Shown here in pieces: positions 1 to 64,000 of a stretch of 64,000 nucleotides of DNA (positions are counted from its first letter, which is position 1; the number at the start of each line of letters is the position of its first letter). This DNA is from Halobacteriovorax sp. JY17. Its GTDB lineage: Bacteria > Bdellovibrionota > Bacteriovoracia > Bacteriovoracales > Bacteriovoracaceae. The DNA lies in the NCBI RefSeq assembly GCF_002753895.1, contig NZ_NJER01000002.1, forward strand, positions 372,001 to 436,000, in the 5' to 3' direction. Position numbers and translations under genes: made by a program. Below the pieces are notes generated by a model, which saw only the letters and a program-made list of their open reading frames with translations, did no database searches and was not told where the DNA came from.

Positions 1-393
1 GTGAATAACTCCAAAAGAGTGAACAATGTCAAAATGATTGTCAGGAAATGGTAATTTTGTAGCATCAGCCTTTATAAGTTCGATATTTAAGCCGTGTACT
101 TTAAAGTTTTTAGCAGTTAGCTCTAAATGTTGGTCAGTTATATCAATGCCTGTACAGATAGCACCATTTTTTCCAAATTGAAGAATATCAGTGCCTTGAC
201 CAACACCAATCTCCAAAACTTTCTTTCCTGCTGTTTTACTGTATTCAAAATAGTCGTGTGTCCAGTTTTGAATCTTGTATCTATCCTCTTCGACTTTTTT
301 AAAATAAGACAGGGACTCCTTGTCGCCACTAAGTTCTCCACAAGCCGTTGTGTTCCATTGCTTTTGGGCTTCTATTCTTGCAAATTTGTCCAT
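1..393 (-). CDS. SAM-dependent methyltransferase, 3' end outside window
   Basis: Reading the minus strand from an ATG at 393, an open frame of 131 codons runs off the left edge without a stop, so the C-terminal part is missing. The product begins MDKFARIEAQKQWN and has a class I Rossmann methyltransferase motif I (VLEIGVGQGTD, about residues 60-70), an acidic residue ending strand 2 (GIDIT) and a motif near residue 125 (FDIVHSFGVIH) that resembles motif II. By family it transfers a methyl group from S-adenosylmethionine; the substrate is unknown and, from the setting, could be a sugar or a lipid-linked intermediate. It is separated from the rest of the locus by a decayed tract and an insertion sequence. 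Confidence 0.8.
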   Translation of the reverse strand, partial: MDKFARIEAQKQWNTTACGELSGDKESLSYFKKVEEDRYKIQNWTHDYFEYSKTAGKKVLEIGVGQGTDILQFGKNGAICTGIDITDQHLELTAKNFKVHGLNIELIKADATKLPFPDNHFDIVHSFGVIH

Positions 394-580
394 TCTAAGT
401 TTACCTTTTTTTAAGATTTAATACTCTGTTTTCACACTAAGAAGTGGAGATTACCAAGTTAATATTTAAGGAGTGAGATAGTCAATAACTCTATAGTTCC
501 TATTTTTACTTGCTGCTGCCAGCCGCAGGGGGGAAGTAATTTTACTATAGCTTATATACTAAGATTACAGGAGAGTAAAT

Positions 581-901
581 TTGAATTATATAGTCTCATC
601 TGTATATAGCTTTTTTGAAGAATGAGGTTCGACTAATTAAAGAGAAGCTAGGTGCTTCTAGTATTAAAAATATTTCTGAGCTAAAATATTCACTTGGGAT
701 CATAGAGTGGTAAAGAATCTTTTTCTGAAAAGAAGAAAATTACGTTAAGTTTAAAAGGTGAGAATAGAGATTGCTTAAAATTTAATATACACTATTTACT
801 CTAAAGTTAAGATTGAAATAGCAATAAAAGAGGGAGTAAGAAGTATTTATTTCTTTTATATTTTTTTTAAATACTTGATGATACTGAAGTTAACTAGTTA
901 G
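581..901 (+). pseudogene. decayed coding tract, unrecognised protein
   Basis: After an AGGAG-like site at about 569-574, a TTG at 581 opens a frame that stops after 14 codons. A protein-like stretch then continues in another frame across a T6 run (about 611-616), reading LKNEVRLIKEKLGASSIKN and on to a stop near 711. A third stretch follows (KESFSEKKKITLSLKGENRD) to a stop at 802-804, and another to a stop at 899-901. Successive lysine- and leucine-rich stretches in shifting frames suggest a gene that has decayed by several small indels. I do not recognise the family. AT-rich non-coding DNA can mimic this, so confidence is low. The rest of 394-1073 shows no gene. Confidence 0.25.
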
Positions 902-1094
902 TCGTGTCAGACTCTTAAATCTATTTTACATAGTTTAAAGTGTTTGTGCTGTCCGTTATTCTTGTCTGAATTCTTTGTTGTTATTTTAGTACAAAACTAC
1001 AATTGAGAATTATGAAAATGTAGATGAGTTTCTCTAAAAGAAGATGCCTAAGAAATAAGAAAAGTTACAGTTCTGGATTGGCCCCCGTTTCAGG

Positions 1095-1898
1095 CTACCT
1101 TTGATTAATTAATAAATACTCTTTTGGACTCTTCATGCCAAGTCCCGAATGAGGAGCATTCTCATTATAATCCTCAAACCAACCTTTTATCATCTTAAGT
1201 ACAACCTCTGCACTAAAACAGTCGCTGTTGTAGACGTAGTCTCGTTTAATCGTCTTAACAAGGGCTTCACTCATTCCATTGGATTCTGGACTATATGCTG
1301 CCGTATAGCAGCTTTTTAGTCCCAGATGTTTTGCTAAATTTTTAACTGAATGGGCCCTATAAATACTTCCTCTATCAGATAAAAACTCTATCGTTCTAGG
1401 AGTCTTATAATCACTAAACCTATAGCGAACTGCTTTAAGCATAAGTTTTTCAATATCCGTTGCTAACAAAGCTGATGCTGAAGAAATAAATGAGATAACT
1501 TCTCGGTCACAAGTATCTAGAACAAATGAGACGAATACTTTTTCTCCATTAAAGCATTTTATCTCAAAACAATCACTACACCATCTGGTATTTGAATGAA
1601 GAGTCATTACTTTTCCTGTCGGAGTGTGAGTTCTAGTAACTTCTGATTTTGGCAGAAGGAGTCCATTCATCTTCATAATCCTATAGATGCGCTTCTTATT
1701 AATCTTTGAGTGTCCAAGTGTGAACCGAAGCCTGTTTACCATCGCTGTAACTCTTTTATAGCCATATGTTGGACGCAACGAAATCACAGATCGAACTTGC
1801 TCAAGGACCTCATTGTCTTCGGCCTTGTGGTAAAACTTCTTTGGTCCATTAACTTTATAAATGGATTTAGGATGAACTCCAAACATCTGACAAATCAT
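1095..1898 (-). CDS. IS3-family transposase OrfB (DDE integrase domain)
   Basis: The 267-residue frame holds the retroviral-integrase-like catalytic core. The triad is D109 (in WCSDCFEIK), D175 (in FLSDRGSIYRA) and E211 (in GMSEALVKTIKRD), with exactly 35 residues between the last two and a lysine seven residues after the glutamate, as expected of IS3-family enzymes. The SPESNGMSEALVKTIKRDY block closely resembles the IS2 transposase. The ATG at 1898 overlaps the OrfA stop. OrfB is probably made mainly as an OrfAB fusion by -1 frameshifting rather than from its own start. Confidence 0.9.
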   Translation of the reverse strand: MICQMFGVHPKSIYKVNGPKKFYHKAEDNEVLEQVRSVISLRPTYGYKRVTAMVNRLRFTLGHSKINKKRIYRIMKMNGLLLPKSEVTRTHTPTGKVMTLHSNTRWCSDCFEIKCFNGEKVFVSFVLDTCDREVISFISSASALLATDIEKLMLKAVRYRFSDYKTPRTIEFLSDRGSIYRAHSVKNLAKHLGLKSCYTAAYSPESNGMSEALVKTIKRDYVYNSDCFSAEVVLKMIKGWFEDYNENAPHSGLGMKSPKEYLLINQR

Positions 1899-1907
1899 TT
1901 TTTTGGA
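1895..1907 (-). promoter_or_regulatory. A7 slippery site for -1 frameshift in the IS
   Basis: On the minus strand the end of orfA reads CCAAAAAAATGA. The A AAA AAA heptamer lies in the orfA frame so that a -1 slip moves ribosomes into orfB exactly at its ATG. This is the usual arrangement for making the OrfAB transposase in IS3-family elements. I did not identify a downstream stimulatory hairpin. Confidence 0.75.
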
Positions 1908-2260
1908 TCCTTTCGTTTTGAGTTTGATGAACTCTTTTGCTCTATCAACTCTTGTTCCAAGATCTTTTTTTTATAAAAATCAATGATATCTTGTGCGACT
2001 TCTTCTCTCAGGCAAGACTCACCAACTTTTTTGAGCAACTTGTCTTTATCTTTCTTCAATTGCTCAATTTGTCTTAAAAGGTCTCCAACATCGATATTAG
2101 ACTCAGGTTTATCTCTCATAGCTCTTTTCCATTGATATAGAGTTACTGCATTTATATCATGAACTCGTGCTAAAACTGAGATTGGGACACCTTTTACACG
2201 ATTCTCCTGAAGAATCTCTTCTTTCTGTTGGTTACTAAACCTTCTTCTTTTACTATTCAT
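1895..2260 (-). CDS. IS3-family transposase OrfA (HTH)
   Basis: This 121-residue protein starts RRRFSNQQKEEILQE and has an N-terminal helix-turn-helix (about residues 25-45, ISVLARVHDINAVTLYQW) that binds the element's ends. A lysine- and leucine-rich segment (about 60-80, IEQLKKDKDKLLKKV) looks like the leucine zipper used for multimerisation in this family. The ATG is preceded by GGAGGT with good spacing. The frame ends with two lysine codons inside an A7 run just before its stop, the site where ribosomes can slip into OrfB. Confidence 0.9.
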   Translation of the reverse strand: MNSKRRRFSNQQKEEILQENRVKGVPISVLARVHDINAVTLYQWKRAMRDKPESNIDVGDLLRQIEQLKKDKDKLLKKVGESCLREEVAQDIIDFYKKKILEQELIEQKSSSNSKRKDPKK

Positions 2261-2347
2261 TTTACCTCCACAAAAGAGGTAGTCTTCAAAAGGGGGTCAC
2301 GAACAGTTCTGAAGGTTTGCTAAAATTATTATAAATAGTAATTCTAG

Positions 2348-2368
2348 TTCAAATGGGGGTTATGAACA
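2348..2368 (-). repeat. second copy of the IS right-end sequence
   Basis: The 21 bases at 2348-2368 match the terminal 21 bases of the insertion sequence's right end (2285-2305) at 18 positions, and both end in GAACA. The copy lies 63 bases outside the element with no transposase attached. It may be the relic of an older copy, or a pre-existing end-like target that attracted the element, since IS3-family elements are known to insert next to sequences resembling their ends. The remainder of 2306-2619 contains no gene. Confidence 0.55.
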
Positions 2369-2504
2369 ATATGAAGAATTCATCTCTGTCTTGATTTGCG
2401 GCGTTACTATTTTATCGATGTAGGAAAGAGAAGAAAAAAGATAAATAAATGATGGTGTGAAAGTAAGTTTAAGAGTGCTCTTAAATAATATTTTCTTATT
2501 TATT

Positions 2505-2528
2505 GTCATTAATGTATATATTAATGAC
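2505..2528. promoter_or_regulatory. perfect palindrome upstream of wecB
   Basis: Two perfect 9-base arms (GTCATTAAT and ATTAATGAC) flank a 6-base centre. The site lies about 90 bases before the wecB start, in the only sizeable upstream gap of the 2.6-10.3 kb operon. The size and symmetry suit an operator for a dimeric regulator. Its arms are too AT-rich and lack a following T-run for a convincing terminator. No clear sigma-70 promoter was recognised beside it, so the role is inferred. Confidence 0.35.
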
Positions 2529-2619
2529 TTTTGATTGTGTATAAAGTTAAAACGTTTCGATTACTATCTTTGAGATAAGAGGAACATTACTTTTGAACAA
2601 ATTTTGTTAAGATGGTGTA

Positions 2620-3753
2620 ATGAAAAAGAAAAAAATATTATTTGTATTCGGAACGAGGCCTGAAGCAATAAAAATGGCTCCATTAGTTTTGAAGGCGCAA
2701 GAAAATCCTGTGTTTGATGTTAAAGTTTGTGTCACTGGGCAACACCGAGAAATGTTAGATCAAGTTTTAAATATTTTTAATATTAAAACTGACTTTGATC
2801 TGAATTTAATGAAACCAAATCAGACTTTAAATAATGTTACAGTTGATGTGGTGTCTGGGCTTGATAAGATTTTAAAAAACGAGAGTTTTCATTGCGTTTT
2901 GGTTCATGGAGATACCTCAACGACAATGGCGTCTAGTATGACAGCATTTCATTCGAAGATTCCAGTTGCACATATAGAGGCAGGTTTAAGAACTCATAAT
3001 ATTAATTCTCCATGGCCTGAAGAAATGAATAGAAGGGTTGCAGGACTAGTTTCAACTTGGCACTTTGCTCCAACACAGAAGAGTGCTGAAAACTTAATAA
3101 GAGAGGGAGTATCTACAGATAAAGTGTTTGTAACAGGAAACACTGTCATAGATGCTCTCTCGATGATTTCAACCAGGATCGATAAAAGCTCCGAGCTTAA
3201 AGATGAACTTCAAAGCTCCTTTAAGTTTTTAGATAATAGGAAAATTATTTTAGTAACAGGTCACCGTAGAGAAAACTTTGGTGATTCTTTTTTGAGTATC
3301 TGTAAAGGATTAAAGAAACTAGCGCTTAGTAACGAGAATATTCAAATTGTTTACCCTGTTCACTTAAATCCAAATGTACAGAAGCCTGTAAATGAAATCT
3401 TGTCAGATGTTTCAAATATTTTTCTAATTGACCCCCAAGAGTATATTCCATTTATATATTTGATGAAGAAATCGTTTATGATAATCACTGATTCTGGGGG
3501 AGTCCAAGAAGAGGCTCCATCCTTAGGGAAGCCTGTTCTTGTAATGAGGTCAACAACAGAGCGTCCAGAGGCTTTAGAGGCTGGTACTGTGAAACTTGTT
3601 GGTTCTGATGGAGAGAGGATTTTTAAAGAGGCTACTTCTTTGCTGGATAATCAAGATGAATATAATAAAATGAAGATGACAACAAATCCTTATGGAGATG
3701 GTCTAGCGTGCGATAGAATTTTGGAGGTATTAAATAATGAAATCAGAATTTAA
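2620..3753 (+). CDS. wecB: UDP-GlcNAc 2-epimerase (non-hydrolysing)
   Basis: This cytoplasmic enzyme interconverts UDP-GlcNAc and UDP-ManNAc, the first step to ManNAc-type sugars. The 377-residue length matches the family. It has the N-terminal FGTRPEAIKMAPL motif, the expected catalytic acids D98 (VHGDTS), E120 (HIEAGLRT) and E134 (PEEMNRR), H215 in VTGHRREN, and the UDP-binding SGGVQEEAPSLGKP segment near residues 290-305. It heads the plus-strand block running to 10.3 kb and overlaps the next gene by 17 bases, so the two are probably translationally coupled. Assignment is firm; only the upstream promoter is uncertain. Confidence 0.95.
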   Translation: MKKKKILFVFGTRPEAIKMAPLVLKAQENPVFDVKVCVTGQHREMLDQVLNIFNIKTDFDLNLMKPNQTLNNVTVDVVSGLDKILKNESFHCVLVHGDTSTTMASSMTAFHSKIPVAHIEAGLRTHNINSPWPEEMNRRVAGLVSTWHFAPTQKSAENLIREGVSTDKVFVTGNTVIDALSMISTRIDKSSELKDELQSSFKFLDNRKIILVTGHRRENFGDSFLSICKGLKKLALSNENIQIVYPVHLNPNVQKPVNEILSDVSNIFLIDPQEYIPFIYLMKKSFMIITDSGGVQEEAPSLGKPVLVMRSTTERPEALEAGTVKLVGSDGERIFKEATSLLDNQDEYNKMKMTTNPYGDGLACDRILEVLNNEIRI

Positions 3754-4984
3754 AAAAGTGGCAGTTGTTGGCCTCGGCTATATTGGGCTTCCTACTGCTG
3801 CTGTTGTGGCAAGTAGAGGAATGCAAGTTATTGGAATTGATAATAATAAAAAAGTTGTAGACACAATCAATAAAGGGGAAATTCACATTGTTGAGCCAGG
3901 GCTTGATATTGTTGTTCAGGCGTCAGTTTCCGCTGGTAATTTAGTAGCTTCTGAGGTGCCCGCTCATGCTGATGTTTATTTGATTGCAGTGCCTACTCCA
4001 TTCAAGGAAGGCAATGAGCCTGATGTTTCTTATGTAAAATCAGCAGTAATGGCAATTGCACCAGTTTTAAAAAAGAATGACTTGATTATTTTGGAGTCTA
4101 CTTCACCAGTAGGGACTACGGATAAAATGAGAGAGTGGTTGAGTGAGGCTCGTAAAGACTTGTTTTTTGCAAGTGAAGGAGTCGAGTCCTGTGATATTTA
4201 TCTAGCCTATTGTCCTGAAAGGGTTCTTCCTGGGCACGTTCTTAGAGAGCTTATTGAAAATGATCGTGTGATTGGTGGAATAAATAAGAAGAGTGGAGAA
4301 GTTGCAAAAAGATTTTACAAAACTTTTGTTGAAGGGGATTGTATTTTAACAAACTCTAGAACAGCTGAGATGACGAAACTAACTGAAAACTCGTTTAGAG
4401 ATGTTAATATCGCATTTGCGAATGAGCTATCTCTTCTTTGTGATCAATTTGATATTAATGTTTGGGAGTTAATTAAACTTGCAAATAGGCACCCTCGAGT
4501 TGATATTTTACAGCCAGGGCCAGGTGTTGGAGGGCATTGTATCTCGGTTGATCCATGGTTCCTTGTTCATCAGTCACCAAAGTATGCACGAATTATTAAA
4601 ACAGCTCGAGAAGTAAATGATTATAAACCTGAATATGTTGTTGATAAAGTCGCTGCAGCAGCATCGAAGTTTAAAGAACCAACGGTTGCCTTTTTTGGAC
4701 TTGCTTTTAAAGCAAATATCGATGATCTGAGAGAGAGTCCAGCAATGGAGATCGTTGAGAGTTTTGCTAGAAAAGGTTTTGGGAAATTAATGGTTGTTGA
4801 GCCAAATGTCGATTACCTGCCTAGTCAATTAACAGATCTACGAATAGTGAAGGCTGGTATTGATGAAGCTTTGAAAGAGTCAGATATACTTGTTTTACTA
4901 GTTGATCACAGTGAGTTTAGGGATATGAATAGGGATACTTTTGTATCGAAAATAGTAATTGATACAAGAGGGATTTGGAAGTGA
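3737..4984 (+). CDS. wecC: UDP-N-acetyl-D-mannosamine dehydrogenase
   Basis: The 415-residue product is a UDP-sugar dehydrogenase that oxidises UDP-ManNAc twice with NAD+ to UDP-ManNAcA. It carries the NAD-binding VGLGYIGLP motif (residues 11-19), the catalytic lysine K214 (EMTKLTEN), and the active-site cysteine C268 in GVGGHCISVDPWF, whose SVDPWF ending is typical of the ManNAc enzyme rather than UDP-glucose dehydrogenase. A GGAGG ribosome site lies about nine bases before the ATG, inside wecB. The immediately preceding wecB supplies its substrate. Confidence 0.93.
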   Translation: MKSEFKKVAVVGLGYIGLPTAAVVASRGMQVIGIDNNKKVVDTINKGEIHIVEPGLDIVVQASVSAGNLVASEVPAHADVYLIAVPTPFKEGNEPDVSYVKSAVMAIAPVLKKNDLIILESTSPVGTTDKMREWLSEARKDLFFASEGVESCDIYLAYCPERVLPGHVLRELIENDRVIGGINKKSGEVAKRFYKTFVEGDCILTNSRTAEMTKLTENSFRDVNIAFANELSLLCDQFDINVWELIKLANRHPRVDILQPGPGVGGHCISVDPWFLVHQSPKYARIIKTAREVNDYKPEYVVDKVAAAASKFKEPTVAFFGLAFKANIDDLRESPAMEIVESFARKGFGKLMVVEPNVDYLPSQLTDLRIVKAGIDEALKESDILVLLVDHSEFRDMNRDTFVSKIVIDTRGIWK

Positions 4985-7116
4985 AGCAAGTTGTGATTAA
5001 AGGTGGTGGTGCTGTCGTTGAAAAAGTTCCTACTCCGCAATTAGAGGCGGGGACGGTATTGGTAGAAGTTCAAGCATCATGTATTTCAATTGGTACAGAG
5101 ATGTCTGGAGTGAAGACTTCTGCTTTACCATTGTGGAAAAGGGCGATGAGGCAGCCTGAGAACGTAAAAAAAGTTTTTGAGTCTGTTGCTCAGCAGGGAA
5201 TGAATAGGACGATGAGCCTTGTCAAGGGAAAGCTTTCTGCTGGAAATGCGACAGGGTATTCCGCTGCCGGTAAAATTGTTGCAGTCGGAGCTGGTGTTGA
5301 AGGACTATTTCTGGGAGATCGAGTTGCTTGTGCAGGTGCTCAGTGTGCTCATCATGCAGAAATTATCAGAGTTCCTAGTAATCTTGCAGTTAAAGTTCCT
5401 GATAATATAACAATTGAGGAAGCCTCAACAGTTACACTTGGGGCTATTGCTCTACAAGGTGTGAGGAGAGCATCCCCAACACTTGGTGAGAAATTTGTTG
5501 TTGTTGGCCTAGGTGTTTTAGGACAATTAACAATGCAGTTTCTAAAAGCGAACGGATGTAATGTAATTGGTATTGATCTCGACACATCTCGTGTAGATGT
5601 TGCTACGGAACATGGAATGGACTATGGCCTTTCTAATGACTTTGGATCACACATAGATCAAGTCGCTAGGCTTACTGACGGTCACGGGGCAGATGGAGTA
5701 ATCATAACAGCAGCCACACCTTCTAATGAAGTTGTGAGCCACGCTTTTAAAATGACAAGAAAGAAAGGGAGAGTTGTTCTTGTTGGAGATGTTGGGCTCG
5801 ATCTCAATCGTGCAGACTTTTATGCCAAAGAAATTGATTTCTTTATATCCTGCTCATACGGACCTGGGCGATATGATAATAATTATGAAGAAAGAGGCCT
5901 TGACTACCCTTTACCTTTTGTTAGATGGACAGAAAATAGAAACATGGGGCAGTACTTGTCTCTTATTTCTCAAGGTAAAGTCGAAGTAAAGAAAATGGTT
6001 TCTAATGTATACCCTCTGGAAGATGCCTCAAAAGCGTATGAGTCTTTGAAAGATAATGGTGCGAAGGCCTTGATGGTATTGCTAAGCTATCCTGATAAAA
6101 AGCTCATAGATAAGCTTGAAACAAAAGTAGAGAATCCAATGTTTAGTTCTTCTTCAAAAGGGAAGGTTAAACTTGCTATTATCGGAGCAGGTGGGTTTGC
6201 TAAAGGGATGCATCTTCCAAATATTCAGAAGAGAAATGATCTCTTTAGTTTAAAAGCTATTGTGAGTAGAACGGGGCATAATGCAATGGCAACAGCAAAA
6301 CAATTTGCTGCAGAATACTCAAGTACAGATTTTAATGATGTTTTAAATGACGAGGACATTAATACAGTTGTTATTGCTACAAGACATAACTTACATGGTA
6401 AGATGGCTTTAGAGGCTTTGAAGTCAGGAAAAAACGTTCTTTTAGAAAAACCTTTAACAATTTTTGAAGATGAATTTAGAGAGATTAAGGACTATTTTTC
6501 TAAGAGAGAAGAGACACCAGTTCTTTTAACAGGTTACAATAGAAGATTTTCTCCTTATGTGCAGAAAATTAGAAGTCTTTTAAAAAATAGAACTAATCCA
6601 ATGATAATTAATTATAAAATGAACGCTGGCTTCTTGCCAAAAGATCACTGGACATTGAGTCCTGAAGAAGGTGGGGGAAGAAATATAGGTGAAGCGTGTC
6701 ACATTTACGATGTGTTTACTTTTTTAACGGATTCTGAATTTACAAGCGTTACTGTTCAAAATATTTGCCCCAAAACTGAACACTATTCGAGTAAAGATAA
6801 CTTTGTTGCAACATTTAAGTTTAAAGATGGTTCAGTCGCCACATTAACGTATACAGCAATTGGCAATAAAGAGTTTCCAAAAGAAAGCATGGAAGTCTTT
6901 TGCGATGGTCTTGTTGTTAGTTTAAATGATTATAAGAAGCTTGAAGTTTCTGGAAATAAACTTGTTTACTCTAGTCCCTCTCCAGAGAAAGGGCAAATGG
7001 AAGAGATTGTCGCTTTTGCAACTTCCATTAATGAAGGTAAAGAGTGGCCAATACCTTTATGGCAGCAGTTTCAGGTTACGGAAATGGCATTTGCAGTTGA
7101 TAGGGAGCTTGTTTAA
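4981..7116 (+). CDS. two-domain oxidoreductase (zinc-type dehydrogenase + Gfo/Idh/MocA)
   Basis: The N-terminal half (about residues 1-370) is a medium-chain dehydrogenase with a Rossmann motif VVGLGVLGQ near residue 175. The C-terminal half (about 395-710) is a Gfo/Idh/MocA dehydrogenase with AIIGAGGFAKG and the LLEKPL catalytic-lysine motif near 485-490. The GTG at 4981 is chosen over a TTG at 4975 because it overlaps the wecC stop (GTGA) and has AGAGGG seven to eight bases upstream. Such fusions are found in polysaccharide loci, but the substrate is not established to my knowledge. A second copy lies at 26135-28240. Position after wecC suggests action on a uronic or amino sugar. Confidence 0.85.
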   Translation: MKQVVIKGGGAVVEKVPTPQLEAGTVLVEVQASCISIGTEMSGVKTSALPLWKRAMRQPENVKKVFESVAQQGMNRTMSLVKGKLSAGNATGYSAAGKIVAVGAGVEGLFLGDRVACAGAQCAHHAEIIRVPSNLAVKVPDNITIEEASTVTLGAIALQGVRRASPTLGEKFVVVGLGVLGQLTMQFLKANGCNVIGIDLDTSRVDVATEHGMDYGLSNDFGSHIDQVARLTDGHGADGVIITAATPSNEVVSHAFKMTRKKGRVVLVGDVGLDLNRADFYAKEIDFFISCSYGPGRYDNNYEERGLDYPLPFVRWTENRNMGQYLSLISQGKVEVKKMVSNVYPLEDASKAYESLKDNGAKALMVLLSYPDKKLIDKLETKVENPMFSSSSKGKVKLAIIGAGGFAKGMHLPNIQKRNDLFSLKAIVSRTGHNAMATAKQFAAEYSSTDFNDVLNDEDINTVVIATRHNLHGKMALEALKSGKNVLLEKPLTIFEDEFREIKDYFSKREETPVLLTGYNRRFSPYVQKIRSLLKNRTNPMIINYKMNAGFLPKDHWTLSPEEGGGRNIGEACHIYDVFTFLTDSEFTSVTVQNICPKTEHYSSKDNFVATFKFKDGSVATLTYTAIGNKEFPKESMEVFCDGLVVSLNDYKKLEVSGNKLVYSSPSPEKGQMEEIVAFATSINEGKEWPIPLWQQFQVTEMAFAVDRELV

Positions 7117-7119
7117 AGT

Positions 7120-9087
7120 ATGTGTGGTATATTAGGTGTTGTAGAACTAGAAAAAAGAGATAAATTTCTCTCTCCTGAAACTTTTATTAAAATGAATGAT
7201 ACCATGATTCATCGAGGTCCTGATGGGGAGGGGTTTTACTTCTCAACTGATCTAAACTTTGAGGAAATATCTAGAAAATTAAGCTCTAGAAGTAATATCG
7301 TAACTCATTTTTCCCCCCCTAAGCATCGAAGAATTTATCTTGCTCATAGAAGATTGTCGATCCTTGATTTAGATCTTGCTGCAGGTCAGCCGATGACAAA
7401 TAGTGAGAAGAATATTTTCATTACGTTTAATGGAGAGATTTATAATCATCAGGAAATAAGAGATGAGCTAATAAGCGATGGTTTTATTTTTAGAACTGAT
7501 CACTCAGATACAGAGGCAGCGCTTTATGCTTATGAGAAATGGGGGATAGACTTTGTAAAAAAACTACGTGGTATGTTTGCTATTGTAATTTGGGATGAAA
7601 GAAATGATAGGATTTTAATGGTCCGAGATAGAACTGGAATTAAGCCTCTTTATTACAGTGTTTCAAACAATAAGCTCTATTTCGCAAGTGAAATGAAAGC
7701 TATATTTCAAGATACAGAAGTTCCAAAAAAACTTAATAAGAAAGGTCTTTATGATTACCTTTCTTTTCTCACTGTTCCAGCTCCAGAGACATTATTTAAG
7801 AATGTTTATAAAATTCCGGCAGGGCATATGCTTATTGTCGAAAAAGGTCGTGTTCAACCTCTGAAGGAATATTGGGACGTTTTTGATAATTGGCAAGATT
7901 TGAGTGGGCAGTCTGAAGAGAGGATTCGAGAGAACTTAATTGCTGAGTTAAAAGAGAGTGTATCGCTCCATATGGCAGCGGATGTTCCAATTGGAGTTTT
8001 CCTTTCTGGTGGAGTTGATTCAAGTTTAAATGCAAAGCTTTTTTCTCAATTAAGTCCTGACAAAGTTAAGTGCTTTTCAGTTGGATATAAAGATGATGAT
8101 AAGTTAACGACCTATAAAAATGAGTTTGAGTATGCTCGATTAATGGCAAATACTATTGGTGCTGACTATCATGAGAAAGAGTTGACTCAAGATATGTTTA
8201 TTGACTTTATTCCGCAACTTATTCATCACCAAGATGAGCCAATTGCTGATCCTGTATGTTTTCCAGTTTTTGAAGTTTCAAAATTAGCTAAAGATAGTGG
8301 GGTAACTGTTTGCCAAGTTGGCGAGGGGAGTGATGAGCTCTTTTGGGGTTATGAAAGTTGGAAAACGTTTAAAAGACTTCATGATCTTAATAAGGTTCCG
8401 ATGACTTGGCCATTTAAGAAAGCACTTCTTGAGGGATCAAAGCTTGCAGGAAAGACTGGTAAGCAATTTGAGTTCTTAAGAAGAGGAGTTGAGAAAGAGC
8501 CTATTTTTTGGAGTGGTGCAGAAGCATTTACTGAAGCTGAAAAAAGAAAGCTTTTAAACTCTGAGTTTTTGAAAGACTTCAAGGGTTATTCATCCTATGA
8601 GGTTATCAGTGATTTCAAAAAGAAGTTTGATGAGCGTTGTCCAGATCCAAGTTTTTTAAACTGGATGGCCTATTCTGATTTAAAGCTTCGTTTGCCGGAA
8701 CTTCTATTGATGAGAGTAGATAAGATGGGGATGGCCGTTTCTCTTGAGGCGAGAGTTCCATTTCTGGACTACAAATTTGTGGAATATGCACTAAGTGTCC
8801 CAACTGCTCTTCGTTGTAAGGATAATGTTTCAAAATACATTTTGAAAAAAGCTGTTGAACCATTATTACCACACGAGATTATCTATCGAAAAAAGCAAGG
8901 ATTTGGAGCTCCTGTACATGACTGGTTTATGGATCGACTTGGCGGTTATGCCAAAGATAAGCTTATAAGCAAGAGTTCGAGTGAATTTTTTGATCAAAAT
9001 GAAATTAGAAATAAGTTTGCAAAGGGCGATAATACTAACCTTTGGTACTTATTGAATTTTCAGGAGTGGAAAAATCAGAATTTATGA
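7120..9087 (+). CDS. asparagine synthase-like glutamine amidotransferase
   Basis: The 655-residue protein begins MCGILG, so C2 would be the glutaminase nucleophile after Met removal. The class II glutaminase domain spans about residues 1-230 (FNGEIYNH, RDRTGIKPLYY), and the synthetase domain carries the ATP pyrophosphatase loop LSGGVDSS near residue 293 and GEGSDELFWGYE. It is full length and starts three bases after the oxidoreductase stop. In polysaccharide clusters such enzymes often amidate the carboxylate of uronic acids, so ManNAcA made by wecBC is a plausible target. It could also be an ordinary AsnB, but the operon context argues against a purely housekeeping role. Confidence 0.85.
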   Translation: MCGILGVVELEKRDKFLSPETFIKMNDTMIHRGPDGEGFYFSTDLNFEEISRKLSSRSNIVTHFSPPKHRRIYLAHRRLSILDLDLAAGQPMTNSEKNIFITFNGEIYNHQEIRDELISDGFIFRTDHSDTEAALYAYEKWGIDFVKKLRGMFAIVIWDERNDRILMVRDRTGIKPLYYSVSNNKLYFASEMKAIFQDTEVPKKLNKKGLYDYLSFLTVPAPETLFKNVYKIPAGHMLIVEKGRVQPLKEYWDVFDNWQDLSGQSEERIRENLIAELKESVSLHMAADVPIGVFLSGGVDSSLNAKLFSQLSPDKVKCFSVGYKDDDKLTTYKNEFEYARLMANTIGADYHEKELTQDMFIDFIPQLIHHQDEPIADPVCFPVFEVSKLAKDSGVTVCQVGEGSDELFWGYESWKTFKRLHDLNKVPMTWPFKKALLEGSKLAGKTGKQFEFLRRGVEKEPIFWSGAEAFTEAEKRKLLNSEFLKDFKGYSSYEVISDFKKKFDERCPDPSFLNWMAYSDLKLRLPELLLMRVDKMGMAVSLEARVPFLDYKFVEYALSVPTALRCKDNVSKYILKKAVEPLLPHEIIYRKKQGFGAPVHDWFMDRLGGYAKDKLISKSSSEFFDQNEIRNKFAKGDNTNLWYLLNFQEWKNQNL

Positions 9088-10331
9088 AGGTATTAGCAAA
9101 TAAGAGCTTTCATTTCTTGATATTGCTTGGAATTTCACTTCTAATTCCCTTTGAAAACTTATTTGTTGCTTTTTTTTACTTTCTTGGTACCTGGCTAATT
9201 TTATTAAACCCTTATAGCTTATTTTTTCTTTACTCTACTGCTCTTTGTGGCAATAAGGTGTCTTTTGACCGAGATTTTATGTTAGTAGGTTTCCTCATTT
9301 TAGGTTTTCTAATATCAGGTCTTTTTAATGACTCTGAATATGATAGTGTTCTAGCCATGGTATTATTTTTTGCCATGCAATTTTTAGCAGCAAAAGAAAT
9401 CGCACGACACGATCTTATCATTAAGTGTTTTGTCTGGGCAATAGGAGTTTATTCTGTTTTGATTCTGGGAAGTTATATTCATTACAATTATTTAATCTAT
9501 TTCAGATCTAATTTTGATTTTGTCTCTTTAGAGCACCTTCTAATTTACAATCGTTTTATTGAAAGTTTACCATCTGAAGTGACAGTGAATAGTAAATTTC
9601 ACATGCTTGTCGGAAATACCAATAAAGCATCTAATATTTATACCTTATGCGGTTTATTGGTTTCTTTCCTTTATATGAATAAAAAGTTGTCTAAACTTCA
9701 AGTTGTTCTTGTTTTAATGTCGATATGTTTGGTTCAGTTAGTTCTTTTTTCACGAGCAGCAATGTTGATGCTTTTTGCTATCGGGGCTGCATTATGTGTG
9801 TTTTATTCTTTTAAGGGAGTCAATAGACAGAAGGTTTTATTATTTCTATGTATTCCTTTTCTTGTTTCAATATCAACTCCAATGTTTAGAGATTATTGGA
9901 CAAATATGTCGACTTTAAACTTAAGGTTTCTTCAGCAGAAGAAAGTCGTTCAGTTCAAAGCAGAAGAGTATAAAGAAAAGAGGCTTGGTGAGTTATTTCT
10001 AGGTATGGGGCCAGGTGGCTATGGACTTAAGTATTATAAATCTAGAGATGCGGGTACGCATAATTTCTTTATAGATATTTATCTTGCTGGTGGGATAGTT
10101 TCTTTAGTTTCAATAGTTTTACTCTTTCTCTCTATGATAAAAAGAACTTACCTGCACAAAGAAGTATTAAATAAGACATTTTTTACAAGTGTTCTGGTCG
10201 TAGTATTTGTTTTAGCTTTTAGAGAGATGAATTTTCTCTATTTATATCGTCTAGGGCAATTTGGATTTTTATTCTACCTTTTTTACTTTGTAGCGATAAG
10301 AGATAATGATCATATTTTAACTATTAGCTAA
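9084..10331 (+). CDS. O-antigen polymerase/ligase family membrane protein (Wzy or WaaL)
   Basis: The 415-residue product is almost entirely hydrophobic with roughly ten membrane segments. A loop near residues 310-335 (MGPGGYGL ... AGTHNFFIDIYLAGG) carries the HN-containing signature of the Wzy_C/O-antigen ligase family, which either polymerises lipid-linked repeat units or ligates them to lipid A core in the periplasm. The ATG at 9084 overlaps the amidotransferase stop as ATGA; an upstream TTG at 9042 would overlap by 46 bases and is less likely. Its 3' end overlaps the opposing glycosyltransferase gene by eight bases. Because a clearer WaaL lies at 39345, I favour Wzy here. Confidence 0.75.
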   Translation: MKVLANKSFHFLILLGISLLIPFENLFVAFFYFLGTWLILLNPYSLFFLYSTALCGNKVSFDRDFMLVGFLILGFLISGLFNDSEYDSVLAMVLFFAMQFLAAKEIARHDLIIKCFVWAIGVYSVLILGSYIHYNYLIYFRSNFDFVSLEHLLIYNRFIESLPSEVTVNSKFHMLVGNTNKASNIYTLCGLLVSFLYMNKKLSKLQVVLVLMSICLVQLVLFSRAAMLMLFAIGAALCVFYSFKGVNRQKVLLFLCIPFLVSISTPMFRDYWTNMSTLNLRFLQQKKVVQFKAEEYKEKRLGELFLGMGPGGYGLKYYKSRDAGTHNFFIDIYLAGGIVSLVSIVLLFLSMIKRTYLHKEVLNKTFFTSVLVVVFVLAFREMNFLYLYRLGQFGFLFYLFYFVAIRDNDHILTIS

Positions 10332-11970
10332 GAATTCTATCGACATGAGTATCCCAAGTATAGTTTTTCATCCCATTGTTATAGGAGTTGATACTTATAT
10401 TTTTTATAATCTCATCTCCTTGGTGGCTTAAGCAGAAATCTAGCCAGTAAATAAATTGATCCAAATTATTTGGTTCATAAAGAAGACCATCAGCGCTTTT
10501 GTTTTCTAAGCTTTTGTTGGGGTAAAGAGGATTTTCAAATACATCTTTAATTTGATAAAGAGCTGAGGCAATTATTGGCTTCTTGTAGGCCATGTATTCA
10601 AATAACTTTGTCGGTGAGCCAAAGAATGCTTCACCTTCTCGCTTAATGTGCGGACTTAGAAAAACGTCTGAGGCATTTAGATACTCTGGAGCAGAAGACT
10701 GTGGGACTATACCTGTAAAAATAACATATCGTGAGTATTTCTCTTCCGACAATGAATCATAGACACTGTTAAAGAGTACCCCCTGTCCAATTAAGAGAAA
10801 CTTAAATGATTGAGGAGCACTCTCTTCGTGTTTATCAATAAACTTTTTGATAGCTTCTGCTAAAAACTCTACACCATGCCAAGCACCAAAGGTTCCAATA
10901 AATGTAAAAACAAGAGTTTGGTCTTTGATACCTAAGCGATTTCGAACTTTATCACGAGTATTTGTATCGTGTACTTCAACATTATATTTACTTGGATCAA
11001 TACAATTTGGGTATGTGATTATTCTTTTTTTATCAATTCCTTTTGAGAGTAGTTCGTCTTCGAGAACTTTAGAGATAGTAATAATTCGAGATGCTTGATT
11101 AAGGCAAAAAGTTTCAATTTGCTGTGCTAGTTCTGGATATTTAAGACCTTTTGACCAATTTGTTTGAATCCAGACTTCTGAGCCATTGTATTCAAGAATA
11201 AAAGGAATTTTAAATATTTTTGAAGCAAGAGCACCGGCGAAGTTATAGATCGTTAGTCTTTGATAGATATATTTAGGTTTTTTCTTTAATCTTTTAATGT
11301 AGTTGAAGAACATAAAGGAGATTTGAAGTTGATTTAATTCGTATGGAGCTGCAAAACGAATTTTAGATTCTTTATTGAGATCTATAATTTCAACGTTTGG
11401 ATCTATCATGATAGGGGATTCGCAAGTAAGATATTTAACCTTAAATCTATTAACAAAAGAATTTACAACTCCAGAAATATGCCCAATAGAGCCACCTGCT
11501 TTTATTCCAAACCACATATTTGTTTTTAAGTAATAGATTTCATTGATTTTTCGTGGATCAAAGTCTAAAGGTTTGGGTTTGAATAAAGCAAGAAGAAGTT
11601 TTGTCTTTAAGAGGTTGATATAGTTTTTCACTGTATATAGAAAGATTAGAAGAGATGTATAGAGTACAGTAAAGATATTAACTTGAGTGGGTTTTGATTG
11701 TCTTAAGGTTGTAAACTTTAGCTTAAATGCGAATAGAGCAAAGGTCATGAGTATGTATTTAAGATAGTCTGTATTTTCACCCTCAAGGTTAAGTATAAAT
11801 TTGCTTTTGCGATTATTTATAATTAATTTAATAATTCCTAGGAAACCGTGACTGTGCTTAAGTTCAAATATTGATAGATAGCATGCTTCTTCCTTTAGGT
11901 TAAATAAATCATTTAGTGTTTTTTTTTCATTTGTTGTTGGTTGATGAACAGATAGAATTGTTGTCTTCAA
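10324..11970 (-). CDS. family 4 glycosyltransferase with long N-terminal extension
   Basis: The C-terminal half is a GT-B, GT4-type transferase: a PNCID strand, FTFIGTFGAWHGVE starting the donor domain, LLIGQG, and SPTKLFEYMAYKKPII carrying the conserved acidic residue. About 150 N-terminal residues precede the usual acceptor domain and include two hydrophobic stretches (about 75-90 and 105-135), suggesting membrane anchoring. A TTG at 11970 with AAAGGA eight bases upstream is preferred to the GTG at 11991. The gene overlaps the 3' end of the upstream flippase gene by 44 bases, so the two are probably co-expressed. The sugar transferred cannot be read from sequence. Confidence 0.82.
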   Translation of the reverse strand: MKTTILSVHQPTTNEKKTLNDLFNLKEEACYLSIFELKHSHGFLGIIKLIINNRKSKFILNLEGENTDYLKYILMTFALFAFKLKFTTLRQSKPTQVNIFTVLYTSLLIFLYTVKNYINLLKTKLLLALFKPKPLDFDPRKINEIYYLKTNMWFGIKAGGSIGHISGVVNSFVNRFKVKYLTCESPIMIDPNVEIIDLNKESKIRFAAPYELNQLQISFMFFNYIKRLKKKPKYIYQRLTIYNFAGALASKIFKIPFILEYNGSEVWIQTNWSKGLKYPELAQQIETFCLNQASRIITISKVLEDELLSKGIDKKRIITYPNCIDPSKYNVEVHDTNTRDKVRNRLGIKDQTLVFTFIGTFGAWHGVEFLAEAIKKFIDKHEESAPQSFKFLLIGQGVLFNSVYDSLSEEKYSRYVIFTGIVPQSSAPEYLNASDVFLSPHIKREGEAFFGSPTKLFEYMAYKKPIIASALYQIKDVFENPLYPNKSLENKSADGLLYEPNNLDQFIYWLDFCLSHQGDEIIKNISINSYNNGMKNYTWDTHVDRILS

Positions 11971-13222
11971 GCTTATTATCCTTTGAATCACTCTTGTCGA
12001 GAAAGAGAATATAGAAACTATTTAATATGAAGATTCCGAGATATGCAACAAGTGAAGATATCGCTGCACCATGAATCCCAATATCTCTTAGTAGTAGAAA
12101 GTTTAAAATGATATTTAAAAGACATGAGAGAATAAGAGATAGAAACACGAAAGAGGGGATTTCTTTTGCTGACAAATAGTTCATTAAAATAGTATTTGCT
12201 CCGAGAAACGAGGCTGCAAAAGCTAGCCACCTTAACGATAAGGAGGAAGCAATAAAGCTTTCTCCGAAAATAAGTGTAATAATATTGCCACTAAAGAAAT
12301 AGACAAAAAAACAGACAGGTATCATAAAAGCAAAAATTAATAAAATTGTTTGAAAAAGTTCTTTTCTTCGTGAACCAATATTTTTAACAAATCGAGGAAA
12401 GATAAGTTGGCCAACTATTGAGGGGACAATAAGAAGAGAGTCAGTTAGAGAACTTGCTACTGAGTATATTCCAGTTGCTTTCGTTCCAAGAATAGCTTCA
12501 ATCATCCATATATCTATTTTCAGTATTAAAAACATGCATAAACATACTGAGTAGAGCTTGATCGCTGTTTTCGTTGAACTCTTAATTAGGTTTAAATCAA
12601 TATTTTTTTTGAAATGTGAAAATTTGTTTTGAAAAGTTTTTTTTGTGTATATGTATGTTGCTAGAAATGAAAGAAAACTACATATAAGGACTGTTTCGGC
12701 ACTATTTGTTAGAAATGCAGCAGGGACAGCAAGGAGGACAAAGGTAAATTTTTGTATAAATTCTGTAATGTTAAAATCTTGAATTTTTCCAAGAGCAATG
12801 AGGATATTTTGATTAAACAATGAAAGTAATCCTATTGGGACACAAAGAAGCCCAATTAGTATTGAGGCTTTTGCATCAGAATTAGAGGTGAAGGACAATG
12901 AGTATATTAGTGAAAATATTAATATGAAAAGAGCTGTTCCAGCGGTAATAATAATAGTGTTATTTGCGAGAATAGCATTTAAAAGCGTAGGCTTTTTCGA
13001 GAGATGAATAGTATTTACTGAATGAAAGCCGAGGTTGGCAAACTGAATGCCTATAGCAATAATAGATGCAGCAAATGCAAATTGGCCTCTTTCATAAATT
13101 CCAAGCTCTCTAATAATAAAAATACTACCAATAATTGAAATAGATTGAACTGCAAAGCGAGTAAAAATCGTTTGAAGGACTTGCCAAATAAAAGATTTAC
13201 TAGAAGAGCCTTTATTATTCAT
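11927..13222 (-). CDS. wzx: Wzx-type oligosaccharide flippase
   Basis: This 431-residue, very hydrophobic protein has about twelve membrane segments and the N-terminal layout typical of polysaccharide flippases (IRELGIYERGQFAFAASI, about residues 33-50). Such proteins translocate undecaprenyl-diphosphate-linked repeat units from the cytoplasmic to the periplasmic leaflet. The ATG lacks a strong ribosome site. It lies first in a two-gene minus-strand unit with the overlapping glycosyltransferase. A second flippase is at 40580-42055, so one of the two may serve another glycan or be a leftover of cassette exchange. Confidence 0.85.
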   Translation of the reverse strand: MNNKGSSSKSFIWQVLQTIFTRFAVQSISIIGSIFIIRELGIYERGQFAFAASIIAIGIQFANLGFHSVNTIHLSKKPTLLNAILANNTIIITAGTALFILIFSLIYSLSFTSNSDAKASILIGLLCVPIGLLSLFNQNILIALGKIQDFNITEFIQKFTFVLLAVPAAFLTNSAETVLICSFLSFLATYIYTKKTFQNKFSHFKKNIDLNLIKSSTKTAIKLYSVCLCMFLILKIDIWMIEAILGTKATGIYSVASSLTDSLLIVPSIVGQLIFPRFVKNIGSRRKELFQTILLIFAFMIPVCFFVYFFSGNIITLIFGESFIASSLSLRWLAFAASFLGANTILMNYLSAKEIPSFVFLSLILSCLLNIILNFLLLRDIGIHGAAISSLVAYLGIFILNSFYILFLDKSDSKDNKLEDNNSICSSTNNK

Positions 13223-13371
13223 ACTTTAGCCAAGATTTTAAGGAAATACTAAGTGTGAGGAGCATTGTGTTCGTGTCTTATTCTGTTTTATTTTTAGATT
13301 TCTGTCTACTTTATTTTTTTTAATTGAATCTTTCCCATTTAGGCGTAAGAAAGAATATTTCTTCAATATAA

Positions 13372-13659
13372 TTATGTTTTTGCTTCCAATTTAGTTCTTT
13401 TAAATAGTTTTTGAAGGTTTACCGCTAGGTCGCTAATGTCCCTTACTCGTTTAGATGAAGTCGCGTAGGAGAGTCTTCTAGAGTAAGGAGTCTCGTATTC
13501 TTCTATTTCTTCAAGTATGTAAGAGTCAGGCACGCTTGAAGGTTATCTTTTAAGTCCAGAGCTTCATTTGCGTCTTTAGTTTGGTGGGGAAGTCCAAGGC
13601 TTTATTTTCATTGAGAAAGGTAGGATAGTGTAAGGTACGTGATTTAAGTAATTTAAGGA
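13372..13659 (-). pseudogene. glycosyltransferase C-terminal relic
   Basis: The minus strand of this gap encodes two protein-like segments in different frames. The upstream one reads TFLNENKALDFPTKLKTQMK before a stop near 13551; the FPTKL element resembles the donor-site motif of GT4-type transferases. The downstream one reads VPDSYILEEIEEYET and continues through VRDISDLAVNLQKLFKR to a stop at 13372-13374. Joining them needs one shift near 13540, so this is probably the decayed end of a glycosyltransferase gene that once preceded wzx. No start or N-terminal part remains, as though the following plus-strand cassette cut it off. The remaining gap (13223-13371) holds nothing I recognise. Confidence 0.45.
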
Positions 13660-15702
13660 GTGGGTTACTTAGGAAGAATAGTTCGTAGAAAGATATTTTC
13701 ATTTAAAGGTGAGGAAGCTATATTTAGCTCTGTTAATTTATTGTTAAGGAACTTACATATAAAACTAAAAAATAAATATAATTTAAAGTTCGTTGTAGGC
13801 TTTATTTTGTTTCTATATGCTTTTTTTTTTTCAAGAGCATTTCAGGAGACTACTTCCGTAAGGCCAAGTTGGTATCAGAGTTATCATTCCGCTTTTGTCA
13901 TGGCTTACTGTGGATTAGGCTTTAGTGACCCCATAACACGAACTCCTGAGTTTGAAGCCTTTTTGAATCAAGAGAGAAGCACTCTTGACTGCTCGTATGT
14001 AGTTGGAAAAACAAATGGAATCCGAGGACCCGAAGCTAAATATGGTGCATATGATTATCCTGTTTCGATAGGCTCAATGTATTTGGGTCAAGTTGTTGTT
14101 TGGCTCTGGAAAATTAATGGAGAGATGGACTGGGCGGTAACTCATAAACTTGGCTATCTGTTCTTCGCTCTCACTATTGTGATTAGTTATATTTTATTGT
14201 TGTGTTTTTTTCCATTTGCATACTCTTTGATTGGCTCTTTATTTTGGATGAGCTCTCCTTTTCATTTAGCCGAATTCCCACACTTAAGAGACTATAGTAA
14301 AGCCGTTTTTTTTGTAGGAGCACTTTTTGTTCTAAAGAAAGTAATTGATGAAAAGAGAGTTCGGTGGCGTTACTTTTATTCCGCGACTCTTGGCGCTATC
14401 TTGGGTATTGGTTGTGGTTTTCGTGCTGATTTAAAAATATTACTTCCTTTAATTGTTATTGTATTTATTATTCAATATGTGTCTCTAAAAAATAAAGAAT
14501 TCATTACAAGTCTTAGGAGAGTTATAGGTCTTCTTCTTGTTCTTATTTTTACTTTTTACTTATTGTATCTCCCCGTGAGTCTAAAATTAAAAGATGTAGA
14601 AAACCGTTTTTCTTACGACTCTGGGTTGTATCACGTCACTTTGCTGGGTCTCTATCCTTATCCAGGGGAAGAAATTGTAGTAAAGGAGAGTGTCATCAAG
14701 TTTTTACCATTTTTTGAAGACATATATTTAAGCATGAAACTAAATGGCTTTTCGAAACAAAGTTTGGGGCAGGAAGCTGTAATGGCCACTGATAATTATA
14801 GAGTTGCTGGAAAGGAGTATTTAATGAATATTCTAACGTCCTTCCCTAGCACTTTCATGAGGAGAGGTCTTGAAGCCTTTTGGGTCTCCTTTTCCTTGCC
14901 TTTCAAAAAAAATACTCAGAATTTTCACCTTCTAAAGGTGTGCAGTTTTTCTTTCTGTGAAAAAGTTGGAGAGATTACCGTAAGAACAAAGGAGTTCTTT
15001 ACTTCAATTTCTTACATAAGGGAAGTCTCCTTAACCCTAGGTATATTGATTTCTTTATTTGTTTTTAGAATGAAGAGTCTGCTTATTTTTTATTCAATAA
15101 CACTCTATCTGATGTTGTATCCTGCAATACAATTGTCTCCTCGTCATTATTTTCAAAATGAGCTTTTATCACTTATTATTTTATTATTTGTTTTATCGAC
15201 TCTTTTTAGTCGTTCGTTTTGGGGGAGTCGTATTAGATTCATAAGTTTTGTAAAGCGCTTGCTCATAGGAATAGTGAGTTTTTTATTAATATTTCTAACT
15301 TTTTATTACTATGAGCAAAATGTTGTTGGAAAATTTATAGAGAATGATTTGAAAGGTGCAAGGAAGACCGTTGTGGGAGGGGTCTGGAAAGACTTGGGAG
15401 GAGAAGGCTTCTCTTTCACTCCTAAACTAAAAATGAAGTATACATTTGAGTATTTAGAGTTTAACTTTAGCTTGGACTGTAAAGAGGGAAGCCTTACATT
15501 TTATGGAATGGAGAAAGATGGCAGTAAGAAAGTGTATGACACAATCTCTTTAGGGCGTTTTAGCAAAGCTTATTATCCAGTCTATGAAAAATCTTTTAAG
15601 GGAGTTGGTATTACTGATAGGAATTGTATTACTAGTGTAAAGAGAATTATTTTAAGTAAGAAGTTACCTATCCATTTATATGTTTTTTTAACAAAGAGTT
15701 AG
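13660..15702 (+). CDS. large polytopic membrane protein, possible GT-C-type glycosyltransferase
   Basis: The 680-residue frame has a short basic N-terminus, a membrane segment near residues 42-60, a hydrophilic loop (about 65-135) and eight to ten further membrane segments to about residue 560, then a soluble C-terminal domain of about 120 residues. This is the general plan of GT-C glycosyltransferases that use polyprenyl-phosphate sugars on the periplasmic side, but I see no decisive motif. The GTG at 13660 sits directly against an AGGA, which is too close; a TTG at 13741 is an alternative, so the start is uncertain. It is followed after seven bases by the broken rmlA. Confidence 0.6.
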   Translation: MGYLGRIVRRKIFSFKGEEAIFSSVNLLLRNLHIKLKNKYNLKFVVGFILFLYAFFFSRAFQETTSVRPSWYQSYHSAFVMAYCGLGFSDPITRTPEFEAFLNQERSTLDCSYVVGKTNGIRGPEAKYGAYDYPVSIGSMYLGQVVVWLWKINGEMDWAVTHKLGYLFFALTIVISYILLLCFFPFAYSLIGSLFWMSSPFHLAEFPHLRDYSKAVFFVGALFVLKKVIDEKRVRWRYFYSATLGAILGIGCGFRADLKILLPLIVIVFIIQYVSLKNKEFITSLRRVIGLLLVLIFTFYLLYLPVSLKLKDVENRFSYDSGLYHVTLLGLYPYPGEEIVVKESVIKFLPFFEDIYLSMKLNGFSKQSLGQEAVMATDNYRVAGKEYLMNILTSFPSTFMRRGLEAFWVSFSLPFKKNTQNFHLLKVCSFSFCEKVGEITVRTKEFFTSISYIREVSLTLGILISLFVFRMKSLLIFYSITLYLMLYPAIQLSPRHYFQNELLSLIILLFVLSTLFSRSFWGSRIRFISFVKRLLIGIVSFLLIFLTFYYYEQNVVGKFIENDLKGARKTVVGGVWKDLGGEGFSFTPKLKMKYTFEYLEFNFSLDCKEGSLTFYGMEKDGSKKVYDTISLGRFSKAYYPVYEKSFKGVGITDRNCITSVKRIILSKKLPIHLYVFLTKS

Positions 15703-15709
15703 GGGGGGG

Positions 15710-16352
15710 ATGAGAGGTATAATTTTAGCAGGAGGAGCAGGTTCTAGGCTTTATCCAGCAACAGAAGTTATAACTAAACAGTTACTTCCTGTTTATGACA
15801 AGCCAATGATCTACTATCCTCTAAGCCTTCTTATGTTAGGAGGGATTAGGGAGATTCTTGTTATTACGACTCCACGGGGTTTTGAGATGTTTCAAGCATT
15901 ATTGGGAGATGGATCCCATCTTGGAATTAAGATTGAGTTTGAAGAGCAGGACAAGCCATCTGTCCCTAGATCTAAGTATGCAATTCCTGGATTGTATGTA
16001 TTTGATAAATCTGTCTGCCAAAAGGCTAGAGAGTTAAAGCCTAGTTCAAGAGGGGAAATTGAGATTATTGATATTTTAAAGAAGTACTTAGAAAGTAATG
16101 ACCTTAGCGTGCAAGTAATAAGCCGTGGAGTTGCGTGGCTTGATGCTGGAACTCCAAAGTCATTGTTAGGGGCGTCATCTTGTGTTTCTGCGATTGAAGA
16201 AGGGCAGGGTTTTAAAGTAGCGTGTTTAGAAGAAGTTGCTTATAGAAAAAAAATATATTGATCGTGACGATTTAATTGCCCTTATGGAGGAGTTTCCAAA
16301 TTGTCTTTACCGTAATTATTTAAAAGAAGTTGTGCTTGAGGATGGAGCTTAA
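15710..16352 (+). pseudogene. rmlA: broken rmlA (glucose-1-phosphate thymidylyltransferase)
   Basis: The N-terminus (GIILAGGAGSRLYPATEV) and C-terminus (RGVAWLDAGTPKSLLGAS) are clearly RmlA, but aligned to the intact copy at 60451 about 78 residues are missing in frame between EEQDKP and SVPRSKYAIPGLYVF. The lost part includes the LGDNIYYG metal and nucleotide-sugar site. A second lesion follows: in an A8 run near 16251-16258 the frame shifts and stops at 16261; removing one A restores YIDRDDLIALMEEFPNCLYR and a stop at 16350-16352. The gene is therefore a relic, leaving wecE downstream dependent on the other rmlA for dTDP-glucose. Confidence 0.88.
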
Positions 16353-16376
16353 CCAATAGATTTAAAAGAGAAATTG

Positions 16377-17507
16377 ATGATTAAATTTAATGTTCCTGTT
16401 AGGGCAAGTAGTTATGACTTTTTAGAGGAAATAGAGGCATCTTGCAAGTATTCAGGAGATGGTCCTCTGACTCAGAAGTGTCACGAGTGGTTTGATAATC
16501 ACTTTAAGGGGGCGAAAACTCTATTTACAACATCTTGTACTCATGCGCTAGAAATGATGGCTTTGTTAATTGATGTAAAGCCAGGGGACGAAATTATTCT
16601 TCCAAGTTATACGTTTGTGACTAGTGGAAGTCCATTTGTTGCAAGAGGAGCGAAGCTTATTTTTGTAGATATAAACCCAGTAACAATGAATATTGATGAA
16701 AATAAGATCGAAGAGGCAGTAACAGAGAAAACAAAAGCTATCCTAATTGTTCACTATGCAGGATTTTCTTGTGATATTGATAAAGTGAAAGAAATCACTT
16801 CAAAGCATGGAGTGTTCCTGCTCGAGGATGCAGCTCAGGCATTGATGAGTAAGTATAAAGGGCAGAGTTTAGGAACTTTTGGAGATTTGTCAGCATTCTC
16901 TTTTCACGAAACAAAGAATTTTCACTGCGGGGAAGGGGGGCTCCTTGTTGTGAATAATTTAAATCTTTTTAAGAAAGCTGAGATGATAAGAGAGAAAGGA
17001 ACGGATAGGGCTTCATTCTTAAGAGGGGAAGTTGATAAATATACGTGGCAATGTTTGGGATCTAGTTATTTGCCTAGCGAGTTTAATGCAGGATTCTTGT
17101 TGGATCAGTTAAGACGTATAGAGGAGCTCAATAGTAGAAGAGTTGATCTTTGGTATAAATATAAAAGCTTGTTTAATGAGCTTGGCTCTTATGATGGTCT
17201 TACTTTTTGTGAAGACCTTGAATACTGTTCCCATAATGCACATATCTTTTACATTAAATTGAAAAATGGTCTCGAAAGAAAGAGCTTAAGGTCTTATCTC
17301 TTGAAAAAAGGTATTGAGTCGGCTTCTCATTATGTCCCCTTGCATACTTCCCCGGCTGGAATTCTGTATGGAGATTTCTTTGGGTCGGATAAGTACACGA
17401 CAAAGGAGAGTGAGAGAGTTTTGAGGTTGCCTATGCATACCTCTCTTAGTGATAAAGACTTAGTAAGGGTTCGGGATAGTGTCAGAGATTATTTTATGGA
17501 GCTTTAA
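16377..17507 (+). CDS. wecE: dTDP-4-amino-4,6-dideoxygalactose transaminase
   Basis: The 376-residue protein belongs to the DegT/DnrJ/EryC1/StrS aminotransferases and matches WecE/RffA: GDGPLTQKCHEWF at the start, TSCTHALEM, LEDAAQALMSKYKG and the PLP lysine in SFHETKNFHCGEGG (about residue 180). It would transfer the glutamate amino group to C4 of dTDP-4-keto-6-deoxyglucose. The ATG at 16377 has AAGAGA upstream and is preferred to the TTG three bases earlier. Its keto-sugar substrate needs RmlA and RmlB, whose intact genes lie far away at 58-61 kb. The following WbqC-family gene starts two bases after its stop. Confidence 0.92.
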   Translation: MIKFNVPVRASSYDFLEEIEASCKYSGDGPLTQKCHEWFDNHFKGAKTLFTTSCTHALEMMALLIDVKPGDEIILPSYTFVTSGSPFVARGAKLIFVDINPVTMNIDENKIEEAVTEKTKAILIVHYAGFSCDIDKVKEITSKHGVFLLEDAAQALMSKYKGQSLGTFGDLSAFSFHETKNFHCGEGGLLVVNNLNLFKKAEMIREKGTDRASFLRGEVDKYTWQCLGSSYLPSEFNAGFLLDQLRRIEELNSRRVDLWYKYKSLFNELGSYDGLTFCEDLEYCSHNAHIFYIKLKNGLERKSLRSYLLKKGIESASHYVPLHTSPAGILYGDFFGSDKYTTKESERVLRLPMHTSLSDKDLVRVRDSVRDYFMEL

Positions 17508-17509
17508 TT

Positions 17510-18214
17510 ATGGAAAAGGTTGTTGTTTTACAGTCGAATTACTTTCCTTGGATAGGTTATTTTGATTTGATTTCTTCTGCAGATAAATTCATTTTTTATG
17601 ATGAGGTTAAGTACACTAAGAATGACTGGAGAAATAGAAATAAGGTCCGCTCTGATGGTAAAACTCACTGGATTACTATCCCTGTTTGCAAGAGTTCTGA
17701 AAAGAAGAAAATATCAGAGGTTTCTTTAGACTTTAATCCTGGCTGGAAAAAGTCACATATGTCTTTGTTGGAATTTTGCTACAAAAAGAAGCCAATGTTT
17801 TCCAAGCAGTTAAAGCCACTTTTAGAGCACTTCCTGTTTGAAAAAGAGACAAACTCTCTCAGCGAGTTGAATAGATATATTATCAAGTATCTTTCTTATG
17901 AAATGAAGCTAGATACATTGTTTCTAGACTCTCATGATTTTGTGTTGGAGAGCGGAAAGCAGGAGCGGTTGATTAGCTTGTTGAGTGAATTTTCGCCTTG
18001 TTCTTATCTGTCAGGACCTTCGGCCAAGGGGTATTTGGAGAGCTCTGAGCGTGTTCTAGCTGAGAAAGGGGTTGATGTTGAGTATTTCGCATACCCTGGT
18101 TATGAGCCTTATGGAGGACTTGTTTACAATGGGGAGTCAGTTCTTGATTTTATGGCGCATGAGAAACTTTCTTTTTTTAAAGATTATCTAAGGATGAGTG
18201 CTGGTGGCAAATAG
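17510..18214 (+). CDS. WbqC-family protein
   Basis: This 234-residue soluble protein shows the WbqC-like family pattern: VVLQSNYFPWIGYFDLI at the start, FYDEVKYTKNDWRNRNKV near residues 30-47 and ITIPV. The family is common in O-antigen clusters and often sits beside aminosugar transaminases, but its reaction is not firmly established; a role in modifying a 4-amino sugar is plausible. It begins two bases after wecE with GGAG in the wecE end as ribosome site, which links the two. No acetyltransferase of the WecD type is seen nearby, so WbqC might act at that step. Confidence 0.85.
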   Translation: MEKVVVLQSNYFPWIGYFDLISSADKFIFYDEVKYTKNDWRNRNKVRSDGKTHWITIPVCKSSEKKKISEVSLDFNPGWKKSHMSLLEFCYKKKPMFSKQLKPLLEHFLFEKETNSLSELNRYIIKYLSYEMKLDTLFLDSHDFVLESGKQERLISLLSEFSPCSYLSGPSAKGYLESSERVLAEKGVDVEYFAYPGYEPYGGLVYNGESVLDFMAHEKLSFFKDYLRMSAGGK

Positions 18215-18325
18215 AAAGAAGGGCGCGGTTTAGAAGATTATTTTAAATTGTTAATCTATACTTTTTATTTTAATTTTTGAATCCAAGGTGATAGTTTCTA
18301 AATATACAATTTGATGGAGTAAAAA

Positions 18326-19096
18326 ATGACTGAAAATAAACATGAATCTGCTGTTGTTTCCTATTCGGATAATATTAGCATAGAGGCAAGGAAGAAAATC
18401 TATAGCAACTTATTAGCGTATCCTGCAACTCCTGAGGAATCGGAAAGATCTCTGGGGCTTTTTGTTAGAGGCTCGTTGTTGGCAAGGTTTCTTGCGACAA
18501 AAGAGTTATATGATCAAATCTTAAATCTGCCGGGTGTAATTTTAGATTTAGGTACATGGAGAGGGCAAACTGCGGTCTTATGTGAAAATCTAAGGGCAGT
18601 ACTTGAGCCTCTTCATTTAAATAGAAGAATCGCTTGCTTTGATACATTTGAAGGGTATGTCGGATTTGGTGAAAAAGATTTACCTACAGACTTACACGCT
18701 GATGGAACTTATAAAGTTGGCCAGGATTATGATAGCTACCTTAGTGAGCTTTTGGAGTTGCATGAAAAGAGTAATGCGATGGGACATAATTATGGTAAGC
18801 ATAAGGTCTTTAAGGGGGATATCAGGGAGACTTTGCCGACATTTTTTAAGGAAAACCCTGGAGAGGTTGTCTCTTTAGCATTTTTTGATTTAAATTCTTA
18901 TGCACCTACGTCATCTTCTTTCAAGACTGTTTATGATAGATTGGTTCCAGGTGGAGTTATTGCGTTTTGGCAGCTAACAAGAAATACAATTCCAGCAGAG
19001 GGAATGGTTTATTCTAATGAAATATTGAGAAGCTATAAGCATAAAATTAAAAGAGCACAGTATTACCCAGGGCTATGCTACATAGTTAAGGAGTAG
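18326..19096 (+). CDS. TylF/MycF-like sugar O-methyltransferase
   Basis: The 256-residue protein has a class I methyltransferase core with motif I VILDLGTWRGQTAVL (about residues 70-84), CFDTFEGY and VSLAFFDLNSY, the pattern of the TylF family that methylates sugar hydroxyls in a metal-dependent way. In this operon a deoxyamino sugar or a glycan end is the likely acceptor. A 111-base AT-rich gap separates it from the WbqC gene and may hold a promoter, though none was clearly seen; GGAG sits six bases before the ATG. The FAD oxidoreductase gene starts five bases after its stop. Confidence 0.8.
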   Translation: MTENKHESAVVSYSDNISIEARKKIYSNLLAYPATPEESERSLGLFVRGSLLARFLATKELYDQILNLPGVILDLGTWRGQTAVLCENLRAVLEPLHLNRRIACFDTFEGYVGFGEKDLPTDLHADGTYKVGQDYDSYLSELLELHEKSNAMGHNYGKHKVFKGDIRETLPTFFKENPGEVVSLAFFDLNSYAPTSSSFKTVYDRLVPGGVIAFWQLTRNTIPAEGMVYSNEILRSYKHKIKRAQYYPGLCYIVKE

Positions 19097-19101
19097 TAAC
19101 T

Positions 19102-20502
19102 ATGAAAGTTGTTATTGCAGGGAATGGAATATTATCCTATACAGCGGCTCTCTCTTTGATAACAGAGGATAAGTCTGTTGAGGTTTCAATAATAGGGCCT
19201 CGAGATAATAAAGGATGTGCATCATTGGCTGCTGCGGCAATGTTTAACTCTTTTTGTGAAGTCGATGTAGGGACATTTTCTAATCGTTTTGATAAAGAAA
19301 AATTTTTATTTAATAGGAGAGCGGCTCCATTGTGGGTAGAGTATATCAAAAGGCTAGAAGAGCTTAGTCATGTAAAGATTAATCATGGCTTTGGGACATT
19401 CTTGATTAATAACCACTCTACAGATGAGTTAGAAGATAGAAACTTTGATGCAATTCTTGGGGCATTAAGTGAGTTTAATGAGCCTCATGAAATGGTAAAG
19501 CTTAACTCTGTTGAGAACTATAGACCCATGCCAAATGATAGAGGCTCTCGCGCTGTATATATTCCACGTGAAGGTTGGGTAAACCCTATTGATTTGATGA
19601 ATTCTCTTAAGATTATTTTGGAGAGAAGTGAGAGGGTGGTCTTTCGTGATGGTTATGCAAAAAGGTTAAATTTTCAGGGTGATAAAATTCAAGATGTAGA
19701 GCTAGAGTGCGGTGAGAGTGTTTCAGGAGATGTTTTTCTGCTTGCTGCTGGAGCTAATTTTTCAAAGATAGTCGATGCTTCAAACTTTGATGTACAATTT
19801 CCGAGGATATTCTATGGAGTAGGAGCAAGTATTCTTCTTGAGACGGGAGAGAATACCCTTAAGAATTGTGTAAGAACTCCGAATCGAGGCTTAGCTTGTG
19901 GGCTCTATGCTGCGCCGCAGACGTCGACTAAGACTTTGATTGGAGCTAGTAACTTCATATCTCCAATCCCAGAAGACGGGGTTCGTCTAACAAGTTTACA
20001 TGGTCTAGTTGAGTCTTCAATTAGGCAGTTAAATTCTGACTTCTATAGAAGTCAGTTTGTAAGATCAAATATTGGCTGGAGACCAACTTCAGAGGATACT
20101 GTTCCATTAATCGGAGAAACTTCTTATGAAAATCTTATTATTGCAACAGGGACTAAAAGAGATGGGCTTCACTGTTCGCCATTAATTTCGGAGATACTTT
20201 GTAATTTAGTTCTTGGTAAGGAGCAAGGGATAGATATTTCTCTTTTTAAGCCAGAGAGGGAGCCTTATAAAGTTTATTCTAGAGAGTATGCTATAAAAGC
20301 TTCCGTTGATAATATTATCAACGCATCTTATCAGCATGGATTTAAGTCTGCGATGAATAGAATGGTTGAGGATATGATTAGCTACCATACGAGAGAACTT
20401 GAAGAGCTTCATGATAAAGTAGGTGCTATCGACTGGGGGATACCCCCTGAGATGATCAACATGTATAGGTATGGGCATGCAACGCTTGTGAGAAATGTTT
20501 GA
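19102..20502 (+). CDS. FAD-dependent oxidoreductase, DAO-like
   Basis: The 466-residue protein has an N-terminal dinucleotide-binding VVIAGNGILSYTAALSL motif and the DAO-family middle segment (GCASLAAAAMFNSFCE, about residues 38-53). The C-terminal FAD-contact segment is LIIATGTKRDGLHCSP, near residue 350, followed by an extra domain of about 85 residues that contains several histidines and arginines. DAO proteins oxidise amino acids or amines; such an enzyme is unusual inside an O-antigen block, and the substrate is unknown. AAGGAG lies eight bases before the ATG. Its place between a sugar methyltransferase and a polyprenyl-phosphate transferase suggests a sugar-linked or acyl-precursor oxidation. 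Confidence 0.75.
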   Translation: MKVVIAGNGILSYTAALSLITEDKSVEVSIIGPRDNKGCASLAAAAMFNSFCEVDVGTFSNRFDKEKFLFNRRAAPLWVEYIKRLEELSHVKINHGFGTFLINNHSTDELEDRNFDAILGALSEFNEPHEMVKLNSVENYRPMPNDRGSRAVYIPREGWVNPIDLMNSLKIILERSERVVFRDGYAKRLNFQGDKIQDVELECGESVSGDVFLLAAGANFSKIVDASNFDVQFPRIFYGVGASILLETGENTLKNCVRTPNRGLACGLYAAPQTSTKTLIGASNFISPIPEDGVRLTSLHGLVESSIRQLNSDFYRSQFVRSNIGWRPTSEDTVPLIGETSYENLIIATGTKRDGLHCSPLISEILCNLVLGKEQGIDISLFKPEREPYKVYSREYAIKASVDNIINASYQHGFKSAMNRMVEDMISYHTRELEELHDKVGAIDWGIPPEMINMYRYGHATLVRNV

Positions 20503-21422
20503 AGCTAAGTGTCGTCACCTCCTTGTATGATTCAGAAAAGGTTGTTGGAGATTTTTACCTCCGGCATCTTAAGGTTATTAAAAAACTCAATTTAGACTAC
20601 GAGTTTATTTTTGTTGACGATGGTTCTCCGGATGAATCGTGTCTCAAAGTTGAAGAAGTCTTAGAGAAAGATGATAGAGTCAAGCTTATTAAGCTTTCAA
20701 GAAATTTTGGTCAGCATGCAGCAATGTTTGCGGGGTTAGGTTATGCGAAAGGTGATGTCATATATGCCGCAGATTGCGACCTTGAGGAGGCACCAGAAAA
20801 CTTAAGTGAGATGTATCTTTTGTACACTAAAAGTGGTTCCGATGTTGTTTATGGTGTGACAGAGGAGAGGAGTGGTGATTTTGTACGTAGCTTTCTTGGA
20901 AAGTGTTTTTATGATCTACTAGACTTTGCTTCAGAAGTTAAAATCCCAAGAAATCAAGCATGGCAAAGGGTTATGTCACGTAGATATTTAGACGCTCTTC
21001 TAAGCTTTAAAGAGGTAAACTCTTTACCTATTGGACTAATGGCCCTTTCGGGTTTTGAGCAATTGTCTTACACGATTGAAAAGCCATATAAAGGAGCAAC
21101 ATCATACAACTTCCTAAAGCGCTATAAGCTTGCTTTAGATTGTCTGCTTTCATATTCAACTAAGCCTCTTGTCGCAATTGTATTTTTTGGGTTTATAATA
21201 ACCCTCATTTCTTTTTTATGTGCAGTTAGTATTGTTGTTCAGAAAACTATATTCCAAAATCAATTTGATATAGGTTGGCCTTCAATAGTAATTGTTATTC
21301 TTTTTATGGGAGGAGTGCAACTTGTATCTTCTGGCGTAATAGGTCTTTATGTTTCAAAAACATATGACCAGGTCAAGAACAGGCCAAAGTATATTATTAA
21401 AGATGTTGTGGATAACTCTTAG
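20499..21422 (+). CDS. polyprenyl-phosphate glycosyltransferase (GT2, GtrB/ArnC type)
   Basis: The 307-residue protein has a GT2 catalytic domain (SVVTSLYDSEKVVGDF, FVDDGSPDE, and DCDLEEAP as the metal-binding DxD site near residue 92) followed by two C-terminal membrane segments (about 228-250 and 262-285). This is the layout of enzymes that load a sugar onto undecaprenyl phosphate for use by GT-C transferases in the periplasm. The TTG start overlaps the FAD oxidoreductase stop by four bases. Its partner could be one of the large membrane proteins nearby, such as those at 13660 or 21419. The 3' end overlaps the opposing gene by four bases. Confidence 0.88.
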   Translation: MKLSVVTSLYDSEKVVGDFYLRHLKVIKKLNLDYEFIFVDDGSPDESCLKVEEVLEKDDRVKLIKLSRNFGQHAAMFAGLGYAKGDVIYAADCDLEEAPENLSEMYLLYTKSGSDVVYGVTEERSGDFVRSFLGKCFYDLLDFASEVKIPRNQAWQRVMSRRYLDALLSFKEVNSLPIGLMALSGFEQLSYTIEKPYKGATSYNFLKRYKLALDCLLSYSTKPLVAIVFFGFIITLISFLCAVSIVVQKTIFQNQFDIGWPSIVIVILFMGGVQLVSSGVIGLYVSKTYDQVKNRPKYIIKDVVDNS

Positions 21423-23161
21423 TTTGTAATATATAAATTAACTCTGTTTCGTGACTTCAGCTCTGTTAGAAAACTTGTATCAACTTTTTCCTCTTTCCTT
21501 GTGATTATAATAAATTTTTTATGGGAACTTGGCTTTAAGCCTAGCTTAAAGATTTTCTTTATTGTTATTGATACCCCGTTGATATTTAGATTTCTACCGT
21601 CCGAGATAGGGTACCACGAGTCATGAAGGCTAAATACATAGTTTAAATGATATCCACTTTGATTTTGTAGCTCAGAATGCATGACCTTATAGAGACTCTC
21701 TGGAGCTATTTTAAAAAATTGTGCGTATGTAAGGATTTTCTCAAAGTAATATATGTGAGTCTTGCTGGGAATATTCCCATTTGTAAGGTTTGGAATTGGT
21801 TTGGTGAAGTGTTCGGTTGGATTATTAAAAATATTAATATGCTCACAGTGTGTTGATACAAGATTTATATCAATTTGCGGAGAGATAAGTATTTCATAAG
21901 AATTAAGATTTATTGAAGAAGGAATATTCTTTAGGGCGATGCAGGACTCCAGAGCAATTTCGTTTCTTTGGTTCCAGGAAATGAAGGTATTATACTGAGC
22001 TTTTAGTAGTGTAAGTATCGTTAATGTAGTTAGTGAGAAAGAGAATATTGGTAGTATTCTTTTTTTTCTTTTGGAAGTGATTGTTTTAGTGAAGAAAGAA
22101 AAAAATACACCTAAGGTGAGAATAAAATAGCAAGCGTTTCTTTCCCAGTCTCTCACTGAAACCATATATCCAGATACTAGTTGCTGATTTGTAATAATAA
22201 TTGGGGTTAGTATAAGTGCTAAGCAGAGAGTGTCGAAGGGCTTTTGAGGGAGACCTTTTTTTATATAGAAAAATAATATTATAAAAGAGAGAATTAGTGA
22301 TGGGGTGAAGCTTGGAAGCCTCGACTGAAAAACTAGGGAATTTCCATTTGCTTGAGCAGCGTACGAGGTATGAAGGATGAATGTTCCTAAAAAAAAGATG
22401 AGAAAATAAAAATATTGAAGATACAGTTTTCGATTTCTAAGGCTCATTAGTGTAAAGAAAAGACTATATACAATGAGTGTTAAAAGTGCCAAGAAGGGGT
22501 AAGTTGCTCCAGAAATAAGACCAATTAAAGAAAATAAAAATGAGTTTAGATGCAAGTCTTTTGAGAAATTCACAAGTAAAAGGATAGATAAGAAAAAAAA
22601 TAAGAGGCTTAATTGTGGCTCAGGTGATCGATTAATTATTAGGAAACTTGTTGTCGAATCTGGAATTAGGAAGGAAAAGAGCTCTGGATTTAGATTTCTA
22701 ATGAATGAAATATTATACTTCGTAAAAACGGAAGAGTTTCCAAGAGAGAATAGATCAAAAGAAAATATCGTTGTTAGAATTGCGAGAGGTGAGAGGCTCC
22801 TTACTATATCTATCTTTTTGTAGATCTTGTTTAGAATAAAGAAAATACTTGTCGAGAGAAATATGTCTAAGGTTAAATTAACGAAAAAGATATTTTTGAA
22901 GAGTAGAAAAAGTGGTTTTGTTACTGTGTATGAAAGAAATCTTCCGTAGAAAATGTTGTTTCTTACATTGTTGAGGTAGTAGTCTTCATCAAAAGAGAAT
23001 TTGAAGTAATCAAAAGAGTAGTTCGTGTTTTTTAGCCACATTATGTGTGGAAGGAGGATAATTAGAAGGAAGAAGAAGTATGTTAGAATAATAGGTGTTT
23101 GAGCCCTTAAGTAATTTGCGAATGTTTGCTCTTTTATTCTGTGATTGTTTTGTATTCTCAT
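21419..23161 (-). CDS. polytopic membrane protein, possible GT-C transferase
   Basis: About 580 residues with roughly ten membrane segments, a charged loop after the first (FKFSFDEDYYLNNVRNN, about residues 50-70) and a soluble C-terminal region of about 170 residues. The acidic FDEDYY loop after the first membrane segment is reminiscent of GT-C catalytic loops, but I do not recognise the family. The ATG at 23161 with AAAAGG six bases upstream is preferred to one at 23206, which would overlap the methyltransferase gene. It shares a minus-strand unit with that methyltransferase and may use the sugar loaded by the GT2 enzyme at 20499. Confidence 0.6.
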   Translation of the reverse strand: MRIQNNHRIKEQTFANYLRAQTPIILTYFFFLLIILLPHIMWLKNTNYSFDYFKFSFDEDYYLNNVRNNIFYGRFLSYTVTKPLFLLFKNIFFVNLTLDIFLSTSIFFILNKIYKKIDIVRSLSPLAILTTIFSFDLFSLGNSSVFTKYNISFIRNLNPELFSFLIPDSTTSFLIINRSPEPQLSLLFFFLSILLLVNFSKDLHLNSFLFSLIGLISGATYPFLALLTLIVYSLFFTLMSLRNRKLYLQYFYFLIFFLGTFILHTSYAAQANGNSLVFQSRLPSFTPSLILSFIILFFYIKKGLPQKPFDTLCLALILTPIIITNQQLVSGYMVSVRDWERNACYFILTLGVFFSFFTKTITSKRKKRILPIFSFSLTTLTILTLLKAQYNTFISWNQRNEIALESCIALKNIPSSINLNSYEILISPQIDINLVSTHCEHINIFNNPTEHFTKPIPNLTNGNIPSKTHIYYFEKILTYAQFFKIAPESLYKVMHSELQNQSGYHLNYVFSLHDSWYPISDGRNLNINGVSITIKKIFKLGLKPSSHKKFIIITRKEEKVDTSFLTELKSRNRVNLYITN

Positions 23162-23186
23162 AAGATGCCTTTTTTTTAGTACTGCT

Positions 23187-23933
23187 TTATTTTGCTTTTG
23201 CAACAATGACTAAACTTGCCCCTATTGGCATTTTTAAACCTTTCTTTATTGTTATTAGTTCAAGATTAAGAATTTTCTCTAGTAATAATCCGGTTTGGCC
23301 TGATTTGTGATCATTGCTTGCATCACTTGGATTTCGATGGCCAAGCTTGTAGGGAAGTGATCTTAATAGAAAAATAAAAGGAATTAATATTCCAAAAAAG
23401 TAAGAGGAGTATTGAGTTTTAAAGCCTGATTGAGAAAGTTCTTCTTTAATAAGCTTGAGAGTGTATCTTCTATGGTGTCCAGCATCGTCATCTTTTTCTG
23501 ACCAAAGGAAATTATAGGCAGGAACAGTAATATATAGAAGTCCATTCTTATTTAACTTTTCTCTTACTTTCTTTAAGAAACTAACGGAGTCTTCAATATG
23601 TTCGATAACGTCAAACAGACCAATACTATCAAATGTTAAGTTTAGAGTCTCTAGAGTAGTATTGTGAATTTTATCAAGCCCTCTTGATTGGGCATTTTCA
23701 CAACCTCTCTGCCCAGGTTCAATTAAATGAATAGATACATCTTTATTTTGGCTTTTAAGATAACTTGAAACATATCCGTTTCCTCCTCCAACATCTGCAA
23801 AGGAAGACCCAAAACCAAAGCGGTCTGTAACATATTCTATGATTTTGTTTCTACTTCTAAACCAGAAACTATTATCTTCAATTAGATAGGTTTGTTTATG
23901 ACCGTCATCGGGATAAGATATATTTTCTTTCAT
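23187..23933 (-). CDS. class I SAM-dependent methyltransferase
   Basis: The 248-residue protein has a methyltransferase motif I, FADVGGGNGYVSSYL (about residues 44-58), and a motif II region FDVIEHIEDSVSF. The segment WSEKDDDAGHHRRYT near residue 145 is common in membrane-associated methyltransferases found next to polyprenyl-phosphate glycosyltransferases. A hydrophobic stretch near residues 180-195 (FGILIPFIFLLRSLPY) suggests membrane contact. AAGG precedes the ATG by six bases. The acceptor is unknown. It lies between the heparinase-like gene upstream and the membrane protein downstream in the same orientation. Confidence 0.82.
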   Translation of the reverse strand: MKENISYPDDGHKQTYLIEDNSFWFRSRNKIIEYVTDRFGFGSSFADVGGGNGYVSSYLKSQNKDVSIHLIEPGQRGCENAQSRGLDKIHNTTLETLNLTFDSIGLFDVIEHIEDSVSFLKKVREKLNKNGLLYITVPAYNFLWSEKDDDAGHHRRYTLKLIKEELSQSGFKTQYSSYFFGILIPFIFLLRSLPYKLGHRNPSDASNDHKSGQTGLLLEKILNLELITIKKGLKMPIGASLVIVAKAK

Positions 23934-23969
23934 TTACTACCTTCTATAGGGTTCGCGTTATGTTGTTAG

Positions 23970-26090
23970 CTAAGAATTGTTAGTGTTTGAGTTGATAAAA
24001 AGACCATATCCTCTCGATAGCTTTAAATTGTCATTAAAAGTGAAGAGTTGTATCTTGTATGATTTATTTATAGAGAGATCCCTTATTAAGATTTTTTTTT
24101 CATGAACGATGAGAAATCTAATTGTTTGTAGTTTTCTGTTGTACCCGATACAAACTTTCTTATTAAAGTAAATAACCTCACTACTTTGTTTTGAGTTTAA
24201 GGAAAATAGGCCTTGATCTAGCTTTCCTGGTTCAATTAGCTTTTTATCTTTATAGACCTGTGGGCCAAAATGAGAAGAGATACTCCTATATTTATTTCGA
24301 ATTTCTGGAAATGGAGTATAAAGTCCTGTTCCTGGATCCTCAATCTTTAAAGTGTCGCTAAAAATCTCAATTGAGAGTTGATCGTTATGATCATGGCCAC
24401 CTCTTTCTTTTTGACCAACTTTTCCACATCTGAAGGATAGGAAGAAATCTTTATTTTTAAAAATATAGAGGCCAAATTTTTGGTACTGTTTAATTTCTAG
24501 GTCAGACTTACAGGATAATTCAAATTCGTAGTCAGTTGATGAAAAGTCTTTAGGTGCAGAGGAAAGATGACTTTGTTCTATTACTACTTTAATGTACTTA
24601 AAGATTTCTTCTGAAAATAGATTTTTAAAAGAGAGAAGATTGTCAATTTGATGATATTCTTCGTTTTTTTGAAGGGGAATATTTTGTTTCGTATTTCTAT
24701 AAATCCAGTCCGAATTTAAGCAGCTTTTTGAAATTTTAAAAAAGGCTTGAATAATATTAATAAGATTACTCTGGCTAAGATGATTTTCTTCAAGAGTATT
24801 TGAAATAAAGTCCGGTTGTATCTTTATAAACCGTCCACTGTCATTATCGCCAATTTGGCAAATATTTCCATCTTGCCGAGTTATATCTTGAGAAAATTGT
24901 GACATAAGGTAGAGCTTTTGAAGGTATTTTTCATCGAATGAAATGTCACCAATAACTTCTTTTTTATCAAGGGCAAGGTTGTCAAAAAGGAGTGATGTGT
25001 AAAGCATCATTTCAGCTGAAAGTCGATGATAAGCAGTAGAGCCTTCAAAGTTAGATCCATCATCAAAAAATTGGTAGTCCATTTCTTCTTTTAAAGCCTT
25101 AAAAGAGAAATTTAGCCAGTAATTTGTGGTAGGACTTTTTGGGAGAAAGGCTGCTATAAAAGCGAGGCCACAGATATCAGCAAGATAGTGGTTGCCTCTG
25201 AACTTATCAGTGCCAATTTCAAGATTTGAATAAATAAATACACCATGATCATAGAGAGAGTTTGCAAGTATATTTTTTACTTCTTGAGAGGGCTCCCATC
25301 CATATAGCCTGAAAATATCATATGCATAAACCCAGTTTGCTGCTCGAATTGCAACATCCATTGGGCAGCGCCAGTTAACTCCAAATTTAGGAGGATTTGT
25401 CGCAATGAAGTCAAGAATTTGATTTTGAAACTCAATAGCTAGAGTTTCTGCTTTTTGCTTATTATTATCTTTGAGAGTTTTGCCATAAGCTAGAGCTAGC
25501 CAGGGAAAATGCTGACATCTAGATAGCTCCCATGGGACTTTTATGTCGACACCATCTCTATGACCATAAGGAATTCTAAACCACCATATTTTTGGGTTCC
25601 ATCTATATCCAGACTTAAAGTCGATATGCCAGTCGATAGGGTTATACTCTTTTGAAATAAATTTCCATATCTTATTACTGTTCGTTCTGTTGGCAAAATT
25701 AATGGATTTTCTTATCCATTCAAAATTGCTTGGTCTAGGCGGGAATTTGGTTTGCATATCATACTTTATTCCCATGATTCCATTTACATCCATTCCGTAC
25801 TCGACCTTCACCCAATTTGAGCCAAGTAGATTAAACTCATGATTAGTTGTTTTTTTTAGAATTCCATCAAGTTGTGGAAAGGATGTCTTTATTAGTTTAG
25901 TGTCAGGTGCGTTAGAAAATAAAGAAGTAAAATCAACGTTACTATAGTTTGAAGAAGAGGTAGGTAATATGATATCTTTTATTTGAACAAAATAAGACTT
26001 TAAGCGAAATATTAGATGCTGGTAGACCTTAAGAATTAAAATGTGTGGCGGCAGAGAAAGTGCGCGTTTAAAGTATTGTTTTAAAGTCAT
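23970..26090 (-). CDS. heparinase II/III-family protein (alginate lyase-like)
   Basis: The 706-residue protein has an alpha/alpha-barrel domain (about residues 140-430) with GNHYLADICGLAF, DDGSNFEGSTAYHRLSAE and GDNDSGRF. A C-terminal beta-sandwich domain follows, with GGHDHNDQLSIE near residue 565. This is the heparinase II/III architecture of polysaccharide lyases acting on uronic acids. Members inside O-antigen and capsule clusters are usually linked to the two-domain oxidoreductase, which lies 44 bases away in the opposite direction. No clear signal peptide is seen: the N-terminus is basic with short hydrophobic patches only. It may therefore act in the cytoplasm or be a non-lyase relative; the reaction is inferred. 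Confidence 0.82.
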   Translation of the reverse strand: MTLKQYFKRALSLPPHILILKVYQHLIFRLKSYFVQIKDIILPTSSSNYSNVDFTSLFSNAPDTKLIKTSFPQLDGILKKTTNHEFNLLGSNWVKVEYGMDVNGIMGIKYDMQTKFPPRPSNFEWIRKSINFANRTNSNKIWKFISKEYNPIDWHIDFKSGYRWNPKIWWFRIPYGHRDGVDIKVPWELSRCQHFPWLALAYGKTLKDNNKQKAETLAIEFQNQILDFIATNPPKFGVNWRCPMDVAIRAANWVYAYDIFRLYGWEPSQEVKNILANSLYDHGVFIYSNLEIGTDKFRGNHYLADICGLAFIAAFLPKSPTTNYWLNFSFKALKEEMDYQFFDDGSNFEGSTAYHRLSAEMMLYTSLLFDNLALDKKEVIGDISFDEKYLQKLYLMSQFSQDITRQDGNICQIGDNDSGRFIKIQPDFISNTLEENHLSQSNLINIIQAFFKISKSCLNSDWIYRNTKQNIPLQKNEEYHQIDNLLSFKNLFSEEIFKYIKVVIEQSHLSSAPKDFSSTDYEFELSCKSDLEIKQYQKFGLYIFKNKDFFLSFRCGKVGQKERGGHDHNDQLSIEIFSDTLKIEDPGTGLYTPFPEIRNKYRSISSHFGPQVYKDKKLIEPGKLDQGLFSLNSKQSSEVIYFNKKVCIGYNRKLQTIRFLIVHEKKILIRDLSINKSYKIQLFTFNDNLKLSRGYGLFINSNTNNS

Positions 26091-26134
26091 ATCGAACCAT
26101 ATTAGAAAATTATTAACAAAGAGATTAAATCAGA

Positions 26135-28240
26135 ATGAAGCAGCTTTTTCAAAGTTTAAAAACAGGTAAAGTTAAAATAGAGGAACTTCCTGTTCCTTAT
26201 TGTGCAGCGGGATATGTGTTGATTCAAACGACAAGGACACTTGTCTCGTTGGGAACAGAAAAAATGTTACTTAACTTTGGGAAGGCAAATCTTATTAATA
26301 AAGTAAGGCAGCAACCTGAAAAAGTTCAACAAGTTCTAACGAAAGTGAAAACTGATGGTCTTACTCCAACTTTTAACGCAGTTAGAAACAAGCTGGGCCA
26401 ACCTTTACCTTTAGGCTACTCTTCAGTCGGTGTCGTTGTAGAAGTTGGAAAGAATGTTAACGATTTAAAGCCTGGTGATCGAGTAGTTTCTAATGCACCT
26501 CATGCCGAATTTGCCTCAGTATCGCGTAATCTTGTTGCTAAAATTCCTGAACATGTTTCAGATGAGAGTGCTTCCTTTACTGTTGTGGGTGCTATTGGGC
26601 TACAGGGAATACGTCTATTGACTCCATCTTTTGGGGAAACGATTGTCGTTGTCGGTCTTGGCCTTATAGGATTACTTACGGTTCAGCTTTTAAGAGCAAA
26701 TGGTTGTCAAGTCATTGGATTTGACTTTGATGAAGAAAAGGTAAATAAGGCAAAATCTTATGGTGCCAAAGCATTTGTTGTAAGTGAAACCGTTGACCCT
26801 GTTGCCGAAGCTTTAAATCAGACAAATGGTGTTGGAGTTGACGGAGTAATTATAACAGCTTCGACCAGAAGTAATGATGTAATTTCTCAAGCTGCTCAAA
26901 TGACAAGAGTTAGAGGAAAGGTAATTCTTGTTGGTGTTGTCGGTCTTGATATTAAAAGGTCTGACTTTTATGAAAAAGAAATAACTTTTCAAGTCTCATG
27001 CTCCTATGGGCCAGGTAGGTATGATCCTAAGTATGAGGATATGGGGATTGATTATCCAATTGGATTTGCAAGATGGACCGAACAAAGAAACTTTGAAGCT
27101 GTTCTTCAAAGCCTTGAAGAGGGGACATTGATTGTTGAAGATCTTATTACTCGTAAGGTTGATTTTCAAAATGCTCCAGAATTATATAGCGGCTTGGGAA
27201 GTCAATCATTAGAGTTAGGAATAATTATTTCGTATGGAGAGGAAGTTAAAGAGCTTAATAAAAGTATCTATTACGAAAAAAGCTCAAAAAGTTCTTCTAT
27301 ATCTGTTTCAATGATAGGTGCCGGGCAATTTGCTGGAGCTGTTCTTTTACCGGCATTTGAAAAGAGTGAGTTCGAATTTCAAAAAATTGGGAGTCGCTCA
27401 TCAGGAGCAATGGCGCCACATCTTAGAGAGAAGTTTAAATTTGAAGAGCTAACAAGTGATTATGACAGGGTTTTAGAAGACAAGGGAGTAAGGAATGTTG
27501 TTATTACAACGAGACATAACTCTCACGGCGCCCTTGTAATTAGGGCCTTGAAAAATGGAAAAAATGTTTTTGTAGAGAAGCCTCTTGCCTTATCTATGGA
27601 TGAAGTAGACGAGATAGAAAACTTCTACAAAAAGGAGGGGTTCCCAAAACCGTTACTAATGGTAGGTTTTAATAGAAGATTTTCTCCATTGGCACAGGAA
27701 CTTAAAAAAACACTAAAAAAATCTTCTGCTTCGAGAGCTTTTGTAATGACAATTAATGCTGGAGCCATTCCAAAAGATCACTGGACGCAAGATGCTACCG
27801 TTGGTGGTGGGCGTCTTATTGGAGAGGGATGTCACTTTATTGATCTTTTGAGATTTTTGTCAGATTCAAAAATAGTGGATTCTAGTGTTAGTGTTATGAA
27901 GTCTGACTGTAAGGATACTTTTTCAATTCAGTTGGAATTTGAAAATGGTGATATTGGAACTATTCATTATTTTGCTAATGGTAATAAATCTTTCTCTAAA
28001 GAGAGGCTCGAGGTTTTTGTTGGAGGGAAAATTATAGTCCTAGATAATTTTAAGAAGTTAACAGGAATAGGCTTAAAGAGTATAAAGTATGCGCTAAAAT
28101 CACAAGATAAAGGACATCTAAATGAAGTGAAAGCATTTAAAGAAGGACTAGAGTCTGGTTCTTTTCCAATTCCTTTGGAGGAGATATTGGAGATATCGAG
28201 GTGTTCGATTACTCTACAGGAAAAAATTAGAAATCTATGA
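26135..28240 (+). CDS. two-domain oxidoreductase, second copy
   Basis: This 701-residue protein has the same plan as the one at 4981: a medium-chain dehydrogenase half with VVGLGLIGL near residue 172, and a Gfo/Idh/MocA half with SMIGAGQFAGAVLLP near 391 and FVEKPLALS near 479. Both copies contain SCSYGPGRYD in the first half and PKDHWT in the second, so they are clear paralogs. Divergent transcription from the heparinase-like gene over only 44 bases, and overlap (ATGA) with the following glycosyltransferase, place it in a plus-strand unit of three genes. The substrate is unknown, but the recurring neighbourhood points to a uronic acid-type sugar. Confidence 0.85.
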   Translation: MKQLFQSLKTGKVKIEELPVPYCAAGYVLIQTTRTLVSLGTEKMLLNFGKANLINKVRQQPEKVQQVLTKVKTDGLTPTFNAVRNKLGQPLPLGYSSVGVVVEVGKNVNDLKPGDRVVSNAPHAEFASVSRNLVAKIPEHVSDESASFTVVGAIGLQGIRLLTPSFGETIVVVGLGLIGLLTVQLLRANGCQVIGFDFDEEKVNKAKSYGAKAFVVSETVDPVAEALNQTNGVGVDGVIITASTRSNDVISQAAQMTRVRGKVILVGVVGLDIKRSDFYEKEITFQVSCSYGPGRYDPKYEDMGIDYPIGFARWTEQRNFEAVLQSLEEGTLIVEDLITRKVDFQNAPELYSGLGSQSLELGIIISYGEEVKELNKSIYYEKSSKSSSISVSMIGAGQFAGAVLLPAFEKSEFEFQKIGSRSSGAMAPHLREKFKFEELTSDYDRVLEDKGVRNVVITTRHNSHGALVIRALKNGKNVFVEKPLALSMDEVDEIENFYKKEGFPKPLLMVGFNRRFSPLAQELKKTLKKSSASRAFVMTINAGAIPKDHWTQDATVGGGRLIGEGCHFIDLLRFLSDSKIVDSSVSVMKSDCKDTFSIQLEFENGDIGTIHYFANGNKSFSKERLEVFVGGKIIVLDNFKKLTGIGLKSIKYALKSQDKGHLNEVKAFKEGLESGSFPIPLEEILEISRCSITLQEKIRNL

Positions 28241-29409
28241 AAATTTTAATTCTTAGCTTCTACTACCCTCCAGACCTTTGTGCTGGATCATTTCGAACTA
28301 AAGCTTTTGTCATGAGTTTGTTGAAAATGCTTCCTGAAAACTCAGAGATTGTACTTATTACAACAAAGCCTAATAGATATCATAACTTTAAAAAAGAAGC
28401 ACCTAATATAGAGAAAAAGGGAAAACTGACGTTACATAGAGTGGATATTTCTTCTCACCAGAGTGGTGTTTTAGATCAAGCAAAAGCATTTATTTATTTT
28501 ACTCTAGCTGCCTTAAAAATTATAAAGAATGAAAGATATGATCTCGTTTTTGCAACATCATCAAGACTGATGACTGCTTTTCTGGGCGCGCTTGTTTCCT
28601 ACTTTTTTAGAATTCCTTTATTTTTAGATATTCGAGATATTTTCTTAGATACTGTCAAAGATGTGTTTGGAAAAAAAGCAAATTTTGTATATCCTTTTTT
28701 TTTCTTAGTTGAACGAGTAACTATAAAGCGAGCGAGGAAGATAAACCTTGTTTCTAAGGGCTTCTTACCTTATTTTGAAAAACGTTATAGCGACAAATGT
28801 TATTCATTTTATACAAATGGAATAGATCAAGAGTTCTTAAATATAAATTATAATAGAACATTGGAAGAAGGTAAGATTAATATCTTGTATGCAGGCAATA
28901 TAGGGGAAGGTCAAGGATTACATCAGATAATACCTTCTCTCGCAAAGCGATTAAGAGATATTGCAACTTTTAAAATTATTGGAAATGGAGGACGTAGAGA
29001 GCTTCTTTATTCCTGCCTTTTAAAGGATAATAGGTTAAAAAATGTTACTCTTCTTCCTCCTGTTAGTAGAGAAGAATTAATTTATGAATATCAACAGTGT
29101 GACGTTCTTTTTCTGCACTTAAATAATTACAAGGCCTTTGAAAAAGTACTTCCGTCTAAACTTTTTGAGTATGGTGCAACTGGAAAGCCTATTTTAGCCG
29201 GAGTGTCGGGGTATGCGGCTAAATTTTGTAAAGAGCACTTAGATCGCACGGCTATTTTTCATCCCTGCAATACCGATGAGGCTGTTGAAGCCTTTGGTCG
29301 TCTTGATTTAGGGTGGCATAGTAGAGATGAATTTGTAGATTTTTTCAAAAGAGAAAGGCTGATGGATCAGCTCGCTTGTGATGTTTTGTCTATAATGGAG
29401 TGTAAATGA
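28237..29409 (+). CDS. family 4 glycosyltransferase (WcaI/WbpH-like)
   Basis: This 390-residue GT-B protein begins ILILSFYYPPDLCAGSFR, the loop typical of GT4 enzymes. FLDIRDIFLDTVK lies near residue 128 in the acceptor domain, ILYAGNIGEGQGLHQ opens the donor domain near residue 210, and LPSKLFEYGATGKPILAG carries the conserved acidic donor-binding residue near residue 300. The enzyme adds one sugar to the growing lipid-linked repeat on the cytoplasmic side. Its ATG overlaps the preceding stop, and the gene overlaps the next by four bases. The donor sugar cannot be told from sequence. Confidence 0.88.
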   Translation: MKILILSFYYPPDLCAGSFRTKAFVMSLLKMLPENSEIVLITTKPNRYHNFKKEAPNIEKKGKLTLHRVDISSHQSGVLDQAKAFIYFTLAALKIIKNERYDLVFATSSRLMTAFLGALVSYFFRIPLFLDIRDIFLDTVKDVFGKKANFVYPFFFLVERVTIKRARKINLVSKGFLPYFEKRYSDKCYSFYTNGIDQEFLNINYNRTLEEGKINILYAGNIGEGQGLHQIIPSLAKRLRDIATFKIIGNGGRRELLYSCLLKDNRLKNVTLLPPVSREELIYEYQQCDVLFLHLNNYKAFEKVLPSKLFEYGATGKPILAGVSGYAAKFCKEHLDRTAIFHPCNTDEAVEAFGRLDLGWHSRDEFVDFFKRERLMDQLACDVLSIMECK

Positions 29410-30311
29410 TGAAAGTGTTTGTTACTGGAGCAAATGGTTTTATTGGGCGCTATCTTTGTAGATTTCTTGAAAAGGAAAATATTCAAGTTGTTCGCGGAAC
29501 AAGAGAGCTTTATGGAGATCTTTCACCTACTGTTCAATGGAAGTCAATTTTGTCTAACTGTAGTTCCGTCATTCATCTGGCATCGAAAGTTCACGATTTA
29601 AAGAAACTGACGATTGAAGAGGAGAAAGAGTACTGGAGGATAAATGTAGAATCCACCGTTAGGCTTGCTGAGGATGCAAAGAATACAGGGGTTAAGAAGT
29701 TTATTTTTTTGAGTTCTGTAAAGGTTAATGGCGATTACTCAAATGAGCTCCCTTTTTCTCCATCTGATGATGTCAACCCATCAGGAATTTATGGTGAAAC
29801 TAAGTATGCCGCAGAAAGAAAACTTCTTAATCTCAGTGAAAAAGGCGTTTTTGATGTTATTATTATTCGTCCTCCACTTGTTTACGGAGAAGGGGCAAAG
29901 GCAAATCTTAAGATGCTATCCAACTTTATTGATAGAGGAATCTCTCTTCCTATTGGGAGTATTAACAATAGAAGGAGCTTAGTTTCTATCGAAAACTTGT
30001 GTAGTTTAATGTTCGCAGTCTTAAAGTCATCATATGGTGTAGTAGGTGTTTTCTTTGTTTCGGACGATGTTAGCTATAGCCTACCTGAGATTGTTAAAAG
30101 TATTGCGCGCTTGAAGCGAAAGAAGGTGATCATTTATCCTTTTCCAAAAGTATTGATGAAGTTTTTTTTGATAATGATTGGAAAAAAGCATTTGATTGAT
30201 AAGCTTTTTGGCAATTTAGAGGTGAACTCCGAAAGCACTATAGACACTTTTAAGTGGTATCCTGAGGAAAGTCTGACTATAATTCCTCCTGGAAAGTACT
30301 TTATTGATTAG
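29406..30311 (+). CDS. SDR-family sugar-nucleotide reductase/epimerase (WbpV-like)
   Basis: The 301-residue extended SDR has the NAD(P) motif VFVTGANGFIGRYL at the start and the catalytic YxxxK as YGETK near residue 137, following LSSVKVNG. It resembles WbpV-type reductases, which convert UDP-4-keto sugars to QuiNAc- or FucNAc-type sugars, but sequence alone does not settle epimerase against reductase. A WbpV-type role usually goes with a WbpL-type GlcNAc transferase, which is not in this window. ATGA overlap with the preceding glycosyltransferase shows tight coupling. Confidence 0.78.
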   Translation: MMKVFVTGANGFIGRYLCRFLEKENIQVVRGTRELYGDLSPTVQWKSILSNCSSVIHLASKVHDLKKLTIEEEKEYWRINVESTVRLAEDAKNTGVKKFIFLSSVKVNGDYSNELPFSPSDDVNPSGIYGETKYAAERKLLNLSEKGVFDVIIIRPPLVYGEGAKANLKMLSNFIDRGISLPIGSINNRRSLVSIENLCSLMFAVLKSSYGVVGVFFVSDDVSYSLPEIVKSIARLKRKKVIIYPFPKVLMKFFLIMIGKKHLIDKLFGNLEVNSESTIDTFKWYPEESLTIIPPGKYFID

Positions 30312-30628
30312 CTATCATTGATGATGTTTTTGATGAGAGCTAATCTTTATTAAAGACCTTTGCATTTGAAGAGGATTGTTGTTTAGATTTGAATATTTTT
30401 TATAGTGATTTAAAGTTCTCTTTCAATAACTTTTACAACGAATAAGTATCATACTTAGGTTTATTGAATATTTAAATTCGTTGATGAAGTTTGTAAAACG
30501 TTGTTTTTTTAATCCTAAGTTCAAGTAATGAAAAAAGTTGTTAATCTTGGATTTGGGGACGGGAAACTCGAGCGTTAGGAATAACTGCTGCTTAGAAAAT
30601 GTCTGTTTTATGTAGGGGAGTCCATGTT
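30312..30628. other. intergenic stretch without a recognisable gene
   Basis: About 317 AT-rich bases separate the epimerase gene from the MBOAT gene. I see no terminator hairpin with a T-run and no convincing protein-like tract. A 16-codon ATG frame at 30528-30578 (MKKVVNLGFGDG...) is too short to call. An AGGGGAG at about 30614-30620 serves as the ribosome site for the MBOAT gene. A promoter for the MBOAT and SGNH pair is probably here but is not clear by eye. Confidence 0.5.
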
Positions 30629-32095
30629 ATGTTGTTTAATAGTTATGAATTTATTTTTATATTTCTGCCAGCATCATTTTTTATATATTTTTATCTCAAT
30701 CATAAAAAGCTAACGACAGTCTCAAAGTCTTGGCTTATATTTACAAGTCTTTTTTTTTACAGTTGGTGGAATATTTTGTATTTACCTCTGATTCTAATAT
30801 CTATTTTGTTTAACTATACGATCACAAGTGCTATGGTTGAATGTCAGGGTACTAGAGAAAAATATTTTTCAAATAAAATATTATTAAAAACAGGTTTGGT
30901 ATTTAATATTGGAGTGCTCGCTTATTTTAAATATATGAATTTCTTCATATATAATATAAATTTTTTTTCTAATACAGAAATAAGGTTGTTAAATTTAGCC
31001 TTACCTTTAGCAATTAGCTTTTTCACTCTTCAACAAATTGCATTCTTGATAGATAGTTACGAGGGAATAGTTAAAGAGAAAAATTTTTTAGACTACACAT
31101 TGTTTGTAACGTTTTTTCCCCAATTGATCGCTGGCCCAATTGTCCATCACAAAGAGATGATGCCACAGTTTTCTAGTTCTAAAAACAAAATTAAAAACTA
31201 CAGAAACATCTCTGTAGGAATTTTCATATTCTCTATTGGTCTATTTAAAAAAGTTGTTCTCGCTGATTATTTTGCTGTTTGGGTTGCAGCAGGCTTTGAT
31301 GCCGCTATGTCCTTAAGTTTGTTTGAGGCTTGGGCTACAAGTTTATCTTATACTTTTCAACTATACTTTGATTTTAGTGGCTATACGGATATGGCAGTTG
31401 GTACGGCTCTACTGTTTAATGTAAAATTGCCAATAAATTTTAATAGTCCATATAAGGCTACTGATATACAAGATTTTTGGAGAAGGTGGCATATGACTCT
31501 CAGTAGATTTTTAAAGGATTATGTCTATATCCGTTTGGGTGGAAGTAGGTATGGAGAGTTCAGAACATATGGTAGCCTAATGGCAACTTTTGTCATTGGA
31601 GGTATATGGCATGGGGCTGGATGGACCTATGTATTTTGGGGAGTTCTTCATGGTGTAGCATTGGTCGTTCATAGAGCATGGGGGCGGACAGGTTTTAGAG
31701 TATGGTCATGGTTGTCCTGGTTGATTACTTTTAACTTTATAAATATTGCTTGGGTGTTCTTTAGAGCAAAGAAGTGGGATGATGCCATTGATATTCTAGG
31801 CTCTATGTTTAGTTTGCAAAATGTTGTATTGCCAGAATTTTTGGCATCAAAGTTAGCATTTTTGTTAAATGATCATATTACGTTTGGAGACTCTTTGTTG
31901 AACTTGTCTACAGGAGTAGATTTAATTGTTTGGTTAGTTGCTGGATTTATTTTAATTATGTCTTTTGACAATTCTGTGAAAATGATTGATTCATTTAGAG
32001 TCAATAAATACAATATTGTGTTTACTATTATCCTCTTCTATATCAGCTTTTTTCATATTCAAAGATATTCAGAGTTTATATACTTTCAGTTTTAG
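30629..32095 (+). CDS. MBOAT-family O-acyltransferase (AlgI-like)
   Basis: The 488-residue protein with about ten membrane segments begins MLFNSYEFIFIFLP, the start typical of AlgI-like acyltransferases. It has DFWRRWHMTLSRFLKDY near residue 288, and its catalytic-histidine region is IGGIWHGAGWTYVFWG near residue 322. The family passes an acyl group, usually acetyl, across the inner membrane for periplasmic O-acetylation of polysaccharide. The ATG at 30629, nine bases after AGGGGAG, is preferred to one at 30599 because it gives the conserved N-terminus. The SGNH-like gene eight bases downstream is the likely acetyl-transferring partner. Confidence 0.9.
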   Translation: MLFNSYEFIFIFLPASFFIYFYLNHKKLTTVSKSWLIFTSLFFYSWWNILYLPLILISILFNYTITSAMVECQGTREKYFSNKILLKTGLVFNIGVLAYFKYMNFFIYNINFFSNTEIRLLNLALPLAISFFTLQQIAFLIDSYEGIVKEKNFLDYTLFVTFFPQLIAGPIVHHKEMMPQFSSSKNKIKNYRNISVGIFIFSIGLFKKVVLADYFAVWVAAGFDAAMSLSLFEAWATSLSYTFQLYFDFSGYTDMAVGTALLFNVKLPINFNSPYKATDIQDFWRRWHMTLSRFLKDYVYIRLGGSRYGEFRTYGSLMATFVIGGIWHGAGWTYVFWGVLHGVALVVHRAWGRTGFRVWSWLSWLITFNFINIAWVFFRAKKWDDAIDILGSMFSLQNVVLPEFLASKLAFLLNDHITFGDSLLNLSTGVDLIVWLVAGFILIMSFDNSVKMIDSFRVNKYNIVFTIILFYISFFHIQRYSEFIYFQF

Positions 32096-32103
32096 GGGAC
32101 AGA

Positions 32104-33204
32104 ATGTTTAAGAATTCAGGCAATATGAGTTATTATTTCTTTGTAATATGTGTGATTAGCACAGCAGCTGTATTGATCACACTGTCTATATTTTTTATTA
32201 TTAATGAAACATTCTCTAGTAATGATCCCTCTATATTTGAAGAGGCATTTGTATGGCAAGAAAAACATAAAGGTGTTGTAGGAATCACTGCAAATATAGC
32301 AAATCTTTATAAGCAGAAAATGACAGATAGAGTAATTGAGAAGAATAGCATTGATATTGTGATTTTAGGCTCATCAACACTTATGGGGATAAAATCAGAC
32401 ATGTTTGATAATTATAAAGTTTTTAATGGTGCAAAGAATGGGAATCCTTTAAGCGATTCAATAGCTAAAGCAAAATACTACGCTAAAGTTTCAGATAGTA
32501 TAAAATATGTGATTATTGGTTTTGATTGGACCCTTAATTTAGTCAATAGAGAATACAAAGATATTAGTTACAAACCGGAAGGTGTTAAGCAAGAAAGAGT
32601 TGATTTTGTTGTTAAAATTAAAGATGCTGTTAGCTATCAGCGAATTAAAATTATACTGTCTGTCATATACGATAATATACTTAACGCTTCAAAGGTATAC
32701 CAGTGTCCAACTGAGGATGGTATTGGTACAGATCAATTTTTCAAAGCTGATCGACCAAGGAGATGTCACGGTTTTAGATATGATGGTAGCTCTACGTTTG
32801 AAAATTATTCATCACTAACTATTAAAAAATGGGAAATATTACTTAAGGATAGTTTAAGTAAGTATAGAGAAGAATTATTTTCTTCAAAAGGCAAGGTGGA
32901 GTCAAGATACCTAGCAGATTTAAATGAAATAGATAAAGCTTTAAAAAGAAGAGGGGGCAAGTTAGTTATACTGGTGCCCCCACTGATGCCTGGTGCTACT
33001 CGCTTGATCTATGGATCAAGCGAGGGAGTATATTTAACAAAAATAATTGATAAATTATTGAAATATACAAAGAGAAATAATATTTTTACTTTTGATGCTT
33101 CTAGGTCTGAAGAATTTGGTTGCATTCCTGAAGATTTTTTGGATGAGCATCACTCATTTCCGTCTTGTTATGAGAAGATAGTCAAAGCTTTAAGCATTGA
33201 CTAG
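32104..33204 (+). CDS. SGNH-like periplasmic O-acetylation partner, membrane-anchored
   Basis: The 366-residue protein has one N-terminal membrane segment (about residues 10-32) and a periplasmic domain. ILGSSTLMG near residue 88 fits the block I serine of SGNH/GDSL-type domains, and LDEHHSFPSC near residue 345 fits the Asp/His block. This matches AlgJ/AlgX- or PatB-like partners that take an acyl group from an MBOAT channel and place it on the glycan. It is spaced eight bases from the MBOAT gene. Overall similarity to AlgJ is not obvious, so the assignment rests on the two blocks, the topology and the neighbour. Confidence 0.7.
   Translation: MFKNSGNMSYYFFVICVISTAAVLITLSIFFIINETFSSNDPSIFEEAFVWQEKHKGVVGITANIANLYKQKMTDRVIEKNSIDIVILGSSTLMGIKSDMFDNYKVFNGAKNGNPLSDSIAKAKYYAKVSDSIKYVIIGFDWTLNLVNREYKDISYKPEGVKQERVDFVVKIKDAVSYQRIKIILSVIYDNILNASKVYQCPTEDGIGTDQFFKADRPRRCHGFRYDGSSTFENYSSLTIKKWEILLKDSLSKYREELFSSKGKVESRYLADLNEIDKALKRRGGKLVILVPPLMPGATRLIYGSSEGVYLTKIIDKLLKYTKRNNIFTFDASRSEEFGCIPEDFLDEHHSFPSCYEKIVKALSID
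32953..33024. repeat. two strong inverted repeats inside the SGNH-like gene
   Basis: Within coding sequence, GGGGGCA (32953-32959) pairs with TGCCCCC (32975-32981) across a 15-base loop. Shortly after, CTCGCTTGATC (32999-33009) pairs perfectly with GATCAAGCGAG (33014-33024) across a 4-base loop. Both are GC-rich for this AT-rich region. They could form mRNA hairpins; there is no T-run after the second, so termination is not implied. Confidence 0.5.
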
Positions 33205-33406
33205 TTGTCTCGGAATACCTAAGAAGTTTTACTTCATAACAGAATGTGGTCAATTTTTTCAGAGCAGGACGACTATTAACTAAGGGGTTGGGCAGTTGGT
33301 AAAACTATCCAGAACTTGAAAGGAGAGAAGGATTTATAATTGAAAGTCTTAGTATAAGTCAGTATTATTAAGTTCTTAATATACTGGACGATTCTAGGAA
33401 ATTTAT

Positions 33407-34690
33407 TTGCATCGAGTTAAGAATATTGATTTTATAATTTTGGGGATTTTGACACTCCTATATTCTTATGTTGTTGCAGCATCGACTACTTTTTATCAGC
33501 ATACTGTAACGGTGCTATTTTCAGGGGTATTGTGCTTTTTTTTTGTGAGAGAGATCTTTTATAGGGAGTCTTGTGAGAAGTCCCTGCAGAGAGTATATCT
33601 TTTTATGATCGCTTTGTTTGTAGGCATTTTTTCGGGGTATTATTTCTCTGGAGCAAGTGCTGATCTTATATGGGCTGCTGATTCATATGCAGCTCACCTT
33701 CCAAAGTCTGATGAAGTTGCCGAAGCTATACGGTCTTTCTCTTTAGAGGGGTTAAGAAAGCCATTTGTTGGATACTATAGAACCATTCACATATTTACGG
33801 GGCTTGCTTTTACTGTTCTTAGAAACCCTATTGTCACTGGATTTGTGTTACTAATTTTTAAGATTATTGCACTATGGTCTATAATTAGACTTTCTCGTAA
33901 ACTATTTGATGAAAAGGTCGCTTTAGTTAGTGCTTATCTTTACACCTTTGCTCCGTGTGTCTTATTCTTTAGTATAAACTTCTATAAAGAAATGTTTGTT
34001 CAGGCTTGGCTGGCTCTTTCTTTCTTATTTTTTTATGAAATTTTTGAAGAGGGTAAATATAAAAAAATTCCTTTTTTTGTATTTACTTTCTTTTTTCTCT
34101 CGATGGAAAGATCGTATGTGGCAATCTCAGTGTTGCCTGGTATGGCTTTCTATTTTCTTTCAATGGAGAAATTTAAAAAGAGTCATAAATTAGTTTTGGC
34201 GGGGGGCGTTGTTTTGATTACTTATACAATTAGAACCCTTTATTTTCCATACTTAGGTTTTGAGAATGTTTTTGCTTTCTTTAGAGAGAAGAGGGCTTCG
34301 TGGCATAATTATGACTATTTCGATCAAAGATATAATCTGGAACTAAACTATTTTCTATCTTGGATTAAACTATACTTTACACCGATCTTCACCCTTCAGA
34401 AATTTGAGCTGTTCTTTAACTATAGTATCCTTCTCACTTGGGGCTCATTTATTCATCAAGCTACTATGGCTCTTTTTTCAGTAGGTATATATAATCAGAT
34501 TAAAACACACACAAAGAGAACACTTTTTTATGTAATCCCGTTCTTTGTTTATATGTGTGCATTTGCATACATCGGCTCATTCAGTGGAAGAACGAGAGAT
34601 AGTTACTATCCCATAATTGTCATGTTTGCAGGCTATGGTCTGGTGAACAAGGTCGTACCTTTCCTTAAGAGACGAATGAGAAGAAGCTAA
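33407..34690 (+). CDS. polytopic membrane protein, GT39-like
   Basis: This 427-residue protein has about eleven membrane segments. After an early pair of segments comes a loop with IWAADSYAAHLPKSDEV (about residues 88-104), the acidic DSYAAH resembling the catalytic loop of GT39/PMT-like GT-C transferases, and NFYKEMFVQAWLAL near residue 190. A periplasmic glycosyl- or phosphoglycosyl-transferase role is plausible but not proven. The start is a TTG with AGGA upstream; 200 bases without a convincing gene separate it from the SGNH gene. Its stop overlaps the stop of rfbG on the other strand by four bases. Confidence 0.6.
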   Translation: MHRVKNIDFIILGILTLLYSYVVAASTTFYQHTVTVLFSGVLCFFFVREIFYRESCEKSLQRVYLFMIALFVGIFSGYYFSGASADLIWAADSYAAHLPKSDEVAEAIRSFSLEGLRKPFVGYYRTIHIFTGLAFTVLRNPIVTGFVLLIFKIIALWSIIRLSRKLFDEKVALVSAYLYTFAPCVLFFSINFYKEMFVQAWLALSFLFFYEIFEEGKYKKIPFFVFTFFFLSMERSYVAISVLPGMAFYFLSMEKFKKSHKLVLAGGVVLITYTIRTLYFPYLGFENVFAFFREKRASWHNYDYFDQRYNLELNYFLSWIKLYFTPIFTLQKFELFFNYSILLTWGSFIHQATMALFSVGIYNQIKTHTKRTLFYVIPFFVYMCAFAYIGSFSGRTRDSYYPIIVMFAGYGLVNKVVPFLKRRMRRS

Positions 34691-35793
34691 GTCCACGACA
34701 GTTTCTTCTTTTTAGCGATACGAATGTATAAATTTAGATCATTCTCTGTTGCGCACTGACCTTTTTCATAAAATTCTTTATACCAATCAATAGTCATCTC
34801 AAGAGTTTTCCTCGCATCAATTGCTGAACTCCAATTTAAAAGAGTAAGCGCTTTCGTACAATCGAGTTTCAGTAAAGAAGCTTCATGAAGCTTTTCTTTG
34901 GGCTCTTTGATAATGTAGTCGATGACACCCCAGTGCTCTTTTAATATTTCGACAACATTTTTCACGGAGAGGTCTTCACTTAGTGGTGGTCCAAAGTTAA
35001 ATGCTTGTGCAAACTCTTGTCTTCTTTCAATGAGCTTTTGTCCTAGCAGTAAGTATCCTGAAAGTGGCTCTAGTACGTGTTGCCAAGGTCTAGTGGAGTG
35101 AGGACTTCTAATTTCGACAGGTTCTTTTCTTAGTGATGCCTTGATAATATCGGGAATAAGTCTGTCTTGGGCCCAGTCTCCACCGCCAATGACATTTCCA
35201 GCGCGAACTGTAGCAACAAGCATATTATGTTCAGAGAAATTATCTGGGTGAAAGTAGGAGTGAATATAAGAGCTGGTTAGAATTTCCATGGCAGCTTTTG
35301 AAGAACTGTAAGGATCCTTTCCGCCGAGTCTATCGTTTTCTCTATAGCCCCAAAGCCATTCATTATTCTCATACACTTTATCAGTTGTAATTGAGACAAT
35401 ACTTTGAACAGATGAGCACTTTCTACAAGCTTCATAGACTTTTAAGCTTCCGATGACATTTGTTTCATAAGTTTCGATTGGATCTTTGTAAGATAATCTT
35501 ACAAGCGGTTGAGCTGCTAGATGAAAGACGATTTCTGGCTTGAACTCTTCAAAAGTCTTCTCTAGGAGTTCTTGATTTCGAATATCACCAATAACACTTT
35601 TAATTTTTAAATTAAGTAGATCGATGTGAGCGGGCTCGCTGGGGGCTTCAGTTGAGTAACCACAAACAATGGCGCCCATCTTCTCTAGCCAAAGAGCAAG
35701 CCAAGAACCTTTGAAGCCTGTGTGCCCAGTAATAAGGACTCTCTTGTCTTTGTAGATTCCTGAAAATAAACTCTTCTCTACCAAGTTTTCCAC
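34687..35793 (-). CDS. rfbG: CDP-glucose 4,6-dehydratase
   Basis: The 368-residue extended SDR converts CDP-glucose to CDP-4-keto-6-deoxyglucose. It carries the NAD motif VLITGHTGFKGSWLALWL (about residues 19-36), the HLAAQPLVRLSY segment typical of RfbG, STDKVYE-like ITTDKVYENN, and the YxxxK as YSSSK near residue 167. The GTG start has AGGAGAGG upstream inside the end of rfbF, which it overlaps by 16 bases. Together with rfbF and rfbH it forms the CDP-3,6-dideoxyhexose pathway, transcribed rfbH-rfbF-rfbG. Confidence 0.94.
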   Translation of the reverse strand: MENLVEKSLFSGIYKDKRVLITGHTGFKGSWLALWLEKMGAIVCGYSTEAPSEPAHIDLLNLKIKSVIGDIRNQELLEKTFEEFKPEIVFHLAAQPLVRLSYKDPIETYETNVIGSLKVYEACRKCSSVQSIVSITTDKVYENNEWLWGYRENDRLGGKDPYSSSKAAMEILTSSYIHSYFHPDNFSEHNMLVATVRAGNVIGGGDWAQDRLIPDIIKASLRKEPVEIRSPHSTRPWQHVLEPLSGYLLLGQKLIERRQEFAQAFNFGPPLSEDLSVKNVVEILKEHWGVIDYIIKEPKEKLHEASLLKLDCTKALTLLNWSSAIDARKTLEMTIDWYKEFYEKGQCATENDLNLYIRIAKKKKLSWT

Positions 35794-36554
35794 TTAGCCT
35801 CTCCTGAATTCCAAATATCAACTAATGTTTGCTTATCCGCTAATGTGTCCATACATTTCCAGAAGCCACGATGCTTATAGCAATTAACCTGATTTTCTCT
35901 TGTTAGTGTTTGAAGAGGAGTTCTTTCAAAAATTGTTTTATCACCTTCATTTAGATAATTCATAACTTCTGGTTGGCAAACAAAGAAGCCGGCGTTGATC
36001 CATCCAGCTTCTCCATCAGGCTTTTCGATAAAGTCCACTAGCTGATCTGTCTTGTCATCAAATTCTAAAACACCAAAACGACCACCAGGCTTAACCGCCG
36101 TCATTGTACACAGTCTTCCAGATTTCTTATGGCTTTCCACGGTCGCAGTTACGTCTACATCTGAGACACCATCACCATAAGTTAAAAGAAAAGGCTCATT
36201 TCCAATAAGTTCTTGGGCCTTCTTGATTCTTCCCCCGGTAAGAGTTCCGTCACCAGTTTCGAGACAAGTTACTTTCCAGGGCTCTACGTTTGAGCTAATA
36301 ATTTCCATGGAATTATTTGTCATGTCAAAAGTCATACTACTTTGATTTAAAAAATAATCTGAAAAGTATTTCTTAATATAATTACCTTTATAACCACATA
36401 GAATAACAAATTCATTAAATCCATGAGAAGAGTAATGCTTCATGATGTGCCATAGTATAGGCATTTCACCAATCTCAACCATAGGCTTTGGACGAACTCC
36501 AGTTTCTTCACTTAAACGAGTTCCATAGCCACCAGCTAGAATTAATACTTTCAT
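35778..36554 (-). CDS. rfbF: glucose-1-phosphate cytidylyltransferase
   Basis: The 258-residue product makes CDP-glucose from CTP and glucose-1-phosphate. It begins VLILAGGYGTRLSEETGVRP with the nucleotide-binding loop, and has KPMVEIGEMPILWHIM, YGDGVSDVDVT and GWINAGFFV as in RfbF. The ATG at 36554 has AAAGGA seven bases upstream and gives the usual family length; an in-frame start at 36641 would add 29 residues overlapping rfbH and is rejected. It lies between rfbH and rfbG. Confidence 0.95.
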   Translation of the reverse strand: MKVLILAGGYGTRLSEETGVRPKPMVEIGEMPILWHIMKHYSSHGFNEFVILCGYKGNYIKKYFSDYFLNQSSMTFDMTNNSMEIISSNVEPWKVTCLETGDGTLTGGRIKKAQELIGNEPFLLTYGDGVSDVDVTATVESHKKSGRLCTMTAVKPGGRFGVLEFDDKTDQLVDFIEKPDGEAGWINAGFFVCQPEVMNYLNEGDKTIFERTPLQTLTRENQVNCYKHRGFWKCMDTLADKQTLVDIWNSGEAKWKTW

Positions 36555-36567
36555 CGTTATTCCTTTT

Positions 36568-37857
36568 TTATAGTAATTTCTCTTTAAGTTTTGCGGCGAT
36601 ATAATCAAGATGTTCTGTATCAAGTCCAGGCCAAATACCAACCCAGAATGTATTATTCATAATGAAGTCTGTATTTGTTAATTCTCCAACAACTCTATAA
36701 TTTGAACCTCTGTAGAGAGGTTGTTTAAGTAGGTTTCCTGCAAAGAGTTGGCGAGTAGCGATTTTATTTTCTTCTAGAAATTCAACTAATTCTTGTTTTG
36801 TTACTTTTGAATCTTCTCTAACGCTTATATTAAATCCAAACCAACTCGGCTCACAGCCTTTTGTGGCCTCAGGTAAGATTAGGACATTATCAAGTTCTAG
36901 AATTTGAGACTTTAGATAATTAAAATTGTCATTTCTCTTTTTAATAAATTTACTCAGCTTCTTTAATTGTGAAAGACCTAGTGCCGCTTGCATATCAGTC
37001 ACTTTTAAATTGTAACCAACATGAGAGTAGATATACTTGTGATCATAACCGTGAGGAAGATCTCCAAGTTGCTTATCAAATCTCTTTCCACAAGTGTCAT
37101 CTTTACCAGGAGGGCACCAGCAGTCTCTTCCCCAGTCTCTCATTGATTCTGCAATTTTCTTAAGACGTGGATTATTTGTTAGAACAGCTCCACCTTCACC
37201 CATAGTCATATGGTGAGCAGGGTAAAAGGAAACTGTCGCAATATCTCCAAACGTTCCGGCCATTTGTCCGTTGAACTTTGCTCCTGAAGCATCACAACAG
37301 TCTTCAACTAGCCAGAGGTTGTGCTTATCACAAAACTCTTTTACCGCTTGGACGTCAAACATATTTCCAAGAGTGTGGGCCATCATAACCGCTTTCGTTT
37401 TATCGCTTAGAGCCTTTTCAAGAAGACTGATATCGGCTTCATAAGTACCAAGTTCTACATCGATAAAGACTGGGACACATCCGTGTTGGATAATTGGATT
37501 TACAGTAGTTGGAAAACCTGCAGCAACAGTAATAACTTCATCGCCCGGTTTAAGTTGTCTATCCCCTAGGGCCGGAGAAGTAAGTGCAGCAAAGGCAACT
37601 AGATTCGCGGAAGATCCGGAGTTTACAAGAAGACAGAACTTCTGTTCCATATACGAGGCAAATTCTTTTTCAAATTGTTTATGGTATCTTCCGGCTGTGA
37701 GCCACATATCTAGAGACGCATCAATAAGATAGGCCATATCATCTTCATCCATGACTTTTCCAGATGCTGGAATATAGTTTTCACCAGGGATGATTTTCTT
37801 TTTGTCTAATTCTGCTTTAAAGAACTCTTTTGATTTCTCAATAATCTCATTACGCAT
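36568..37857 (-). CDS. rfbH: CDP-4-keto-6-deoxyglucose 3-dehydrase (E1)
   Basis: The 429-residue PMP-dependent dehydrase removes the C3 hydroxyl of CDP-4-keto-6-deoxyglucose. Histidine replaces the usual lysine in [14 protein letters not shown] (about residue 218), the hallmark of dehydrases over aminotransferases. The [2Fe-2S] ligands follow the E1 pattern exactly: the second cysteine of EDCCDAS, then 57 residues, C, one residue, C, seven residues, C (the last three in [12 protein letters not shown]). The cognate reductase E3 (rfbI/ascD-like) is not seen in this window. The gene is transcribed away from the sugar transferase gene across a 100-base gap that must hold both promoters. Confidence 0.95.
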
Positions 37858-37957
37858 TGTGCTGCCTTAAAATTTTAGGGTATATAGAAATGCTAATTTA
37901 GCAAAAGAATGCTAGTATTTTAAGCAAAATAAAGAAAAATGAGTATAAAGATAGAAT

Positions 37958-39361
37958 ATGAATAGTAGCTCAAGAAATGCCCTTTCAAATGGGATAAATT
38001 ATATTGCACAATTTTTAGATATCGCAGGTCTGTCATTAATTTCAGTATTAGTGCACTGGTGGTACCTTGGTGGTACTAAATTAAGTAATGACTACACTTA
38101 TTCAATTATTTTCACATCTTTTCTCGTCTTTTTAATTTTTCAAAATTTTGGTATTTATAGTTCTTGGCGTGGACGCAGTAAGTTAAAGCGGGTTCAGGTG
38201 ATTACTGGAGGATGGTTTCTCTGTCTTGTCATTCTAGTCTTATTTACCGCTCTTTTAAAAAGTACTGCGAATTACTCGAGGGTTTGGTTCGTCACCTGGT
38301 CTGTTGGAACGCTACTTTATTTAAATCTCTACCGTTTTATTTTGGATTTACTTCTCAGGTATTCGAGGAGGAAGGGATGGAATCACAAGAATATTGTGAT
38401 TTTTGGCGCAGGAGAGTTGGGGCAAAATGTTGCGGAACGAATCTCGAATGCAGATTGGATCGGCTTTAAAATTAAAGCTTTCTTTGATGATGATACTTTA
38501 AAAATTGGAAAAAAACTTTGTGGAGCTGAAGTACTTGATTCAAAGAAATTAGAGAGCTTTTTAAGAGAAGAAGACATAAAAGAGCTTTGGATTGCTCTAC
38601 CTTTTAGAGATGAAGAAAGAGTTAAAGAACTACTATTTGAGCTGAGACATATGTCCATATCTATAAAGTTTATCCCAGATATTTTTGGCTTTAGATTATT
38701 AAACCAAAAGATTTCAGAAGTTGCAGGAATTCCTGTGTTACAAATTAATGGAACGCCCATTCAAGGATTTAATAGAGTATTAAAAGAATTGGAAGACCGC
38801 ATTCTCTCTTTCTTTATTCTTATCGCTATTTCTCCGTTCTTATTCATTATTGCGATTGCAATAAAGCTAGAAAGTAGGGGACCGATACTTTTTAAGCAAA
38901 TTAGAAATGGCTGGGATGGAAAAACCATAAAGGTTTATAAATTTAGAAGTATGAAAGTTGAAGACTCGGGTCTTGAGAAGCTTACACAAGCTACAAAGAA
39001 TGATTCAAGGGTCACAAAAGTAGGCTCTTTTATAAGAAGAACAAGTCTGGATGAGCTACCACAATTTATCAATGTTCTTCAGGGGCGTATGTCGATTGTT
39101 GGTCCAAGGCCTCATGTTGTTTCACAAAATGAAGAGTACAAAGATCAAGTGAATCATTATATGCAAAGACATAGAGTGAAGCCTGGAATAACGGGGTGGG
39201 CGCAAATTAACGGTTTTCGCGGAGAGACGGATACTCTTGAAAAAATGTCTAAGAGAGTTGAGTATGATCTCTACTATATAGAAAATTGGTCTCTTGGCCT
39301 TGACTTAAAAATTATATTGCTGACTATTTTTAAAGGTTTTATCAATGAAAATGCTTACTAG
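37958..39361 (+). CDS. wcaJ: undecaprenyl-phosphate hexose-1-phosphate transferase (WcaJ/WbaP type)
   Basis: The 467-residue protein has four to five N-terminal membrane segments, a central Rossmann-like domain (IVIFGAGELGQNVAERI, about residue 146) and the C-terminal catalytic domain of polyprenyl-phosphate hexose-1-phosphate transferases. The last has KVYKFRSM, RRTSLDELPQFINVLQG with the catalytic Asp-Glu, SIVGPRPH and GITGWAQINGFRG. It would start repeat-unit assembly by putting glucose- or galactose-1-phosphate on undecaprenyl phosphate. It is the only initiating transferase I find in the window. Its 3' end overlaps the next gene by 17 bases. Confidence 0.92.
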   Translation: MNSSSRNALSNGINYIAQFLDIAGLSLISVLVHWWYLGGTKLSNDYTYSIIFTSFLVFLIFQNFGIYSSWRGRSKLKRVQVITGGWFLCLVILVLFTALLKSTANYSRVWFVTWSVGTLLYLNLYRFILDLLLRYSRRKGWNHKNIVIFGAGELGQNVAERISNADWIGFKIKAFFDDDTLKIGKKLCGAEVLDSKKLESFLREEDIKELWIALPFRDEERVKELLFELRHMSISIKFIPDIFGFRLLNQKISEVAGIPVLQINGTPIQGFNRVLKELEDRILSFFILIAISPFLFIIAIAIKLESRGPILFKQIRNGWDGKTIKVYKFRSMKVEDSGLEKLTQATKNDSRVTKVGSFIRRTSLDELPQFINVLQGRMSIVGPRPHVVSQNEEYKDQVNHYMQRHRVKPGITGWAQINGFRGETDTLEKMSKRVEYDLYYIENWSLGLDLKIILLTIFKGFINENAY

Positions 39362-40583
39362 TGAAAACACTCTCTTTAAAATGACTTACGCCTCAGTGTG
39401 GGCAATTGTTCTTTTTTCGTTTGTCTCTTTAAGTGCATCAGCTTTAAGTCATATACTGATTTTTATTCCAGCTCTCTATTTTACTTTTAAAACGTACAAA
39501 GAGGAAGGTCTCAATCTTTCAAAGAGTAATATTGCACTTCTTCTAACTATTCTTTTTGCCATTATCTCGATTATCTTTGCTCCCGACATTGCTAGAAAAT
39601 TTAAGCAAGTGACAAAGCTTAAGTATATGCTCATTGGAGTTCTTGCAATCTATCCATTCATAGAACTCTTTAAGAAAATTACTAGAGATCAAGTTAGAAA
39701 AATGTTTAATACTTTTCTTGTTCTTCTTGCTGTCGGAAACTTGGCGGGAGTATATGCATTATTTAGTGGATATCATCCACTTAGAATGAAAGAGGCTTCT
39801 GACGGACTTAGAGCTGCGGGAATGTATGGAATGGCCATTACTTATGGCTATGGAATAGAGTTGATTCTAATTCTAATGCTCGCGATTACTTTTCTCTATA
39901 GGAAGAAGATCTCAAATATTGCTAATCCTGCGATCTTTTATATTTCAATGGGAACAACTCTGATCGGTTTCTATTTTGCTTTTGCTAGAGGGGCGCTGCT
40001 TGCTCTCATTATATCAATTCCTTTTATTTTCATTAGAAGAAATAGGAAAATCTTCTTGGGGCTGCTTACTGCTGGAGTCACCTTCATTGGGATTATCACT
40101 GCAATTGTTTTTACGACTAATGAAGATGGCGGTGGAAATAGATTCTTACTTAAAGCAAAAACTACTTCAAATATGATTAGATTATCTCAATATGAAGCGG
40201 CCTATAAAGGTTTTCTTGAAAAACCTTTAACTGGATGGGGTTATAGAAATTTTGAGCCCAATGCTTATGATATTAAAAAGAGAAATGGAATTGATTACGC
40301 TGAATTTTATGGGCACGCTCATAATAATTACTTAGAGTTTCTCGCTTCTACCGGAGTATTTGGTTTTATAAGCTTTTGTCTCTTTGTTCTTTTTTGGATC
40401 GTTGAAGCCTTTAAAAGAGGGGATGAGTTTTCAAATATTTTATTTCCATTTATTATTTCGTTTTCAATTTCAGGCTTATTTCAAAATACAATAAATGACG
40501 GTGAAAATATGTTTGTGATTATGTTCTTATACTCTCTAACTTATTCTCTTAGACCAGGACTAAAAATATTTGAAAGAGATTAA
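39345..40583 (+). CDS. waaL: O-antigen ligase / polymerase (WaaL-like)
   Basis: This 412-residue polytopic protein has about eleven membrane segments. The large periplasmic loop near residues 295-335 contains GWGYRNFEP and FYGHAHNNYLEFLASTG, the histidine-containing motif typical of WaaL O-antigen ligases, and RLSQYEAAYKGFLEKP before it. It would transfer polymer from undecaprenyl diphosphate to lipid A core, or polymerise repeats; the HAHNN motif favours ligase. It is coupled to wcaJ by overlap. Its 3' end overlaps the opposing flippase gene in a TTAA, where both stop codons share bases. Confidence 0.82.
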   Translation: MKMLTSENTLFKMTYASVWAIVLFSFVSLSASALSHILIFIPALYFTFKTYKEEGLNLSKSNIALLLTILFAIISIIFAPDIARKFKQVTKLKYMLIGVLAIYPFIELFKKITRDQVRKMFNTFLVLLAVGNLAGVYALFSGYHPLRMKEASDGLRAAGMYGMAITYGYGIELILILMLAITFLYRKKISNIANPAIFYISMGTTLIGFYFAFARGALLALIISIPFIFIRRNRKIFLGLLTAGVTFIGIITAIVFTTNEDGGGNRFLLKAKTTSNMIRLSQYEAAYKGFLEKPLTGWGYRNFEPNAYDIKKRNGIDYAEFYGHAHNNYLEFLASTGVFGFISFCLFVLFWIVEAFKRGDEFSNILFPFIISFSISGLFQNTINDGENMFVIMFLYSLTYSLRPGLKIFERD

Positions 40584-42055
40584 GGCCCTAGGACTTTATT
40601 TCTCTTGAAGAAGAAGAGTTGAGTTAGAATAAAGTAGACACCAAAGGCAGCAGTTATTCCAATGGAAAATAGAAGATCTGAATTTTGTCCGTAGAAGAGT
40701 GTTGCAAGATAATAAATTGATCCAAATATAATTGGAATGAAAATATCTCCTACTTTGATTGAGATTTTTAGAATTTTATTCATTTGAAAAATCATTGAAA
40801 TCATCCCTAGAAAAGCTCCCGCAATTAATGAGATCGGAACTAAGTAGAAGTACGCATCATTGAATACATTTAATTGCACAAGTCCAACGCTAGATATCGC
40901 AGAAATAAACCCAGGAATAATAAGAGACTTAGTCTTATATTCTGTATGGGCAATGAGCGCGACATGATTAGTGATCATTCGAATTAAGTTTAAGACGGCT
41001 CCAAATATGAGAAAAACCCAAGCATTATAGAACTCCTCGCCAGAAAGAATTCGAATAAGAAAAGGGGAGAGGAATGCCATAAATATAGTTACAGAAATAT
41101 ACGAGGGGAGAGAGGCCCTAAAGAATGAATTCCATGCCAGTTCTCTAATATTTTGGTCATGTGTGTTGATTGAGTCAAAGAATGCTGGATGTAGTAATTG
41201 ATGAAGTAGAGTTTCTACAGCAGTTGAAACTTTCGTCGATATGGCAATTCCTACAGCGAGAAAACCTAAGTATTCTAATGAAAGAAATCTCTCAATTATA
41301 AATCGATAAGACTCATTTGTGGCCCATAGAAAGAAAGTTGCAATAGCAAGAGGAAGAGTGAAACTTAGGACCGGTTTAATATCATTTTTATTAAAGCTAA
41401 ATACTTTTGTGGGGCTTCTCTCTTCTTTGATTTTAGAAAAGAAGTAAACTCCAGAAATAAGGGTAAAGAGTATTTGTGAGAGGATTTGTCCAGAGAACCA
41501 CCAAAGGCCACTCGTTTCAAATAGATTTATAAGTAAAATAGAAAAAATAATATTAAAGAGAAGCGTTAAATTACTAAAGACAACAAAAGATATTCTAAAG
41601 TTAAAGAGGTTAAGTGTTGGGGCAAAGAAAGTATTTAAAGTTGTAAAGTAGATCCCAAAACCTATGACTAGGATGAGATGGAGAGTATTTAGATTGGTTA
41701 GTATTCCCAAATATTTAGTACATATATAGACAATAGGAATGGAGAGGATAGAAATACCTATCAAATAAGCATTATATTTTAAAAAATTCTCAAATACTTT
41801 TCCTTCGCTTCTCCACTTATGCACATTTCTATTTATATAATTTCCAATTGGGCCAATTAAAGTTAATCCAAAATAAGAGAGTAGAGAAGTAAGTAAGTAG
41901 AATACACCCATCTCGCTACTACCTAAGTAAGTTGTAGAGACTTTTATCACAACAATCGACAGGAGAATCTGAATCACTCTTCCAATGGAGATGATGAGTA
42001 GGCTAGAGTTAATGTTTACTTCCCTTGTAGAATTCAATTGTTCTCTTGATGGCAT
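40580..42055 (-). CDS. wzx: Wzx-type flippase, second copy
   Basis: The roughly 491-residue protein is a polysaccharide flippase with about fourteen membrane segments; early features are VSTTYLGSSEMGVFYLLTSL and an NRNVHKWRSEG loop. It is the last gene of a minus-strand unit of split transketolase and SDR, so it probably exports the repeat containing that sugar. The start is uncertain: ATG 42055 overlaps the SDR gene by 47 bases, a TTG at 42037 with AAGAGA just upstream is equally possible, and an ATG at 42136 would overlap by 128 bases. It is only distantly similar to the copy at 11927. Confidence 0.82.
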   Translation of the reverse strand: MPSREQLNSTREVNINSSLLIISIGRVIQILLSIVVIKVSTTYLGSSEMGVFYLLTSLLSYFGLTLIGPIGNYINRNVHKWRSEGKVFENFLKYNAYLIGISILSIPIVYICTKYLGILTNLNTLHLILVIGFGIYFTTLNTFFAPTLNLFNFRISFVVFSNLTLLFNIIFSILLINLFETSGLWWFSGQILSQILFTLISGVYFFSKIKEERSPTKVFSFNKNDIKPVLSFTLPLAIATFFLWATNESYRFIIERFLSLEYLGFLAVGIAISTKVSTAVETLLHQLLHPAFFDSINTHDQNIRELAWNSFFRASLPSYISVTIFMAFLSPFLIRILSGEEFYNAWVFLIFGAVLNLIRMITNHVALIAHTEYKTKSLIIPGFISAISSVGLVQLNVFNDAYFYLVPISLIAGAFLGMISMIFQMNKILKISIKVGDIFIPIIFGSIYYLATLFYGQNSDLLFSIGITAAFGVYFILTQLFFFKRNKVLGP

Positions 42056-43043
42056 CATTAAAATCAACTGAGGCTTCAATTCCGAATAGATCTTTTGCTT
42101 TATCTGTATTTGGTGCGTACTTATTAAAGTATTCACTTTTATTTTTAACTTTAATATTTACACTTGTTTTAGGATTGTACTTTGCTATCTCTCTAGCAAG
42201 ACTTTCAATATTGATATTTTCACTTGAGCCAATATTTACAGTTTGATTCATCGTTGGGTTTGTGGAGAGATTGAGAATAGAGTTACATAAATCAGTCATA
42301 TACATAAATGATCTAATCGCTTGTCCGTCGCTATTTACGATAATCTCTTCGCTTTTGAGCATATTTCTTATGAAGTTTCCTGCTGCAAAAGATCCTTCTA
42401 GTGGAATATATCCACCTAGAAAAGCAAAGCATCTGGCAATATTGAACTCAATATTTTCTTTGAGGCAGAAGTTTCTTATGATCTCTTCACTTTCTCTCTT
42501 CGCGCTACCGTAGGGAGTAAGTTCTGAGTTTGGATGAAAAACCTCATCAATATTTGGATCTAGGCTTGAACACGCCCCATAGACTGCGCCTGAACTTGTA
42601 TAGACGATTCTCTTTATCTTATTTTCTTTGCAGAATTTTAATACAGCATGAGTATTTCTAAGCTCTAGGTCTTGATAGGACTCTTTATCGGTACAACTAG
42701 AAGTGATGACGTTAGCTGCACAGTGAATAAATATATCCGCAGGTTGGTTAAATTCTTTGAGGGACTCAAGATTTCCTTCAAAGAATTTCACACTAGGGTC
42801 TGCCACAATATCAGGAGAGTTCTCTTTGAGCTTTTCTATATTTCTTGTGATGGAGAGAATGGTGATTTTCTCTTTAAGAAATTGATTGGCATAGATTATG
42901 GAATAGATAATCCATTTTCCGAAAAACCCAGTCCCTCCTGTGAGAAAGATGGTTCTTCCTTCTAAGAGAGAGAACCATTCTTTAGACTTCAAATAAATTT
43001 CTTCAAGATCACTATCTGCAATCTTTAGGGAGTTTAAACTCAT
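42009..43043 (-). CDS. extended SDR (NAD-dependent epimerase/reductase)
   Basis: The 344-residue SDR has an extra N-terminal stretch of about 25 residues, then the NAD motif IFLTGGTGFFGKWI (about residues 31-44), VYTSSGAVYGA and the catalytic YxxxK as YGSAK near residue 179. It follows the split transketolase genes with a four-base overlap, and is likely to act on their product. It could reduce a keto group formed after a 2-carbon transfer to a CDP-4-keto sugar, or be an unrelated epimerase. It is not obviously like the RfbS, RfbJ or YerF reductases I know, so the step is inferred. Confidence 0.8.
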   Translation of the reverse strand: MSLNSLKIADSDLEEIYLKSKEWFSLLEGRTIFLTGGTGFFGKWIIYSIIYANQFLKEKITILSITRNIEKLKENSPDIVADPSVKFFEGNLESLKEFNQPADIFIHCAANVITSSCTDKESYQDLELRNTHAVLKFCKENKIKRIVYTSSGAVYGACSSLDPNIDEVFHPNSELTPYGSAKRESEEIIRNFCLKENIEFNIARCFAFLGGYIPLEGSFAAGNFIRNMLKSEEIIVNSDGQAIRSFMYMTDLCNSILNLSTNPTMNQTVNIGSSENINIESLAREIAKYNPKTSVNIKVKNKSEYFNKYAPNTDKAKDLFGIEASVDFNDAIKRTIEFYKGSKH

Positions 43044-43936
43044 AAGATTTCAGTAAGCCTTGCTTTCATTTGTTCAATAGATATTCCATGTTCTGAGAGC
43101 GCATATTGATAAGTTCCCGCCTTTTCTATAAATGAACTATTTAGGCAGAAGTAGTCAATCTTTGGAAGTGGCTGATTGTGATCGACAGCTAAGTCTGTCA
43201 CGGCACTGACTAGCCCACCTTTTCTTGTATGTTCTTCAAAGAAAATAATATGATCAAAGTCTTTAATCATTTCTAATAGATTTATTGAAAGAGGTTTTAA
43301 CTTCATTACAGAAATATGTGAAATACCTCTCTCTTTTGCAAAGCTATGAACTGTTCCAAGCATTGCTCCTGAGGAGATAAAGCATACTTTCTCGTCGCTC
43401 TTATGTGTAAAGTAGGGAGCTGTAGAGCTTAATTCTTCTGTATTTACATTTGGATTGTCACATTTTCCAACTCTCAAATATGCAGGCATGTTTGAAGAGT
43501 AGAACTCATTGTAACAAATCCTCATTTCTTCTTTATCACCAGGAGCATAAATCTCAATATGTGGAAGAGGCATGAGAGCACCGATATCTTCAGCGCATAA
43601 GTGAGAATTTCCTAAGTGAGTATAGATTAGTCCAGCGCCATCTCCAATGAGTTTTATTGGAAGCTTTGGCAGGCAAATATCAAACTTGATTTGTTCTAAT
43701 ACTCGAATTGGTACAAAAGAAGCGAGTCCATAACACATAGGCTTGAATCCAACTTTTGCAAGACCCGCGGACATACTGACTAGTCCTTGCTCCATAATTC
43801 CTACATTTACAAATTGTTCTGGTCTACTCTTTCTTAATTCATCAAAGAGCGCATAGCCGTGATCTCCAGAGAGAAGGAGGAAGTTTTCATCGTTGACTGC
43901 AGCAGAAGAAATTAAGTTTGATAAAATAGTTCTCAT
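43040..43936 (-). CDS. transketolase, C-terminal subunit
   Basis: The 298-residue protein has the pyrimidine-binding and C-terminal domains of transketolase. VNVGIMEQGLVSMSAGLA (about residues 40-57) has the conserved glutamate that activates thiamine diphosphate, GDGAGLIYTHLGNSH lies near residue 98, and EIYAPGD near residue 130. With the following N-terminal half it would form a two-subunit transketolase. It starts in TAATG overlap with the stop of the N-subunit gene. Split transketolases in polysaccharide clusters are unlikely to serve central metabolism and may transfer a two-carbon unit to a sugar nucleotide; that is inference here. Confidence 0.88.
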   Translation of the reverse strand: MRTILSNLISSAAVNDENFLLLSGDHGYALFDELRKSRPEQFVNVGIMEQGLVSMSAGLAKVGFKPMCYGLASFVPIRVLEQIKFDICLPKLPIKLIGDGAGLIYTHLGNSHLCAEDIGALMPLPHIEIYAPGDKEEMRICYNEFYSSNMPAYLRVGKCDNPNVNTEELSSTAPYFTHKSDEKVCFISSGAMLGTVHSFAKERGISHISVMKLKPLSINLLEMIKDFDHIIFFEEHTRKGGLVSAVTDLAVDHNQPLPKIDYFCLNSSFIEKAGTYQYALSEHGISIEQMKARLTEIL

Positions 43937-44748
43937 TATTTAACTTCCTTTGAAGAGAGATCTTTAATTGCAAGAGTCTCTTCTTCTTTGGTCATTTTCT
44001 TGTAATGCCAAATATTTTCATTTTCCATATAAGAAATTCCGGCACCTTTAATTGTATTGGCGATAATAACTGTAGGTCTTTTTGAGTCGTTAACTTTTTT
44101 GAAACTATTTCTTATTTCATCCAGAGAATGTCCATCAACTGAGAAGGAGTCAAAACCAAATGAGTTGAATTTATCTTCAAGAGAATTTAAGTCAATAATA
44201 TCTTCAGTAAGACCCATCGCTTGATATTTATTTGCGTCAACAATGACACAGAGGTTATCTAGTTTGTGATGTCCTGCAAATAAAATGGCCTCCCACATAC
44301 TTCCTTCGTTTAGTTCTCCGTCTCCAACAATACAGAAAACTCTTCTCTTAGAATTTCTTCTTTGAAATCCGTATGCCATCCCAGTTGCCACAGGCAGGCC
44401 ATGACCAAGACTTCCACCTGAAATTTCTATACCAGAAATATGATCTTCAGATAAACCAAAGAGTTCGGTTCCATCTTTTAAATAATTATCTACTTGATTA
44501 TCATTGATCCATCCAAGCTGATAAAAAGCTGCATAGATTGCCATGACTCCATGGCCTTTAGAAAGAGCGAGGATATCTCTATTTTCATCTCGAGGATTTT
44601 CTTGATTATAATTAAGCTCCCCATCATAGAGGGCACTGATGATTTCAATAAGTGAAAGTGCACAGCCCAAGTGTCCAGACTTTGAGTCTTTTGAGAGATT
44701 AATGACATTCTTTCTAAGAGTATTGGGGGATAAATCTAATTTAGACAT
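43936..44748 (-). CDS. transketolase, N-terminal subunit
   Basis: This subunit of about 270 residues binds thiamine diphosphate through GDGELNEGSMWEA (about residues 140-152) ending in VDANKYQ, with LSKGHG, SGGSLGHGLPVATGMA and KGAGISYMEN motifs as in transketolase N-halves. The ATG at 44748, preceded by AAAAAAGG, is preferred to one at 44784 which lacks a ribosome site. It is the first gene of the unit tktN, tktC, SDR, wzx. Its upstream region is shared with the divergent glycosyltransferase at 44840. Confidence 0.88.
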   Translation of the reverse strand: MSKLDLSPNTLRKNVINLSKDSKSGHLGCALSLIEIISALYDGELNYNQENPRDENRDILALSKGHGVMAIYAAFYQLGWINDNQVDNYLKDGTELFGLSEDHISGIEISGGSLGHGLPVATGMAYGFQRRNSKRRVFCIVGDGELNEGSMWEAILFAGHHKLDNLCVIVDANKYQAMGLTEDIIDLNSLEDKFNSFGFDSFSVDGHSLDEIRNSFKKVNDSKRPTVIIANTIKGAGISYMENENIWHYKKMTKEEETLAIKDLSSKEVK

Positions 44749-44839
44749 AAAAACCTTTTTTGATCTATAATTGTGTAGCATCATTCTATTAAATTAAATG
44801 TTATGAATCTAGTGTTATCTAGCTATTGCTGGGAAGAAT

Positions 44840-45970
44840 ATGAAAAGAAGGGTAGTTCAAATTGTTCGATCTCCTGTTGGGGGAATCAGAAAGCATATTC
44901 TTTCAATTATCGAAGGTCTAGGTGATGAATTTGAAATGTTCCTGATCACAGATATTTCGGATGCTGATAAGAGATATTTTGAAGATATAGAAAGAAAAAG
45001 TAATAAGTGTTTAAAAGTATTCAATTTAAAAATTCTGGATCAGCCTGGATTTAGAGATTTATTAAATATTTACAAAATATTGCAGATTGTTAAGCTGATT
45101 TCACCAAATGTCCTCCATGGCCATGGAGCTAAAGGAGGACTTTATGCGAGAGTGGTAGGTTTTCTTTTAGGGGTAAAGGTGATCTACACAGCTCACGGTG
45201 GATCTATTCATGATATGCATGGAAAAATAAAAAATAGAATTTATTCTATTGTCGAGAGAATTCTATATAAGTTTACAGATTTACTCGTTTTTGAGTCTAA
45301 GTATACGATGAAGCAATACTCTTCTAAAATTGGCCGAGAAACAACTGATGAGAAGTTTTGCTTAAACTATAATGCAATTGATTTTAAGGAAAATGTCTTA
45401 GAACTACAGTGTAGAGAGATTAATCCTGAGAAACTTATTGTTATTGGTGCATTTGGACTCTTACGCTTCATTAAAGGACATGACTTATTAATAATGGCAG
45501 TCTCTTCTTTAATAGAAAAAGGCTATAAGATTCAATTAAATATTTTTGGCTCGGGGGAGGAAGAGAAAAGCCTACTTGATCTCGCCAAGAGCTGTGGGAT
45601 GTCTGATTTCTTTAAAATATTTAGAGAAGCAGATTCTGTTAATGTTGAAATGAGTAAATGTCACATCGTGGTCCATCCATCTAGATTCGAGTCCTTTGGC
45701 TACGTACCACTGGAAGCCCTTGTTAATGGTGCCACTGTTGTTAGTTCTCTTGAGGGGGGGCTTTTTGAAGTTATGGATGAAGGAAGATCTGGTTTTTGTG
45801 TAAAAGATTTAAGTGAGAATACGCTATCTAAGCAAATTGAAATGGCAATCTTAAACAAGTCAGAGAGAGAGAAGAAATTTAATCATGCTATTACTTACCT
45901 TTCAGAAATGTTTTCAACAACTATATTTTTTAAAAGGTTAGGAGAGATATATAATGATTGTAAAAAATAA
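44840..45970 (+). CDS. family 4 glycosyltransferase
   Basis: The 376-residue GT-B protein begins VVQIVRSPVGGIRKHIL, a PVGGIRKH loop typical of GT4 enzymes, then VLHGHGAKGG and YTAHGGSIH in the acceptor domain. IGAFGLLRFIKGHDLLI opens the donor domain near residue 203, and HPSRFESFGYVPLEALVNG has the conserved ExxxxxxxE donor-binding acidic residues near residue 275. It would add a sugar to the lipid-linked repeat. A GGGAAG ribosome site precedes its ATG. It heads a three-gene plus-strand unit with overlapping ends. Confidence 0.9.
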   Translation: MKRRVVQIVRSPVGGIRKHILSIIEGLGDEFEMFLITDISDADKRYFEDIERKSNKCLKVFNLKILDQPGFRDLLNIYKILQIVKLISPNVLHGHGAKGGLYARVVGFLLGVKVIYTAHGGSIHDMHGKIKNRIYSIVERILYKFTDLLVFESKYTMKQYSSKIGRETTDEKFCLNYNAIDFKENVLELQCREINPEKLIVIGAFGLLRFIKGHDLLIMAVSSLIEKGYKIQLNIFGSGEEEKSLLDLAKSCGMSDFFKIFREADSVNVEMSKCHIVVHPSRFESFGYVPLEALVNGATVVSSLEGGLFEVMDEGRSGFCVKDLSENTLSKQIEMAILNKSEREKKFNHAITYLSEMFSTTIFFKRLGEIYNDCKK

Positions 45971-47648
45971 GAAAATAGAAGTTACCTATGTTCTATTAGT
46001 TTCTATACTTTTATTTTTACCTTATTACATTAATTTAGATTTAGAGATTAAAAAGGATTGGGATTTGTGTAACTCTTGGTCCTTGTTGTTGAAGTCTATT
46101 GTCCTCGAATATAAGACTTTCCCTTTTATTGATCCATGGACAGGAGGAGGGAGTAGTCTACTCTCTAATCCAAACCTTTGGTTTTTTTCTCCTAATTTCT
46201 TATTAAATCTCATCTTACCTATAAACTTATCTAATATTATATCTTTAAATATTATGACAATTTTAGGTTATTTTGCTGCTAAGAAATATTTCTATTCCAA
46301 AGGAGTCAAAGGAGATGTTCTATGTCTTGTCTCTACTTTATTCATTTCTTGTAGTTGGTTTGGACTACACTTTGCTGAAGGTCATGTTCCATTTCGAGGA
46401 TTTTTGTTATTTCCTTTGGTTTTATATTATTTGGAAAACTTAAATCCAAGGAACTTTTTCTTTCTATCTCTCTTGGAAGCCTTTTTTTTCTTAGATGGGG
46501 GAATGTATCCATTTATCTTTTCAATTGTGATCACTGGATTATATGTGATTTTTGGAATAGTTAATTTAAAAGAAACTCTAAACCTTTTTAAGAAAAATAT
46601 ACAATTAGTTATCTACTCATTTATTTCATTCTTTTTATTAGTATCTCCTAAACTAGTACCAATGCTTATAGATTTTGGAGATCGAGAGCCGCACTTCATT
46701 AGACCAATGATGACTTTAAAAGATATTATGAAATCTTATTTCTGGCCCTTACAGGTAATTAGCGATCCAGTTGAAAAGTCTTGGATGTTATTTCATGAAT
46801 TTGGCAGTTATATCGGAATTCTCTCTCTCATCATAATTTTAGTTAGTTATTTAAAAAATAAGAAAATAATAGTGTTGAATAAGAGATTTCTATTACTTGG
46901 ATTTTTACTAGTTTTAATGGGAACTGGTGCTTTTAAAGATGGGAATCCATATACTCTCTTAGAGCTAATTCCCTTAATCAATAATGCACATGTACCTACA
47001 AGGTACTTAGTTATTCTTATGATTTTTTACTTTTGGTTATTAGGCTTCTTTCTTCAGAAGATTTCTTTAAAGAAAGTACGCTACTTCTTAATGGCAATAC
47101 TCCTGCTAGAGTCTATTTTCGTTAGAAGCTACACAACGATAAAAGCGTTTGAAATGGAATCTACAGAGGCACGAATTAATAAGTTGATAACAAAAACAGG
47201 TTTAAATAAGACAATTGAATATGGATATAAGCCAGATATATATTATATGAAGAATACATCTTCTAAAGATTATTATGATCCTGCTAAGCAGGAAAAATTT
47301 ATTTATTCTAATCAGGATGGAGCTTATTTTGGTGGAATTAAGAAAAATAAAGATCAAGGGCAAGTGGAAATAATTAAATATGTTCCAAATCAAATAGTGT
47401 TTAAGTATCAGGGCTTGAATTCTGATAAAGTAACAATTAATGCAAACTTTAGTAAATACTGGTCGATAAGAAACTCTGACCAGGAGCTCCGCGAGAGTAA
47501 TGGCCTATTATCAGTAGAGAATATTTCTGGGACAGGATTTGTAATATTAGAATATTCTCAGAGGTATATTTACTTTCTGATCTCTTTATATTTTTTAGGA
47601 CTCTTTCTATATCTAAAAGAAATCTTCTATTATAAAAGGAAAATATGA
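45954..47648 (+). CDS. polytopic membrane protein, YfhO/GT-C-like
   Basis: The 564-residue protein has eleven to twelve membrane segments. The first periplasmic loop has KDWDLCNSWSLLLKSIVLE and FPFIDPWTGGGSSLLSNPN (residues 25-75), resembling YfhO-like and related GT-C proteins, which use polyprenyl-phosphate sugars. A C-terminal region of about 130 soluble residues precedes a last membrane segment and basic tail. The acceptor is unknown. It overlaps the preceding gene by 17 bases and the next by four, and has GGAGAG upstream of its ATG. A polyprenyl-phosphate transferase that could serve it is the GtrB-like enzyme at 48837. Confidence 0.65.
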   Translation: MIVKNKKIEVTYVLLVSILLFLPYYINLDLEIKKDWDLCNSWSLLLKSIVLEYKTFPFIDPWTGGGSSLLSNPNLWFFSPNFLLNLILPINLSNIISLNIMTILGYFAAKKYFYSKGVKGDVLCLVSTLFISCSWFGLHFAEGHVPFRGFLLFPLVLYYLENLNPRNFFFLSLLEAFFFLDGGMYPFIFSIVITGLYVIFGIVNLKETLNLFKKNIQLVIYSFISFFLLVSPKLVPMLIDFGDREPHFIRPMMTLKDIMKSYFWPLQVISDPVEKSWMLFHEFGSYIGILSLIIILVSYLKNKKIIVLNKRFLLLGFLLVLMGTGAFKDGNPYTLLELIPLINNAHVPTRYLVILMIFYFWLLGFFLQKISLKKVRYFLMAILLLESIFVRSYTTIKAFEMESTEARINKLITKTGLNKTIEYGYKPDIYYMKNTSSKDYYDPAKQEKFIYSNQDGAYFGGIKKNKDQGQVEIIKYVPNQIVFKYQGLNSDKVTINANFSKYWSIRNSDQELRESNGLLSVENISGTGFVILEYSQRYIYFLISLYFLGLFLYLKEIFYYKRKI

Positions 47649-48847
47649 ACGAAAAGAAATTTAATCAAATAGCTTTAGTTGTATATATGTTGCTTGCTCT
47701 CATTTTTGTTCAAAAGCTTTCCTTAGTAATTCTAAGTATTGAGTGGGTTGATTATTTCAAACTAGAAAACTTTTCAACAATAGACGATATGAAGAACTTC
47801 TACATTAATCTTAGAACAGGGGTCTCTCCTGTTTTAAGTTTCTTTGAGATCTCAGAGTTTCTTCTAACTGGAAAGAATGACTTTATTCGATTTTATTTTA
47901 GTAGAGCTGTAATCATTTTGAACTTTATATTCGCGGCCTACCTATTTGGTAGCACTAAGTCCAAAAGTTATAGACTTATTATTAGTATACCAATTGTTTA
48001 TGGAGTATCTCTGATTGGAGGTATGAACTACGATTGGTATTGGCCATTTTTCACACTTCTCTTTTTATTTTTTCTTAAGATTAGTGAAAATAAAAATCGG
48101 TATGTCGGGGTGATTATTTTCTTTTCCGGGGCATTCTTATCTTTTGCAGAACTTTCAAGACCGTTTGTAATTCTTACCCTGCCATTTTTTATTCTCTATG
48201 CGCACAAGAAGCTAAGAGCTAAAAACAAAAAAAAGCTTTTTATAATTTTCTTGTTGCCGATTTTTATTTTCAGTGGTGGGTGGAGAGTTAAGCTTTTCTC
48301 ATATAACTCACCTCAGATTATTTGGTCAGACTATGGTGGTTGTAACCTTTTTGAAGCTTGGCCTGGTGTAGGGTATAAAGTTCCGTATTCGTATATAAAT
48401 ACAGATGAGGGAGCAAAGCTTTGCAAGGAAGGTAAAGAAAAAGTTTTAAAACATATGATAAGCAATCCTGGAGAAACAGTAATTGTTTCATTTAAGAAAA
48501 TATGGAGTTTCATGAAGTCTAAGGCAAATTGGCATGGAATGAAGGAGGGAGTTAAGGTGAACTTCCTTTATAGATTAATTTTAAAAATACTTTTCTTTAT
48601 TTTTGTAATTTCAGGTTTTCAATTACTTTATAAACTCTTAAGAAATCCTAAGCTGTTTTTGAGAGAGGATAGCTTAATTAAAGTACCAATATATATGTAT
48701 TTCTTATTTCTTGCTATTCTTAATGATGGGTCAGAAAGAGCAAGATTTATTGTCTCTTTTTCACCGTTCCTTATTATGTTAAGTAATTTTGAGACATTTG
48801 AAGGGATATTTGAAAAAGTTAAATCTAAGATGAGGCTTAAAAGTTAA
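47645..48847 (+). CDS. polytopic membrane protein of unknown family
   Basis: This 400-residue protein shows about nine membrane segments and, near residues 220-300, a soluble loop with several cysteines (DYGGCNLFEAWPGVGYKV, AKLCKEG) that probably faces the periplasm. A DYFKLENFSTIDDMKNFY loop follows the first segment. I do not recognise a family; the layout is similar to GT-C proteins but without a clear catalytic motif. ATGA overlap couples it to the YfhO-like gene before it. Its 3' end overlaps the opposing GtrB-like gene by 11 bases. Confidence 0.5.
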   Translation: MNEKKFNQIALVVYMLLALIFVQKLSLVILSIEWVDYFKLENFSTIDDMKNFYINLRTGVSPVLSFFEISEFLLTGKNDFIRFYFSRAVIILNFIFAAYLFGSTKSKSYRLIISIPIVYGVSLIGGMNYDWYWPFFTLLFLFFLKISENKNRYVGVIIFFSGAFLSFAELSRPFVILTLPFFILYAHKKLRAKNKKKLFIIFLLPIFIFSGGWRVKLFSYNSPQIIWSDYGGCNLFEAWPGVGYKVPYSYINTDEGAKLCKEGKEKVLKHMISNPGETVIVSFKKIWSFMKSKANWHGMKEGVKVNFLYRLILKILFFIFVISGFQLLYKLLRNPKLFLREDSLIKVPIYMYFLFLAILNDGSERARFIVSFSPFLIMLSNFETFEGIFEKVKSKMRLKS

Positions 48848-49772
48848 TTCTCTCCCTTTCTATAACAAGAGGTCTTTTCTTAGTATTGGTTAGAGTCACT
48901 CCAATATATTCTCCAATAACTCCAAGGAAAATAAGTTGGATTGAAGAAATTAGGAAGAGACCAATTGTTATCGGGGCAAGACCGAGGGGGAATTTATCCC
49001 AGTAAATTAATTTATATACAAAGTAGATAATAGCCGCGAGAAAGCTTAGTGCCGCGGTTACGCCGCCAATTAAGGTCGCGAGCCTGAGGGGAACTTTAGA
49101 ATGATTTACGAAGCCTAGAATAGCAAGGTCATAAAGTGTAAACCAATTATTTTTTGTAATACCTCTCTTACGAACTGGTTGATGGTATTCAATTATATCC
49201 CTCTTAAATCCAAGTTCAGCAATTAGACCTCTAAGATATGGATAAGGATCATTAACATCGCGTAGTTCATTCATAACTCTTCGATCATATAGACCAAAGC
49301 CCGTGAAGTTTTTTACTTGTTGAACATCTGAAAACTTATCTAATAGATTATAGTAGAGTGTTCTTAGTTGGTACATGATCCAACTTTCAGCGCTTGAAGT
49401 CTTAACTCCAACAACCAGAGGATTTCCATTTTCCCACGAGGAGATAAAGTTTTTAATTAATGCAGGAGGATCTTGAAGGTCGCAAACAAATAATATTACA
49501 GCATCTCCATTTGCTTGTAACATTCCATAGAATGGGGATCTTACATGGCCAAAGTTTCGCTCGTTAATAATAACTTTTAAGTCATGATTCACTCTCGCCA
49601 TTTCTCGTAAAATTGCAATTGTTGTATCGGTTGAGTCGTTATCGATAAAAATATGCTCAAACTCATAGTTAGAAATTTTTGAAGTGACTTCTTTAACTTG
49701 CTTATATACTTCAGCTACATTCAATTCTTCGTTATAGCATGGTGTAACTATTGATATTAACTTCTTACTCAT
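48837..49772 (-). CDS. polyprenyl-phosphate glycosyltransferase (GT2, GtrB type)
   Basis: The 311-residue protein has a GT2 domain with ISIVTPCYNEELNVAEV, the DNDSTDTT segment, and CDLQDPP as the DxD metal site near residue 95, then KRGITKNNWFTLYDL and two C-terminal membrane segments (about residues 230-255 and 265-290). It loads a sugar on undecaprenyl phosphate. The ATG at 49772 with AAGG five bases upstream is preferred to the GTG at 49787. It is a single-gene minus-strand unit between two plus-strand blocks; likely partners are the membrane proteins at 45954 and 47645. Confidence 0.9.
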   Translation of the reverse strand: MSKKLISIVTPCYNEELNVAEVYKQVKEVTSKISNYEFEHIFIDNDSTDTTIAILREMARVNHDLKVIINERNFGHVRSPFYGMLQANGDAVILFVCDLQDPPALIKNFISSWENGNPLVVGVKTSSAESWIMYQLRTLYYNLLDKFSDVQQVKNFTGFGLYDRRVMNELRDVNDPYPYLRGLIAELGFKRDIIEYHQPVRKRGITKNNWFTLYDLAILGFVNHSKVPLRLATLIGGVTAALSFLAAIIYFVYKLIYWDKFPLGLAPITIGLFLISSIQLIFLGVIGEYIGVTLTNTKKRPLVIERERINF

Positions 49773-49921
49773 GATTGACCTTGTCACACTTGGTGATCTA
49801 AGAATAGGGTTCGTTTCATATATATTATAGTTAAATATACGTTAAATAAACATTTAGGCTCTAGTATTTATAAGAGCTAAGTTATTTCCTTAAACCCCTT
49901 TTTTAATATATTATTACAACA

Positions 49922-50866
49922 ATGAATAAGCTAGTAACAGTTTGCGTCCCAACATTTAACTCAGAGGCTTCGATTTTCGATACTTTGGAATCGATCAGCA
50001 AGCAAACATACTCTAATATTAGAGTTATTATTTTTGATAATTGCTCATCTGATAATACTCTTACAATTGCTGAGAGTTTTACAAAGAAAATTAAAAATTT
50101 TGAAATACGAATGTCTTCTGAGAATTTAGGTGCAGAGGGAAATTTTACAAGATGTCTACAGGTTGCGGATTCTGATTTTACTGCGATTTATCACGCTGAC
50201 GATATATACGCAGAAAATATAGTTGAGAGACAAGTACAGGCATTCATTGATACTCCGAAGCTTCTGGCCGTTAGTACTCATGCGAATGAAATTGATCATA
50301 GTGGAAAGAAAATAGGAGAAAGGTTTCTTCCTGAAGAATTAAGAAAGAGTGAGTTAACAGTCCTAGGGTTCAAGGAGCTTTTAGAGCTTACTTTAAAATA
50401 TGGAAATATTGTTACTTGCCCCAGTGTTATGGTTAAAACTTCTATTTATAACCAAGATATTAAAACCTGGAATGGTTCAAGATATAAGAGTTCGGCTGAC
50501 CTTGATATTTGGTTGCGAATTGCTAAGCTTGGGTGCTTCGCAGTTATAAATCAGCCTTTAATTGATTACCGTGTTGCAGATATAAGTACAAGTTATAGAA
50601 TGAAGAAGAATAGAGTCGTGCGTCATGATATGTTTCTTGTTATTGATGAGTACTTTGACAAGGCTGAAAACGAGAGGCTTTCGGACTTTTATGACTTTCT
50701 GTGTCTGAAAGATCTTGCTCTTAGGGTTTTGAATGGATCAAAAGAGCGTTTGAGTCCTCTAGGGGTTAAATATTTTCGAGTAGCGCTGTCTAGTTATTGG
50801 CACAGTTCCTTTTATTTGAAGATTCTTGTTATTTGGATAGCGCGTATTCTAAGGTTAGTTAAATAG
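49922..50866 (+). CDS. family 2 glycosyltransferase
   Basis: The 314-residue GT2 protein has the GT-A signatures [29 protein letters not shown] and YHADDIY, the last containing the DxD-like HADD site near residue 92, and [14 protein letters not shown] near residue 200. Membrane segments are absent apart from a C-terminal amphipathic stretch. It would add a sugar to the repeat unit in the cytoplasm. It is followed after a 61-base gap, where a promoter may lie, by gmd. The start lacks a strong ribosome site. Confidence 0.85.
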
Positions 50867-50927
50867 TTTTTTATTTCTATTATCAAGAGAAAACGTTATA
50901 TTATACGCTCATAAAAAAGGATATCTC

Positions 50928-52040
50928 ATGAGTAAAATAGCGTTGATTACAGGTGTCACAGGACAAGATGGCGCCTACCTTTCAGAATTTCTATTGAAAA
51001 AAGGTTACACAGTTCACGGAATTAAGAGAAGAAGTTCTCAGTTTAATACTGATAGAGTTGATCATATCTTTGAAGACGTTCACTCTGAAAGTTCGAAGTT
51101 TCACTTGCACTATGGTGATATGACGGACTCAATGAATATTACTAGAATTATTCAAGAAACTCAGCCTGATGAAATTTATAATTTAGCGGCGATGTCTCAT
51201 GTTCAAGTTTCTTTTGAAACACCTGAGTATACAGCAAATACGGATGCTCTAGGACCTTTGAGGATTCTTGAGGCTGTACGACTTTTGGGAATGACAAAGA
51301 AGACTAAAATTTATCAAGCCAGTACTTCTGAATTATATGGACTTGTTCAAGAGGTTCCTCAGAGAGAAACGACACCCTTCTATCCAAGGTCTCCATATGG
51401 AGTCGCAAAACTTTATGGCTATTGGATAACAGTAAACTATAGGGAGGCCTATGAGATGTTTGCTTGTAATGGAATTCTCTTTAACCATGAGAGTCCAATT
51501 CGTGGAGAGACATTTGTAACGAGAAAGATTACAAGGGCCGCTGCCAAAATAGCACTTGGCTTGGACAAGAAATTATATATGGGTAATCTAGATGCAAAGA
51601 GAGATTGGGGACATGCAAAAGATTATATCGAAGGTATGTATTTGATGCTTCAACAAGATACTCCAGAGGATTTTGTTCTTGCCACAGGTATCACTACGAC
51701 AATTCGAGACTTTATCCACAAGGCTTTTGGGGAGCTTGGAATTGAACTTGAGTTTGAAGGATCAGGTGTGGAAGAAGTTGGTAAGGTGAGGAAATGTACA
51801 GGTGATTTTAAATTAGAAGTTGGAGCCGAGGTTGTGCACGTTGACCCTAGATACTTTAGACCAACTGAAGTTGAACTTCTTATAGGAGATCCTACAAAGG
51901 CCCAGAAAAAGCTTGGTTGGAAGCCAAAGTACGATCTAGATTCTCTCGTAAAAGAGATGGTTCAGAGTGATTTAAAATTGATGCAAAAAGATCGCTACCT
52001 TCAAGAGGGTGGTTATGAAATAAAAAGATATTTTGAGTAA
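50928..52040 (+). CDS. gmd: GDP-mannose 4,6-dehydratase
   Basis: The 370-residue enzyme converts GDP-mannose to GDP-4-keto-6-deoxymannose with bound NADP. It has [19 protein letters not shown] (about residues 9-27), [33 protein letters not shown] with the active-site Thr/Ser-Glu, and [15 protein letters not shown] giving YxxxK. The length is normal. An AAAGGA ribosome site lies before its ATG. The product feeds both GDP-fucose and GDP-colitose routes; the presence of a colD-like gene two genes downstream suggests colitose. Confidence 0.96.
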
Positions 52041-52043
52041 CGT

Positions 52044-52967
52044 ATGAAGCTTTTAATTACTGGTGGATCAGGAATGGTGGGTCGCAACCTTCTTGAAAAT
52101 ACCAAGATACAAGAAAATGAAGTTCTCTCTCCAAAGAGTTCCGAATTAAATCTATTAGATATTGATAGCGTTAAGAGTTATTTAGATAAGAATAAACCTG
52201 ATGTTATTATTCATTGTGCAGGTAGAGTTGGTGGAATACAAGCTAACATAAAAAATCCCGTAAGCTTCTTGGTTGAAAATATGGATATGGGTAGAAATCT
52301 TGTCATTGCGGCAAGAGATGCGAAAATTAAGAAGTTGATTAACTTAGGTAGCTCTTGTATGTACCCTCGCGAAGCCTCTAATCCCCTGAATGAAGATCTT
52401 ATTCTAAAGGGAGAGTTGGAGCCAACAAATGAAGGCTATGCATTAGCAAAAATAGTTGTAGCAAGATTATGTGAGTATATCAGTAAAGAAGATAGTAGTT
52501 ATCAGTATAAAACAATTATTCCATGTAACCTATTTGGTAGCTACGATAAATTTGACCCTGAAAACTCTCATATGATTCCAGCGGTTATAAGAAAAATTCA
52601 CGAAGCAAAATTAAATAAAGAGTCAAGAGTTGAGATATGGGGAGATGGAAAAGCCCGAAGAGAATTTATGTTGGCCTCTGAGCTCGCAGATTTTATCTCA
52701 TTTGCATTAGAAAATTTTGAAAAAGTCCCAAATTATTTAAATGTAGGTTTAGGTTATGACTACTCTATAAATGAGTATTATGAGGCAATAGCAAGCATAA
52801 TCGGTTGGAATGGTGAATTTTTTCATAACTTAGATAGGCCAGTTGGAATGAAGCAAAAAGTTGTAGATATACAGCGCCTCACAGATCTTGGATGGAAATC
52901 TAAGGTAAGTCTAAAGTTGGGCGTAACCAAAACATATGAGTTTTTTATGGAGAATTATGGAAACTGA
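52044..52967 (+). CDS. GDP-L-fucose synthase-like / GDP-L-colitose synthase
   Basis: This 307-residue SDR matches the GDP-fucose synthase fold: LLITGGSGMVGRNLLEN at the start, VIIHCAGRVGGIQANIKNP, LGSSCMYPREAS, and the catalytic YALAK near residue 134. Fcl and ColC are close relatives that both epimerise C5 and reduce C4, one acting on GDP-4-keto-6-deoxymannose and the other on the 3-deoxy form made by ColD. With a colD-like gene overlapping directly downstream, ColC is the more probable role, but sequence alone does not separate them. Confidence 0.88.
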   Translation: MKLLITGGSGMVGRNLLENTKIQENEVLSPKSSELNLLDIDSVKSYLDKNKPDVIIHCAGRVGGIQANIKNPVSFLVENMDMGRNLVIAARDAKIKKLINLGSSCMYPREASNPLNEDLILKGELEPTNEGYALAKIVVARLCEYISKEDSSYQYKTIIPCNLFGSYDKFDPENSHMIPAVIRKIHEAKLNKESRVEIWGDGKARREFMLASELADFISFALENFEKVPNYLNVGLGYDYSINEYYEAIASIIGWNGEFFHNLDRPVGMKQKVVDIQRLTDLGWKSKVSLKLGVTKTYEFFMENYGN

Positions 52968-54150
52968 AAATAGCTTCCCGCTGGCACTGTCGAGCTGGGA
53001 TCATGAAGAAATTGACGCCATTAATGCAGTTATTAAGTCTGATAGATATAGCATGGGTCAATATGTTGAGCAATTTGAAGAAGATTTTTCAAAGTATATT
53101 GGAGCTAAATATTGCGTGATGGTTAATTCTGGATCGACGTCAAATTTAATTGCAATTGCAAGTTTATTTTATAGAAAAGAGAATCCACTGAAAAAAGGGG
53201 ATGAAGTTATTGTTCCTGCCGTTTCATGGTCGACAACTTATACTCCTTTGCAACAGTACGGTCTAAAGGTTAAATTTGTAGATATTGATAAAGACACACT
53301 TAATTACGATTTAGATGCATTAAGCACTGCTATAAGTGACAATACTAAATTAATTGTCGCTGTTAATTTACTCGGAAACTCAAATGATTTCGATAGAATT
53401 AATGAAATCATTGCTAATAAAGACATTATTATTTACGAAGATAACTGTGAATCATTAGGGGCAAAGTTTAATGGTAAAATGGCCGGAACTTTTGGATTAC
53501 TAGGTGGATACTCGACATTTTTTAGTCATCATATGTCTACTATGGAAGGTGGTTTAATAACTACTGATGATGAAGAACTCTATCATATTATGCTGTCTCT
53601 TAGATCACATGGTTGGACGAGACATTTGCCAAAGGAAAATTTAGTAACAGGAACGAAATCAGATAACCCATTTGAGGAATCATTTAAATTTGTTCTACCT
53701 GGTTATAATGTAAGGCCAGTCGAAATGAGTGGTGCTATTGGAATTGCTCAGCTCAAAAAATTGCCAAAATTTATTGAAGAACGCAGAGAGAATGCTAATT
53801 ACTTTAAAGAGCAGTTTTCAAGTTCGAAGTATTTTCATATTCAAGCTGAAGTCGGGGAGTCCAGTTGGTTTGGATTTGCTCTTACACTTAAGGATGATAC
53901 TCCTTTTGAGAGAAGTGAATTAATAGCATTTCTTGAGAAGAATAAAATAGAGTGTCGTCCAGTTGTAACGGGGAACTTTACAAAGAATGAGGTAATTAAA
54001 TATTTTGATTACGAAATTCATGGTGAATTAAAGAATGCTGATAGAGTAGATACAAAAAGCTTCTTTGTTGGAAATCATCATGTTGACATGAAAAAAGCAA
54101 TTGATCTACTACAAGCGAAAGTAGAAGAATTTGTAAATTTAAAGTTATAA
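52957..54150 (+). CDS. colD: GDP-4-keto-6-deoxymannose 3-dehydratase (ColD-like)
   Basis: The 397-residue DegT-family enzyme has histidine in place of the PLP lysine in FFSHHMSTMEGG (about residue 191), the hallmark of ColD, which deoxygenates C3 of GDP-4-keto-6-deoxymannose using PLP and glutamate. It also has MVNSGSTSNLIAIASL, YEDNCESLGAKFNGKMAGT and LPGYNVRPVEMSGA. It lacks the cysteine cluster of RfbH, consistent with ColD rather than E1. The ATG at 52957 has GGAG four bases upstream and an 11-base overlap with the previous gene, so an upstream ATG at 52936 is less likely. Confidence 0.93.
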   Translation: METENSFPLALSSWDHEEIDAINAVIKSDRYSMGQYVEQFEEDFSKYIGAKYCVMVNSGSTSNLIAIASLFYRKENPLKKGDEVIVPAVSWSTTYTPLQQYGLKVKFVDIDKDTLNYDLDALSTAISDNTKLIVAVNLLGNSNDFDRINEIIANKDIIIYEDNCESLGAKFNGKMAGTFGLLGGYSTFFSHHMSTMEGGLITTDDEELYHIMLSLRSHGWTRHLPKENLVTGTKSDNPFEESFKFVLPGYNVRPVEMSGAIGIAQLKKLPKFIEERRENANYFKEQFSSSKYFHIQAEVGESSWFGFALTLKDDTPFERSELIAFLEKNKIECRPVVTGNFTKNEVIKYFDYEIHGELKNADRVDTKSFFVGNHHVDMKKAIDLLQAKVEEFVNLKL

Positions 54151-55140
54151 ATGAAGATATTATTTGTAGATATTGAATATGATTATGGAATTAAGTCTCG
54201 TGGTAAGAACTGTATCGGGCAAGATGGTTTTAAGAAGACGTTAGAGAATCTTGGTCATGAAGTCATTCCTTTTTATTATGATAAATATCTTAATAATACG
54301 AAACCTCTACAGGAGGCTCTTTTAAAAAAAGCAGATCAGGTTAAACCTGATCTTATCTTTTTTATAATTTTCAGGGATCACTTTGAAGTAAGTACGTTAA
54401 AGAATTTAAAAGAAAAGTATACTACAGTTAATTGGTTTGGGGATGATTCTTGGCGTTTTGATAACTATACTTATAAGTATGCTAAGAGCTTTAGCTGGTG
54501 CATAACAACAGATAAGTTCTCGATACCAAAATATAAAAAGCTTGGAGTGGAGAATGTGTTTATGAGTCAATGGGCCGCTATTGATCAAAACAAACTACCT
54601 GAGTTCACTGGTTATAAGTATGATGCTACTTTTGTTGGAGCTAAGCATCCATATAGAAAATGGTTTACTGATCAATTGAGAAAGCGTGGCATAGATATTC
54701 AATGCTTTGGGTTTGGCTGGGAGAATGGTTCCTTGACTAGCGAGCAAATGAATCAGATGTTTATTGAATCCAAAATTAACTTAAATCTCTCTAATAGTAA
54801 TAGTTTTGATCTTAAATATCTTTTAGCAAATCCTCTAAATATTGCTCATACTATAAAATCAAAAAAAAGCATGAGTCAGATGAAAGCAAGAAATTTTGAA
54901 ATAAATTTCTTTGGAGGATTTCAATTAACTAATTATGCTCCAGGGATAGAAGACTATTACGATATAGGTCGAGAAGTCGCTTGTTTCAGCGATTTAGATG
55001 AGGCTGAAATGCTAATAAAGTACTACCTTTCTAATGATTCTTTAAGAGAGAAGATTAAAGAGGTTGGCCATTTGAAAGCAAAGAATGAGCATGGCTATAT
55101 AAATAGATTGAGAGATTTTTTTGAGGAGCTTTCAAGGTGA
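54151..55140 (+). CDS. CgeB-like glycosyltransferase
   Basis: The 329-residue protein resembles the CgeB/DUF3880-type GT-B glycosyltransferases: VKPDLIFFIIFRDH, TVNWFGDDSWRFDNYTYKYA near residue 90, YDATFVGAKHPYRKWF near 155, and MKARNFEINFFGGFQLT near 235. It would use a nucleotide sugar donor; the donor is not evident from sequence. It starts directly after the colD-like stop and overlaps the fucosyltransferase-like gene by four bases (GTGA), which ties it to the GDP-sugar module. A role in adding colitose or the adjacent residue is possible. Confidence 0.75.
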   Translation: MKILFVDIEYDYGIKSRGKNCIGQDGFKKTLENLGHEVIPFYYDKYLNNTKPLQEALLKKADQVKPDLIFFIIFRDHFEVSTLKNLKEKYTTVNWFGDDSWRFDNYTYKYAKSFSWCITTDKFSIPKYKKLGVENVFMSQWAAIDQNKLPEFTGYKYDATFVGAKHPYRKWFTDQLRKRGIDIQCFGFGWENGSLTSEQMNQMFIESKINLNLSNSNSFDLKYLLANPLNIAHTIKSKKSMSQMKARNFEINFFGGFQLTNYAPGIEDYYDIGREVACFSDLDEAEMLIKYYLSNDSLREKIKEVGHLKAKNEHGYINRLRDFFEELSR

Positions 55141-56144
55141 AGAAGGCTACAATTGTTGTCTCCGCTCCCTATATGGGTAATAGACTTTTTGATTTAGGTA
55201 ATAAATCTCTCAACAGAGACGACTGTCTAAGGGCCTTCTTTCTTTTAAAAGAAGAGTTTAAGCTAAAGGGTTATGACTTATCTACTCAGGATGTAAATTC
55301 AGAGATTGAGTCAGAAGTTGTCATTTATAATGAAATGCCAAAAGACTTTTCAAATGTAGTTAAAGAGAAGTCATATCTATTGATTTTTGAATCAGATATT
55401 ATTAGACCAGATAATTGGGATCTAAGGAAGCACGATCAATTCAAGAAAATTTTCACCTGGAATGATGATTATGTAGATAATGTGAAGTATTTTAAAATGA
55501 ATTTTCCTAATACATTTCATTATACTAATCCTGAGAAGTGCCTTAGAGAGAAGTTTGCTGCTCTCATATCAGGAAATAAAACATCTAGGCATGAAAGAGA
55601 GCTTTATTCTGAAAGATTAAAAACTATTCATTGGTTTGAGAAGAATCATTCTTATGATTTTGATTATTATGGATTTGGATGGGATCAGTATAATTTTGGT
55701 TCCCAAGTTATTGGTAAGATATTGAAAAAATTGGGAGCTTATAAGTTTTTACCAAAGAGAACAACTTGTTCATACAAAGGTCTAGTAGATAGTAAATTCG
55801 AAACCTTAAGAAGATATCAATTTAATATATGTTATGAGAATGGATACGATATAACAGGGTATATAACAGAGAAAATTTTTGATGCACTATTCGCGGGCTG
55901 TATTCCTATTTATTGGGGAGCTCAAAATATTAGAGCGTTTGTACCTGAAAACTGTTTTATTGATAGGCGAGTATTTTCAACAAACGAAGCTCTTTACTTA
56001 CATCTTAAGAGTTTAAAGTATGAGTCGATTCTTAAGTATCAAGAAAATATTCTTGCTTATTTAAAGTCAGAAGAAGCAAAGTTCTTTTCTAGTGAGTACT
56101 TTGCAAAAAACTTGTCAAAAAAAATACTTTGTCTTAAAAGTTAG
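55137..56144 (+). CDS. GT10 fucosyltransferase-family protein
   Basis: The 335-residue protein has the GT10 alpha-1,3/1,4-fucosyltransferase signature in its C-terminal half: RYQFNICYENGYDITGYITE, then EKIFDALFAGCIPIYWGAQN (about residues 242-261), and YYGFGWDQ before it. These residues bind a GDP-linked donor. With colitose genes immediately upstream, GDP-colitose is a plausible natural donor, although fucose is the classical one. The GTG start overlaps the previous stop and has GAGGAG nine bases upstream. The 3' end overlaps the opposing membrane-protein gene by 11 bases. Confidence 0.85.
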   Translation: MKKATIVVSAPYMGNRLFDLGNKSLNRDDCLRAFFLLKEEFKLKGYDLSTQDVNSEIESEVVIYNEMPKDFSNVVKEKSYLLIFESDIIRPDNWDLRKHDQFKKIFTWNDDYVDNVKYFKMNFPNTFHYTNPEKCLREKFAALISGNKTSRHERELYSERLKTIHWFEKNHSYDFDYYGFGWDQYNFGSQVIGKILKKLGAYKFLPKRTTCSYKGLVDSKFETLRRYQFNICYENGYDITGYITEKIFDALFAGCIPIYWGAQNIRAFVPENCFIDRRVFSTNEALYLHLKSLKYESILKYQENILAYLKSEEAKFFSSEYFAKNLSKKILCLKS

Positions 56145-58047
56145 ATTTTTTTTGATAAAAGTGAAGAAGAGATAATATCGATAAGTAAAAAACTATTAAA
56201 ATAACTCCTGTCTTTGGAAGATAAGTGAGTTTGATCACATACTTTCCTGGAGTGTTAAGAAGTAGGCCTTGAAATATGTGATTCATTTTATAAATTTTAG
56301 ATTCCTTTCCATCTACTAAAGCGCTCCATCCACTTTTGTTATTTTGATTGATGATGATCATTCCTTTAGACATGGTTTCAATAGTAAAGAGGAGAGAGTT
56401 TGGTGATAGCGAAAAATTACTTATTTTGTAATTAGATTCGGCGCACTTGGTTATGCTACTTTCATTATTTGTTAAGAATGATTCTTTCGAAGGATTTATT
56501 TGAGAAATTTTAGCATCCACAAAATCATTATCTGATTTGAAATCTTTTCTTTGAATATTGCTCTCTAGGTTTATGTTGCATGAAAATCTTACAATTTTAC
56601 TGTTGAATGGCATATCTTTCATGCGCCAGTAATATTCAGAGATAGTATTATTATAGCCATGAGAGATCGGTATTTTCTTTGATAGCCAAGAATAGTCATT
56701 ATACTCGAACTCTGGAGCATTATTTAGAACTCTTGAATTTTCACTGAGTACTGGTGAAGCTTTTAATCGATGCTTTAGCTCTTTAGGAAAATCTTGAATA
56801 CTCTTTCTTCCACCATTTGACTCTCTCTGTATTCCTAGTTTTAAAGTGATTGAGGTAATAGTAATGAGAATAATGAAAGATGCAATTGCTTCTTTCTTTT
56901 TAGAAAGACAGGAGAGAAGTTCTTTTAATCCATAGGAGGATAAAATAATGGTCAAGAATATTGCTATGTGAAGATTATAAAATACCCAGCGAAAAGATGA
57001 GATAATTGGAATTCTTGACGTAAAGGCAAGTATCATTTTTTCATTCGAAGAAAAAAGCATTGATACAATAATGGATATAATTAAAAAAAGTATAGTCTTT
57101 TTTTCTTTATTAATTCTTCTAAGTGAAATGAGTGTAAGGGGAAGAACTATTAATGAATAGTAGGAGAAGTTAAGAGCGCCCCATGTGGACTCTCGAAAAG
57201 AGAAAAAACTTTTTAAAATTGATGATAGGGATAGTCCGTGAGTCACATTACCCGACAGCTGACGCAGTCTTGGCTCCTTAATAATGAGATCTCCTGTAAG
57301 TTCACTATATTGTTTAATAAAATCGAGAGTTCCTTCAAGATTTAATATTAAGAAAAAGATAGTCGGAATTAGGAAAAGGGGCATCTTTTGTAAAAGGAAG
57401 AATTGGAAAGACTTCTTATTTTTTTTGGTAAAGTAAAGAGCAACGACAAGATTAAATAAAAAGAAAATGGTGATGTAGTAAAAGTATCCCTTTACTGTTA
57501 AAGAGGCGATTATACATGCTTGTAATAGTACTTTGAAGAAAGTTTTTCTTTGCTGGTCTAGATTAAAATAAGTAAGCCAAACGAGGAGGGCCAAGGAGTA
57601 GATGAAGCTGATTTGTCCAACAACTGGAGGAATCATAACTAAAGTGCTCATTAATCCTATATAGTTGGAAATATTCTTAGAGAAATTTAGGTTTTGAAAT
57701 AAGAGTTTTGAACCATAGAAGAATAAGAATGCACCAATTATAATATTCACTTCAGCTAGGTAAACAGGAGAAATGAAGAGACTTAGCAGGAGTAAGCACA
57801 GGTCAATTGGTGAGTATAAAGAATTTGTAAAAAAGCTACTTGCTAATAGAGGAGTTCCTGACAATACAAAAGGATTCCAGAAGGCAAGGATGCCACTCTT
57901 TAATGAATCGGAGAGGTATATAAAGTTTGTGGTGATAACATCAAACGTATCCCAGTGCGTATAACTCTTTCCCACTATGACACTAAGAAAGCTGATGAGA
58001 ATCAGAATTAAACAGACTGGTGTTGAGAAATACTTTAACTTATTCAT
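56134..58047 (-). CDS. YfhO-like polytopic membrane protein
   Basis: This 637-residue protein has about twelve membrane segments and a first periplasmic loop with YTHWDTFDVITTNFIYLSDS and AFWNPFVLSGTPLLASSF (residues 28-72), as in YfhO-like GT-C proteins. A soluble C-terminal domain of about 170 residues ends with WSALVDGKESKIYKMNHIFQG, also typical of YfhO. Such proteins are thought to transfer a sugar from polyprenyl phosphate to a cell-surface glycan. It is the last gene of the minus-strand unit led from the right end of the window and follows rmlB after 13 bases. Confidence 0.7.
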   Translation of the reverse strand: MNKLKYFSTPVCLILILISFLSVIVGKSYTHWDTFDVITTNFIYLSDSLKSGILAFWNPFVLSGTPLLASSFFTNSLYSPIDLCLLLLSLFISPVYLAEVNIIIGAFLFFYGSKLLFQNLNFSKNISNYIGLMSTLVMIPPVVGQISFIYSLALLVWLTYFNLDQQRKTFFKVLLQACIIASLTVKGYFYYITIFFLFNLVVALYFTKKNKKSFQFFLLQKMPLFLIPTIFFLILNLEGTLDFIKQYSELTGDLIIKEPRLRQLSGNVTHGLSLSSILKSFFSFRESTWGALNFSYYSLIVLPLTLISLRRINKEKKTILFLIISIIVSMLFSSNEKMILAFTSRIPIISSFRWVFYNLHIAIFLTIILSSYGLKELLSCLSKKKEAIASFIILITITSITLKLGIQRESNGGRKSIQDFPKELKHRLKASPVLSENSRVLNNAPEFEYNDYSWLSKKIPISHGYNNTISEYYWRMKDMPFNSKIVRFSCNINLESNIQRKDFKSDNDFVDAKISQINPSKESFLTNNESSITKCAESNYKISNFSLSPNSLLFTIETMSKGMIIINQNNKSGWSALVDGKESKIYKMNHIFQGLLLNTPGKYVIKLTYLPKTGVILIVFYLSILSLLHFYQKKSNF

Positions 58048-58060
58048 CTTGGGCCAATAG

Positions 58061-59071
58061 TTAATCTAGATACCAATCAATTGAAAGAGTTATCCCTTTG
58101 TTGAAAGAGTGTTGGAAGCTCCATTCTAGATGTGACTTTATTTTAGTTGCATCAATAGCATAACGTTTGTCATGGCCAGCTCGATCTTTTACAAAAGTTA
58201 CGAGCTCTTCGTATTTCATACCACTTTCTCGTGGTTTTAACTGATCAAGCCTAGCACATATCTCACCTACAACCTCAAGGTTAGTTTTCTCGGCGTCGCC
58301 TCCAATATTGTAAGTCTCTCCAGATCTTCCTTTGTGAAAAACTAGATCAATTGCTGAACAGTGATCATCAACATAGAGCCAGTCCCTGACATTCTTTCCA
58401 TCTCCGTAGATTGGAATTGGTTCTTCAGCTAAGGCCTTTCTTATAATTGTAGGAATGAGTTTTTCACCGTGTTGTCTTGGGCCATAGTTGTTAGAGCAAT
58501 TAGTGGTGACAACATTCATACCATAGGTATGAAAATAGCTTCTAACAATCATATCTGATGAAGCTTTAGAAGCTGAGTATGGAGAGTTCGGGGCGTAAGG
58601 GGTCTCTTCTGTAAAGTAGCCCGTTTCTCCTAGAGTTCCATAGACTTCGTCTGTAGAAATATGATGAAAGCGAGACTGCTCATGGCCAGGCTTAATTTCA
58701 AAGGGTGCGCTCATCCAATACTTTCTCGCCACATCTAAAAGTGTAAAAGTACCATTTATATTTGTTCTAATGAAAGCATCGGGACCTGTAATTGAGTTGT
58801 CCACATGAGACTCTGCTGCAAAGTGGATAACTCCGTTTATATGATACTTATTAAAAATATCTTCAATAAGTGGACGATCACAAATATCACCTTTTATAAA
58901 AGTGTAATTAGGATTACTTTCAACTTCTTTTAAATTATTTAAGTCAGCGGCGTAGGTTAATAGATCGAGGTTAATAACTTTGTAATCACTATATTTATTC
59001 AAGAAATTGATAATGAAATTTGAGCCAATAAATCCAGCTCCACCTGTTATTAAAATAGATTTTTCAGTCAT
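58061..59071 (-). CDS. rmlB: dTDP-glucose 4,6-dehydratase
   Basis: The 336-residue enzyme makes dTDP-4-keto-6-deoxyglucose. The NAD motif ILITGGAGFIGSNFI is at the start, HISTDEVYGTLGE near residue 130 has the catalytic Thr-Asp-Glu, and the YxxxK is YSASK near residue 163. The AAGGA ribosome site and an eight-base overlap link it to rmlD. Its product serves both rhamnose synthesis by the neighbours and the WecE transaminase encoded at 16377. Confidence 0.96.
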   Translation of the reverse strand: MTEKSILITGGAGFIGSNFIINFLNKYSDYKVINLDLLTYAADLNNLKEVESNPNYTFIKGDICDRPLIEDIFNKYHINGVIHFAAESHVDNSITGPDAFIRTNINGTFTLLDVARKYWMSAPFEIKPGHEQSRFHHISTDEVYGTLGETGYFTEETPYAPNSPYSASKASSDMIVRSYFHTYGMNVVTTNCSNNYGPRQHGEKLIPTIIRKALAEEPIPIYGDGKNVRDWLYVDDHCSAIDLVFHKGRSGETYNIGGDAEKTNLEVVGEICARLDQLKPRESGMKYEELVTFVKDRAGHDKRYAIDATKIKSHLEWSFQHSFNKGITLSIDWYLD

Positions 59072-59912
59072 TTTTTAATTCCTTAATACAGCTTGCTAGA
59101 GCTTCTTTCCAATTTCTAATTCTAATGCCTTTTGACTCTATCTTACTTACATTTAAAAGTGAATATGCTGGTCTTTTGGCCGGTGTTGGATAGCCTGAGG
59201 TTGGAGTTGGAAGTATTTTCGTTTTAGCATCAATGGATTCCATTATGGCCTTTGAGAACTCAAACCAGCTACACTTTCCACTATTTGAAAAATGGTAAAC
59301 TTCATTCTTACACTGATCAAAGTCTTGAATACATTCTATTATCGCTGATGCTAAGTCTGGAGCGTAAGTGGGAGAGCCTATTTGATCTGAGACAACAGTG
59401 AGTTGATCTCTATCAGATAAATTGATCATAGTTTTTAGAAAATTAGACCCAAACTCTGAAAAGACCCATGAAGTTCGAATGATTATATACTTACAGCCAG
59501 AGGATAAAATACCTCTTTCTCCCTCTAATTTAGAAGCTCCGTAGGTATTAATAGGGTTTGGTTCTTGGTCTTCTTTAATTGGAGTATTGCTAATTCCATC
59601 AAAAATATAGTCAGTAGAAATATGGATAAGATTGATGTCATTTTCTTTACATAGTTGGGCAATTTTCTTAGGCGCATGAGCATTAATTAAAAATGCTCTG
59701 TCTTTTTCTTTTTCAGCGTTATCAACGGCAGTGTAGGCGGCGCAATTAATAATAAAGTCATTCTTATGGCAAGACTTAAAAAAATCTTGAAGACTGCTTT
59801 CATCTGTAATATCTAAATCACTTGAAGTTAGAAACCTTGTCTCTATATTTCTAGGAATAACTTTTTTAATTGATTGACCGAGTTGTCCATTGGCCCCAAA
59901 GATATAAATCAT
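59064..59912 (-). CDS. rmlD: dTDP-4-dehydrorhamnose reductase
   Basis: The 282-residue SDR reduces dTDP-4-keto-rhamnose to dTDP-L-rhamnose. It has [14 protein letters not shown] at the N-terminus, INCAAYTAVDNAEKE, ISTDYIFDG and the catalytic YxxxK as YGASK near residue 129, and RTSWVFSEFG. It overlaps rmlC by four bases. The length is normal for RmlD. Confidence 0.95.
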   Translation of the reverse strand: MIYIFGANGQLGQSIKKVIPRNIETRFLTSSDLDITDESSLQDFFKSCHKNDFIINCAAYTAVDNAEKEKDRAFLINAHAPKKIAQLCKENDINLIHISTDYIFDGISNTPIKEDQEPNPINTYGASKLEGERGILSSGCKYIIIRTSWVFSEFGSNFLKTMINLSDRDQLTVVSDQIGSPTYAPDLASAIIECIQDFDQCKNEVYHFSNSGKCSWFEFSKAIMESIDAKTKILPTPTSGYPTPAKRPAYSLLNVSKIESKGIRIRNWKEALASCIKELKND

Positions 59913-60454
59913 AATCTCTCTTTAAGGCCATTAAAACTTGGCAGAATTTGATCTTTTTCTGATAAGGAAATATCAGATTCTGGAATCAACCAATCGATAG
60001 CAATACTTGGATCATTAAAAATAAAACCAGCTTCACTTTCTTTATTATAGTAGTTATCAACTTTATATTGAAAGATTGCCTCTTTAGATAGAACTACAAA
60101 GCCGTGGGCAAATCCTCTTGGAATAAAAATTTGCTTGTGATTTTCTTCGGAGAGCTTCACTGATAGATACTTTCCAAAAGTGGCAGAATCTGGTCTTAAG
60201 TCAACTGCTACGTCTAAAACCTCTCCCTTAGTGACACGGACAAGCTTTGCCTGAGCGTGATCTCCCCGTTGGAGGTGCATACCTCTTAAAGTTCCATAGG
60301 TAGAGAAAGATTGATTATCTTGTACAAATTTAGTGGTAATTCCATTTTCTAGAAAAGATTTTTCATTATAGCTTTCAAAGAAATGACCTCTCTCATCTTC
60401 AAAAACTCTTGGAGTGAAAATCACAAGATCCTTTATAAAAGTAGTCTCGATCAT
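59909..60454 (-). CDS. rmlC: dTDP-4-dehydrorhamnose 3,5-epimerase
   Basis: The 181-residue cupin epimerises C3 and C5 of dTDP-4-keto-6-deoxyglucose. Visible features are [17 protein letters not shown] at the start, [11 protein letters not shown] with the catalytic histidine near residue 61, [17 protein letters not shown], and [14 protein letters not shown]. It overlaps rmlA and rmlD by four bases each, in the order rmlA, rmlC, rmlD, rmlB. Confidence 0.95.
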
Positions 60455-61323
60455 TTGCTCTCCTTTAAAACTCTTAGTAAGTGTTGACCATAATCACTCT
60501 TTGATAATTGCTGGGCCATACTTTCAACAGCTTCGGCAGTTATCCAACCCTTTTTAAAAGCAATTTCTTCAAGACAGGCAATTTTTAGTCCCTGCCTCTT
60601 CTCAATTGTTTGAATGAAGTTAGAGGCTTCAAGCAGTGAAGAGTGTGTTCCAGTATCGAGCCATGCGATCCCTCTTCCTAGAAGCTCCATCTCTAAATCA
60701 CCTCTTTCAAGATAGGCTTGATTAACAGAAGTTATTTCAAGCTCTCCTCTTTTTGACGGCTTAACATTTTTTGCAATTTCAATAACATCGTTGTCATAGA
60801 AGTAGAGTCCAGTGACAGCGTAATTTGATTTAGGCTCTAATGGCTTTTCCTCAATGGAAATAACTTTCCTTTCTTTATTAAACTCAGCAACGCCATATCT
60901 CTCTGGATCATTTACATAGTAACCAAATATTTTAGCTCCCTTAGTTAACGTAGAAGCATTTTCAAGTTTTGTCGTTAATCCATGGCCATAGTAAATATTG
61001 TCACCAAGGATTAAGCAAACTTCATCATTTCCAATAAAGTCTTCTCCAATGATAAAAGCCTGTGCTAATCCATCAGGGGAGGATTGCTCGGCGTAGGATA
61101 AATTAAGTCCTATATTAGATCCATCTCCTAAGAGATTTTTAAAGTTTGGAAGATCTCTCGGTGTCGAGATGATTAAAATATCTTGAATTCCAGAAAGCAT
61201 TAAAACTGAAAGTGGATAGTAGATCATCGGTTTGTCATATACGGGAATTATCTGCTTTGAAATAGATAGTGTTGCTGGATGGAGACGAGTGCCAGAGCCT
61301 CCTGCTAGAATGATTCCTTTCAC
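60451..61323 (-). CDS. rmlA: glucose-1-phosphate thymidylyltransferase (intact)
   Basis: The 290-residue enzyme makes dTDP-glucose from dTTP and glucose-1-phosphate. It has [47 protein letters not shown] and [11 protein letters not shown] with the metal-binding aspartate, and [18 protein letters not shown]. Length and motifs are complete, unlike the broken copy at 15710. It overlaps the glycosyltransferase upstream and rmlC downstream by four bases each. It is the only visible intact source of dTDP-glucose for this region. Confidence 0.96.
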
Positions 61324-62372
61324 TTAATCTCCTTTTGTGAGCAATCTTTCTCTGAGATTCTAAAGAGTAGCTCCATTTCTGGTGACCATTCTTTTGCTAG
61401 AGGAGATTCCATTTTTACTGATTTTGGTTGTTTGAAAATGATCTGTTCGCCAAAACTTGGTCTTACTATGATCATGTCTTTCTTTCTCTTATTCTTTGGA
61501 ACAGTCTCTCTCGAGTCATGCCAAGTAATACTTTTTACATTTAAAGAATTTAAGAATTTAGTGCTATAGTTTTTTTTATTTCCAACAATGTGCAATTCTT
61601 CTTTTTCAGGAAGATCAAAATTATCTCCAAGTCTTTCTATTCTGTCTCTCATGAATTCTGGATGCTTGCAGAAAATTGTTAGCATCTTTGTTTTTGCAAA
61701 AGCCTTCTTTTCTCTATTCCAGTACTTGTTAAATTTTTCAGCAGGACGAATTCTTCTCATGATTTCTTCTTGCTTGAGTTTATGTTGCTCCGCTGGGCGA
61801 ACGTGACCGTAGTGGAATAAATTTACATCACTATCAATTTGTTTTGTAAATTTATCAAAGCCTTGAGCGTCTCCGTAGCAGACAATAGGTGACTTAAGTT
61901 TAAAGAGTCTAATTTCAGCCGGCTGCCATCTCTTATTTGCAGCAATATGGTAGTGATCTTTCCAAAAGTGCAAAAACCTTAACCTGATAGCATCGGCACC
62001 TTCAGCGATGGCCTTCTTGAGATCTTCTTGGAGTTGTTGATACTCAGCTGGGTGAATAATTTCATCACAGTGAAGAAATAGTGCCCAAGCATCATCTTCT
62101 TCTCCGTGAACTTCTCTCAACCTATCAAGAGCGACATTGGCCTGTTGGGAAAAGATCTTCCCCCCGTCTCCCATGTACTTATCTTCCCAAGTCGTATCAA
62201 TGACCTCTACATTTGGAAGAGTTCTTACATTTTTGCCAGTATTATCATCAGAGTCCCCAAGAGCAAGGTATATCTTCTCTGTGAGGTTTCCCATAGATTC
62301 AAGCATTTCCATATAGGGGTAATCTAATCGATCGACCCCGCGCATAAATGTAAAACCATATATTTTAGTCAT
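61320..62372 (-). CDS. glycosyltransferase, GT2-like
   Basis: The 350-residue protein begins with a GT-A-like fold: [44 protein letters not shown] with a possible DxD-type metal site near residue 105, and FHYGHVRP near 190. These features match GT2-like proteins often found in LPS clusters. The C-terminal 100 residues are basic and of unknown role. The ATG at 62372 has AAGGTG upstream and is preferred to the GTG six bases earlier. It is coupled to rmlA by overlap, so it might be a rhamnosyltransferase, but the donor is not shown. Confidence 0.72.
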
Positions 62373-62430
62373 AAACACCTTATTTCTATTTTTATTTATA
62401 CTATCTCATTCAAAATAAGTTGTTAATTTA

Positions 62431-63630
62431 TTAATGAGGATAGAGGGCCTCATTGCCAATAGCTTTAAAAATACTAATAGACGTTAGTATGAGAAAAGTT
62501 ATGGCAGAAATAATATGAAATCTTGTCTCTTTCGCACTTAGTTTTTCTTTGAAGTTATTTAGTATGAACATGATACAAACTGAAGAGACAAGAAAGTAGG
62601 ATGGATAAATATATCTACTTGCTGTTCTACTAGAAATTGAAAAAGTAAGAACGTAAATTAATGCAGCAGAAAGAAGCGAGTAGTAAAAGTTTCTTTCTCG
62701 TTTTGTGATACTAAGAGAGAACTTATTCTTTACCATTATAATAATGGCCACTAGTGACCATGGAAGAGAGTAGCTTAACAGTCTAGAAAAGTAGTATCCA
62801 AATGCTTTTATATTTCCAAGTAGCGGGATGGAACTACTTTCTTCGCTAAATGATCTACCGAGAAGTTGAACTTTTATATATTGCTCAAAGAAACTTACAT
62901 GAGTTAATTTTTTAAAGACAAGTTCATAGACTAGGGCGGTTAGTAAAACTGAAGAGCTTATGAGTACTAGTGTGCTACATTGTGAAATCTTAATCGGTCT
63001 ATTTGTAAGAAAGTAAATTGCAAAGATAACAGGAATGATCGGAAGAAAAGCGATTCCTTTTATAAGAAAACAAAATTGAATGCTAAAGAGAATAAGTAAG
63101 AGGTATTTCTTATTTTCGTTGAGCTTTACTACTCCGTATATTGCCATTAAAACCAGGAGTAGAAGGGCCGGTTCGTGATTTGCTCTCATTTGATAATTTA
63201 AGGAGACTGGAGTTATCTGGACGAGAATGGTCATCAGTGCCGAAATATTTCGAGGAAAGTATTTACAGGCAATAAGAAAAATAAAAAATAGTGATAGAGC
63301 TTTATAGAATGAATTTACAAAGTAGATCGAATGTTTTTCAGAGTATCCCAGTTTTGCGAGTAGTACGGGAAGGATGAACTGTCCTGTTAGATGATCTCTT
63401 ACATAAGGGGTTTCTGTTTCAGCGTACCAAGAGTAGTCCCTCCATTCTAGGGCAAGGAATTGACTAAGTGGTTTTGAGTTGAGTTGTGCAGTAAATCTAC
63501 TATAAAGTCTAGAGTCATTTTCTCTGGCAACATAATTTGCTTTTACAATGAAAATAGAAATGAGCAGTAGTGATAGTGTCCACGCAATAAGTGGTTTGTT
63601 ATTTCTTAGATTTATTTTACTAAAATTCAT
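62431..63630 (-). CDS. polytopic membrane protein, GT39/GT-C-like
   Basis: This 399-residue protein has about ten membrane segments. A loop after the first (YVARENDSRLYSRFTAQL, about residues 32-49) and the motif YQMRANHEPALLLLVLMAIYG near residue 145 resemble ArnT/PMT-type GT39 proteins, in which such loops bind a polyprenyl-phosphate sugar. Catalytic residues are not certain. It lies between two glycosyltransferase genes of the same strand, three bases after the upstream gene's stop. A function in modifying the glycan in the periplasm is plausible but unproved. Confidence 0.6.
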   Translation of the reverse strand: MNFSKINLRNNKPLIAWTLSLLLISIFIVKANYVARENDSRLYSRFTAQLNSKPLSQFLALEWRDYSWYAETETPYVRDHLTGQFILPVLLAKLGYSEKHSIYFVNSFYKALSLFFIFLIACKYFPRNISALMTILVQITPVSLNYQMRANHEPALLLLVLMAIYGVVKLNENKKYLLLILFSIQFCFLIKGIAFLPIIPVIFAIYFLTNRPIKISQCSTLVLISSSVLLTALVYELVFKKLTHVSFFEQYIKVQLLGRSFSEESSSIPLLGNIKAFGYYFSRLLSYSLPWSLVAIIIMVKNKFSLSITKRERNFYYSLLSAALIYVLTFSISSRTASRYIYPSYFLVSSVCIMFILNNFKEKLSAKETRFHIISAITFLILTSISIFKAIGNEALYPH

Positions 63631-63633
63631 TTT

Positions 63634-64000
63634 CTAATACTCTAGTAATGTTTCTGGACTTTGATTCAATTGCCAAGTCGGGTTTGACTCATGTAGGTTT
63701 TCGCCACTCAAAATTCTTTCATAGAGCTTTAAGTACTCATCAGTTAATTTTTGAATGGAGAAATTTTCTTCAACATACTTTCTAATGGCATCTCTATCAA
63801 AGTTATTCGTTTTAGTTCCAACCGCTTCTAGTAGTTCTTTCTTATTGTGACAAATTGTTCCACTCACTTGCGTAATGATCTCTGGGAGAGATCCATACGG
63901 ACTCCCAAAGACTGGCATTCCCATGGCCATGGCCTCGATGATAGCGATACCAAATGGCTCATGCCATCTAACGGGAAAAAGAAAAGCGTCACACTTTCTC
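63634..64000 (-). CDS. family 4 glycosyltransferase, 5' end outside window
   Basis: The minus-strand frame is open to the right edge, so the gene starts beyond 64000 and only the C-terminal 122 codons are seen. These carry the GT4 donor-site block CDAFLFPVRWHEPFGIAI, then IEAMAMGMPVFGSPYGSLPE, with the two acidic residues seven apart (HEPFG and IIEAM). An ATG at 63930 lies inside this conserved block and is not a true start. It is the first visible gene of the minus-strand unit that continues to 56134. Confidence 0.88.
   Translation of the reverse strand, partial: RKCDAFLFPVRWHEPFGIAIIEAMAMGMPVFGSPYGSLPEIITQVSGTICHNKKELLEAVGTKTNNFDRDAIRKYVEENFSIQKLTDEYLKLYERILSGENLHESNPTWQLNQSPETLLEY

Follow-up and report, generated by a model that had tools for sequence, protein, structure and literature searches.

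The question raised by this locus of Halobacteriovorax sp. JY17 is what an FAD-dependent enzyme of the D-amino-acid oxidase (DAO) type does in the midst of amino-sugar genes. Within the 64,000 nucleotides that were analysed (the window), the initial annotation had read four genes in a row, and four collinear open reading frames were indeed found, all on the plus strand: those for WecE (16377-17507; the sugar C4 aminotransferase for dTDP-4-amino-4,6-dideoxygalactose), a WbqC-family protein (17510-18214), a TylF/CalS11-like methyltransferase (18326-19096; hereafter MT) and the FAD enzyme (19102-20502; PF01266), each of them above the cut-off of its family model. The gaps are 2 bp (wecE-wbqC), 111 bp (wbqC-MT) and 5 bp (MT-DAO), and the DAO gene overlaps by 4 bp with a plus-strand gene (20499-21422) for a GtrB/ArnC-like family 2 glycosyltransferase. 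The operon extends at least from 13660 to 21422. Its first gene (13660-15702, plus strand) encodes a 680-aa polytopic membrane protein with about nine hydrophobic segments, which gave no match in Pfam or PHROG searches and is a candidate for a GT-C type glycosyltransferase. Also on the plus strand, at 15710-16261, is a decayed rmlA (183 aa), which upon pairwise alignment with the intact copy (60451-61323, opposite strand) was found to lack 78 internal residues, and which gave a split match to TIGR01207 of 253 bits, below the cut-off of 361. A phage origin of the cassette was rejected, phage records having given no match.

The aminotransferase was assigned with high scores to WecE models (TIGR02379, 476.5 bits against a cut-off of 434.9; PRK11706, 495.3 bits against 375), and its best PDB matches were 4piw (E 1e-116) and 6blg (E 1e-113). 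With these scores above curated cut-offs, it resembles WecE of the wecE/wecD pair of enterobacterial common antigen. The difference is in what follows wecE, since a search of the whole genome with TIGR02382 gave no match at E<=1e-3, in agreement with the annotated absence of a WecD-type acetyltransferase, and the genes for WbqC, MT and DAO stand after wecE instead. MT (PF05711, 33.1 bits against a gathering cut-off of 23) was closest in the PDB to CalS11 (TDP-rhamnose 3'-O-methyltransferase, E 1e-33), and judged from this sequence similarity is probably a sugar-nucleotide O-methyltransferase. The protein encoded by the overlapping gene matched PHROG 841 ("GtrB-like O-antigen conversion"; E 1e-67, over about 302 residues) and PF00535, while its matches to the ArnC and PgfS models were both below cut-off; having a GT2 domain, C-terminal hydrophobic membrane segments and the GtrB profile, it was classed as GtrB-like and is a candidate undecaprenyl-phosphate sugar transferase.

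The nearest solved relatives of the FAD enzyme by phmmer were all structures of Orf1 (E 6e-50; about 28% identity), followed by glycine oxidase (E 4e-11). Orf1 serves the BD-12 pathway of Streptomyces luteocolor as N-formimidoyl/iminoacetyl synthase, and its helical domain contributes to the acceptor site (PMC10156733). An AlphaFold (AF2) model of the FAD enzyme, built from 42 homologues (pLDDT 92.9), was superimposed on Orf1 (7xqa and sister structures) over 462 of 466 residues (TM 0.93, Z 50, rmsd 1.7 A). The alignment with glycine oxidases, with Z of 40 at most, stopped at about residue 387. Since Orf1 matches end to end and glycine oxidases do not, the extra C-terminal part pointed out by the initial annotation is real, reaching about 80 residues past the glycine-oxidase fold, and corresponds to the helical domain of the Orf1 family (about residues 388-466). 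The model accordingly shows the combination that marks the Orf1/Fms14 fold, a GR2/DAO FAD fold joined to a C-terminal helical domain of about 100 residues. A plain glycine or D-amino-acid oxidase was considered and rejected: the score for TIGR02352 (ThiO) was 97.7 bits against a cut-off of 250.8, and ThiO proteins of related genomes that score above the curated cut-off carry neither the RTPNRxxACG motif (see below) nor the C-terminal extension. The FAD enzyme is thus not a generic amino-acid oxidase.

In Orf1, glycine is held by R342 and R368 and oxidised at FAD; an adduct on C281 (with an N-O-S bridge, NOS) delivers the group to an amine, which is bound at another site at a distance of 13.5 A (PMC10156733). 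The corresponding residues of the FAD enzyme are C266, R327 and R353, and A44, A46 and M47 of the Orf1 glycine site are unchanged. For a wider comparison, 36 clade sequences (the window protein and its closest homologues; see below) were set against 51 non-clade homologues. Both glycine carboxylate arginines are kept in all 36 clade members, and the NOS-forming cysteine, within RTPNRxxACG (RTxNRxxACG in the family), in 35 of them, the exception being L018. Three other positions have changed. The residue at H284 is Y in 36/36 clade members and H in 51/51 non-clade proteins; that at Y294 is L, V or I in 35/36 and Y in 51/51; and that at E426 is Q in 36/36 and E in 49/51 (Y269, L279 and Q411, respectively, in the window protein). 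In addition, the G55 position is A in 26/36 clade members, and the Orf1 acceptor-site residues R306, E312, E313 and F316 are not conserved in the FAD enzyme. In view of the replaced H284-Y294 dyad and E426, the FAD enzyme was classed as a sister variant, outside the characterised group. Based on sequence and predicted structure, it is a novel form within the formimidoyl/iminoacetyl synthases, one belonging to glycan biosynthesis, for which glycine would be the donor and an amidine the product.

The replacement of E426 is the main uncertainty over this product, because the E426Q mutant of Orf1 keeps glycine oxidation and yields no product (PMC10156733); the clade may therefore catalyse another reaction, start from an amino acid other than glycine or hold the adduct in a different position. 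The first of these choices would mean that the fold has been kept and the second half-reaction lost, so that the FAD enzyme oxidises, with no glycine donor, an amino-acid-derived acyl group or N-substituent carried by the sugar, for instance a glycyl group installed by WbqC, to give an imine, an oxime, a glyoxylyl group or a cleaved product. The Q at this NOS-linked position in every clade member, together with the replaced glycine-site dyad and the frequent G55A, agrees with such a loss, but the NOS cysteine and its motif, which a plain oxidase does not need and which ThiO lacks, are retained in 35/36, as is the whole of the domain that forms the acceptor site of Orf1; we consider simple oxidation unlikely. 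Somewhat less likely again is a reaction in which the same machinery uses, in place of glycine, another donor such as alanine and forms an N-acetimidoyl group or a related amidine. N-acetimidoyl groups occur on some bacterial glycans, where they are made by other enzymes, and their discussion in the literature, together with the changes G55A and H284Y of the clade glycine site, gives this choice some ground. No specific alternative donor is pointed to, however, and the unchanged arginines, A44, A46 and M47, with the close fit of the model to Orf1, speak for glycine.

The genomic setting of the FAD enzyme was examined by a genome scan, in which a total of 80 DAO loci were collected. The window protein and 35 of these loci (38-57% identity) form one monophyletic clade (support 100/99), with members in Bacteroidota, alpha-, beta- and gammaproteobacteria, Myxococcota, Elusimicrobiota and a Dadabacteria MAG. 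The other 45 loci (29-34% identical) are mainly actinobacterial, myxobacterial and from Lysobacter, and are mostly of antibiotic type. Among the 35 clade loci, a sugar aminotransferase of any type was found in 29 (WecE-type in 24), MT in 25 and WbqC in 23, and all four genes together in 19, a strong result in the co-occurrence search suggested by the initial annotation; these counts overstate independence slightly, owing to three pairs of near-duplicate loci (L016/L022, L025/L028 and L020/L033). MT, 45-68% identical, lies within 100 bp upstream of DAO in 24 clade loci, and when the count was restricted to loci whose flanks reach 12 kb or more, a sugar aminotransferase was present in 24 of 25. 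All 23 of the WecE homologues tested from these cassettes matched WecE models at E<=1e-80. In the 45 non-clade loci, MT and WbqC were never found and an aminotransferase once, as a weak match. The cassette is thus real and conserved.

With this strength of co-occurrence, the FAD gene is not widespread without wecE and wbqC as far as the clade is concerned, but three fully covered loci (L030, L031 and L045) are without both. An aminotransferase and DAO, with no WbqC in the available sequence, were found in L031, L034, L039 and L045, and two genomes carry a second clade copy outside any cassette (L030 and L035). That the FAD enzyme is an amino-acid oxidase of unrelated metabolic role, present in a polysaccharide cluster by chance, could be argued from these second copies, the commonness of DAO-family enzymes and the weak TIGR02352 match, but is most improbable given the synteny, with MT directly upstream in 24 of 35 loci across several phyla and the sugar aminotransferase in nearly every long locus. 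Within the phylum of the window, no other copy of the FAD gene was detected among 369 genomes at E<=1e-10. A locus of the same family as the window organism (L105) contains WbqC (56%) and WecE (52%) without MT and DAO, which suggests that MT and DAO joined, as one module, a WecE-WbqC pair that was already present.

The role of WbqC was approached through its predicted structure. The protein belongs to PF08889 (176 bits against a gathering cut-off of 21.3), the only family given by Pfam, and neither a PDB search with a sequence profile nor Foldseek alone gave a significant match. Its AF2 model (pLDDT 89.8) was aligned by VIA-align with BshC (4wbd) over 222 of 234 residues (Z 14.8, rmsd 3.0), and the next matches were class I aminoacyl-tRNA synthetases and pantothenate synthetases, with Z of 8.0 and below. 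BshC is a putative enzyme of bacillithiol synthesis adding cysteine to the amine of glucosaminyl-malate, a ligase activity that had not been demonstrated in vitro by 2015 (PMC4360819). It is twice as large as WbqC, and no sequence similarity between the two was detected: the BshC family (PF10079) was not matched, and hhalign gave a probability of 0.2% with both profiles shallow. Since Foldseek and profile searches were blind to it, the likeness is one of fold only. A search of 114 genomes of the window's phylum gave no BshC. The shared fold suggests that WbqC acylates the 4-amine, and we infer from the model that it may ligate an acid, perhaps an amino acid, to this position, as BshC is thought to do with the amine of an amino sugar. 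Elsewhere, WbqC without the FAD gene adjoins DegT aminotransferases, and is accompanied by an annotated acetyltransferase or transferase at two rhizobial loci and one Azospirillum locus. A DNA-similarity search for the WbqC of an E. coli with a known glycan found nothing.

Returning to the amidine-forming reading of the FAD enzyme, the following order of events may be proposed. WecE would make dTDP-4-amino-4,6-dideoxygalactose (dTDP-Fuc4N), of which N4 may first be aminoacylated by WbqC. The FAD enzyme would then oxidise free glycine at its flavin, take up the oxidised glycine on the cysteine of RTPNRxxACG, and pass it on to an amine in the form of an amidine (N-formimidoyl or N-iminoacetyl). 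This amine could be the 4-amine of the sugar, in line with the proposal for KasN in the kasugamycin pathway, or that of the amino acid attached by WbqC, as in BD-12. Direct action on the sugar amine is suggested to be possible by the four loci that have an aminotransferase and DAO but no WbqC in the available sequence. MT would methylate the sugar nucleotide, and the GtrB-like enzyme would attach the sugar to undecaprenyl phosphate, making it available outside the membrane. The computation itself shows the family of each gene, a predicted fold, the clade, the conservation of the cysteine and both arginines and the co-occurrence; we infer that glycine is the donor and an amidine the product, which amine accepts it, in what order the enzymes act and what WbqC does. 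On balance, we see an even chance that the cassette makes a methylated 4-amino-4,6-dideoxyhexose with a glycine-derived amidine cap, destined for a surface glycan. The initial annotation, which had supposed a methylated, acylated or oxidised hexose with the FAD enzyme acting on an amine or an amino-acid-derived group, was in the right direction, though it did not recognise the family of the FAD enzyme; an oxidised hexose is unsupported, because the characterised enzymes of the Orf1 family build an amidine on an amine from free glycine and leave the sugar unoxidised.

The cassette was also compared with known systems. The likeness to Orf1 covers the whole fold including the C-terminal helical domain, the NOS cysteine motif and the glycine-binding arginines; the differences, apart from the replaced residues described above, are that Orf1 sits in an antibiotic cluster and the clade in surface-glycan or flagellin cassettes. 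In the BD-12 pathway the step of Orf1 follows the addition of glycine by a Fem-like enzyme (PMC10156733). KasN, the proposed adder of a glycine-derived carboxyformimidoyl group to a kasugamine precursor (PMC8869731), is by description similar in its proposed chemistry and proposed acceptor, the amine of a 6-deoxy amino sugar supplied by an aminotransferase, but belongs to an antibiotic pathway with a UDP-sugar route. The viosamine island of Pseudomonas syringae (vioA, vioB, vioM and vioT, with VioT of 1,173 aa; PMC3927599) shares flagellin glycosylation, a 4-amino-4,6-dideoxyhexose aminotransferase, an N-modification, a methyltransferase and a very large transferase. Its N-acylation, however, is carried out by VioB with ACP and fatty-acid-type enzymes, and it contains no DAO or WbqC; the window cassette, by comparison, lies in a polysaccharide cluster with a GtrB-like transferase.

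A flagellar setting was found within the clade: flagellin or FliD genes adjoin nine of the clade cassettes (L033 of Dechloromonas sp. CZR5, for example, adjoins flagellin), and several betaproteobacterial, flagellin-adjoining cassettes contain a glycosyltransferase of about 1205 aa. Other cassettes, including that of the window, encode a GtrB-like transferase, and some of these others a small SMR-type transporter as well, which suggests a route through undecaprenyl phosphate. As the same gene recurs by amino-sugar genes, and often by flagellin genes, these glycans may carry a group unreported on them. Tentatively, and at a little under an even chance, we extend the proposal to the whole clade, in which flavoenzymes of NOS type would place glycine-derived amidines on 4-amino-4,6-dideoxyhexoses of flagellin and surface polysaccharides, in some loci through an amino acid ligated by a WbqC of BshC fold. 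No link between enzymes of the Orf1 kind and bacterial surface glycans was found in the open literature searched, and for formimidoyl together with polysaccharide the kasugamycin work was the one relevant match.

If these proposals hold, a chemistry known only from few antibiotics would be used on flagella and surface sugars across several phyla, and the WbqC family would gain a function. An unreported amidine-bearing sugar would be predicted, directly searchable by mass spectrometry, and the clade would offer natural variants (Q at E426 and Y at H284) with which the NOS mechanism, as proposed, could be put to the test.

Among the members of the clade that includes the FAD enzyme (DAO) of the window, a single sequence, L018 (187-1632), lacks the NOS cysteine, which is replaced by G. 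In two Bacteroidota genomes (L010/L030 and L008/L035), the FAD gene of this clade occurs twice, the second time on a separate contig, and the cassette was not found in the available sequence of these second copies. An alternative cassette including DAO is carried by the loci L031 (4572-11446) and L045 (6089-13230), and consists of DAO together with a DegT aminotransferase, a methyltransferase, a HAD hydrolase, a cytidylyltransferase-like protein and an epimerase, with a radical SAM-SPASM protein in addition in L031; neither WbqC nor TylF-like genes are present in these two cassettes.

The actinobacterial DAO homologues L059, L066, L067, L075 and L079 are longer at the C-terminus by about 300 residues, and in L067 this extra part is a PrmC-like methyltransferase domain. 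A distant homologue (about 29% identity) on plasmids of the Pseudomonas syringae group (L005, 5850-9440) adjoins the genes for peptide deformylase and a 2-oxoglutarate oxygenase.

Within the window, an rmlA remnant (15710-16261) shows an internal loss of 78 residues and a premature end, and an intact rmlA (60451-61323, minus strand) lies within an rmlABCD-like set. The ORF at 26135-28240 is a fusion of zinc alcohol dehydrogenase and GFO/IDH/MocA oxidoreductase, and the ORF at 4975-7116 looks similar to it.

The rhizobial WbqC cassettes of L143 (7001-9897) and L144 (7001-9900) include an annotated transferase or acetyltransferase and are devoid of DAO; these enzymes perhaps provide different caps for the same amine as the DAO cassettes.
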